From: Thermodesulfobacteriota bacterium
Lineage (GTDB): Bacteria; Desulfobacterota; WTBG01; CAIYCZ01; CAIRTM01
NCBI GenBank assembly: GCA_028282925.1
Contig: JANQGV010000058.1
Span: forward strand, 1 to 35,769
Reading direction: 5' to 3'
DNA: 35,769 nucleotides
The notes below the pieces were generated by a model, which was not told the origin of the DNA, made no database searches, and saw only the letters and a program-made list of their open reading frames with translations. The translations under genes and the position numbers were made by a program. Of this stretch, positions 1 through 35,769 are shown one piece after another. Position 1 is the first letter of the stretch, and each line of letters starts with the position of its first letter.

Positions 1-665
1 TTCACACACATGCCGCAGGTAATGCATCCGATGGGACAAATCTGCCGGACCACTTTACCTTTCTCACAGGTGTTACAGGCTATATGGGGCCGGGCGGAAA
101 TCGGCACGCGAATAATAAGGTTTTTAGGGCATTCGGCCACACACTGCCCGCAACCGGTACATTTCTCCCGGTCCACAACCGGCGTGTTCCTGCCGTCGCG
201 GTGAAGGGCGTCGAACGGGCAGACCGCCACACAATCACCGAATCCCAGGCAACTGTACGGGCACCGACTGTCCCCCTGGCTGAACACCTGGGCCGTGCGG
301 CATGAGGGCAGTCCGTCGTACTCGAACTTTTTCTGGGAACTGCTGCCGCCGTAACACCTGACGGCGGCCACCTGTTTCTCGCGGCCGCTCACTTCAACCC
401 CCAGCACACCGCCGATTTGTGCGGCCGCTCCAGGGTCAAGCACACAGAGGTTGGGCTCGGAGCCTTCTTCCACGATGCTTTGCGCATAGGTGAAACACGA
501 CGGATTGCCGCAACCCCCGCAATTGGCACCGGGCAGTATTTTTTCAATTTCCATAATCCGCGGGTCGACCTTTACGGCGAACAGGCGCGATGATACGGCC
601 AGCACTATCCCGGCCAGCCCGCCGGCGGCACCTAACAGAATAACGGCAATAGTAATTGTATTCAT
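1..665 (-). CDS. rnfB: RnfB, electron transport complex iron-sulfur subunit (3' end outside window)
   Basis: Peripheral iron-sulfur subunit of the Rnf complex, which couples ferredoxin:NAD+ electron transfer to ion pumping across the inner membrane. Read from the ATG at 665, the protein has one N-terminal membrane helix (about residues 4-26). Next comes the cysteine cluster NCGGCGNPSC typical of the RnfB Fe-S domain. A ferredoxin-like domain follows with CPYSCLGFGDCVAVCP and CTGCGQCVAECP. More cysteines (CNTC, CPIGC, CGMC) continue to the window edge, so this is the cysteine-rich RnfB form with extra clusters seen in anaerobes. The frame is open through position 1, so the C terminus is missing only because the window ends. 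It starts 12 bp after rnfA and is the last visible gene of the rnfGEAB run. Family assignment is firm; cluster number is inferred. Confidence 0.93.
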   Translation of the reverse strand, partial: MNTITIAVILLGAAGGLAGIVLAVSSRLFAVKVDPRIMEIEKILPGANCGGCGNPSCFTYAQSIVEEGSEPNLCVLDPGAAAQIGGVLGVEVSGREKQVAAVRCYGGSSSQKKFEYDGLPSCRTAQVFSQGDSRCPYSCLGFGDCVAVCPFDALHRDGRNTPVVDREKCTGCGQCVAECPKNLIIRVPISARPHIACNTCEKGKVVRQICPIGCITCGMCV

Positions 666-677
666 ACCTGCTCTACT

Positions 678-1259
678 TTAATGACTGAAAAAACCCTGGA
701 ATCCGAAAAACGACAGGGCCATTAAACACCCGATTATAAAGCTGATGGGAAATCCCTGCATGGCTGCAGGCACCCGTGCCAGCGACAAACGCTCGCGAAT
801 ACCGGCCATGATGCAGATTGCCAGCATAAAACCCACACCGCCGCCGAAACCGTACACGATCGTCTCAATGAGGTTGAAATCCTCTTTGATATTGATCAGG
901 CACACACCCAGCACGGCACAGTTGGTTGTAATGAGCGGCAGATAGATCCCCAGCACCCGCTGCAGAACCGGACTTACCCGGGCAATAACCAGCTCTACAA
1001 ACTGGACCAGGGTCGCAATGACCAGAATAAAAACAATTGTTTTCAAAAACTCCATCTGAAACGGTACCAGAAGGTACCGGTTGACGGTCCAGGTAACGAT
1101 GGAGGCGATGGTCATGACGAAAATAACCGCCAGCCCCATGGAAAACGCTGACCGCAGTTCCCGGGACACGCCGAAAAAGGGACACAATCCCAGAAACTTG
1201 GTCAGGACCACGTTGTTGACGATAACGACACCGAAGAAAATGATAAACAGATGTTCCAC
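678..1259 (-). CDS. rnfA: RnfA, Rnf complex membrane subunit
   Basis: Integral membrane subunit of the Rnf complex, a paralogue of RnfE and of NqrE. The 193-residue length is the family norm. The protein is almost entirely hydrophobic with about six helices. It carries the signature stretches NNVVLTKFLGLCPFFGVS near the N terminus and TTNCAVLGVCL in the middle; these paired cysteines are the residues that bind the membrane-embedded [2Fe-2S] centre shared by RnfA and RnfE. The start is a GTG overlapping the rnfE stop by one base (TAGTG), which indicates translational coupling. It lies between rnfE and rnfB. Confidence 0.95.
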   Translation of the reverse strand: MEHLFIIFFGVVIVNNVVLTKFLGLCPFFGVSRELRSAFSMGLAVIFVMTIASIVTWTVNRYLLVPFQMEFLKTIVFILVIATLVQFVELVIARVSPVLQRVLGIYLPLITTNCAVLGVCLINIKEDFNLIETIVYGFGGGVGFMLAICIMAGIRERLSLARVPAAMQGFPISFIIGCLMALSFFGFQGFFSH

Positions 1260-1855
1260 TACTGTGTCTTCCTCCGCGTCCAGAAGTTAAAAAGTCCCAG
1301 CAGCAGGCCCATGGTTAAAAAAGCACCGGGCGGCAGAATCATGATCACTGCCGGGGAATAGTCCGCAAACATCACCGGGAACCCCAGAATGGTTCCATTT
1401 CCCAGCACCTCTCGAATGACCGAAATGATGCTCAGGGCAAGCGTAAATCCGACACCCATGCCGAGGGCGTCCGCTATGGACGGCCAGACACCTGATTTTG
1501 AAGCAAAGGCCTCTGCCCGGCCCATAATAATACAATTGACCACAATAAGGGGAATAAAAATACCCAGGGCCGCATGCAGGTCGGGTGCATAGGCCGCCAT
1601 GACAAGGTCCACTATGGTGACAAAGGTTGATATGATGACGATAAACGCCGGAATTCTGACCTTGTCCGGTATGAAGTTCCTCAAAAGGGCGATAAAAACA
1701 TTGGAGCCCAACAGCACGAACATTGTCGCCAGCCCCATACCGATACCGTTTTCAAGAGACGTGGTAACGGCCAGCGTGGGACAAATACCCAGCACCAGCT
1801 TGAATGTCGGGTTCTCCCGTAGTATTCCTTTAGTAAACTCCTGTCCAAACCCCAT
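1259..1855 (-). CDS. rnfE: RnfE, Rnf complex membrane subunit
   Basis: Integral membrane subunit of the Rnf complex, homologous to NqrD. The 198 residues form about six helices. The N-terminal NPTFKLVLGICPTLAVTTS and the central VVNCIIMGRAEAFAS carry the cysteines that, with those of RnfA, hold the intramembrane [2Fe-2S] centre. The gene starts 8 bp after the rnfG stop and overlaps the rnfA start by one base, so it is a coupled member of the operon. Length and motifs are ordinary for the family. Confidence 0.95.
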   Translation of the reverse strand: MGFGQEFTKGILRENPTFKLVLGICPTLAVTTSLENGIGMGLATMFVLLGSNVFIALLRNFIPDKVRIPAFIVIISTFVTIVDLVMAAYAPDLHAALGIFIPLIVVNCIIMGRAEAFASKSGVWPSIADALGMGVGFTLALSIISVIREVLGNGTILGFPVMFADYSPAVIMILPPGAFLTMGLLLGLFNFWTRRKTQ

Positions 1856-1863
1856 AGTTCGCC

Positions 1864-2463
1864 TTACGAGTCCTTTATTCGTGACGCTATTTCAGTACGG
1901 TGATCGTTGTAAAACTCCAGGCCCTCCTTAACGGCCTGGGTTACCGCAACCGAGGAAATGGTCGCTCCCGATACATGATCAACGCTGCCGCCGTCCTTCA
2001 CCAGCGACAACGTTGTTTCTGTTAAATCCATACCGGCAAACTGATTCTGAAAAAAATCTTTGGTGATGTTTGCGCCCAGACCGGGCGTTTCCGTGTGAGC
2101 GATGATTTTTATACCGCTGACATCGCTGTTTTTTGTGATACCAAGCATAATGAGAATCGGCCCGCCGTATCCCGGCACCGACACTTCAAAAGCGGTGCCC
2201 GTCAGGGAGCCGTCTTTGGTAATGAGGTAGAGAGTGCGGCAGTCTTTTTCCTGCCGACCTTCTTCGCAAAAGGGGATTTCTTCGGTTTTAAGGTCGCCGG
2301 CACCCTCATTCCGGGGGAAAACGGCCTTGACCGCCCTCATTTTCTTTAGGTACTGCTGATGGGCAATTGGGTCTTTGGTATAATTGTAGACAAGCGCAAG
2401 GGCTAATGACGCTCCGCAACAAATAATGGTAAGAACTGCGGCAAGCTTCAACAGTTCACGCAT
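1864..2463 (-). CDS. rnfG: RnfG, FMN-carrying subunit of Rnf complex
   Basis: Membrane-anchored subunit that carries a covalently bound FMN and passes electrons within the Rnf complex on the outer face of the membrane. It has one N-terminal helix (residues 5-26) and an FMN-binding domain. The flavinylation motif D-x-x-S-G-A-T ends at Thr168, the expected ApbE-modified residue. At 199 residues it has the usual size. A GGGGGA ribosome site lies just upstream of the ATG. It is the first gene of the visible rnf run: upstream is an AT-rich intergenic region and a divergent gene, not rnfC or rnfD, which normally precede rnfG. No flavin transferase (apbE) is present in the window. Confidence 0.93.
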   Translation of the reverse strand: MRELLKLAAVLTIICCGASLALALVYNYTKDPIAHQQYLKKMRAVKAVFPRNEGAGDLKTEEIPFCEEGRQEKDCRTLYLITKDGSLTGTAFEVSVPGYGGPILIMLGITKNSDVSGIKIIAHTETPGLGANITKDFFQNQFAGMDLTETTLSLVKDGGSVDHVSGATISSVAVTQAVKEGLEFYNDHRTEIASRIKDS

Positions 2464-2728
2464 AGAGTCCCCCGGTATCCGGATAAGATAAATAAACTAT
2501 ACTATATTAAATAAAGATATGTGGCACAAATAGAGTAAAAGTAAAGTATTTTTTAAACGTTTATTCCACTCAACACACTCGTTTTTTCTTGAGTATGTCT
2601 TCATAAGTGTATTATAATTTAACACTTTAATACAAGGATTTTTTTCAGAAATCACCTATGTATGTGATTTAGAATTTAAATTTTCAATTGCCCCGCAGTA
2701 ATGCAGCTAGGGAATATCGGGAGGTATC
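2464..2728. promoter_or_regulatory. AT-rich divergent promoter region with two dyads
   Basis: This 265-bp spacer separates rnfG (minus) from the RsbR-N-like gene (plus) and should hold both promoters. It is strikingly AT-rich relative to the flanking genes. Two inverted repeats stand out. AAGTGT (2605-2610) pairs with ACACTT (2622-2627) across 11 bases, and AAATCAC (2649-2655) pairs with GTGATTT (2664-2670) across 8 bases. Both lie on the side of the plus-strand gene and could be operators. TATAGT-type hexamers near 2500 on the minus strand could serve rnfG, but no convincing -35 partner is visible. Confidence 0.45.
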
Positions 2729-3274
2729 ATGATTTCAAACAAACTTGTTGAACTTATTCGCACGCATACAGAAAACCTCAGTGAACAATGGGCTAAAAGC
2801 GTCAAAGAATCGGACCACATGAAGACCTATAAAAAGCTTTCTGTTACCGAACTGAGCAAAAGGAATCAGCGGTTTTTTGAAAACCTGGTAACGTGGCTTG
2901 AGAAAGGTGCATCCAGCGAGGAGATCACCACCTATTTTGCCCGCATCGGGCGCGAGCGCTATCATGAAGGCATGCCGCTTGACGAAATCAACTACGGTAT
3001 CATCATGGCCAAAAGGGCACTCTGGGACATGATTCTTTCAGAAGGTATTTTTTCCAATGCCGCAGAAGTATACCAGGCCCTGGAGTTGATAGCCCTGGTC
3101 TACAACTTTTTCGATTTCGGTTTCTTTTACATCGGCAAAGAGTACAACGAAGAAATGTTCAAGAAAGCCCAGTCCATCAAAGGCGTCCAGGCCAAGGACA
3201 TTGTACCCTATTTCACCGGCCCGACCGATGAAGAACTGGAAAAAATGTTCGGCTTTAAAATGAGCATGAAGTAA
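2729..3274 (+). CDS. RsbRD N-terminal-domain-like sensor protein
   Basis: A 181-residue soluble protein that looks like a stand-alone RsbR/RsbRD N-terminal domain, a helical globin-fold module. In stressosome proteins and some kinases this module receives the input signal. The diagnostic stretch runs through IGRERYHEG, PLDEINYGI and KRALWDMI in the middle of the protein. There is no STAS, kinase or output domain; the C-terminal ~40 residues are a charged tail. A good ribosome site (GGGAGG) sits 5 bases before the ATG. The gene is monocistronic: a strong terminator follows at 3347-3380. Its partner is unknown; it might act by protein-protein contact or bind haem or another ligand. Family assignment is by eye. 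Confidence 0.7.
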   Translation: MISNKLVELIRTHTENLSEQWAKSVKESDHMKTYKKLSVTELSKRNQRFFENLVTWLEKGASSEEITTYFARIGRERYHEGMPLDEINYGIIMAKRALWDMILSEGIFSNAAEVYQALELIALVYNFFDFGFFYIGKEYNEEMFKKAQSIKGVQAKDIVPYFTGPTDEELEKMFGFKMSMK

Positions 3275-3316
3275 AACAGCACCTTTATCGGCAAATGCTT
3301 ACCCTTAAAAACGCTG

Positions 3317-3340
3317 AACAATTCATCCGCATGAACTGTT
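3317..3340. repeat. Imperfect stem-loop before the terminator
   Basis: Ten-base arms AACAATTCAT (3317-3326) and ATGAACTGTT (3331-3340) pair with one mismatch around the loop CCGC. It lies just upstream of the strong terminator and may protect the 3' end of the transcript. Confidence 0.4.
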
Positions 3341-3346
3341 AACACA

Positions 3347-3380
3347 AAAGACCATCCTGTTGTATCAGGATGGTCTTTTT
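3347..3380 (+). terminator. Rho-independent terminator
   Basis: A perfect 13-bp stem has its left arm AAAGACCATCCTG at 3347-3359 and right arm at 3366-3378, with loop TTGTAT and an ending in a T run. It terminates the gene ending at 3274 and isolates it from the hydrolase starting at 3410. Confidence 0.93.
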
Positions 3381-3409
3381 ATAGTTGACCCGTCAAGGCA
3401 GGCATCTCA

Positions 3410-4231
3410 ATGAAAACTCCTCCCATCACCACCGGTCTGTTTCTCGACGAATTACCCTATGTCGCAACCGGCAGCGGACCGGATCCTTTAATAATTTTTC
3501 CCCACATCCGGGAAACCTTTGAAGATATACGCGAGGCTCACTGGTGCCGTAGGTGGCTCAGGCGCTTCAGTAAAAACAATCACTCGGTATACATCATTGG
3601 CCGCAGCCTGAAGATGCCACGGAACTTCACAACCGAGAGCATGGCGGCCGATTACGCCAGGGTCGTACGCAACTGCCTCGGCCCGGCAACCATTATGGGT
3701 TTCTCTCTCGGCGGTCTGGTGGCTCAGCATTTTGCCGCCGCCAATCCCGACCTCACAAATTCACTGGTCCTGGGTGTAGCAGGCGTGCAGATCGGCTCCG
3801 GCCGACTGCCACAGCTCCGGCAGTGGATCACCCTTGCCCGGCAGGGTGACTGGCAACAGATTTATCTGCACATTACCTCGCTGATGCACACCGGCATGAC
3901 CGAAGACAAATACGAATGGGCTTTACCGCTGCTCCAATCATCGATACATCACAAGCCACGCTGGCCGCAACGGTTCATCGCTTCGGTGCAGGCCTCAATC
4001 GAACATGACGGAACCTCCGCACTGGCAGCCATCACAACACCGGCCCTTGTTATCGGCGGCACCTGCGACACACTGTTCCCCGGGGATATTCTGCGTCACA
4101 CGGCCTCCCTGGTTCCCGGAGCACGGCTTGTACTTCTCGAGGGGGCCGGACACGGTGCGTTCGATGAACACAAACGGGCTTTCGACAAAGAAGTTCTTAA
4201 TTTTTTAAAGGCGTGCGAAGCGAATACATGA
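3410..4231 (+). CDS. Alpha/beta-hydrolase fold protein
   Basis: A 273-residue cytoplasmic alpha/beta hydrolase. The nucleophile elbow G-F-S-L-G-G places the catalytic serine at Ser99. Candidate acid Asp220 lies in GGTCDTLFP and the catalytic histidine His248 in GAGHGAF; the order and spacing are those of the epoxide-hydrolase/haloperoxidase-like branch. No signal peptide is present. A lid-like helical region lies at residues 130-200. The substrate cannot be told from the sequence. A GGCAGG ribosome site precedes the ATG. It is bounded upstream by a terminator and downstream by a promoter for the kinase-fusion gene, so it is probably transcribed alone. Confidence 0.82.
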   Translation: MKTPPITTGLFLDELPYVATGSGPDPLIIFPHIRETFEDIREAHWCRRWLRRFSKNNHSVYIIGRSLKMPRNFTTESMAADYARVVRNCLGPATIMGFSLGGLVAQHFAAANPDLTNSLVLGVAGVQIGSGRLPQLRQWITLARQGDWQQIYLHITSLMHTGMTEDKYEWALPLLQSSIHHKPRWPQRFIASVQASIEHDGTSALAAITTPALVIGGTCDTLFPGDILRHTASLVPGARLVLLEGAGHGAFDEHKRAFDKEVLNFLKACEANT

Positions 4232-4282
4232 GCGAGCCGATAGCGAAAGATAAACGCCTGAACCGGGACAGCGGCTGCCGAC

Positions 4283-4311
4283 TTGACAGGGTACCTGCCT
4301 TACTTTATACT
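4283..4311 (+). promoter_or_regulatory. Sigma-70-type promoter for the kinase-CoADR-rhodanese gene
   Basis: TTGACA (4283-4288) and TATACT (4306-4311) are separated by 17 bases, a near-consensus housekeeping promoter. Transcription would begin near 4318, giving a leader of about 40 bases before the ATG at 4357. Confidence 0.75.
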
Positions 4312-4356
4312 TTTTCTATTCATTAATGCCACTGTACCGGAAATTGGAACGACGCT

Positions 4357-6807
4357 ATGAAGCAGAATGATCCCAAGCAAACAGCATCATCGGACATGCA
4401 GGACTCGCTCCATTTTGCCCTGCTTGTTGCACACCAGTTAAAATCTCCGGTCGGGGCGGCCGGCTCGCTTGTAAAAACCCTGCTGGGGGAATACACGGGA
4501 AAACTGAACCCCAAGCAGAAGGACCTCCTTGACCGTGCCGACAAACGCATTGAGGAGGCCATTAACACCGTCGGCAGAATGCTGTCGATTGTTCATCCCG
4601 CTACAGGAAAAGACGACTTCGGGACATCGGCTGAAGCCGTTTCGGTCGTCAGGCGCTCACAGCTACGCTACACCCAGGAAACATCGGCCCGGGGAATCAC
4701 GATTACCAATGACATACGCATCGAGCCGGCTTTTGTGCGTATCGATCAATCCATACTGGATGAGATACTCAACTCTCTTTTGAATAACGCCGTCAAATAC
4801 ACGCCCGACAACGGTAAGATAAGCGTAACGGTTAAACCCGTCGACGGAGAGGAAGCGCTCTGCATCTCCATTGCGGATTCAGGAATAGGTGTGCCGGAGA
4901 ATCAACGCGAAAAGGTTTTCGCACCCTTCTTCCGGGCTGAAACTGCCCAGAATACCTCTGTCCCCGGCATCGGACTGGGGCTGGCTTTTGTAAAGGCGCT
5001 GGTTGATGCGGCGGGGGGCAATATCCGGGTGGATCAATCAAACCTGGGGGGCGCCGAATTTTCGGTGGTGGTTCCACTGGCGGCCGAAGCTGAAACCCCT
5101 GAACGTGACGCCGCCGATGATGGGCGCATGAAGGTCGTCATCATCGGCGCGGTTGCGGCCGGTCCCAAGGTTGCCTCAAAAGTAATCAGGCTGCGCCCTG
5201 AGACCAGGGTGACCATCATCGAAAAAGAACCGTTTCTGGCCTATGCCGGGTGCGGCCTGCCGTACTATATCTCCGGTGTTGTTCAGGAGCAGAAGGAGTT
5301 GATGGCAACGCCGCTCGGGTGCGTTCGGGACCCGATTTTTTTTCAGAACGTCAAAAACGTCAACGTCCTCAACAGCACTGAAGCCCTTGAGATCGACCGT
5401 CGGAACAAAAAAGTTCTGATAAAAAATCTTTTCACCGGTGCAACAAGCTGGATCGACTACGATAAGCTGGTGCTGACAACCGGCGCAGCACCCATCATCC
5501 CGAACCTTCCCGGAACACATTTGAAAAACATCTTCACCCTGCACGGGGTACGCGACGCCGAAGGTATCAAGGCGCATGTCAGCGCCGGTAAAGCCCGCGA
5601 CGTTGTCATAATCGGCGGCGGCCTGATCGGTGTTGAAACCACGGAGGCCCTTGTTGAATGCGGGTGCCGGGTAACCATCGTGGAACAGCTTGACCAAATC
5701 CTGGGTATTCTGGATTGGGAAATGGCCCGGCTGGTGGACCACCACATGGAGTCGAAAGGGGTGCGCGTTATGTGCCCCACCAAAGCGCTTGCCGTTACCG
5801 GGACCGAATATGTTGAAAGCGTGGTTACCGACGATGGGCCGTTACCCGCAGACATGGTCATCCTGGCCGTCGGCGTCCGGCCCGAGGTCACCTTGGCCAG
5901 AAACGCCGGCCTGAAAATCGGTACCACCCAGGCCATCAGCGTCGACCGGCACATGCGCACATCGGATCCCGATATTTATGCGGCCGGTGACTGTGTTGAA
6001 AATGTCGACATCATTACAAAAAAACCGGTCTATGTTCCCCTGGGCTCAACCGCCAACAAGCAGGGCCGGGTTGCCGCAATAAACATCTGCGAAGGCGACG
6101 AGACGTTCCCCGGCGTTCTGGGGACCACGGTATGCAAGGTATTTGATTACTGCGTTGCCAGAACCGGCCTTACTGAAACCGAGGCCCGCCAGTCCGGATT
6201 CGATCCGGTAACCGTACTGACCGGGTCCCCCGACCGTGAACATTTTATGCCCAATGCCCTTATCCTCATGCTGAAGCTGGTTGTCGACCGCACCACGCGC
6301 AGGCTCTTGGGCGTGCAGGCGGCCGGTCCCGGCCAGGGAGCAAAACGGATCGACATTGCCGCCACGGCAATAGCCGCCGGCATGACCATCGATCAGGTTG
6401 CCAATCTCGATTTAGGGTACGCACCACCCTACTCCCTTGCCATGGATAACCTTATTACCGGCGCCAACATCGCCCGCAATAAGCTGGCAGGCGTCTTTGA
6501 AAGCATCAGTCCTATTGAAGCCCATCATTTGATCCACAACGGCGATGACATTGTGTTGCTCGACGTCAGCTCTCCCCAGGAGTACGAAACAGAACGCTTG
6601 CCCGGTTCCATGCTGATTCCTTCGGGAGCCCTGCGTGGCCGCATCAATGAGCTGCCCCGGGATAAAACGATTATTATTTTTTGCCGTCTTTCCATTCGCG
6701 GCTACGAAGCAGCCCTCATGCTGAAAGCGGCCGGGTTCAAACAGGTGCGGGTAATGGACGGCGGCGTGGTGATGTGGCCGTATGAAAAAGTATATGGAAT
6801 GAAATAA
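4357..6807 (+). CDS. Histidine kinase / CoA-disulfide reductase-like flavoprotein / rhodanese fusion
   Basis: An 816-residue three-part protein in one uninterrupted frame. Residues 1-250 form a soluble kinase core without a sensor domain: phospho-acceptor His26 in AHQLKSP, N box around N139-N144, D174 of DSGIGV, and the GIGLGL glycine box. Residues 258-~700 form an FAD/NAD(P)H disulfide reductase. They include a Rossmann start VVIIGAVAAG, the active-site cysteine C299 in YAGCGLPYY (position 42 counted from Met258, as in CoA-disulfide reductases), a second nucleotide fold near residue 420, and the FAD motif YAAGDC. Residues ~717-812 form a rhodanese with active Cys776 in IFCRLSIRGY. Parts two and three together match the known CoADR-RHD architecture; the fused kinase is unusual. 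The strong promoter at 4283 and the lack of a ribosome site before Met258 favour the full-length product. Inferred role: a kinase whose input is the flavin, CoA-thiol or persulfide state. Confidence 0.9.
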   Translation: MKQNDPKQTASSDMQDSLHFALLVAHQLKSPVGAAGSLVKTLLGEYTGKLNPKQKDLLDRADKRIEEAINTVGRMLSIVHPATGKDDFGTSAEAVSVVRRSQLRYTQETSARGITITNDIRIEPAFVRIDQSILDEILNSLLNNAVKYTPDNGKISVTVKPVDGEEALCISIADSGIGVPENQREKVFAPFFRAETAQNTSVPGIGLGLAFVKALVDAAGGNIRVDQSNLGGAEFSVVVPLAAEAETPERDAADDGRMKVVIIGAVAAGPKVASKVIRLRPETRVTIIEKEPFLAYAGCGLPYYISGVVQEQKELMATPLGCVRDPIFFQNVKNVNVLNSTEALEIDRRNKKVLIKNLFTGATSWIDYDKLVLTTGAAPIIPNLPGTHLKNIFTLHGVRDAEGIKAHVSAGKARDVVIIGGGLIGVETTEALVECGCRVTIVEQLDQILGILDWEMARLVDHHMESKGVRVMCPTKALAVTGTEYVESVVTDDGPLPADMVILAVGVRPEVTLARNAGLKIGTTQAISVDRHMRTSDPDIYAAGDCVENVDIITKKPVYVPLGSTANKQGRVAAINICEGDETFPGVLGTTVCKVFDYCVARTGLTETEARQSGFDPVTVLTGSPDREHFMPNALILMLKLVVDRTTRRLLGVQAAGPGQGAKRIDIAATAIAAGMTIDQVANLDLGYAPPYSLAMDNLITGANIARNKLAGVFESISPIEAHHLIHNGDDIVLLDVSSPQEYETERLPGSMLIPSGALRGRINELPRDKTIIIFCRLSIRGYEAALMLKAAGFKQVRVMDGGVVMWPYEKVYGMK

Positions 6808-6899
6808 ACAACCGGACGTCTACGGACGGCACATATAGGTTTTCCTGTACAGCACGGGTTGTACAAGCGGTAGGACCGACATAGAAAGGGTGGCATGCC

Positions 6900-7121
6900 A
6901 TGCAATTCATACAGGTAGCAAAAGCAAAAGTGAAGGGAGATATCGTTGAACTGGGCCGGTTTGAAAACTGGAAACCGTTCACCAAAATGAACTCCGATGA
7001 GCGCGACAAGCATCGAAAGTGGATCGAGGGGGTTACACAGAAAGCCGAAGCCATGGATGCCGACATCATAAAAACAGAGTTGTCCACCAGCCGGATACTC
7101 CTTGATTTGGAGCAGGCATAA
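6900..7121 (+). CDS. Small hypothetical protein
   Basis: A 73-residue charged protein that I do not recognise. It has no membrane segment, signal peptide or cysteines. The composition is Lys/Glu-rich and helical in its second half. An AAAGGGTGG purine stretch about 5 bases upstream of the ATG supports translation. It lies 92 bp after the kinase-fusion gene on the same strand and could be co-transcribed with it. A competing longer minus-strand frame (6737-7261) runs through the same DNA but also covers the 3' end of the fusion gene, so I prefer this one. Confidence 0.55.
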   Translation: MQFIQVAKAKVKGDIVELGRFENWKPFTKMNSDERDKHRKWIEGVTQKAEAMDADIIKTELSTSRILLDLEQA

Positions 7122-7124
7122 ATG

Positions 7125-7140
7125 CTGTGGCTACCCACAG
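7125..7140. repeat. Short perfect hairpin after the small gene
   Basis: CTGTGG and CCACAG pair around CTAC immediately after the stop codon at 7121. There is no T run, so it is at most a weak terminator or an mRNA-end structure. Confidence 0.35.
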
Positions 7141-7173
7141 GAACGTTTCCTTCTGTGCCCGGCAAACAATAAT

Positions 7174-7201
7174 TTGACAACCGGTCAAACCGGATTATAA
7201 A
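7174..7201 (+). promoter_or_regulatory. Sigma-70-type promoter for the DUF4388 gene
   Basis: TTGACA (7174-7179) and TATAAA (7196-7201) are spaced by 16 bases. The predicted start near 7208 leaves a leader of under 30 bases before the ATG at 7236. Confidence 0.65.
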
Positions 7202-7235
7202 TGTAATTAGACTCTTTAATAACGCACGACGAAAA

Positions 7236-7769
7236 ATGGCCTTAAACGGTACAATTGACAAGTTTTATCTCGCTGATATATTACAGTTGCTGTGCAACGG
7301 AAAAAAGACGGGGGCTCTGCATGTCTGGCATCTGGAAAAAGAAATCAAAATATATATCAATGAGGGCACGATTGTTTATGCCATCGGATCGGAAAAAAAC
7401 CTGCGGCTGGGATATATTTTAAGAAAAAAAGAACTCATTTCCAAAGAAGCCCTCCAAAAATGCATGCGTATCAGCAAGGAAAAGAAACAGGCCCTCGGCA
7501 AGGTTCTGGTGGAAAATAATCTGATTTCAGAAAAAGATCTTGAACAGTGCGTTCATGAAAAAGTTGAGGAAACCCTTTACAACCTGTTCCTCTGGAACAA
7601 AGGGCATTTTGAATTCAAGGAAACGAAGTTGAACCTTGCAGGGCAGGTGCTGACCCGGATGGACACCATCGGCGTTATCCTGGAAGCATCCCGCCGGGCC
7701 GATGAAACCCGGGCCGCACGGGGCGAAACAGACACCAAGCGCCGGGCCACAACAATAACTCTCCTTTAA
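7236..7769 (+). CDS. DUF4388 (PatA-type N-terminal) domain protein
   Basis: A 177-residue soluble protein matching the DUF4388/PatA-like module. It begins with the typical G-x-I/L-x-x-F-x-L-x-D-I-L-Q-L-L pattern (residues 5-19), followed by a GKKTGALHV strand, an IYINEGTIVYA strand, and the later FLWNKGHFEF stretch. The module is common in delta-proteobacteria, where it is often fused to receiver domains or found next to GTPases; its biochemical role is not settled. Here it stands alone with a basic, Arg-rich tail. It has its own promoter and is followed by hairpin-rich DNA. No clear ribosome site precedes the ATG, consistent with the short leader. Confidence 0.75.
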   Translation: MALNGTIDKFYLADILQLLCNGKKTGALHVWHLEKEIKIYINEGTIVYAIGSEKNLRLGYILRKKELISKEALQKCMRISKEKKQALGKVLVENNLISEKDLEQCVHEKVEETLYNLFLWNKGHFEFKETKLNLAGQVLTRMDTIGVILEASRRADETRAARGETDTKRRATTITLL

Positions 7770-7859
7770 TGTATCCGTTTTTTTAATGTACCTTTTCTTC
7801 CATACCGGGACAAAAATGCCCTGATTTGTCGAAAAAGTATCCGAAAATCAACACATCTG

Positions 7860-8040
7860 CCTTCTTCAGTGTATGGGAAAGGAATACACAAGACCCCGGC
7901 CCGGAACATGCAGATGAAAACAATGCACACCGGGCTACAGGCCTTTTACAAAAAAGGCAGGCGGCTCATCCGGCATCGTACCGGTTGCAACACACCATTA
8001 ATCGGCACCCGGGACAGAAGAGTGAATAATGGTGTTTTTT
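7860..8040 (+). ncRNA. Hairpin-rich intergenic stretch, possible structured RNA ending in a terminator
   Basis: In the 300-bp gap between 7769 and 8070 several perfect stems follow one another. GTGTAT/ATACAC is at 7869-7874 and 7884-7889. GCCCGG/CCGGGC is at 7899-7904 and 7930-7935. GCCTTTT/AAAAGGC is at 7941-7947 and 7952-7958. ACACCATTA/TAATGGTGT is at 7992-8000 and 8027-8035, followed by T6. The last could terminate the upstream gene. No known riboswitch core was recognised, and the next gene is on the other strand, so a riboswitch for it is unlikely. It could be a free-standing small RNA or only a long 3' UTR. Confidence 0.35.
7992..8040 (+). terminator. Probable rho-independent terminator with long loop
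   Basis: A nine-base-pair perfect stem (7992-8000 with 8027-8035) has a 26-base loop and a following run of six T. The long loop makes it less typical than the terminator at 3347. Confidence 0.5.
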
Positions 8041-8069
8041 CAGGCTGTTAGCGTTTGTCCGGCACCTGT

Positions 8070-8243
8070 CTAGTTTTCAAAACAGGCAATGTCCAGCTTC
8101 AGATTTCCGGCTTCTACCTCCCTTTCAATCACCTTGAGCAGCATCGCATAGCACATATCCAGATCGTCAACTTGCGCTTCAAGTGCCTGGACCGTACGCT
8201 CCAGCCTTTCAACTTTTTCTTCCAGAGCTTTTATCGTGTCCAT
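8070..8243 (-). CDS. Small coiled-coil protein
   Basis: A 57-residue protein dominated by a heptad-repeat helix (about residues 4-45; leucines and valines spaced ALEEKVERLERTVQALEAQV), with an acidic tail ending in two cysteine-bearing stretches. It is not recognised as a known family. The start at 8243 is chosen because AAGGGA lies 4 bases upstream. The frame stays open to an ATG at 8339, but that extension has no ribosome site and a TATAAT-like -10 box (8323-8328, minus strand) lies inside it. It is the only minus-strand gene between 2463 and 12601. The heptads suggest an oligomerising or adaptor protein; function unknown. Confidence 0.55.
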   Translation of the reverse strand: MDTIKALEEKVERLERTVQALEAQVDDLDMCYAMLLKVIEREVEAGNLKLDIACFEN

Positions 8244-8509
8244 GTTTCCCTTAAATGATGCAAGCGTGGTGCCAAACCTCCCATTTGCCAGCGGATACTC
8301 CATTAACATAGTTTTTGTTCTAATTATAAAATATAGCATATAAAATTATTTTTTTTGACCAGACATTATTATTTTTTACAATTTTCGCAAAGCAACGCCT
8401 TTCCAGGAATTAATGTTCCCACTCTATATTTAATACGTTACAACATGGGACAATTTGGGGTATACAGGAAAGACAACAATGTACAAAACCTTCGTTTAAG
8501 GAAAAAATA

Positions 8510-9208
8510 ATGACGGCGGCAACCATTGTAAAAACTTTAAAAAAAATGAAAGACCCTGACCATGCAAAAATTCTACAGCGTTTTTTTAAAACCGGGCCCG
8601 GGGAATACGGTGAAGGTGATATTTTTATGGGCATTAGAGTACCGGAACTGCGCAGGCTGAGCGGCACATATAAAAACCTGCCCTTTCCTGAGCTTGAAAA
8701 ATTGCTGGCCTCACCCATCCATGATGCAAGGATGCTTGCGCTGCTCATTTGTATACGCAGGTTCAAAAAAAAGGATAATCCTGAAAAAATATATGAACTT
8801 TACCTTGGAAGCACCCGATATATCAACAACTGGGATCTTGTAGATATCTCAGCACCCCATATTGTCGGCGCCTATCTGGCCGACAAAAACAGGAAACAAT
8901 TATACACACTGGCAAAATCGGAATCCCTGTGGGAGCGGCGCATGGCGATCATAGCGACATTTCACTTTATCAGGCAGAACGATTTTTCGGATACCCTGAA
9001 AATTGCCGTCCTGTTGCTTCCCGATGCCCACGACTTGATACATAAAGCCGTAGGCTGGATGCTGCGCGAAGTGGGTAAGCGCGACCTGCCAGCGGAAGAG
9101 GATTTCCTGAAACAACATTACCATACCATGCCCCGCACAATGCTGCGCTACGCCATAGAACGCTTTCCCGAAAAGAAACGAAAGGGCTATTTACGGGGCA
9201 CCATATAA
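8510..9208 (+). CDS. AlkD-like DNA alkylation repair glycosylase
   Basis: A 232-residue HEAT-repeat DNA glycosylase of the AlkD family, which removes bulky or cationic alkylated bases such as N3-methyladenine and N7-methylguanine. The family residues are present: W108 and D112 in NNWDLVD, and an Arg pair R143/R144 in LWERRMAII. These match Trp109, Asp113 and Arg148 of the Bacillus enzyme. The opening segment VPELRRLSG and the C-terminal HKAVGWMLREVGK complete the signature. The length is normal. AAGGAA precedes the ATG. It is followed after 76 bp by the iron-sulfur flavoprotein gene on the same strand. Confidence 0.9.
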   Translation: MTAATIVKTLKKMKDPDHAKILQRFFKTGPGEYGEGDIFMGIRVPELRRLSGTYKNLPFPELEKLLASPIHDARMLALLICIRRFKKKDNPEKIYELYLGSTRYINNWDLVDISAPHIVGAYLADKNRKQLYTLAKSESLWERRMAIIATFHFIRQNDFSDTLKIAVLLLPDAHDLIHKAVGWMLREVGKRDLPAEEDFLKQHYHTMPRTMLRYAIERFPEKKRKGYLRGTI

Positions 9209-9284
9209 CCTGTGTAAATATACAGGATACGGTTGAAAACCGGCGAATCCTGAGTTATGAACTAAATACGGAAAGGTGACAAAC

Positions 9285-9860
9285 ATGAAAGTAGTGGCAA
9301 TCAACGGAAGCCCCCGGAAAAACGGAAATACCTCAATGCTCATCAGGTCCGTTTTTGAAGAACTCGGTAAAGCGGGTATTGAAACGGAATGCATCAACCT
9401 GTCCGGCAAAACAATCCGGGGCTGCATAGCATGCCGCAAATGTTTTGAGAAACAGGACAAACACTGTAGCATCACAAAGGATATCGTCAACGAATGTATC
9501 GATAAGATGGTTGCGGCCGACGGCATAATACTGGGGTCTCCCACATACTTTACCGACGTAACCGCTGAAATGAAGGCCCTTATCGACCGGGCCGGATTTG
9601 TTGCCAAAGCCAACGGCGACCTGCTTCGGCGCAAAGTGGGGGCCGCCGTAGTGGCGGTACGCCGCGCCGGAGCCATACATGTGTTTGACTCCCTGAACCA
9701 TTTTTTCCTCATCAGCCGGATGATCGTACCCGGCTCCTGCTACTGGAATCTCGGCATCGGTTTGAACGAGGGAGACGTGGCCGACGACGAAGAGGGAATC
9801 AAAACCATGCAGGTTCTCGGCGAAAACATGGCCTGGCTGCTCCATAAAGTGCATGAATAG
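9285..9860 (+). CDS. Iron-sulfur flavoprotein, NAD(P)H-dependent FMN reductase family
   Basis: A 191-residue flavodoxin-fold protein. The FMN-phosphate loop [12 protein letters not shown] is at the N terminus and the second flavin loop GSPTYFTDV in the middle. Cysteines C47, C50, C53 and C61 form the C-x2-C-x2-C-x7-C pattern that binds a [4Fe-4S] cluster in iron-sulfur flavoproteins (Isf), which move electrons from ferredoxin to acceptors such as O2 or peroxide in anaerobes. The ATG at 9285 is preferred over a GTG at 9276 because GGAAAGG lies 8 bases before it and the flavin fold begins at once. The 3' end overlaps the msrB start by 8 bases, implying coupling. Confidence 0.85.
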
Positions 9861-10434
9861 TACTTTTGTAATGAATCGAGGTCTCCGAAAAACATTCCTG
9901 GCTCTGCTGCTTGCCGGCATCATCATCCCGTCCGGCGGCAGCGGGGAAATCCTGGCACAGGATACCGCCGAACCGGGTGCGGCGGGAACAATAAAACTCT
10001 ATTCAACGGATAAAAAAGGATATGTCATGTCAAAACCTGTTCAAAAAGCCGATGAACAGTGGCGTGCAGAACTCACCCCGGAGCAATTCAGGGTAACGCG
10101 TAAAAAAGGAACCGAGCGGGCTTTTTCAGGCCGATACTGGAACACGAAGGACAAAGGCATATACACGTGTATCTGCTGCGGCAATGACTTGTTTTCGTCC
10201 GATACGAAGTTCGACTCCGGGACAGGCTGGCCCAGCTACTGGATGCCTGTTGCGCCGGAAAACATCAAAACCGCCCCGGACAACAGCCTGTTCATGAAGC
10301 GCACTGAAGTGCTGTGCAGCAGGTGTAACGCTCACCTGGGCCACGTTTTCGACGACGGTCCGGCACCCACCGGCTTGCGCTATTGCATTAATTCCGCTTC
10401 GCTCAAGCTGATTGAAAAGAAAAAAGAGAAATAA
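9853..10434 (+). CDS. msrB: Exported peptide-methionine (R)-S-oxide reductase MsrB
   Basis: Repairs methionine-R-sulfoxide in proteins. The MsrB domain spans about residues 65-188. It has the two zinc CxxC pairs (CICC and CSRC), the GTGWPS substrate loop, the [11 protein letters not shown] stretch, and catalytic Cys178 in RYCINS. An N-terminal signal sequence (Arg/Lys, then [12 protein letters not shown], with cleavage near ILA-QD) predicts export to the periplasm. Most MsrB proteins are cytoplasmic. The ATG overlaps the end of the flavoprotein gene; a second ATG at 9871 would also leave an intact signal peptide. Overlap with a redox flavoprotein suggests a shared oxidative-stress role. No terminator is obvious downstream. 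Confidence 0.93.
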
Positions 10435-10563
10435 TCCCAATATTGTATATAGAACTTTAACGATCATCCGATATAGTATATAAATGACCTGCTCCAAAAG
10501 GGCGGCAAAGAGACAAATACCCCTTTTTTATATGCAGCAGCCTGCGCATTATCAGGAGTTCCC

Positions 10564-11661
10564 ATGAACGAACATCTTCAGTACGGTGATACCTCGGCCC
10601 GGATACTTGTTGTTGACGACGAAGAGCCCATACGGCTGCTTTTCAAAAATCAGCTCATGACGGTCGGATATGAATGCTTGACCGCCGGCAGCGGCGTTGA
10701 AGCACTGGACGTGCTCAAAAGAGAAATAGTCGATATCGTCATTACCGACATCATGATGCCTGATATGGACGGCATTGAGCTACTGAGCAACATCAAGGAA
10801 AAGCATGACGGGGCCGATATTATCGTCATGTCGGGATACGCACAGGATTTTGCTTACGACAAAATCATTGAGCTCGGCGCAAAAGATTTCATCCAGAAAC
10901 CGGTTACCCTTGATGAGCTCCTGGTCCGGCTCAAACGGGTGCTGCGTGAACGCTCTCTCCTGATTGAACGGCAACAGCAGCATGAAGAACTGAAAAACGC
11001 CTATCTGGACACCATCAACCGGCTGGCCCTGGCCGCTGAGTATAAAGACGAGGACACGGCCGACCACCTGGTACGGATCAGCCGTTACAGCGTAATCCTG
11101 GCACAAAAGCTGGGCCTCCCGGATGAGATGATAGAGGCCATTCAGTATGCCGCCCCCATGCACGATATCGGGAAAATGGGCATTCCCGACAGTATCCTTT
11201 TGAAACCGGGCAAGCTCACCCCTGAAGAGCTTGAAGTTGTAAAGTCACACACCACCATAGGCGCCAATATCCTTGCCAATTCAAAGTCGGATATTCTCCT
11301 GGTCGCACACGACACCGCATTGACCCATCATGAAAAATGGGACGGCACAGGATACCCTCGGGGAATTGCAGGCAAAGATATCCCTTTGATCGGCCGCATT
11401 GTGGGCCTTGTCGACGTGTTCGATGCATTGACAACAGTGCGACCGTACAAAAACCCCTATCCCCTTGAAGTTGCAATTGAAATCATCACCAAAGAACGCG
11501 GCAAACACATGGACCCGGAACTGACCGACCTGTTCCTCGACAATATCGATTCAATGCTGCAGGTCAGAAAGGATGTCAGTTCCGATCAGAACATTTCACT
11601 GGCGGATTTCATCTGGAGCGAACGCGATAAAGAAGCCTATCCACAGCTTGCCGGCACGTAA
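10564..11661 (+). CDS. Response regulator with HD-GYP c-di-GMP phosphodiesterase output
   Basis: A 365-residue two-domain regulator. The receiver domain (about residues 12-130) has acidic DDEE, phospho-acceptor D62 in ITDIMMPDMDG, and the KP lysine. The HD-GYP domain (about 150-325) has H200-D201 of HDIGK and the HHE-x-x-DG-x-GYP motif from H255. All signature residues for hydrolysis of cyclic di-GMP to GMP are present, so it should be active. GGAG lies 6 bases before the start. No cognate kinase is adjacent; candidates in the window are the fusion kinase at 4357 and the hybrid kinase at 25313. It is followed after 32 bp by amn. Confidence 0.93.
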   Translation: MNEHLQYGDTSARILVVDDEEPIRLLFKNQLMTVGYECLTAGSGVEALDVLKREIVDIVITDIMMPDMDGIELLSNIKEKHDGADIIVMSGYAQDFAYDKIIELGAKDFIQKPVTLDELLVRLKRVLRERSLLIERQQQHEELKNAYLDTINRLALAAEYKDEDTADHLVRISRYSVILAQKLGLPDEMIEAIQYAAPMHDIGKMGIPDSILLKPGKLTPEELEVVKSHTTIGANILANSKSDILLVAHDTALTHHEKWDGTGYPRGIAGKDIPLIGRIVGLVDVFDALTTVRPYKNPYPLEVAIEIITKERGKHMDPELTDLFLDNIDSMLQVRKDVSSDQNISLADFIWSERDKEAYPQLAGT

Positions 11662-11693
11662 TTTTCATACCCTGCAAAAAAAGGATTTCGCTT

Positions 11694-12491
11694 ATGAGTC
11701 AAAGCTACCGGCCCGACACCCATGCACGCGATACCCTTGAACGCTACACCGGCTCCAGCATCAGCGATTTCGGCAGATATGTCCTGCTGGTCAACTTCCC
11801 CCGCTATGTCAACCGTTTTTCAGAAATCACCGGCGCTCCGATTCAATCGGGATACTGGTCATCCGCCCACGACCGGGAAAGCAGCACGTCGATAATCAAC
11901 TTCGGCGTCGGGTCCCCGTCTGCAGGTATTGTAACCCACTGCCTTTCTTTCCTCGACCATATTGAGTGCGTGCTCATGCTGGGCATGTGCGGCGGCATAG
12001 ACGACCAGTTACAGGTGGGAGAACTGCTGATTCCCACCGCCAGCGTGCGCGATGAAGGCACCAGCAAACATTACATTCCTCAAGACGTTCCGGCCCAGCC
12101 GACATTCTGGATCAACCGCCTGTGCGAAGAGGTAATCATCCGTGAAACCGGCGAAGACCCCCGTTCAGGCATCATGCTGACAACCGATTACCGCATGTGG
12201 GAGTTCGACGCCGAGTTCATCGACTACATTCTCAAGCACCGTATCCTGGCCATCGACATGGAAATAGCAACTCTTTTTTCGGTTGCCTATGCCATGAACC
12301 TGCCCATCGGCGCCATTATGCTGATTTCAGACCTGCCGCTCAAAAAGGGCGGCATCAAGAGCAAGGAGCGGGCCAAGGAAGTGTTCGACAACCATGCCGA
12401 ACGTCACATCACGATGGGACTGAAAACCTTAAAGGCCGTAAAACAGGGCTCTGAAAAATACAAAACCGACCGCAGCAAATGTGAGTGGTAA
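11694..12491 (+). CDS. amn: AMP nucleosidase
   Basis: Hydrolyses AMP to adenine and ribose 5-phosphate. The 265 residues match the catalytic nucleoside-phosphorylase-fold half of AMP nucleosidases, as in the short form without the extra N-terminal domain of E. coli Amn. Visible signatures are the N-terminal RYTGS, MLGMCGGIDD near the middle, the TTDYRMWEFD segment, and DMEIATLFSVAY followed by ISDLPL, the Glu/Asp pair used for ribose and base binding. An AAAAAAGGA ribosome site precedes the ATG. The gene follows the HD-GYP regulator closely. The reading frame ends inside an inverted repeat. It converges on the exported-paralogue gene at 12601. Confidence 0.88.
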   Translation: MSQSYRPDTHARDTLERYTGSSISDFGRYVLLVNFPRYVNRFSEITGAPIQSGYWSSAHDRESSTSIINFGVGSPSAGIVTHCLSFLDHIECVLMLGMCGGIDDQLQVGELLIPTASVRDEGTSKHYIPQDVPAQPTFWINRLCEEVIIRETGEDPRSGIMLTTDYRMWEFDAEFIDYILKHRILAIDMEIATLFSVAYAMNLPIGAIMLISDLPLKKGGIKSKERAKEVFDNHAERHITMGLKTLKAVKQGSEKYKTDRSKCEW

Positions 12492-12527
12492 ACACAGATG
12501 TAAACGTATTGCCTGAAACCACTCACA
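12480..12527. repeat. Perfect 10-bp inverted repeat across the amn stop codon
   Basis: TGTGAGTGGT (12480-12489) and ACCACTCACA (12518-12527) are perfectly complementary with a 28-base loop. The left arm includes the amn stop region. There is no T run on either strand, so it may be a processed-end structure or a protein site between convergent genes. Confidence 0.45.
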
Positions 12528-12600
12528 CATACTGCCGCGTTAAGGCACGGCCCCACATATACTCCTTGCTGAAACAGCACCTGCCCTCCGCATATGCCGC

Positions 12601-15066
12601 CTACTGGAATAAACCGGCCCAGAAACCCTGGGATGCAGCTACAAAACCGTGTCTGACGGCCTTACCCGTCCGGCCTATCTCCTCCAGGAAATAGTAGTAC
12701 TGTGTCCCCAACCCGACCCAGCGGTCCACAAACCGGTAATGCGCATCCCCGTCGGCACGACCCCGGGCGGGAATCAACACCGTATTGACTTTCTCAAAAG
12801 GTCCGGCGGTGCTTGAGGACCTGTACAGATTAAATCCTTGCGTAGCATCCTCGCCGGATGTCGACCACTTCAGAACCACATTCCAACCGATCGATTTTGC
12901 ACTGAAGGATGCCGGGGTAACCGCGGTTTCACCGCCTGCCGGCCCGGCCCGAAAAAGACCGAGGTACGTGGTCGCAAAGCTCACACTGCCGTTGCCGGAG
13001 AACGCTGTGTCGATTTCCTGCCACTCCCGGGTCAAATGGTTATACACATATACGCCCACCGGGCTGTTTCCGGCCGATGCCGCATCATAGGGAAGAGTGA
13101 TCGTTACATCCCGGTTGAACAACGTCCGGTACGGCCCGAAATGCACGGCAGGCCCCAGGGCCGTCACACCACCCATATCCGGCGGATTGGTCCGGTGGGA
13201 AATACTCAGCATCGTGTCTTCCCACATACATTCAAACGTATCTGCCGGGTCGTTGAATGCAATGGCTGTTTCCGGGGTAAACTGCTCGGGGTAATCGGGA
13301 TAGGGGTCGGCGGGCACCATAATTTTTGCACCGGCAACGGCACTTGCAGCGTCCTTCACTTCAAGCGTACCTCCGTCGCGCTTTGTAAACAACTGTGACT
13401 CCGAGTAACCGAACTGTTCATCAAGGGGATACACGCCGAAACGCTCGATACCGCCCCGCAACCGCGTCGTGTACACGGTTGCAAACTCATCGGTCAGATT
13501 GTTGAATGAGGGCGTAATCGTTATTTCAGCAACTGCATCCTGGCTGTTGCAGGCGGTTTCATTATCCACGGCATCCTCGCAGTAGGTCAGGTCGAACCGG
13601 TCGGCCTTCATATCCGCCATGGATACAAGCGGCAGATTGCTGTTTTTACGCATGATATACTGTGTGTCCTGGGCATCACCGTGCCAGTGAGCCGGCACAA
13701 TGACCATTTTGTCGATACCTTCCGTTTTGGCCATCTGGATGGCATCGCGGATGATGTAAAATTTACCGCTGAGCTTATCCGGGGTTAGATAGCCGTAGGC
13801 ATAAAAACTGTCCTGCAGCAACTCGCTCCCGTTGCGACTGAAAACCAGATTATAGCGATCGCCGAAAGCATCCTGAAGCGCCTTTTTCCATGACAGAAAG
13901 TTCAAAAAACTGTTCTCATGGATCACCTCTTTCCACCAGGGATGCTGGACACCCATGAAACCGTAGGTTTCCTTACCCGGCCAGGAAAGGCCGTGGGTGA
14001 CGTAAATCATGGCGATGGTACTGCCCTCTGGATAGGCTTCGATATACGGCCCGACATGCATAACATTCATCGCATTGAACTCAGGCGTCCGCCCGATCTG
14101 GCGCACCTGGTAAAACTCGGTCTCATCAAGCGTACCGACCTCACACAGTTTTTCCTTGATATAATTGCCGGTGATGAAATTATTGGCGTAGTGATTGTTG
14201 TCCGTGGTTTCACGCGAAGCCAGCATTTTACGGTAGCCCTCACGGGCAAAATCTTCCGCCACATCGATTTCATGTTCGGTATATCCCGGCACGGCCGTAT
14301 AGTAGCCGTCCCGCACATCAATTTGGTCGCCGAAAGCGGTTTCGAGTTGCGCAATGGTTACCGCCATTTTATCTTCGTAAAAAAGGTGGATCGTATCCGC
14401 ATCGGCAGCGGTCCACGGTTCGGTCTGCAAGCCCATAATTTTGTAATAGTACATAAACAGCATGTTATTGAGCTCATACATATCCCCCAGCCCGTTGGCA
14501 AAAACATTGTCGAACGAGATCGTTTCGATTTTGTACCACCCGTCCATCAGGTTCTCTCCCGTTCGCGGGTCCGGCGGAAACTGCAGTGCGCCCGTCATGA
14601 AATCAACGACCTCATCGGCCGGTGTAACAGTAACCTGGTTCAGGTCTACTGCATCAACAGCAAGCGCAGGCTCATCGGGGTGAATGCTCACATACGTGCC
14701 CGACTCCTCATCAAGATAATAAAAACCACCCCGGTCATAGGTATATTCCATTCCCGGCCACTCATGGTTGAGTCCCCAGGGCATAATGCCCAGATGCGAT
14801 ATCTGCGACTCGCCGCTGCTGTTGTCGAAAGCTCCCACATGCCCGATCTTGCACGGCTCACCGACATACTCCGTGGTGTCCCCTACCCGCGCCCAGTAAT
14901 GATTATCCCAGGAATACTCAAAAACATATCGTGTCGGTTGACCCCAGGCGGTTATCAGCACGGCCACCCGGTCCTCAATCGGTGTCTGTCCCGTTGCCTG
15001 CGGGCACATACTCATAACGGTGAAAAGAATAATAAAGCCGCTTTTAATAAAAATACTGAACCTCAT
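12601..15066 (-). CDS. Large exported ferrochelatase-fold-like protein (paralogue 1)
   Basis: An 821-residue exported protein and paralogue of the gene at 15153. A signal peptide occupies residues 1-26. Residues ~30-480 resemble, by eye, the two lobes of a ferrochelatase. Lobe 1 opens VAVLITAWGQPT (compare LLLNLGTPDS) and contains SRETTDNNHYAN. Lobe 2 opens YVTHGLSWPG, where His358 aligns with the metal-binding His of SAHSLP; it then has YNLVFSRNGSE and PAHWHGDAQDT with D464/D467 near the usual Glu. Residues ~565-705 form a beta domain with FGPYRTLFNRDVTITLPYD (ZU5-like). Residues ~715-810 are an FN3-like module (GFNLYRSSS, ending RHGFVA). A GGAGGG ribosome site precedes the ATG. It lies downstream of a terminator-like hairpin that separates it from its paralogue. 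No metal or tetrapyrrole activity is proven; the chelatase link is an inference. Confidence 0.8.
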   Translation of the reverse strand: MRFSIFIKSGFIILFTVMSMCPQATGQTPIEDRVAVLITAWGQPTRYVFEYSWDNHYWARVGDTTEYVGEPCKIGHVGAFDNSSGESQISHLGIMPWGLNHEWPGMEYTYDRGGFYYLDEESGTYVSIHPDEPALAVDAVDLNQVTVTPADEVVDFMTGALQFPPDPRTGENLMDGWYKIETISFDNVFANGLGDMYELNNMLFMYYYKIMGLQTEPWTAADADTIHLFYEDKMAVTIAQLETAFGDQIDVRDGYYTAVPGYTEHEIDVAEDFAREGYRKMLASRETTDNNHYANNFITGNYIKEKLCEVGTLDETEFYQVRQIGRTPEFNAMNVMHVGPYIEAYPEGSTIAMIYVTHGLSWPGKETYGFMGVQHPWWKEVIHENSFLNFLSWKKALQDAFGDRYNLVFSRNGSELLQDSFYAYGYLTPDKLSGKFYIIRDAIQMAKTEGIDKMVIVPAHWHGDAQDTQYIMRKNSNLPLVSMADMKADRFDLTYCEDAVDNETACNSQDAVAEITITPSFNNLTDEFATVYTTRLRGGIERFGVYPLDEQFGYSESQLFTKRDGGTLEVKDAASAVAGAKIMVPADPYPDYPEQFTPETAIAFNDPADTFECMWEDTMLSISHRTNPPDMGGVTALGPAVHFGPYRTLFNRDVTITLPYDAASAGNSPVGVYVYNHLTREWQEIDTAFSGNGSVSFATTYLGLFRAGPAGGETAVTPASFSAKSIGWNVVLKWSTSGEDATQGFNLYRSSSTAGPFEKVNTVLIPARGRADGDAHYRFVDRWVGLGTQYYYFLEEIGRTGKAVRHGFVAASQGFWAGLFQ

Positions 15067-15100
15067 TGCCCTCCCTCCTTTTTGCTATAATTACAAATAC

Positions 15101-15129
15101 AAAAAAGCAGGGGCCCTATGCCCCTGCTT
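15101..15129 (-). terminator. Intercistronic terminator between the two exported paralogues
   Basis: AAGCAGGGG (15105-15113) and CCCCTGCTT (15121-15129) form a perfect 9-bp stem. On the minus strand it is followed by six T (complement of 15101-15106). It would end, or partly attenuate, transcription coming from the 15153 gene before it reaches the 12601 gene. No good separate promoter fits in the remaining ~35 bp, so partial read-through is the simplest model. Confidence 0.8.
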
Positions 15130-15152
15130 CTCTGCGTCCTGTTCAAATCCGG

Positions 15153-17789
15153 TTACCAGTTGAAAAGAGTCGACCACAAACCCGGCTCGGCTTTTACGGG
15201 CCCATGCCTGGTTGCGGTACCGTTCAGGTCAACGTCTTCCAGGAGATAGTAGTTCTGCTCCCCCCATGAACGTCCCCAGTCCACTAAACGATAGCGCGCA
15301 CCGGAAACGGAGTTTCCCCGTGCTGGTATTAAAGTCGTATTCACTTTCTCAAAGGGGCCGTCGGCGCTTTGTGACCGGTACATATTAAAGCCGGCATTGT
15401 CGATCTCGCTTGATGTCGTCCATTTCAGCACCGCATAAGGCCCAACCGCTTTCGCGCTGAAAGATGCCAGGGTGATCAGTGTCGGATCATCTGTTTCGGC
15501 CAACGTATAAATACCCAGCACCTGTACGTCGAAGGAAACAGTGTGATTTTCGGTATCAATGGCCAGGCCTCCCCCTGCCGGAACAGGATATACCGGATCC
15601 CAGCCCCTGGTCAAGTCATTAAAAACATACGGGCGCACGGCACCGGGGTGCGTTACTTCATCCGGATCATAGGGCAGCGTAATGCGGGCCGGGTTGTTGA
15701 ACAGCGTACGGTACGGACCGAAATACACCCGCGGACCGACACGCGGATAGGTTGTCATATCCGGCAGCGCCGTCCCCGGCTCAACGTCACGTTGCTCCCC
15801 GGCATAGGCCGTAAAATCAAACCAGGCGCCGATCTTGGGGTCTTCAGGGTCGTTAATGGTGGTGTATTCTATCTCCTTACACACAACTATTTCATCCGGG
15901 GTTGGTCCGGTTGTCGCGGTCGCTTCAGCAGGCACGGAACACATTTCCGGATAATACCCTTCCGGTTCGGCCGGGGCCGGGTCGGCCGGAACAAAAAGCT
16001 TAGCCCCGGCCCGGGGGCCGCTGCTGATTTCAACCGAACCTCCTGCAAGTTTACCGATCTGCCCCTCGGCCTCAATGGTAATACCAAGGTCCGGAAGGAC
16101 ACCGAAACGCTCAACTCCACCGCGAATGCGTTGCGCATAGCCGATAATCATTTCCTGGGCAACCTTGTCGAAACACTCCGTATAGACGATATGGATATCA
16201 TCGGGGTTTGAGCACTGCATGTTCGGAGGGCTGACCTCGGTCCAGACAACCTCGTCACTCGGCGTTGAGCTTTCACACCAGTCTACCCAGTACTTGTCGT
16301 TTTCAAGGTCTTCGTAGGAATTCATCGGCAACTTCTGCACATCGCGCTGGGCCAGTCCGTTATCGATACTGTCGATATACCAGTGCGAGAGGAGAAAAAT
16401 AGCCTCTTTACGCCCGTCTTCTTTCATGCGCTCAATATTTTCGCGCACATTCATAAACTCGGCTTCCGTTTCGCCCGGAATCGTATAATATTCCGATTGA
16501 AACATGGCATAGGAATAATAATTGTCTTTGCGCATATCGCCGCTCTTTCCGGGACGGGTCCATACCAGATTATAGGTATCCCCGAAAACATCTTCGGCAT
16601 AGCGCTTGAAGCTCAGGTAATTGTAGTAAGCGTTTTCAGGATAGACATCGTTGACCCATGGATGCGAAACCGCAAAAGCGCTGTCAAGGTCGGCGCTGGT
16701 ACCCGGCCAGGGGTTACCGTAGGTCACATAGGCCAGGGCAACTTCGTCGGTACCGGGATCAAGCCGCTCAAGGTGCTGCTGCAGGATTGTGCCCACCATG
16801 GTGTTGTATTCCGGTGTACGGCCGATCTGCTTGACCTGTTTGATATCAACCTCATCGAGTAGACCGTTCCTGCACAGTTCATAGTCCACCCAGTGCCGCG
16901 TCATGGAAATATTGGCGTAATCGTTATTATCGGTGGTTTCACGGGTCAACAGCATTTTCGTCAACCCCTCATCAGCCATATCCCGGGCCACATCCTCATG
17001 CCGCCGCGTCAGGTCGCCCGTGGCTTCATACATGCCGAAACGAATGTCCACCTTTTCACCGAAATATTCATGAAAATAGTCGGCCAGCTCCTCTTCCATT
17101 TGCACGGTGAACGGGTGCATACGGGCACCGTCGGCATACTCGGGGATGTCCAGCATGCGTACCGTGCGCCACCACGAAGCCATATCAAGCTCGTCCATGT
17201 CGGAAATGCCGTTGGGGAAATTGACGTAAGCGTCTTTACCCGTAGCCGGACTAATGGTCTTTTCTCCGATGATGACCATATCGGCCAGATGGTCGGTGCC
17301 GTCCCGGGAGTCAACCGTGTAAATCGCCCGCCCGCGCCCAAAGGTGATGGTGCTGGCCGGGTCGGCGTTCACCCCATCTGGAAAATCCGTCGCGGATACC
17401 GTCTTTGTCGCATCCAGGATACTGGTGTACGTACCGTCGCCGTTGTCCCAGTAAATGCCGTAAGCGTCATAAATAAACTCCCAGCCCGGCGTTTCAAACG
17501 CAAGCGCATGCGGGTAGACACCATGAAAAGAGCGGTAGGGGTACACCCCGTTAAAATCCTCTTCGCAGGGCACATCCTCGCCCGTGGCTTCAATACCCAC
17601 CCGGGAGCGATGGCCTATCTGGCTGTAGTAATTGAAGTCCATCCCGTCCGGGGTCCCCCAGTCGGTAACCAGCACACCCACCTTTTCATCGATGGGGACC
17701 GCCCCAAACGCGTAGTGCGAACCCATCGGCAACCCGATGAAAAAAACCACCAAAACCATAGTCATAATTGATACGAATACCTTTTGCAT
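15153..17789 (-). CDS. Large exported ferrochelatase-fold-like protein (paralogue 2)
   Basis: An 878-residue exported protein from the ATG at 17789, chosen for its GGAGGAG ribosome site and immediate signal peptide (residues 1-30); the frame is open 21 codons further. Domain order is as in paralogue 1. The chelatase-like core (~35-490) has VGVLVTDWGTPDG, TRETTDNNDYAN, QIGRTPEYN, YVTYGNPWPG, YNLVWTRPGKSG and LLSHWYIDSID. A ZU5-like segment follows (FGPYRTLFNNPARITLPYD, ~688-707). A C-terminal FN3-like module (~775-865) ends EDVDLNGTATRHGP. The position aligned with the ferrochelatase metal-ligand histidine is Tyr357, whereas paralogue 1 keeps a histidine. It is the first gene behind the enhancer array and candidate sigma-54 promoter. 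It could be a catalytic, binding or structural partner of paralogue 1; function unknown. Confidence 0.8.
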   Translation of the reverse strand: MQKVFVSIMTMVLVVFFIGLPMGSHYAFGAVPIDEKVGVLVTDWGTPDGMDFNYYSQIGHRSRVGIEATGEDVPCEEDFNGVYPYRSFHGVYPHALAFETPGWEFIYDAYGIYWDNGDGTYTSILDATKTVSATDFPDGVNADPASTITFGRGRAIYTVDSRDGTDHLADMVIIGEKTISPATGKDAYVNFPNGISDMDELDMASWWRTVRMLDIPEYADGARMHPFTVQMEEELADYFHEYFGEKVDIRFGMYEATGDLTRRHEDVARDMADEGLTKMLLTRETTDNNDYANISMTRHWVDYELCRNGLLDEVDIKQVKQIGRTPEYNTMVGTILQQHLERLDPGTDEVALAYVTYGNPWPGTSADLDSAFAVSHPWVNDVYPENAYYNYLSFKRYAEDVFGDTYNLVWTRPGKSGDMRKDNYYSYAMFQSEYYTIPGETEAEFMNVRENIERMKEDGRKEAIFLLSHWYIDSIDNGLAQRDVQKLPMNSYEDLENDKYWVDWCESSTPSDEVVWTEVSPPNMQCSNPDDIHIVYTECFDKVAQEMIIGYAQRIRGGVERFGVLPDLGITIEAEGQIGKLAGGSVEISSGPRAGAKLFVPADPAPAEPEGYYPEMCSVPAEATATTGPTPDEIVVCKEIEYTTINDPEDPKIGAWFDFTAYAGEQRDVEPGTALPDMTTYPRVGPRVYFGPYRTLFNNPARITLPYDPDEVTHPGAVRPYVFNDLTRGWDPVYPVPAGGGLAIDTENHTVSFDVQVLGIYTLAETDDPTLITLASFSAKAVGPYAVLKWTTSSEIDNAGFNMYRSQSADGPFEKVNTTLIPARGNSVSGARYRLVDWGRSWGEQNYYLLEDVDLNGTATRHGPVKAEPGLWSTLFNW

Positions 17790-17877
17790 TTCAACTCCTC
17801 CTTTACTCGTTTGTTGTAAACAGGGTTCATCTTCCAAACCCGGCATGCACACCGCCCGGTCCTCTGTGACTCATTAA

Positions 17878-17893
17878 TACAGTAACCGTGCCA
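17878..17893 (-). promoter_or_regulatory. Candidate sigma-54 promoter for the exported-paralogue genes
   Basis: On the minus strand TGGCACG (17893-17887), four bases, then CTGTA fits the -24 element perfectly and the -12 element (TTGCA) at three of five positions, with the correct spacing. Transcription would start near 17866, giving a ~76-base leader before the ATG at 17789. It is supported by the adjacent NtrC-type regulator gene and upstream palindromes. Nothing else is evident in the rest of the 17790-18099 gap. Confidence 0.55.
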
Positions 17894-17972
17894 GAACAAT
17901 TTTCAGGGCCGTTTTGTTTTTTAATGAATAAATTACGGATAGTTAGCAATGAAGACCTATCCTTGCCGGGCA

Positions 17973-17983
17973 GTCGGTACGAC
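17973..17983. promoter_or_regulatory. Possible extra enhancer half-sites
   Basis: GTCG-GTA-CGAC forms a small palindrome containing a TACGAC half-site, just promoter-proximal to the clear 17-bp palindrome at 17992. It is probably a weak fourth site of the array. Confidence 0.35.
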
Positions 17984-17991
17984 CGGACGAC

Positions 17992-18008
17992 TACGACACA
18001 ATGTCGTA
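17992..18008. promoter_or_regulatory. Upstream activator palindrome 1
   Basis: TACGACA-CAA-TGTCGTA is a perfect 7-3-7 palindrome about 110 bp upstream of the candidate sigma-54 promoter on the minus strand. It is the best copy of the array and the likely binding site of the Fis-type DNA-binding domain of the regulator encoded at 18100. Confidence 0.75.
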
Positions 18009-18060
18009 CAATGGACGCAGACATGTAATAACCTCTTAAAATTACAGGCAAAGTCCGGGC

Positions 18061-18077
18061 TGCGACATCCTGTCGTA
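18061..18077. promoter_or_regulatory. Upstream activator palindrome 2
   Basis: TGCGACA-TCC-TGTCGTA repeats the 7-3-7 pattern of site 1 with one substitution in the left arm. Its centre is 69 bp from the centre of site 1. Confidence 0.72.
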
Positions 18078-18081
18078 CCTG

Positions 18082-18098
18082 CCGGTCGATATGTCGTA
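18082..18098. promoter_or_regulatory. Upstream activator site 3 (half-site)
   Basis: A third TGTCGTA (18092-18098) has a degenerate left arm. Its centre is 21 bp, two helical turns, from site 2, so dimers on both would face the same way. It ends just outside the regulator's stop codon. Confidence 0.55.
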
Positions 18099-18099
18099 C

Positions 18100-19494
18100 T
18101 TAGGAAAGGCTATAGCTTCGGATTTTACGCTGGAGGGTTCTGACCGAAATAGCAAGAATCCGGGCGGCATGGGTACGGTTGCCGCCGGTCGAGGCCAGCA
18201 CGGCGCGGATATGGTCTTTTTCGAGCTGAGCCAGGGTCCGGTGGTGTGAAGCGGACGGACGGGAAGCGGTCGGCAACAAAGGTCCTGAGAAGTCCCGGGC
18301 CGTATCCAGTGTCAATTCAGTACCATCGGCCGCAAGAACCGCCTTGGCAATAATGCTTTCAAGCTCCCTGACATTACCGGGAAAGGCGTAACGCTCAAGG
18401 GCGTCGAGGAAATCGGCCGAGAGAGACCGGATGTCCTTGCTGTTTTGTACGGCATGCCGTCGCAAAAAGTGTTCCGCCAGCGGCAGGATATCATCCCGGC
18501 GTTCCCGAAGCGGCGGGATGCGCAGATGAAACATATTCAACCGGTAAAACAAATCCTCCCGGAACTGCTTCTTTTTGATCGCCTCATCCAGGCTGCGGTT
18601 TGTGGCTGCAATAAAACGCACATTAAATGTCTTCACGCGGGAACTGCCGAGCCGCATAAATTCACGCTCCTGGATGACCCGCAAAAATTTTGCCTGTAAT
18701 CCATACGCCAGCTCACCGATTTCATCAAGGAAAAGGGTCCCGCCCTCGGCGGCTTCAAGCAGTCCGGCCTTATCTGCCGATGCCCCGGTAAACGCCCCCT
18801 TCTCATGCCCGAAAAAACTGTCTTCAAACAGGTTCTGACTGAAGGCCGCCATGTTGACCGCCACAAAAGGCCCTCCGGCACGCGGGCTCAGCGAGTGTAT
18901 AATGCGCGCCAGCACCTCCTTGCCGGTCCCTGACTCCCCGCTGATAATCAGGCTGTAATCGGTCTCCGCCGCCGCTTCGGCCTGGTGAAAAATGCGGGCC
19001 ATAGCCGCATCGGCGGCAACCATGGGCGCAAAGGCCTGCGGATTACGCAGGTCGTCAAAGCGCTGCTGTTTTTGCAAAAGGGCGACCTCTCTCTTCAGGC
19101 TGTACTTTTCAAGCGCATTGTTCAAAACCAGCGGCAGTTTCTCGCTGTCCAGCGGCTTCAACAGGTAGTCGTAGGCCCCGTATTGCACGGCCCGCACCGC
19201 GGAAGAGACCTCATCAACCGCGGTAACGATGATACACTCCATAAGGGGAAATTCGGCTTTAATCTGCTGCAGCAATTCCATCCCGCCGAGATGAGGCATC
19301 ACCAGATCGATGAGTGCAACGGCAAAGCTGCCGTTTCGTATTACTTCCATAACCTCACGGCTGTCGGAAACAAGCACCGGAGCGGGAAAGCCGGCACTGA
19401 TAAGGGTTGCCTCCATGATTGAAAGCAGACTGCGGTCGTCATCAACAATAATAATCGGCGTTTTACGCACCGTACTGTTTTCAACAGATGCCAT
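18100..19494 (-). CDS. NtrC-family sigma-54-dependent response regulator
   Basis: A 464-residue enhancer-binding activator. The receiver domain (~12-125) has VDDD and phospho-acceptor D63. The AAA+ domain (~160-390) has Walker A GESGTGKE (186-193), the sigma-54-contacting GAFTGA loop (233-238), Walker B in TLFLDEIG, and the arginine region FREDLFYRLN. The C-terminal Fis-type helix-turn-helix includes NRTHAARILAISVRTLQRKI. All parts needed for activation are intact. AGAGGG lies 9 bases before the start. It is 11 bp downstream of the sensor kinase gene, its probable partner. The palindrome array starts immediately after its stop codon and leads into the two exported-protein genes, its probable targets. 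Confidence 0.94.
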   Translation of the reverse strand: MASVENSTVRKTPIIIVDDDRSLLSIMEATLISAGFPAPVLVSDSREVMEVIRNGSFAVALIDLVMPHLGGMELLQQIKAEFPLMECIIVTAVDEVSSAVRAVQYGAYDYLLKPLDSEKLPLVLNNALEKYSLKREVALLQKQQRFDDLRNPQAFAPMVAADAAMARIFHQAEAAAETDYSLIISGESGTGKEVLARIIHSLSPRAGGPFVAVNMAAFSQNLFEDSFFGHEKGAFTGASADKAGLLEAAEGGTLFLDEIGELAYGLQAKFLRVIQEREFMRLGSSRVKTFNVRFIAATNRSLDEAIKKKQFREDLFYRLNMFHLRIPPLRERRDDILPLAEHFLRRHAVQNSKDIRSLSADFLDALERYAFPGNVRELESIIAKAVLAADGTELTLDTARDFSGPLLPTASRPSASHHRTLAQLEKDHIRAVLASTGGNRTHAARILAISVRTLQRKIRSYSLS

Positions 19495-19505
19495 ATTACA
19501 GCCCT

Positions 19506-21200
19506 CTACGTATTCACAACAGCCGGAAACGACACGATAAATGTTGTCCCGGTATCCTGATCACTGACAAAACTGATGTGCCCGTCATGCTGCTGCACAA
19601 GGTTATAGGCGATCGAAAGCCCCAGGCCGGTTCCGCCCTCGGCCTGTTTGCTTGTTAAAAAAGGATCGAATATTTTATCCTTAAGCTCCGGTGCAATCCC
19701 GGGTCCGTTATCGGCTATTTCAACCCTGACCAGATGCGCTTCCCGGTCGTACCCGGAAGCAATGCTGATAATGCCTGCCCCATGAGGAACAGCCTCAATG
19801 GCGTTGATGATAATATTTAAGAATATCTGTTCTATGTTTTGTGCATTGGCAAGTATGGACGGCAGTCCGTCTCCCCGAACCTGTTTCAGCTCAACCCCGG
19901 CCTTACTGATGGTGGTCTGGGAAAGCTTCAGTGCATTTTCAATGGCGATATCAACATCAACAAGCTCTTTAGACTCGGTGTCGGATTTTCTGGCAAAACT
20001 CTTGAGACCCTTAACAATATTTTCAACCCGCCGGGCGGCAAAATCAACATCCGTAAGCAACTGGTCGAACTTCTCTTCGATATAGCTGTAGGGCAACCCG
20101 CCGTATGTCGCCTGCGGATTACCGGCCTCCGCCTGCTTCAGGGCGGGCTTCATATCGTGCCATACTTTCTGGTTAAGGGTATTATGCATTTTAATCATAT
20201 TGATGGGATTGTTGATCTCGTGTGCAATGCCGGCGACCAGGGTACCCAGCGACGCCATCTTGGCCGCCTGAATCAACTGCTCCTGCTGCTGCCTGTTTTT
20301 TTCCTCCATCTGACGGCGCCGCGTAATGTTGCGCACGGAGCAAACGCTCCCGATGACCTCGCCGAGATTATCCCGCAGAATAGTAATGTTCAGCTCTACG
20401 GGGTAGACGGTTCCATCCTTTTTGACTTGCTCCGATTCGTAATCTTTAATATTGCCTTCGGCAAACAATTTTTCAATCATGGGATGTCCCGTCCCAACGG
20501 TCGCCGGATTGGGGGTTATTTCCACCACATGCTTTCCCTGCAACTCACGTTCCGTGTATCCCGACATCGCATAGAAGGTACGGTTGGCGCGTATAATAAG
20601 CCCCTTTGCATCGGTGACGAAAATTCCGTCCCCGGTGGTTTCAAACACATTTTCGAGAAACTCTTTTGATTCACGCACTTCGCGTTCACTGTCGAGAATC
20701 TGCCGGTTGGCATTCTGCAGCTCTTCGGTCCTGACCTTAACCAGTTCATCCAGATGGTCGCGATGCAGCATCAGCTCATGCTCGGCCCGCTTGCGTTCCG
20801 CCACCTCCTCATTGAGTTCCAGATTGACCTTCTGGAGAACCAACCCCACATCCCGCAGCCGTCCGACGATGCCGCCGGTAAATGTGGTGGCAATCAAACC
20901 CGCTAAAAAAAACGGTCCGGTAACCTGCAGACGCTCAATCCAGTTTTCACCCACGAGCTCATACATACAAATGTTCACGGGCGTGCTCACAAGCCCGGCA
21001 ACAATCCCGGCACGGCAGCCATAGACCCGGGCAATCACGATGACCGGTACAAACACAATGATTGAGCTGCCGAATCCATATAAAAAATACAGCAGGAGAA
21101 AGCCCAGGACATAAATAACGATGGAGGCCAGTGTAAAAAAAAGATATTGTCGGCGATTAACGCTGTTCATCAGAACGCACCACAGAGAAGCCGGGCGCAT
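19506..21200 (-). CDS. Membrane PAS sensor histidine kinase
   Basis: A 564-residue kinase. The N-terminal membrane block (~residues 20-118) has about four hydrophobic helices and little extracytoplasmic sequence. A coiled coil (~120-180) follows, then a PAS domain (~180-295, with GDGIFVTDAKGLIIRANRTF and the PAC end VCSVRNITRRR). The phospho-acceptor His327 is in GIAHEINNP. An ATPase domain of the NtrB-like type has NIIINAIEA, DNGPGIA and GTGLGLSI. It sits directly upstream of the NtrC-type regulator gene and is its probable kinase. The signal is unknown; it may be sensed within the membrane. The start is uncertain: a second ATG at 21170 begins MNSVNRRQY, and neither has a clear ribosome site. 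Confidence 0.9.
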   Translation of the reverse strand: MRPASLWCVLMNSVNRRQYLFFTLASIVIYVLGFLLLYFLYGFGSSIIVFVPVIVIARVYGCRAGIVAGLVSTPVNICMYELVGENWIERLQVTGPFFLAGLIATTFTGGIVGRLRDVGLVLQKVNLELNEEVAERKRAEHELMLHRDHLDELVKVRTEELQNANRQILDSEREVRESKEFLENVFETTGDGIFVTDAKGLIIRANRTFYAMSGYTERELQGKHVVEITPNPATVGTGHPMIEKLFAEGNIKDYESEQVKKDGTVYPVELNITILRDNLGEVIGSVCSVRNITRRRQMEEKNRQQQEQLIQAAKMASLGTLVAGIAHEINNPINMIKMHNTLNQKVWHDMKPALKQAEAGNPQATYGGLPYSYIEEKFDQLLTDVDFAARRVENIVKGLKSFARKSDTESKELVDVDIAIENALKLSQTTISKAGVELKQVRGDGLPSILANAQNIEQIFLNIIINAIEAVPHGAGIISIASGYDREAHLVRVEIADNGPGIAPELKDKIFDPFLTSKQAEGGTGLGLSIAYNLVQQHDGHISFVSDQDTGTTFIVSFPAVVNT

Positions 21201-21457
21201 ACTGCGCCTGTTTACTGTTTTTTTCGACCTTTTACCCTTCCAGGCCGACCCTCTGCATGCCTATACCATACAGCATACACATAATCACGGAATAGACCCG
21301 GTATCCTGACAAGACTCTGTCTGGGGTGTGTAAAGTATAGGTGTGCTGCGGTTGCAGGTCAATAAAAAACACTGCCGTGAAGGACAGATCACGACCGCCA
21401 TAGCCGAAACAAACATCCCGATTACATACACATACAGCACAACAGCGAACCGGCAGG

Positions 21458-21796
21458 CTATTCTTCCGCAGAGCATGTGACATCACTGAACACCCGCATC
21501 GGATTTCCACCCCGGATTTTTGCAATATCCTCTTCCCCGTAGCCGCGCCGGACCGGCTCTCCGGTAATGGCCCCGATCTCGCTTACATCACGGCAGCCCG
21601 AAATACCGGCGACTCCATCAAAGTCGGAGCCGATACCCGCGTAATCAATACCGGTGATTGACACAATATGGGCGATGTGGTCCGCAACATCCGCCACAGT
21701 CGGCAGTCGATCCGGAAACAGAGTATTTTCCGGCGCAACATAGGCGGTATAGAACGTTATTGCGAAACAAAAAAGCAGAACTGTTTTATTCTCCAC
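21458..21796 (-). pseudogene. Internally deleted membrane dipeptidase (peptidase family M19) remnant
   Basis: A 112-codon frame starting with GTG. It begins with a short hydrophobic, signal-like segment (TVLLFCFAITFYTAYVA). Within ~30 residues it moves into the C-terminal end of an M19 (renal dipeptidase-like) enzyme: ADHIAHIVSITGIDYAGIG, SDFDGVAG, DVSEIG, then RRGYGEEDIAKIRGGNPMRVF. Whole enzymes of this family are about 320-400 residues, so the metal-binding HxD and most of the barrel are missing. It looks like an in-frame deletion joining the start of an exported protein to the last quarter of the enzyme. It follows the tetraheme lipoprotein gene by 32 bp. It is unlikely to be active. Confidence 0.7.
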
Positions 21797-21828
21797 TCCA
21801 GCTATACCCCTGTATTAAAAAAACATAC

Positions 21829-23295
21829 CTAGCCATTGTGATCGACAAAGCCCTTGTCTGTTTCAAAATCAAAGGCCGGATCTCGTGTCTCGGTATGGCA
21901 CTTGATACAGGTTTCAAAAGTAATAGCCCCGGAAGGCTTTGCACCGTTTTCCACGTGCTCCCCTCCCGGCCCATGGCACATCTCACACTGCACCCCGGCC
22001 AGCTCAGGCGTAAGGTCCGGCCGCTCAAACCCTCCCAGATACCCCAGACCCGTCACATGGCAGTCGACACATTCGGGATTATAGTCCTGATACACTTCCG
22101 CAAGGGAATCAAGCGCCCGGGCGTGCGGCGTATTCCGCCAGGAGTCGGCATAGTCGCCGTGACAGGACTCGCATGAGCCGCCCCCGGCATAGTAACCGCC
22201 TTCCGCGGGCTCCTGCTGCGGTATGTCGAACAGTTCGTCCTTGTAGCCTTCCAGGCTTTTGTAATATCTCTCAAAAAGCTCCCGAACATCCGTATCTTCT
22301 TCAATGTCTGCATCCAGCGTTATCAGCTCCCCATCGGTGGAAATAATTTTTTTATTCGTGTCCAACGTGAGTCTTATGTTCCCGATGTTCTCCCCAAAGT
22401 AACCGGCCTTAACTATGGCGACGCCGTTTACCCGCAACGGCACCGATATTTCATCTATGCCGTGCCCCGCAATAATAACATCAATACCTTCAACCGTTTT
22501 GGCGAGTGTTTTTGCCTCGCCCAGCCCGACGTTTGCAGCAACCACAACAACATCAACTTCTGCGCGAAGGCGTGCAACGTGCGCCTGGAGCATTTCAGTT
22601 TCATCCGTCACAGACAGGTCGGAAGCAGTGGTATTGTCTGCTTCAATAATATCATCTGTATATTTTTTTGCTGCTACACCGGTAACTCCGACGGTCAGAC
22701 CGTCAAAGGTAACAATATGAGACGGAGCGGCAATGGTTTTCTGCGAATCTGCATAAACAATATTCGCACTGACAACGGGCACGTCATGGGCGCGGGCCGT
22801 TTTAATGATGTAGTCGGCGCCGAAAACAAAATCATTGTCGCCGAGATTGAGCGCATCATAGCCCATAGCACCCATCGACTCTATTGTCAGATCGGCTTTA
22901 AGCTGCTCCTGCAGCCCCGCATTTGAAAAAACATTGCCTGCATCAACAACAAGAATGTTTTTCGCCTGTTCCCGTATGCTCTTAATGTATCCTGCGCGCC
23001 TGGTGAGCCCACCTACCACTTCTGCGCTGCAGCCGCAGAGGTCAATGCTCCCAAGGGTATCGCCGGTATACAGAATGGTCAGCGTATTTTTTGATGAAAC
23101 AGTGCAACCCGATATCACCAAAACCATACAGCACAGCATAACCGTAAAAAAACCCGTCGCCGAGTTGCCCATAGTTGACGTGCGCACCCGTACCCCTTCG
23201 CCGCCCATGTAGTCTCGCTCAAGGTCCTCACGCATGGCTTGCACACCTCTTGTTCTTGTGCTGAGATTTACCACAATCATTTTATCGCGCTTCAT
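21829..23295 (-). CDS. UshA-like metallophosphatase lipoprotein fused to a tetraheme c-type domain, with foreign N-terminal extension
   Basis: The frame from the ATG at 23295 (AGAGGTGG ribosome site, 5-base spacing) encodes 488 residues. Residues 1-~38 resemble the start of an aldehyde:ferredoxin oxidoreductase. A lipoprotein signal follows (Met42, hydrophobic core, ISG-C with lipid Cys64). The natural start of the lipoprotein is probably Met42 at 23172, which now lacks its own ribosome site. Residues ~70-320 form a 5'-nucleotidase-type metallophosphatase with LCGCSAEVVGGLTRRAGYI. Catalytic positions look altered (GDTLG, DAGN, GDNDF, AANVG, GHGID), as in UshA-like relatives rather than true nucleotidases. 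Four haem sites follow: CESCH, CVDCH, CEMCH, CIKCH (375, 409, 437, 463). It is probably periplasmic and membrane-anchored; electron-transfer partner unknown. Confidence 0.82.
   Translation of the reverse strand: MKRDKMIVVNLSTRTRGVQAMREDLERDYMGGEGVRVRTSTMGNSATGFFTVMLCCMVLVISGCTVSSKNTLTILYTGDTLGSIDLCGCSAEVVGGLTRRAGYIKSIREQAKNILVVDAGNVFSNAGLQEQLKADLTIESMGAMGYDALNLGDNDFVFGADYIIKTARAHDVPVVSANIVYADSQKTIAAPSHIVTFDGLTVGVTGVAAKKYTDDIIEADNTTASDLSVTDETEMLQAHVARLRAEVDVVVVAANVGLGEAKTLAKTVEGIDVIIAGHGIDEISVPLRVNGVAIVKAGYFGENIGNIRLTLDTNKKIISTDGELITLDADIEEDTDVRELFERYYKSLEGYKDELFDIPQQEPAEGGYYAGGGSCESCHGDYADSWRNTPHARALDSLAEVYQDYNPECVDCHVTGLGYLGGFERPDLTPELAGVQCEMCHGPGGEHVENGAKPSGAITFETCIKCHTETRDPAFDFETDKGFVDHNG
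23173..23295 (-). pseudogene. N-terminal fragment of an aldehyde:ferredoxin oxidoreductase gene
   Basis: The 41 codons before the lipoprotein Met include MIVVNLSTRTRG, then REDLERDYMGGEGVRV. This matches the start of tungsten aldehyde:ferredoxin oxidoreductases, where an I-x-VNL(S/T)T strand is followed by E-x-L-x-x-x-(Y/W)-GG-(R/E)-G. The remaining ~560 residues are absent. Context supports the origin: a 2[4Fe-4S] ferredoxin gene ends 22 bp upstream and an FAD oxidoreductase precedes it, partners typical of such loci. The frame passes directly into the lipoprotein without a stop. Confidence 0.6.
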
Positions 23296-23316
23296 TCTCA
23301 CCACCTCTTTCCCTTT

Positions 23317-23499
23317 TTATTCCTGCGCTGCTGGCAGACGTATTGCCAGCGCCGGGCACATGTCGATACACTGCTTGCACTCTATGCAGAAAGCCTGGTT
23401 CACCTCTGCAGTTTCTCGAAGTTCAAGAGCACCCGGCGTGCAGACATCGCTGCAGCAGCCGCACCCTACACATACGTCGGTATCGATTTTTACCGCCAT
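23317..23499 (-). CDS. 2[4Fe-4S] ferredoxin
   Basis: A 60-residue bacterial-type ferredoxin with two cluster motifs, CVGCGCCSDVCTPG and CIECKQCIDMCP, the usual spacing for two [4Fe-4S] clusters. It carries low-potential electrons in the cytoplasm. It lies between the FAD oxidoreductase (72 bp upstream) and the aldehyde:ferredoxin oxidoreductase fragment (22 bp downstream), so it was presumably the electron acceptor of that enzyme. AAGGAG-like purines (GGAAGGAGT) precede the ATG. Length and motifs are intact even though the enzyme gene is not. Confidence 0.92.
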   Translation of the reverse strand: MAVKIDTDVCVGCGCCSDVCTPGALELRETAEVNQAFCIECKQCIDMCPALAIRLPAAQE

Positions 23500-23571
23500 A
23501 TTTAAAAACTCCTTCCGTCGTTTCGAGCGAGTTGGTTACGTTTCTTTATGGTGCAGTCGGGCACGAACGGT

Positions 23572-24843
23572 TCACAGCATATCGCTGAGCGACGCCTGGG
23601 CACCGGTCATCTTTTCATACACCTCGGGCCGTTCCGCCTGAATCTGTTCGCTGTGCCTGAAAAGTGCATCCCACATAATCTTGGGGGACCGGTACTGGTT
23701 ATAGGTACCCTCCAGGCGCTCTCCTTCTATCAGTCCGAATAAAAAGTCGAGTTCTTCATCGGTGTATTTGGGAACCAGCGCAAATCCCTGGGCAACTCGC
23801 ATGAAATCCTCGCCCAGGAACTCAAAAGAACTCTGCCACCAGCGGGTATATGCATCAAAACCGCCGTAACCGGCAATTTCTTCGGCAACAGCATGGCCGG
23901 CCCGGTAACCGCACATGAGCGCACCCTGGGTTTCCACTTCAACATAGGCGGCCGCATCACCCACGAACAACGTATTACCTTTCCAGGGCACTGCCAGTGG
24001 ACTGAACGTTTTAATACTGCAACCGACTTTTTTTACGAGCTGTGCGTTTTGAAATTCCGGGGCCAGAGCACCCACCGTGGTAACATTGTTGAATATGTCC
24101 GGTGGTGGATACTGTTTATTTCCGGTACAGATGACATATCCCACCTCTTCACTCTCGATTGACGGGCCGATCATAATAGGGGCAAGCCCTTTGTAGCTGC
24201 GCCCGAAATAGGTTTTCATGGCCGTGGGATCGTACACACCGATACCTTCCAGGTAATACATAATGCACAGGGCCGTGGCAAAATACCGACGCCCTTTGTT
24301 GATGTCCAGGGCCTCCCCCACACCGGTATTGACCCCGTCGGCGGCAATCAGCTTGCGGGCTTTCATAATCTCGTGATGCCCATCGTGCATAACGGCAATT
24401 TCAACACCCTTTTCCTCGTCACCGGCACCAAAAGCGACCGTCCCCATAAAAAAGCGCACACCGGCCTGCGAACACTCCTGCATAAGCCCCTCCAGCAAGC
24501 GGCCTTTGTCGAACTTAACCACAATCGGCCTGCGGTCTTCATAGGCAAAATGGATAGTTTTGCCGCCCGGGGAGATATAGTATTTATCATGTATGTCTTT
24601 TTTAGGGCCGTCGTAGGAAACGTCGAATCCGTTTTTGGTAAATACTATTCTATCGCTGAGAACCTCTATTGTGTCTCCTGAGTAGTTTTCGTCCATAATA
24701 AACTGTTCGCAGCAGGCGCGGGTTATTTTGGAGATATCCTTGCGCTTTTCAATCACGGCCACCTTCAACCCCTGTTCCGCGGCGGTTTTGGCGGCCAAAA
24801 GCCCCCCCGGCCCGGCCCCGACCACTATAAGGTCATATGTCAT
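23572..24843 (-). CDS. FAD-dependent oxidoreductase, geranylgeranyl reductase-like family
   Basis: A 423-residue flavoprotein. The N-terminal dinucleotide fold VVGAGPGGLLAAKTAAEQG binds FAD. The middle AADGVNTGVGEAL and the late GDAAAYVEVETQGALMCGYRAG are the conserved FAD segments of the geranylgeranyl-reductase/FixC-type group. These enzymes reduce isoprenoid double bonds or pass electrons between ferredoxin and quinones. No membrane segment is present. Heading an operon with a ferredoxin and a former aldehyde:ferredoxin oxidoreductase, it more likely worked as an electron-transfer partner than in lipid synthesis. AGGAGAACGGT lies just before the ATG. Confidence 0.8.
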   Translation of the reverse strand: MTYDLIVVGAGPGGLLAAKTAAEQGLKVAVIEKRKDISKITRACCEQFIMDENYSGDTIEVLSDRIVFTKNGFDVSYDGPKKDIHDKYYISPGGKTIHFAYEDRRPIVVKFDKGRLLEGLMQECSQAGVRFFMGTVAFGAGDEEKGVEIAVMHDGHHEIMKARKLIAADGVNTGVGEALDINKGRRYFATALCIMYYLEGIGVYDPTAMKTYFGRSYKGLAPIMIGPSIESEEVGYVICTGNKQYPPPDIFNNVTTVGALAPEFQNAQLVKKVGCSIKTFSPLAVPWKGNTLFVGDAAAYVEVETQGALMCGYRAGHAVAEEIAGYGGFDAYTRWWQSSFEFLGEDFMRVAQGFALVPKYTDEELDFLFGLIEGERLEGTYNQYRSPKIMWDALFRHSEQIQAERPEVYEKMTGAQASLSDML

Positions 24844-25312
24844 ACCGTTCTCCTGTTTTTGTAGGTAGTGCTGTATACGATGTGTTGCCTGCCGGGTGCT
24901 CCGGAACCCGGCACAGCGTCACATGCGATTTCTGCCGGAAACCATTCGTTGCCGGCCCCGTGTATCGGTTTATCCGCTCAATATACCTTTTTATTACCGC
25001 GGCATGCCAGCCTTTTTTTCACAGGAACAGGTCCGCATAACGGCACCCTGTCCACTGCCTGCGGACAAATCCCGCCCGGCAAGACAAAACAGACCACAAA
25101 GGTTGCCGGAAAACAAACGGGATAACTTCATAATATACTATTCTAACTTAAGTAATTAAAAATAGTAACCGATTTGTGATAGTGGCATGATATTGGCATT
25201 TTTTGATACTAATTTTATCAGGTTTTCATGCCGGTCGCACGTGGCCGAAGCAGCAGTGTCGCGCCTCTTTTTGGGCGGTAGCGCACAGTGATACAACAGG
25301 AGAGGAACACAC
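24844..25312. promoter_or_regulatory. Divergent intergenic region with dyads
   Basis: This 469-bp region lies between the FAD oxidoreductase (minus) and the hybrid kinase (plus). It shows a perfect 8-bp stem TGCCGGGT/ACCCGGCA (24890-24897 with 24906-24913, loop of 8) in the leader of the minus-strand operon. A GTCCGCA/TGCGGAC dyad follows (25031-25037 with 25060-25066), then an AT-rich tract with ACTATT/AATAGT (25137-25142 with 25161-25166), then the sigma-54-like promoter listed separately. Short plus-strand frames here have no ribosome site or recognisable content. Confidence 0.4.
25183..25198 (+). promoter_or_regulatory. Candidate sigma-54 promoter for the hybrid kinase operon
   Basis: TGGCATG-ATAT-TGGCA matches the -24/-12 consensus TGGCACG-N4-TTGCA at all but two positions with exact spacing. 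Transcription would start near 25210, about 100 bases before the ATG at 25313. No activator site resembling the TGTCGTA palindromes of the other locus is seen upstream. Confidence 0.6.
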
Positions 25313-28300
25313 ATGGGCGGATTACAAATAGGCCAGCGGCTGCTGGCAGGCTTTGGACTGGTTATTCTACTGGCTGTTCTGCTGGGAGTCGTTGCCGTCG
25401 TCAAGATGAACACCCAGGCCGACATTGCCTCACAAATGTATGACCACCCCCTCGTCGTCAGCAACGCCGTCCGTGAGATCAAAGCAAACATTAATGCCAT
25501 GGACAGGTTCATGAAAGACATAGCCCTGTCCCGTTCCAAGGAAGAGATAGACAAAGCCGCGGCCCGCATCCAGACGTACGAGCAGGACACCTTGCGGCTT
25601 TTCGGCATCGTAACGGAGCGGTTCCTGGGCGATCCCGGCGATGTCGACAAGGCACGCCGGGCCTTCATGGACTGGCGCGGCATCCGCGAAGAGATTATTG
25701 CACTGACAAAAAAAGGCGACACATTTGCGGCCGCCTCCGCCACACGGGACAAGAGTGCCCCACACATGGACTCCATAGATAAAAAAATGCAGATCATGGT
25801 CGACTTTGCCGGCAAAACATCTGAAACCTTTTACCGGAACGCCGAAAGAACCAGGGCCGCAAACATCACAACCATGCTGGCGCTTGTGCTTGCAACCGCT
25901 GTTCTGGGCATCGCAATCTCATGGACCATTGCCCGCAGTATCACCGCTCCCCTTGAAAAACTCATCCCCCTGGCCACGGATGTGGCCGACGGATCGGCAG
26001 CTACAGCGCTTGACAACAGGCGCAGTGATGAAGTCGGCCGGATCATTGAATGTTTCAACAGTATCGTCGCTTCCAACAACATGATTATGTCCCAGGCCCG
26101 GGCCCTCTCCCTCGGCGATTACTCTCAAGACATCAATTTACGCTCGGAAAAAGATGAGCTGGGCCGGGCGTTGCAGGGCATGACCACGGCGTTGCGTGAA
26201 TCCGGCGTAGAAAACCGGCGTCAAAACTGGATCAAAACCGGGCAAAACGAGCTGAACGAGAAAATGCTCGCTTACCAGGACATTGCCGCGCTGAGTAACA
26301 ACATTATAACGTTTCTGTCAAAATACCTGGGCGTCCAGGTAGGCGCCCTGTATCTCTATCATCAGGAGGAACAGGAACTGCGGATGACCGGGAGTTACGC
26401 CTTCACCAGGCGGAAACAACTGGGCAATGTCATCCGCCCCGGCGAGGGTCTGGTCGGACAGGCCGCGCTTGAGCGTGAAATCATATCGGTCACCGACCTG
26501 CCGGAAGATTACACCCGGATAGCCTCGGCAATCGGTGACACCATACCGCGCAATGTCGTTGTGATGCCGCTGAAGCATGCCGGCACCCTTACCGGCATCA
26601 TCGAGTTGGGAACCGTCCGTGAGCTGTCGGACCAGGCAATCGATTTTCTGCATACCGTCGCGGAAAACATCTCCATTGCCCTTGATTCGGCAACAGCCCG
26701 CAAACAAATGGAGGCCCTCCTGACCCGCACCCAACAGCAAACGGAAGATTTGCGGGCCGGACAGGAAGAACTGCGCCAGACCAACGAGGAACTGGCCGAA
26801 CAGACCGGCGCCCTGAGAGCCTCGGAAGAAAAACTCCAGGCCCAGCAGGAAGAACTGCGCCAGACCAACGAAGAGCTGCAGGAACAGACCAGGCTGCTTG
26901 GAGAACAGAAGACCTCCATTCAGAACAAAAACCGGGAGCTGGAAACGGCGCGCAAACTCATTGAAGAAAAAGCACGGGACCTGGAAATGTCCAGTAAGTA
27001 TAAATCTGAATTCCTGGCCAATATGTCCCATGAGCTGCGCACGCCTCTCAACAGCATTCTGCTGCTCTCGAAAATGTTGGCCGAAAACAAGGCCGGCCGG
27101 TTGACGCAGAAACAGACTGAGTTCGCCCGGACCATCAACTCGTCCGGGACCGAACTCATGGAGCTTATCAACGAAATTCTTGATCTGTCGAAAATAGAAT
27201 CGGGCAAATTTGAAATTCATAACGAAGCGATCTCGCTGAAAGAGTTTACCCGGCGCATGGAGCGGCACTTCAAGCACCTCGCACAGCAAAAGAATATTGC
27301 CTTTTCAATAACAATCAGTCCCGAAAGTCCTGAAGAGATATGTACTGATCGTCAACGGTTGGAGCAAATCATTAAAAACCTGCTGTCGAACGCATTTAAA
27401 TTCACCACAGAAGGGCAGATAACCCTCAGCGTAGGTCGACCGGCTCCGCAAACCCGGTTGCCTGCCGGAAACCATCCTGAAAAAACCATTGCTTTCAACG
27501 TCTCCGATACCGGTACGGGCATTTCTGTCGACAACCACAAGAATATTTTCGAGGCCTTTCAGCAGGCCGACGGCACAACCAGCAGAAAGTACGGCGGTAC
27601 CGGTCTCGGTCTCGCCATATCCAGAGAGCTTGCCGGGCGCCTCGGCGGTGACATACATCTGGAAAGCGAGCCGGGACAGGGCAGCACATTCACCCTTTTT
27701 CTCCCTGAAAACACCCGGCAAGAAAACTCTGCACCTGCTCCCGATACAGCCCGCCAACCCATTGTAACCATGCAGCCGGAGCCGGTGCAAAGCAAACCCT
27801 CCACGGAGCCGGAACTGATTCCCGATGACAGGAAAAAAATATCGCCGGGTGACAAAGCAATCCTTATCGTTGAAGATGACCCGAATTTCGCAAAAACATT
27901 GTGTGAATTATCCCGGGAACGTGATTTCAGGGTGCTCGTTGCCGGAGACGGCGAGACCGGTCTTCACTTTGCCGATTATTACCGGCCCAGCGCCGTTATT
28001 CTGGACATCGACCTGCCCGGCATGGACGGTTGGGAGGTGATGGCCCGCCTGAAAGAAAATGCCGAAACACGGCATATCCCCGTTCATTTCATATCAGGAT
28101 ACGATAAGGAAATAGATGCACGCAAAATGGGGGCCATCGGCTATATAACAAAACCGGTTACCATGTCTGCGATCGATACGGCCTTTGAGAAAATAGAATC
28201 AATGCTGGCTAGAAAAGTCAAGACCCTCCTGGTAATAGAAGATAACGACCCGCAGCGTAAAAGCATTGTTGAACTGATCGGCGATGGTGATGTCAAAACA

Positions 28301-29023
28301 ACTGAAGCCGCCAACGGCAATGACGCATATGCGCTGCTGAAAAAAAAGGCGTTCGACTGCATGATTCTCGATCTCGGCCTGCCGGATATATCCGGGGTCG
28401 ACTTCCTCAAAAAGATCAAGGACGATGATACCATACCCTATATCCCTGTTATTGTGTATACCGGTAAAGAGCTTACCGGGCGGGAAGAAAGCATGATAAA
28501 TCAGTACGCGGAAAAACTCATCATCAAGGGGACCAAATCAGCCGAAAAACTCATTAATGAATCAACCCTCTTTTTACACCGTATTGAACAGGATTTGCCG
28601 CTGCAAAAGCGCCGTATCCTGCAGTTGATGCATGATAAGGAAACCGCCTTCCACAATAAAACCGTTCTTATTGTGGACGACGACATGCGCAACGTCTATG
28701 CCTTGAGTAACGTGCTTGAGGACAAGGGAATCAAAACCATCGTTGCAAAAGACGGTAAGGACGGGCTGAACCGGCTTAAGGAGTCCGACGGCGTAGACCT
28801 GGTGCTTATGGATATTATGATGCCGGAAATGGACGGCTACGAGGCAATGCAAAACATCAGAAAAGACTCTGCGTACCGGCATCTCCCCGTCATTGCCCTG
28901 ACCGCAAAAGCAATGGCGGGCGACCGGAAAAAATGCATCGAAGCCGGCGCAAACGATTATCTGGCGAAGCCGGTCGACACCGAAAAGCTCCTGTCCATGC
29001 TGAGGGTATGGCTGTATGGGTGA
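25313..29023 (+). CDS. Hybrid sensor histidine kinase: 4HB sensor-HAMP-GAF-kinase-REC-REC-REC
   Basis: A 1236-residue membrane kinase. Helix 1 (~9-31), a periplasmic four-helix bundle of the chemoreceptor type (~32-183) and helix 2 (~184-206) lead to a HAMP with a second HAMP-like repeat (~207-310). A GAF domain (~325-460) and a long Gln/Glu-rich coiled coil (~464-565) follow. The kinase core has His573 in MSHELRTPLN, NLLSNAFKFT, DTGTGIS and GGTGLGLAIS. Three receiver domains carry phospho-acceptors D898, D1020 and D1167. All catalytic parts look intact. An AGGAGAGGAA ribosome site precedes the ATG. It heads an operon with cheR, cheB and a REC-GGDEF gene (gaps 41, overlap, 30 bp). CheR/CheB next to a kinase with a receptor-like input suggests methyl-adaptation of the kinase itself, perhaps in the coiled coil. 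Confidence 0.94.
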   Translation: MGGLQIGQRLLAGFGLVILLAVLLGVVAVVKMNTQADIASQMYDHPLVVSNAVREIKANINAMDRFMKDIALSRSKEEIDKAAARIQTYEQDTLRLFGIVTERFLGDPGDVDKARRAFMDWRGIREEIIALTKKGDTFAAASATRDKSAPHMDSIDKKMQIMVDFAGKTSETFYRNAERTRAANITTMLALVLATAVLGIAISWTIARSITAPLEKLIPLATDVADGSAATALDNRRSDEVGRIIECFNSIVASNNMIMSQARALSLGDYSQDINLRSEKDELGRALQGMTTALRESGVENRRQNWIKTGQNELNEKMLAYQDIAALSNNIITFLSKYLGVQVGALYLYHQEEQELRMTGSYAFTRRKQLGNVIRPGEGLVGQAALEREIISVTDLPEDYTRIASAIGDTIPRNVVVMPLKHAGTLTGIIELGTVRELSDQAIDFLHTVAENISIALDSATARKQMEALLTRTQQQTEDLRAGQEELRQTNEELAEQTGALRASEEKLQAQQEELRQTNEELQEQTRLLGEQKTSIQNKNRELETARKLIEEKARDLEMSSKYKSEFLANMSHELRTPLNSILLLSKMLAENKAGRLTQKQTEFARTINSSGTELMELINEILDLSKIESGKFEIHNEAISLKEFTRRMERHFKHLAQQKNIAFSITISPESPEEICTDRQRLEQIIKNLLSNAFKFTTEGQITLSVGRPAPQTRLPAGNHPEKTIAFNVSDTGTGISVDNHKNIFEAFQQADGTTSRKYGGTGLGLAISRELAGRLGGDIHLESEPGQGSTFTLFLPENTRQENSAPAPDTARQPIVTMQPEPVQSKPSTEPELIPDDRKKISPGDKAILIVEDDPNFAKTLCELSRERDFRVLVAGDGETGLHFADYYRPSAVILDIDLPGMDGWEVMARLKENAETRHIPVHFISGYDKEIDARKMGAIGYITKPVTMSAIDTAFEKIESMLARKVKTLLVIEDNDPQRKSIVELIGDGDVKTTEAANGNDAYALLKKKAFDCMILDLGLPDISGVDFLKKIKDDDTIPYIPVIVYTGKELTGREESMINQYAEKLIIKGTKSAEKLINESTLFLHRIEQDLPLQKRRILQLMHDKETAFHNKTVLIVDDDMRNVYALSNVLEDKGIKTIVAKDGKDGLNRLKESDGVDLVLMDIMMPEMDGYEAMQNIRKDSAYRHLPVIALTAKAMAGDRKKCIEAGANDYLAKPVDTEKLLSMLRVWLYG
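26762..26890 (+). repeat. 84-bp-period repeat in the kinase coiled coil
   Basis: The segment encoding QEELRQTNEELxEQT occurs at 26762 and again at 26846, nearly identical in DNA. The period of 84 bp equals 28 residues, exactly four heptads, so duplication or loss would keep the coiled coil in register. Confidence 0.75.
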
Positions 29024-29064
29024 GACGGTTAAGCGGTCAAGAAATATCAAACAGGGCGTAAAAC

Positions 29065-29916
29065 ATGATACAGTCGGTCCCGGACGACCCGCATAGCGAG
29101 CAAAAACAGAACGAGTCGATTGAAATACAATTGCTTCTTGAAGCAATATATCTGAAATACGGATATGATTTCAGGAATTATGCCTGTGCATCCATTAAAA
29201 GGCGGATCGTGCGCAAAATGGACCTGGAAAACATTCCTACCCTGGCCGATATGCAGCACCGGCTCCTCTATGATCTCGATTTTTTTGAAACGCTGCTCAT
29301 GGACCTTTCAATCAATGTGACTGAAATGTTCCGTGATCCTTCGTTCTACAAAGCCCTGCGCGAAAAGGTACTGCCGGCCCTGCAGGGTACCCCGTTTATA
29401 AAAATATGGATTGCCGGGTGTGCAACCGGGGAAGAGGCCTATTCCGTCGCCGTCATACTGCAAGAAACAGGGCTGTACGATGCATGCAGAGTCTATGCAA
29501 CCGATTTCAACGAAAAAGCGCTCCAGCAGGCAAAAGAAGGAATCTATACGGCCGAAACAATACGGCAAAGCACCCATAACTACAAACTGGCCGGCGGTGC
29601 TGCCTCCTTTACCGACTACTATACCGCCCGGTATGATAATGCCATCATTGATCAGTCGTTAAAAAAAAATGTGGTTTTTTCAGACCATAACCTGGTGACC
29701 GACAGCGACTTCGGTGAAATGAATATCATTATCTGCCGCAATGTCCTGATCTATTTTAACCGTACACTGCAGGACCGTGTTTTTCAATTGTTCCACACAA
29801 GTCTGCCGCCGGGCGGTTTCCTGTGTCTCGGATCGAAAGAGAGTATCGGTTTGTCGGAATACGCCGACAGGTTTGATCACATTATTCCCAGAGAAAAAAT
29901 ATACCGGAAAAAATGA
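29065..29916 (+). CDS. cheR: CheR-type protein glutamate methyltransferase
   Basis: A SAM-dependent methyltransferase of the CheR family, 283 residues. The N-terminal helical CheR domain (~25-85; YGYDFRNYACASIKRRI, then SINVTEMFRDPSFY) recognises the substrate. The catalytic domain has the SAM-binding IWIAGCATGEEAYS, acidic ATDFNEKAL, and IIICRNVLIYF, all canonical. It normally methylates glutamates on chemoreceptors, but no MCP signalling domain is encoded in the window, so the target is probably the adjacent hybrid kinase. It overlaps cheB by ATGA, implying coupled translation. Confidence 0.94.
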   Translation: MIQSVPDDPHSEQKQNESIEIQLLLEAIYLKYGYDFRNYACASIKRRIVRKMDLENIPTLADMQHRLLYDLDFFETLLMDLSINVTEMFRDPSFYKALREKVLPALQGTPFIKIWIAGCATGEEAYSVAVILQETGLYDACRVYATDFNEKALQQAKEGIYTAETIRQSTHNYKLAGGAASFTDYYTARYDNAIIDQSLKKNVVFSDHNLVTDSDFGEMNIIICRNVLIYFNRTLQDRVFQLFHTSLPPGGFLCLGSKESIGLSEYADRFDHIIPREKIYRKK

Positions 29917-30485
29917 CCACTCGACCCTTCAGACACGAATGCATTGTGATCGGGGTCTCCGCCGGCGGGATGGAGGCGTTACAAAAGGTCCTGACGGTGC
30001 TGGATGCAGGGTTTTCATTGCCGGTCGTCATCGTTCAGCATGAAGCGGCAACCTCCGGTGGTTTTCTCGCTCACTTTCTGGCCGGTAAATGCGCATTACC
30101 GGCCAAGCAGGCCGAAGATAAGGAAAAGCTTGTCCCGGGCACGATCTACGTGGCCCCGCCGGACTATCACCTGCTGATTGAGAACGACCGGACCCTGGCT
30201 TTGTCCATTGATGCGCCGGTTAATTACGCCCGGCCGTCCATTGATGTGCTTTTTGAAACCGCCGCCGATGCGTACGGCCGAGCCCTTGCAGGGGTCATAC
30301 TGACCGGGGCCAGTGTCGACGGCAGCCGGGGTCTGAAAAAAATAAAGGATGCAGGGGGCCTCACCATCGTGCAGGACCCGCAAACGGCTGAAGCCTCGTA
30401 CATGCCCCGGGCGGCCCTGGCAGCCGTTGAAGTCGATTATGTGCTGAAACTGGAAGAGATCGGGCATTTCTTAAGTGCCCTGTGA
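29913..30485 (+). CDS. cheB: Stand-alone CheB-type protein-glutamate methylesterase
   Basis: A 190-residue methylesterase domain without the receiver domain that controls classical CheB. The catalytic triad is visible: Ser16 in GVSAGG, His43 in VQHEA and Asp136 in TGASVDGSRG, plus the conserved YVAPPDYHLL and ARPSIDVLF segments. It would remove methyl esters added by the adjacent CheR. Lacking its own receiver, it may be constitutive or regulated by contact with another receiver protein of the operon. The start overlaps the cheR stop. Confidence 0.92.
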   Translation: MTTRPFRHECIVIGVSAGGMEALQKVLTVLDAGFSLPVVIVQHEAATSGGFLAHFLAGKCALPAKQAEDKEKLVPGTIYVAPPDYHLLIENDRTLALSIDAPVNYARPSIDVLFETAADAYGRALAGVILTGASVDGSRGLKKIKDAGGLTIVQDPQTAEASYMPRAALAAVEVDYVLKLEEIGHFLSAL

Positions 30486-30515
30486 TGAATACGTAACCCA
30501 TGAAAGAGTCCACTG

Positions 30516-32168
30516 ATGCAGTCAATGCAAACGGCAAAAATCCTGCTGGTCGACGACCGTTCGGAAAACCTCCTGGCTCTGGAGAGCCTGCTTGAAAGCC
30601 CTGGCGTTGAAACCGTAACCGCGACCTCGGGAAACGAGGCCCTCACGCATATGCTCGGCCATGACTTTGCCCTGGTACTCCTTGATGTACAAATGCCCGA
30701 CATGGACGGTTTTGAAACCGCCGAATTCATGCGCAGCAGGGATACGACAAAAGACGTACCCATTATTTTCGTCAGTGCCGTCAACCAAGACCACAACTAT
30801 ATTTTCAAGGGCTATGAACAGGGGGCCGTCGATTACATGTTCAAACCCCTGGACGAATATATTCTTAAAAGCAAGGTACAGATATTCCTCAACCTGTACC
30901 GCCAGAAAAAGGCATATGAGCAAACGACCCTGGAACTCTCCCGTGCCGTAGACGAGCTTCAAAAAGCCAATAAAACCATTGTCGAGCAGCAAAAATCGGT
31001 TATTGAAGAAGAGCGTTTGAAGCTGCTGCTCCAGATGGCAGGGGCCACCGCCCATGAAATGAACCAGCCGCTGACTGCATTGCTGGGCGGCATTGATCTT
31101 ATCAACTTACACCTGCAGGACCCGGAGAAGCTGCCCGACGACCTCCGCCTGGTTAAAGACGCCGGCAAGCGAATTGAAAATATTGTGCGCAAAATTCAGA
31201 ATGTGCGCAGGGTCGAGACGGTTCCGTATGTAAGCAACAACTCCATTATAAATTTCGACCAGAAGATCAAAATACTTTCGGTCGAGGACTCTCCTGAATT
31301 TTTTGAGTTACTGAATAGAATCATCAAGAAAAATCCGGGCATGCAGGCCTATAATGCACCTGACTGTGCCGCTGCCCGGAGGATGATCGAGGAAGAAGAT
31401 TATGACCTGATCCTGCTTGACCATGTGTTACCTGACGGAAATGCTTTCGATGTTATGGAGGCTCTCAGGCAAAACAACAGCCCGACACCGGTCATCGTTA
31501 TAACCGGCCACGCTGATGAAGTGACCGCTTCCCAGGCCATCCAGGCCGGTGCGGCCGATTATTTGAACAAAAAAGAAGTTACCGGGGAATCACTTCATCA
31601 AAGCATTAACAATATCCTTGAGAAACAGCGGCTCCAGATGGAAATACGGGCCGCCATGGGTAAAATGGCTGAAATGGCGACAACCGATGAATTGACCAAA
31701 CTCTACAACCGCCGGTATTGCACCGAAGCCCTGGAGCGCGATATTGCCCGCACATCCAGGTACGGCGGCGAACTGACCGTCTGCTTGATCGACCTTGATA
31801 ATTTCAAAAAAATCAATGACTCCTACGGCCATGCGGCCGGTGATGTTGTGCTGACGGAAGTCGCAAAACTGCTGACCAAGAACATGCGAACGGCCGATTG
31901 TCTCGGCCGCTATGGTGGCGAGGAATTTCTGGCAATTCTGCCCAACACCAATTGCGACAGCACCGCACTTGTCTGCGAGCGTTTTCGAAAAGCCGTGGCA
32001 AACCACGCTTTTGCTTTCAATGAAGTCCATTTCCAGATTACCGTCAGCATCGGAATCGCCCAAATGGAAGACAACCGGTTATCCATGACGGATCTGATCA
32101 ACAGGGCCGATCAAGCTCTTTACAAAGCCAAAGAAGCGGGCCGTAACCGGATTGAGGTATACACGTAA
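30516..32168 (+). CDS. REC-DHp-REC-GGDEF diguanylate cyclase
   Basis: A 550-residue soluble regulator. Receiver 1 (~8-125) has D57. A coiled coil leads to a dimerisation/phosphotransfer helix pair with His180 in TAHEMNQPL. No ATPase domain follows; instead receiver 2 (~250-365) has D302. The GGDEF domain (~385-548) has the active motif GGEEF at 467-471 and a product-inhibition site RTAD exactly five residues before it. It should make cyclic di-GMP from two GTP. The kinase-like histidine cannot autophosphorylate in cis, so it probably relays phosphate between the receivers or accepts it from the hybrid kinase upstream. It is the last gene of the operon begun at 25313. Confidence 0.93.
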   Translation: MQSMQTAKILLVDDRSENLLALESLLESPGVETVTATSGNEALTHMLGHDFALVLLDVQMPDMDGFETAEFMRSRDTTKDVPIIFVSAVNQDHNYIFKGYEQGAVDYMFKPLDEYILKSKVQIFLNLYRQKKAYEQTTLELSRAVDELQKANKTIVEQQKSVIEEERLKLLLQMAGATAHEMNQPLTALLGGIDLINLHLQDPEKLPDDLRLVKDAGKRIENIVRKIQNVRRVETVPYVSNNSIINFDQKIKILSVEDSPEFFELLNRIIKKNPGMQAYNAPDCAAARRMIEEEDYDLILLDHVLPDGNAFDVMEALRQNNSPTPVIVITGHADEVTASQAIQAGAADYLNKKEVTGESLHQSINNILEKQRLQMEIRAAMGKMAEMATTDELTKLYNRRYCTEALERDIARTSRYGGELTVCLIDLDNFKKINDSYGHAAGDVVLTEVAKLLTKNMRTADCLGRYGGEEFLAILPNTNCDSTALVCERFRKAVANHAFAFNEVHFQITVSIGIAQMEDNRLSMTDLINRADQALYKAKEAGRNRIEVYT

Positions 32169-32230
32169 TACCGTTACACCATCGATACCTCCCGCATCTT
32201 TATTCTTTATAAAAGCGTTAAAAATAGGCA

Positions 32231-32258
32231 TTGACATAGCGGGCGGCTTGGATATTAT
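32231..32258 (+). promoter_or_regulatory. Sigma-70-type promoter for the VIT1-like gene
   Basis: TTGACA (32231-32236) and TATTAT (32253-32258) are separated by 16 bases, about 50 bp before the ATG at 32310. No obvious Fur-like palindrome overlaps it. Confidence 0.6.
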
Positions 32259-32309
32259 TACAGGAATTGATCAGCATCCCTGCGCGAAATACCCCTGGAG
32301 AGCTGTTGC

Positions 32310-33182
32310 ATGACCATTTCCGCCGACATAGTAAAAACCCTGCATGTCTATCAAAAAAACGAAATCACCGAATATCACATTTACCACCGGCTCGCTCGCA
32401 GCGTATCATCTGCCGAAAACAAGCGCATTCTCGAACAGATTGCCGGCGATGAACTGCGCCATTATGAAGACTGGAAACAGTACACCCAAACCGATGTCGG
32501 CCCCAACTGGATAAAAGTCTGGTGGTTTTATCTCATCTGCCGCCTTTTTGGTTTTACCTTCGGCATCAAACTTATGGAAAACGGAGAAGAAAATGCGCAG
32601 GAAAACTATACCCTGATGCAGGGGATCATCAGTGAAGCGGCATCCATAGCCGGCGATGAGAATGAACATGAAAAAGCCCTTATCGGCATGCTCGATGAAG
32701 AGCGGCTGCGCTATACCGGATCTGTGGTACTGGGACTGAACGATGCCCTCGTCGAGTTGACCGGAGCCCTGGCCGGGCTGACCCTTGCCCTGCAAAACAC
32801 CGGTGTCATTGCCCTGACCGGTCTGATAACCGGTATCGCCGCGGCGCTGTCCATGGCAACATCGGAATACCTGTCGATCAAAACCGAAGAAAACGATAAA
32901 AATCCTTTACGCGCCTCGGTTTACACGGGAACGGCCTACCTGGCAACCGTTTTTGTGCTCATTTGGCCCTATTTGATATTCGAGAACTACTTTTTCTGCC
33001 TGGCATGCACACTGACGGCGGCAATTGCAATAATCGGCCTTTTCACGTATTATATTGCTGTTGCAAAGGATCTGCCCTTCAAAAAACGGTTTACTGAAAT
33101 GGCGTGTCTGAGCCTGGGCGTAGCCGGTATCAGTTTTGGAATCGGCTTTCTGATCCGACAGTTTCTCGGGGTGGAGATATAG
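32310..33182 (+). CDS. Ferritin-like/VIT1 fusion membrane iron transporter (MbfA/rubrerythrin-VIT1 type)
   Basis: A 290-residue protein in two parts. Residues 1-~130 form a ferritin-like/rubrerythrin four-helix domain with iron-ligand candidates in NEITEYHIYHRLA, GDELRHYEDW, and GDENEHEKALIGMLDEE. Residues ~135-290 form a VIT1/CCC1-type membrane domain of about five helices, starting GSVVLGLNDALVELTGALAG and containing MATSEYLS. This matches membrane-bound ferritin-type exporters (MbfA) that capture ferrous iron and move it out of the cytoplasm, protecting against iron and peroxide stress. GGAG lies before the ATG. It has its own promoter and is followed after 75 bp by the J-domain gene. Confidence 0.88.
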   Translation: MTISADIVKTLHVYQKNEITEYHIYHRLARSVSSAENKRILEQIAGDELRHYEDWKQYTQTDVGPNWIKVWWFYLICRLFGFTFGIKLMENGEENAQENYTLMQGIISEAASIAGDENEHEKALIGMLDEERLRYTGSVVLGLNDALVELTGALAGLTLALQNTGVIALTGLITGIAAALSMATSEYLSIKTEENDKNPLRASVYTGTAYLATVFVLIWPYLIFENYFFCLACTLTAAIAIIGLFTYYIAVAKDLPFKKRFTEMACLSLGVAGISFGIGFLIRQFLGVEI

Positions 33183-33257
33183 TCGGAAGCAGACCGCCCC
33201 GACGACGTGTATTGACGTACTGGAATAATAAACTTTTTCTTCAGGTAAAAAAAGTAT

Positions 33258-34127
33258 ATGCCTTTCAGCAGCATTAAAGAGATCCAGCATTTTTTTGCAA
33301 TCGCTGATGATCAGCCGGACGATATCAGGCGCGAACTGCGTCGGCGGTTAAAACAATTGCACCCGGACATGCAGCCCAACGGCTCTGAGAACAGTGCCAC
33401 CGATGAAGTGCTGCAACTCACGGAAGCCCTGGCATTTCTCAACGATGCAAAAAACCGCCCGCCTGTTTTACCTGCCGAAGATATAACGGCTCTGGCTAAG
33501 GTAATCAGCACAATAACACCGGATAAACAGAAAAAACAACTGGAGGCCCGCCTTGCCGAACATGTTGCGAAAAGGCTTTCTCAGGCTTCCCGGACGGGTA
33601 GAACACCAAAAACCGTTTTACTGCTCTTCTCGCTCATCTGCACCCTGCTATGGCTGTTCCCGTTCATTACCGCGTCACATCCGGTTTTAGGCACACTCAT
33701 AAAAGCCCATGATCCTGTTTTTATTTCAATCTGGATTGCCGTACTGTTCATAACTGCTGCAACGTGGTTGCTTTACCGCCTCTGGCACGGCCGTGAAACC
33801 GCCTCAAAATCAAAACTGCAGCTTGAAATCGAACAAAACAGACTATTTAACGATTTTATCCGCTCCCAGGCGCAATACCAGTCCACGCACGAACAGCAAC
33901 GATTTTATAAGGATCAGTTTGTCCTGTATCTGGAAAGCATCGGCGCCCGCTGGTCACCTTTTGCATCGGTTCTTCTCGGCCGGGTCAAGCCCATCGACCC
34001 CGAACTGTCCCAAACCCTGGCGGATGTAATTCTTTTGCGGGCGGAAACCAAAGGTATTGTCAGGCAGAACCGCGCCGAATCCATGCGCGACGAATACCTG
34101 CTGCTCAAGATACCCCAGGATGTGTAA
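33258..34127 (+). CDS. Membrane-anchored J-domain-like protein
   Basis: A 289-residue protein. The N terminus (1-65) resembles a short J domain: helix II DIRRELRRRLKQL runs into the HPD tripeptide (H35-P36-D37), followed by a helix III-like LTEALAFLNDAKNRP. HPD is the element through which J proteins stimulate Hsp70 (DnaK). Two hydrophobic helices follow (~119-139 and 154-175), then a charged, helical C-terminal domain (176-289) that I do not recognise. This predicts a hairpin membrane anchor with both ends in the cytoplasm, possibly recruiting DnaK to the membrane. The ATG has only a distant AGGT. A ~350-bp repeat begins 18 bp after the stop. Confidence 0.7.
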   Translation: MPFSSIKEIQHFFAIADDQPDDIRRELRRRLKQLHPDMQPNGSENSATDEVLQLTEALAFLNDAKNRPPVLPAEDITALAKVISTITPDKQKKQLEARLAEHVAKRLSQASRTGRTPKTVLLLFSLICTLLWLFPFITASHPVLGTLIKAHDPVFISIWIAVLFITAATWLLYRLWHGRETASKSKLQLEIEQNRLFNDFIRSQAQYQSTHEQQRFYKDQFVLYLESIGARWSPFASVLLGRVKPIDPELSQTLADVILLRAETKGIVRQNRAESMRDEYLLLKIPQDV

Positions 34128-34144
34128 CGAGCGCAAATAGACAG

Positions 34145-34494
34145 TACCCCTCGCCCATAGGGCGTGGTTTTAGAAAGACACCCTAAAGGAGTGCTTTAAA
34201 TCTCTACCACAGCACATGCAGCATTACTTACTTAAAGTATTTACCGTTGCTAGTTACGGGCTTCCTTAATCCCATTGCAGCGCAGCCGAGTGCAGCGCTT
34301 TCAGGAGGAAAAAAGGGTCGACATGTTTGAGCCCCGCTCTTCAGGGGCGAGTTTGTTGACCCGCCGACTGAAATCGTGCCGCGAGGGTATCCCGCCTGCT
34401 AAGGCGGGACAAGTTGCAGGGCGCCTTTTCTTTTGCATACTTTTCTTTGGAGCGAACAAAGAAAAGTATGGAGAAGACGCGTAGCGTCGTATAA
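34145..34494 (+). repeat. ~350-bp hairpin-rich intergenic repeat, copy 1
   Basis: It shares about 80% or more identity by eye with the copy at 35382, highest in the segment around GTTTGTTGACCCGCCGACTG. Internal stems: CGCCC/GGGCG (34152-34164); GCCCC/GGGGC near 34335; TCCCGCC/GGCGGGA (34390-34396 with 34403-34409); a perfect 14-bp CATACTTTTCTTTG stem (34436-34449 with 34457-34470); and GACGC/GCGTC at the 3' end. A 69-codon frame (34275-34484) runs through it, but the loops vary while the stems are kept, which fits a structural element better than a gene. No transposase or terminal target duplication is seen. Confidence 0.82.
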
Positions 34495-34515
34495 GCGTAT
34501 TCCCATCGAAATACT

Positions 34516-35376
34516 ATGATCTATTCGGAATGCAAGGCTGAAAGCCTTGGGTTTAGAAATTTTACAACCGCGAAAGAACTGATGTTAAACCCTGCCGACC
34601 CCATTACCTATATCGACAGCCACGTTCATCTGGATATTATTGCCGACCGGCATCCTGAACGCATAACATGGTTGAAGCAAACGGGCTGCATACCGATTTC
34701 ATGGGCTTTCGGTTGCGGAATCAAAACTCACAAAGACTTACAAATGTATCTGCAGCGTCAGCAGAAAACAATACACCGTTTGTCTGCACAGGGACTCCCC
34801 TGCTTTTACCTGACCGGCATTCATCCGCGCAACATTCCTTCGGGCTTGTCGCCGGACGCCGTATCCAGCACCCTGCTTCCCTCTCTTGATGATGAACGCT
34901 GTCTCGGCATTGGAGAAATCGGCCTTGAAACAGGGGCGCCGCAGGAATTGCAAATCTTCAGCGCCCAACTGGCGATGCTTCCTGAAGTCGTCAGGCGCAA
35001 TAAAATTGTCGGGGTACATACTCCCCGCATGAACAAGCAGGAGATAACCGACTCAATTCTTTCACTGCTTCACAAACACCGGGATTGTGCCCATGCGGTT
35101 GTCATTGACCATTGTACGGAAAAAACTATCGGAAGGGTGTTACAGGAAGGATATTGGGCCGGTATTACACTCAGTCCGCAGAAAACATCGGTCGCCGAAC
35201 TGGAGCACATTCTGGCCACTCATCAAAACGGATATAATCGCATTATGCTTAACACCGATTCAGGCAGCGAACTTTTCGACGACCTGCACGGCTATGCAAA
35301 AACAGCACCGAATACGGCTGAAGCACAACGTTTGTTCCGGGACAACGCCCGCCTTTTCTTCAACCTGAAAGGATGA
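34516..35376 (+). CDS. TatD-family metal-dependent hydrolase
   Basis: A TIM-barrel amidohydrolase of the TatD DNase-like group, 286 residues from the first ATG. Metal-binding motifs are present in order: YIDSHVHLD, TGIHPRN, GIGEIGLE, VGVHTPR, VIDHC and MLNTDSGS. TatD-like enzymes act on DNA 3' ends or other phosphoesters; the substrate here is unknown. Family members usually begin within ~10 residues of the first His motif, so the ATG at 34582 (residue 23) may be the true start; neither start has a good ribosome site. The gene is enclosed between two direct copies of a 350-bp repeat, and the first ~20 codons lie just outside copy 1. Confidence 0.85.
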   Translation: MIYSECKAESLGFRNFTTAKELMLNPADPITYIDSHVHLDIIADRHPERITWLKQTGCIPISWAFGCGIKTHKDLQMYLQRQQKTIHRLSAQGLPCFYLTGIHPRNIPSGLSPDAVSSTLLPSLDDERCLGIGEIGLETGAPQELQIFSAQLAMLPEVVRRNKIVGVHTPRMNKQEITDSILSLLHKHRDCAHAVVIDHCTEKTIGRVLQEGYWAGITLSPQKTSVAELEHILATHQNGYNRIMLNTDSGSELFDDLHGYAKTAPNTAEAQRLFRDNARLFFNLKG

Positions 35377-35381
35377 GTAAT

Positions 35382-35726
35382 TATCCTCACCTCTAGAGCG
35401 AGGCTTTAGGAAGAACCCCAAAGGGGTGCTTGAAAAACTCTACTGTAGTACATGCAGCATTGATTAAAAAATTTTTTTCTGTTGATTAATTACGGGCTTT
35501 TTTAATCCCATTGCAATGCAGCCGAGTGCAACGATTTCAGGAGGAGACAAGGGTCGACATGTTTGAGCCCCGCATTTCAGGGGCGAGTTTGTTGACCCGC
35601 CGACTGAAATCGTGCCGCGAGGGTATCCCGCCTACGGCGGGACAAGTTGCAGGGCGCCTTTTCTTTTGCATACTTTTCTTTGGGGCGAACAAAGAAAAGT
35701 AGGAGAAGACGCGCAGCGTCTTATAA
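35382..35726 (+). repeat. ~350-bp hairpin-rich intergenic repeat, copy 2
   Basis: A direct repeat of 34145-34494, 345 bp long. Stems are preserved with changed loops: GCCCC/GGGGC, TCCCGCC/GGCGGGA with a loop of 3 instead of 6, the long CATACTTTTCTTTG stem losing its last two pairs through a 2-base deletion, and GACGC/GCGTC. An ACCCC/GGGGT hairpin replaces the weaker equivalent in copy 1. The left half has drifted more and is AT-rich around 35465-35500. Beyond 35726 the last 43 bases show nothing recognisable. Confidence 0.82.
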
Positions 35727-35769
35727 CCGCACCCTGCCAGAATTGCTCAAAGCTTTTCGGTTAGCGCTT

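Follow-up and report, generated by a model that had tools for sequence, protein, structure and literature searches.

Our picture of NADH and sulfane sulfur sensing in anaerobes, and of its coupling to hydrogenase control, comes mostly from DNA-binding repressors, e.g., Rex, a one-component repressor that responds to NADH and acts on redox and hydrogenase genes. That sulfur species can signal through two-component systems is established in principle by the sulfide/persulfide regulator NreB-NreC of B. licheniformis (PMC9918477). Among flavoenzymes, Archaeoglobus NoxA-3 is an NADH-dependent persulfide reductase (Npsr) that acts on NADH and per- or polysulfide without CoA-disulfide reduction; it is a dimer with a CoA pocket built from both subunits, and its rhodanese cysteine is the proposed entry point for sulfur (PMC7969121). 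Solved structures exist for A. fulgidus NoxA-3 (6pfz), the S. loihica Npsr (3ntd/3nta), and the B. anthracis CoA-disulfide reductase (CoADR)-rhodanese (3ics), and the known Npsr proteins carry no kinase. Histidine kinases of the HisKA type, such as YycG/WalK/VicK and T. maritima HK853, have an H-box of the form H-E/D-x-x-T/N. In the kinase CrdS, kinase activity depends on the acidic residue directly after the phospho-acceptor His (H+1) and phosphatase activity on T/N at H+4; the H+1 substitution E372Q abolished the former while sparing the latter (PMC3510030).

Here, we describe a gene that joins both kinds of module. Within the window (the whole 35,769-nucleotide stretch of Thermodesulfobacteriota contig JANQGV010000058.1 that was analyzed), positions 4357 to 6807 of the forward strand are a single uninterrupted open reading frame encoding an 816-residue protein, made up of a histidine kinase core, an Npsr-type reductase, and a rhodanese, as delimited by the reading frame, Pfam, and homologous fusions. 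Its features, all on the forward strand, begin with a DHp (HisKA-type) helical hairpin at residues 19 to 80 (4411 to 4596), where the Pfam HisKA match is weak (residues 24 to 77, 19.7 bits against a cut-off of 26.9), followed by an ATP-binding (CA) HATPase_c domain at residues 130 to 242 (4744 to 5082; 2.9e-24). A short linker (5083 to 5127) leads into the FAD/NADH-dependent persulfide reductase module with its dimerization domain, at residues 258 to 706 (5128 to 6474; Pyr_redox_2 at 258 to 551, 1.2e-60; Pyr_redox_dim at 593 to 696, 1.7e-15; also delimited by NCBIfam and PDB matches), and the rhodanese occupies residues 721 to 807 (6517 to 6777; 4e-15). Like YycG/WalK/VicK and HK853, the protein has the full DHp and CA layout; unlike them, it has no sensor domain recognizable by Pfam ahead of the DHp helices, and an input-like module lies C-terminal to CA, so that the kinase precedes the enzyme in the chain. 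Unlike Rex, it has no DNA-binding domain. An AlphaFold model of the fusion from four sequences was too poor for use (mean pLDDT, 58). In the part of the literature that we searched, we found neither a kinase with an Npsr or rhodanese module nor this fusion family, its H-box variant, or its hydrogenase and receiver context. Every module is known, and the novelty would lie in their combination, as a two-component sensor with an enzyme as its C-terminal input. We assign a probability of roughly 55% to the reading that the protein is a two-component sensor that is soluble, takes its input from an NADH/persulfide flavoenzyme plus rhodanese, and governs hydrogen and redox metabolism.

The draft genome that holds the window consists of 324 contigs, which gives some room for an assembly chimera or a chance read-through joining two neighboring genes. 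The initial annotation had proposed the in-frame fusion and had pointed to relatives with a stop or frameshift near codon 250 as evidence that would overturn it; we found none. The same in-frame arrangement, with a linker of 12 to 21 aligned residues in all fused proteins, recurs in independent genomes of three taxonomic groups at 51 to 69% identity to the window protein (69% for the full fusion in genome G007 of the window's own family and 55%, 52%, and 51 to 63% for others), which refutes an assembly artifact and reduces the probability of a chimera to almost nil. In the window's family, the fusion is present in four of nine genomes and is split at contig ends in two of them (G001 and G002). 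It was also found in 23 of 298 sampled Phycisphaerae genomes, in 2 of 137 genomes of the order Victivallales, and, for the whole phylum to which this order belongs, in 7 of 241 genomes sampled. Among 395 sampled genomes of the window's phylum, no further fusion passed an E value of 1e-160 and the remaining matches were unfused reductases with ∼50% identity. A further 294 genomes sampled from the phylum of the Phycisphaerae yielded G397 alone at 1e-180. Comparison of the kinase part with that of G007 gave a dN/dS of ∼0.14, with dS saturated. On this comparative evidence, the fusion is real, conserved, and under selection.

The closest unfused relatives are reductases from the same organisms as the fusions (56 to 67% identical to the window protein). 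In a quick maximum-likelihood tree of the reductase, all 32 fused proteins share one starred branch, the only unfused member of which is a contig-edge gene; within this branch, the window's family groups with fusions from the phylum holding Victivallales (86, unstarred). A single origin of the fusion fits this tree, and transfer into the window's deltaproteobacterial family would be the simplest reading. The unfused gene at locus L116, which starts at a contig edge, may have lost the fusion. Among the unfused relatives, we found no precursor arrangement in which kinase and reductase genes lie separately side by side; the sole near case is a GAF-kinase-like gene 1.4 kb from the L113 reductase.

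The enzyme half had been described at first as a complete CoADR-rhodanese. Its two expected cysteines are indeed in place, Cys299 in the motif AGCGLPYY (codon at 5251 to 5253) and Cys776 in the rhodanese (6682 to 6684), but the CoADR label does not hold. Against TIGR03385, the CoA-disulfide reductase equivalog model, the window protein scores 405.9 bits, below the cut-off of 578.8. Among solved structures, it matches A. fulgidus NoxA-3/Npsr best (6pfz; E value, 1.8e-145), with residues 258 to 807 aligned end to end, and it contains a counterpart of the Archaeoglobus CoA lid-type loop, ELMATPLGCVRD; in the 6pfz comparison, ELMATPLGCVRDPIFFQ (5296 to 5346) aligned with the CoA-covering lid loop (TTYGAVR) of A. 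fulgidus Npsr. Because of the sub-cut-off CoADR score, this best match, and the lid-loop counterpart, the reductase is by sequence closer to Npsr than to CoADR, and Npsr is the better name. Cys299, the single active-site Cys of this FAD/NAD(P)H oxidoreductase class, is kept in all 76 proteins compared (32/32 fused and 44/44 unfused). Also invariant in the fused proteins is Glu443 at the end of the second Rossmann strand, a position that we take to favor NADH over NADPH, and the C-terminal Tyr of the reductase is kept in every fused protein covering that region. The 6pfz homology and the invariant NAD-site Glu point to NADH-dependent per- or polysulfide reduction as the probable activity of the fusion reductase.

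Conservation of the kinase half is equally strict at its catalytic positions, with one departure. Residues H26, N144, D174, G176, G206, and G208 are unchanged in 32/32 aligned fused proteins, as are F188, G204, and the N, G1, F, and G2 boxes of the ATP-binding domain as a whole; the loss of H, N, or G boxes in orthologs that would have spoken against the initial annotation was thus not seen. Mean pairwise identity among the 32 proteins is 0.53 for DHp, and the core of the window protein matches the NCBIfam PnpS model at 1e-30, below that model's cut-off, and PDB entries 3sl2 and 4i5s. The departure lies in the H-box. His26 is followed by Gln27 (codons at 4432 to 4437), and this Gln replaces the acidic H+1 residue of HisKA kinases in every one of the 32, while H+4 is Ser in 22, Gly in 8, and Glu in 2 and never T or N, giving H-Q-x-x-S/G/E in place of H-E/D-x-x-T/N. 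The description of the kinase core as intact therefore stands for His26 and the ATP boxes and needs qualifying at H+1 and H+4, and the H+1 residue speaks against calling the fusion protein a canonical HisKA kinase. Autokinase activity should not be assumed for it, and Gln at H+1 is the main reservation about the sensor reading. Given this Gln, autophosphorylation may be poor, and it is possible, if rather unlikely, that the protein is a phosphatase-biased or phosphotransfer-only module in which the state of the reductase controls whether receivers that another kinase has charged are dephosphorylated. Such a module would agree with the kinase-dead, phosphatase-competent phenotype of the E-to-Q change at H+1 of CrdS (PMC3510030) and with the second kinase gene that adjoins the fused gene in two loci, a GAF kinase in L108 and a PAS-type kinase (4-bp overlap), beside a receiver protein, in L140. 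It agrees less well with the invariance of the ATP-binding boxes and with the phosphatase position itself, which is S, G, or E; the missing T/N residue in the 10/32 proteins with G or E also weighs against the sensor reading. HQ is moreover not unique to the fusion, because three of the nearest unfused kinases with a readable H-box (L068, L070, and L072) also carry it, which argues that HQ kinases exist.

The fused and unfused reductases differ in their rhodanese. Although the window copy resembles Npsr in its active-site Cys, its lid-type loop, and its rhodanese Cys, the last of these is replaced by Gly or Ser in 7 of 31 fused proteins and in 0 of 44 unfused relatives (Fisher p = 0.0013, with kinship ignored), and parsimony places four changes on the reductase tree, i.e., at least four losses within the fused lineage. 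In this lineage, the kinase and the flavin-site Cys are constrained, and sulfur delivery by the rhodanese is dispensable in places, a pattern that would be expected of an enzyme turning into a sensor. There are two further alternatives. The protein could be primarily a working persulfide reductase that is modulated by its attached kinase and requires no receiver, as might be suggested by the fact that every fused protein covering that region retains Cys299, the NAD-site Glu, and the C-terminal Tyr, and by the standing of the reductase as the best-conserved module (mean identity of 0.64, versus ∼0.5 for DHp and CA); we regard this as improbable, since the proposed sulfur entry point of Npsr has been lost repeatedly and only in fused proteins, while the phospho-His is invariant. 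Less probable still, the kinase might respond mainly to something else (oligomerization, CoA level, or ATP), with the reductase as a dimerization or tethering scaffold. The missing N-terminal sensor and the dimeric Npsr fold with its shared CoA pocket would suit a scaffold, but a mere scaffold would not need an invariant Cys299, lid loop, and NAD-site Glu.

Gene neighborhoods also separate fused from unfused genes, with signaling and hydrogenase genes around the fusions as against the sulfur-transfer genes of known Npsr. With the same query set, a receiver, Rex, or hydrogenase gene lies within 2 kb at 15 of the 34 fused loci and at none of the 23 unfused ones (p = 1e-4, only indicative, as the queries were picked from fused loci and the loci are related and not independent); the other 19 fused loci have no such link. 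Stand-alone receiver (REC) genes lie within 220 bp of the fused gene at six loci (L089, L091, L093, L096, L108, and L121) and ∼1 kb away at L092 and L102, and no receiver lies within 2 kb of any of the 23 unfused loci, which likewise counts against a primarily enzymatic role. At L091, one strand carries in order the fused kinase, REC, AsrA-like, AsrB-like, ferredoxin-like, NuoH, NuoB, NuoC, and NuoD-like genes, and at L099 the same AsrAB-like-NuoH/B/C/D-like set follows Rex in place of REC. The large subunits of both loci have both [NiFe] ligand motifs, RICGIC and DPCYSC; the set downstream of the L091 REC is accordingly a predicted group of energy-converting [NiFe] hydrogenase subunits, and a membrane-bound sulfane reductase is ruled out for L091 and L099 by the presence of both CxxC motifs. 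L096 and L121 have REC, a hydrogenase maturation protease, a [NiFe] large subunit, and NuoE/F-like (HoxEF) genes, whereas at L110 a [NiFe] large subunit and then a protease precede the fused kinase, with a 4-bp overlap with the fused gene. Rex is present at L107 and L108, HypD at L109, and NicO, Rex, and HydF/E/G genes at L122 (Victivallales). The fused gene in G002, from the window's family, is transcribed divergently from an [FeFe]-hydrogenase set. This variety of arrangements argues against one inherited cluster behind the linkage, which suggests a role in hydrogen/NADH redox metabolism; the sharing of neighborhoods with Rex (L099, L107, L108, and L122) suggests the same physiology.

Some further observations concern these flanks. 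The [FeFe] hydrogenase gene beside the fusion at L157 (G002:C37, 446 to 2218) reads as two frames, with a single in-frame TAA close to the end of the contig, possibly an assembly error. At L158 (G002:C75, 392 to 2498), also from the window's family, the fused gene is directly followed by genes for an OmpR-type response regulator and the cognate sensor kinase; this regulator, 31 bp downstream, was excluded from the counts as a partner because its own CusS-like kinase follows. At unfused loci of the order Victivallales, sequence reading by eye placed the reductase with NifX-like and MBL-like genes in L061 (L061/L124) and with DsrE-like and ParA/ferredoxin-like ATPase genes in L063 (L063/L126).

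The use of the flavoenzyme as a kinase input, as originally suggested, fits these data because the kinase boxes are invariant, rhodanese Cys loss is confined to fused proteins, and receivers, Rex, and hydrogenases are linked to fused and not to unfused genes. The partner offered with that suggestion, a REC-HD-GYP protein encoded at 10564, did not fare as well: no such neighbor occurs in the retrieved flanks of fused relatives, where the receiver neighbors are stand-alone RECs, and the accompanying link from thiol/persulfide state to c-di-GMP is unsupported, with the linkage favoring hydrogen/NADH redox metabolism. In the two-component sensor that we favor, the protein would form one symmetric dimer through DHp and the Npsr dimer interface, since both are dimers. 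NADH would reduce the flavin, and per- or polysulfide or CoA-persulfide would oxidize the Cys299/CoA couple; the flavin/Cys299/CoA-(per)sulfide state could be relayed by the short linker to the ATP-binding domain and so alter phosphorylation or dephosphorylation of a stand-alone receiver, whose output might tune hydrogenases and related systems for electron disposal, at the level of genes or enzymes. In most members, the rhodanese would supply the sensor with sulfane sulfur; in others, it would play a noncatalytic part. We offer more tentatively, as a version that may well prove too specific, that the persulfide reductase is the sensory half, that its flavin/Cys state sets phosphorylation of a hydrogenase-controlling receiver, and that the rhodanese has lost catalysis and is purely sensory in several lineages; in that case, the protein would be a histidine kinase that reads NADH or sulfane sulfur directly for hydrogen metabolism. 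More generally, the fusion probably lets anaerobes match their hydrogen metabolism to a redox or sulfur state that it reads. With receiver and hydrogenase genes as its neighbors, a kinase that bears an NADH/persulfide flavoenzyme offers a testable phosphorelay route, for which L091, L093, and L096 provide well-defined kinase-receiver pairs, and the fused proteins with and without the rhodanese Cys form a natural series on the change from enzyme to sensor.

The window's own fused gene is not adjoined by a receiver, Rex, or hydrogenase gene, confirming the earlier observation for receivers. The window's genome encodes one [FeFe] and one [NiFe] hydrogenase, both away from the fusion, and beside them we found large hybrid kinases and no REC-only gene. 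Just 3' of the fusion are a 73-residue reading frame without a family match (6900 to 7121, +) and a DUF4388 protein (7236 to 7769, +), neither of which was recognized beside fused relatives. Farther along, two neighboring genes on the reverse strand encode proteins of 821 and 899 residues (12604 to 15066 and 15156 to 17852) with no Pfam or NCBIfam match. Another reverse-strand gene (21832 to 23304) has C-terminal cytochrome c554/c3-type multiheme domains. After a hybrid kinase (25313 to 29023) and a CheR gene (29065 to 29916) comes a gene for a 550-residue protein (30516 to 32168, +) that contains two receiver domains flanking a HisKA-like stretch, as well as a GGDEF domain.
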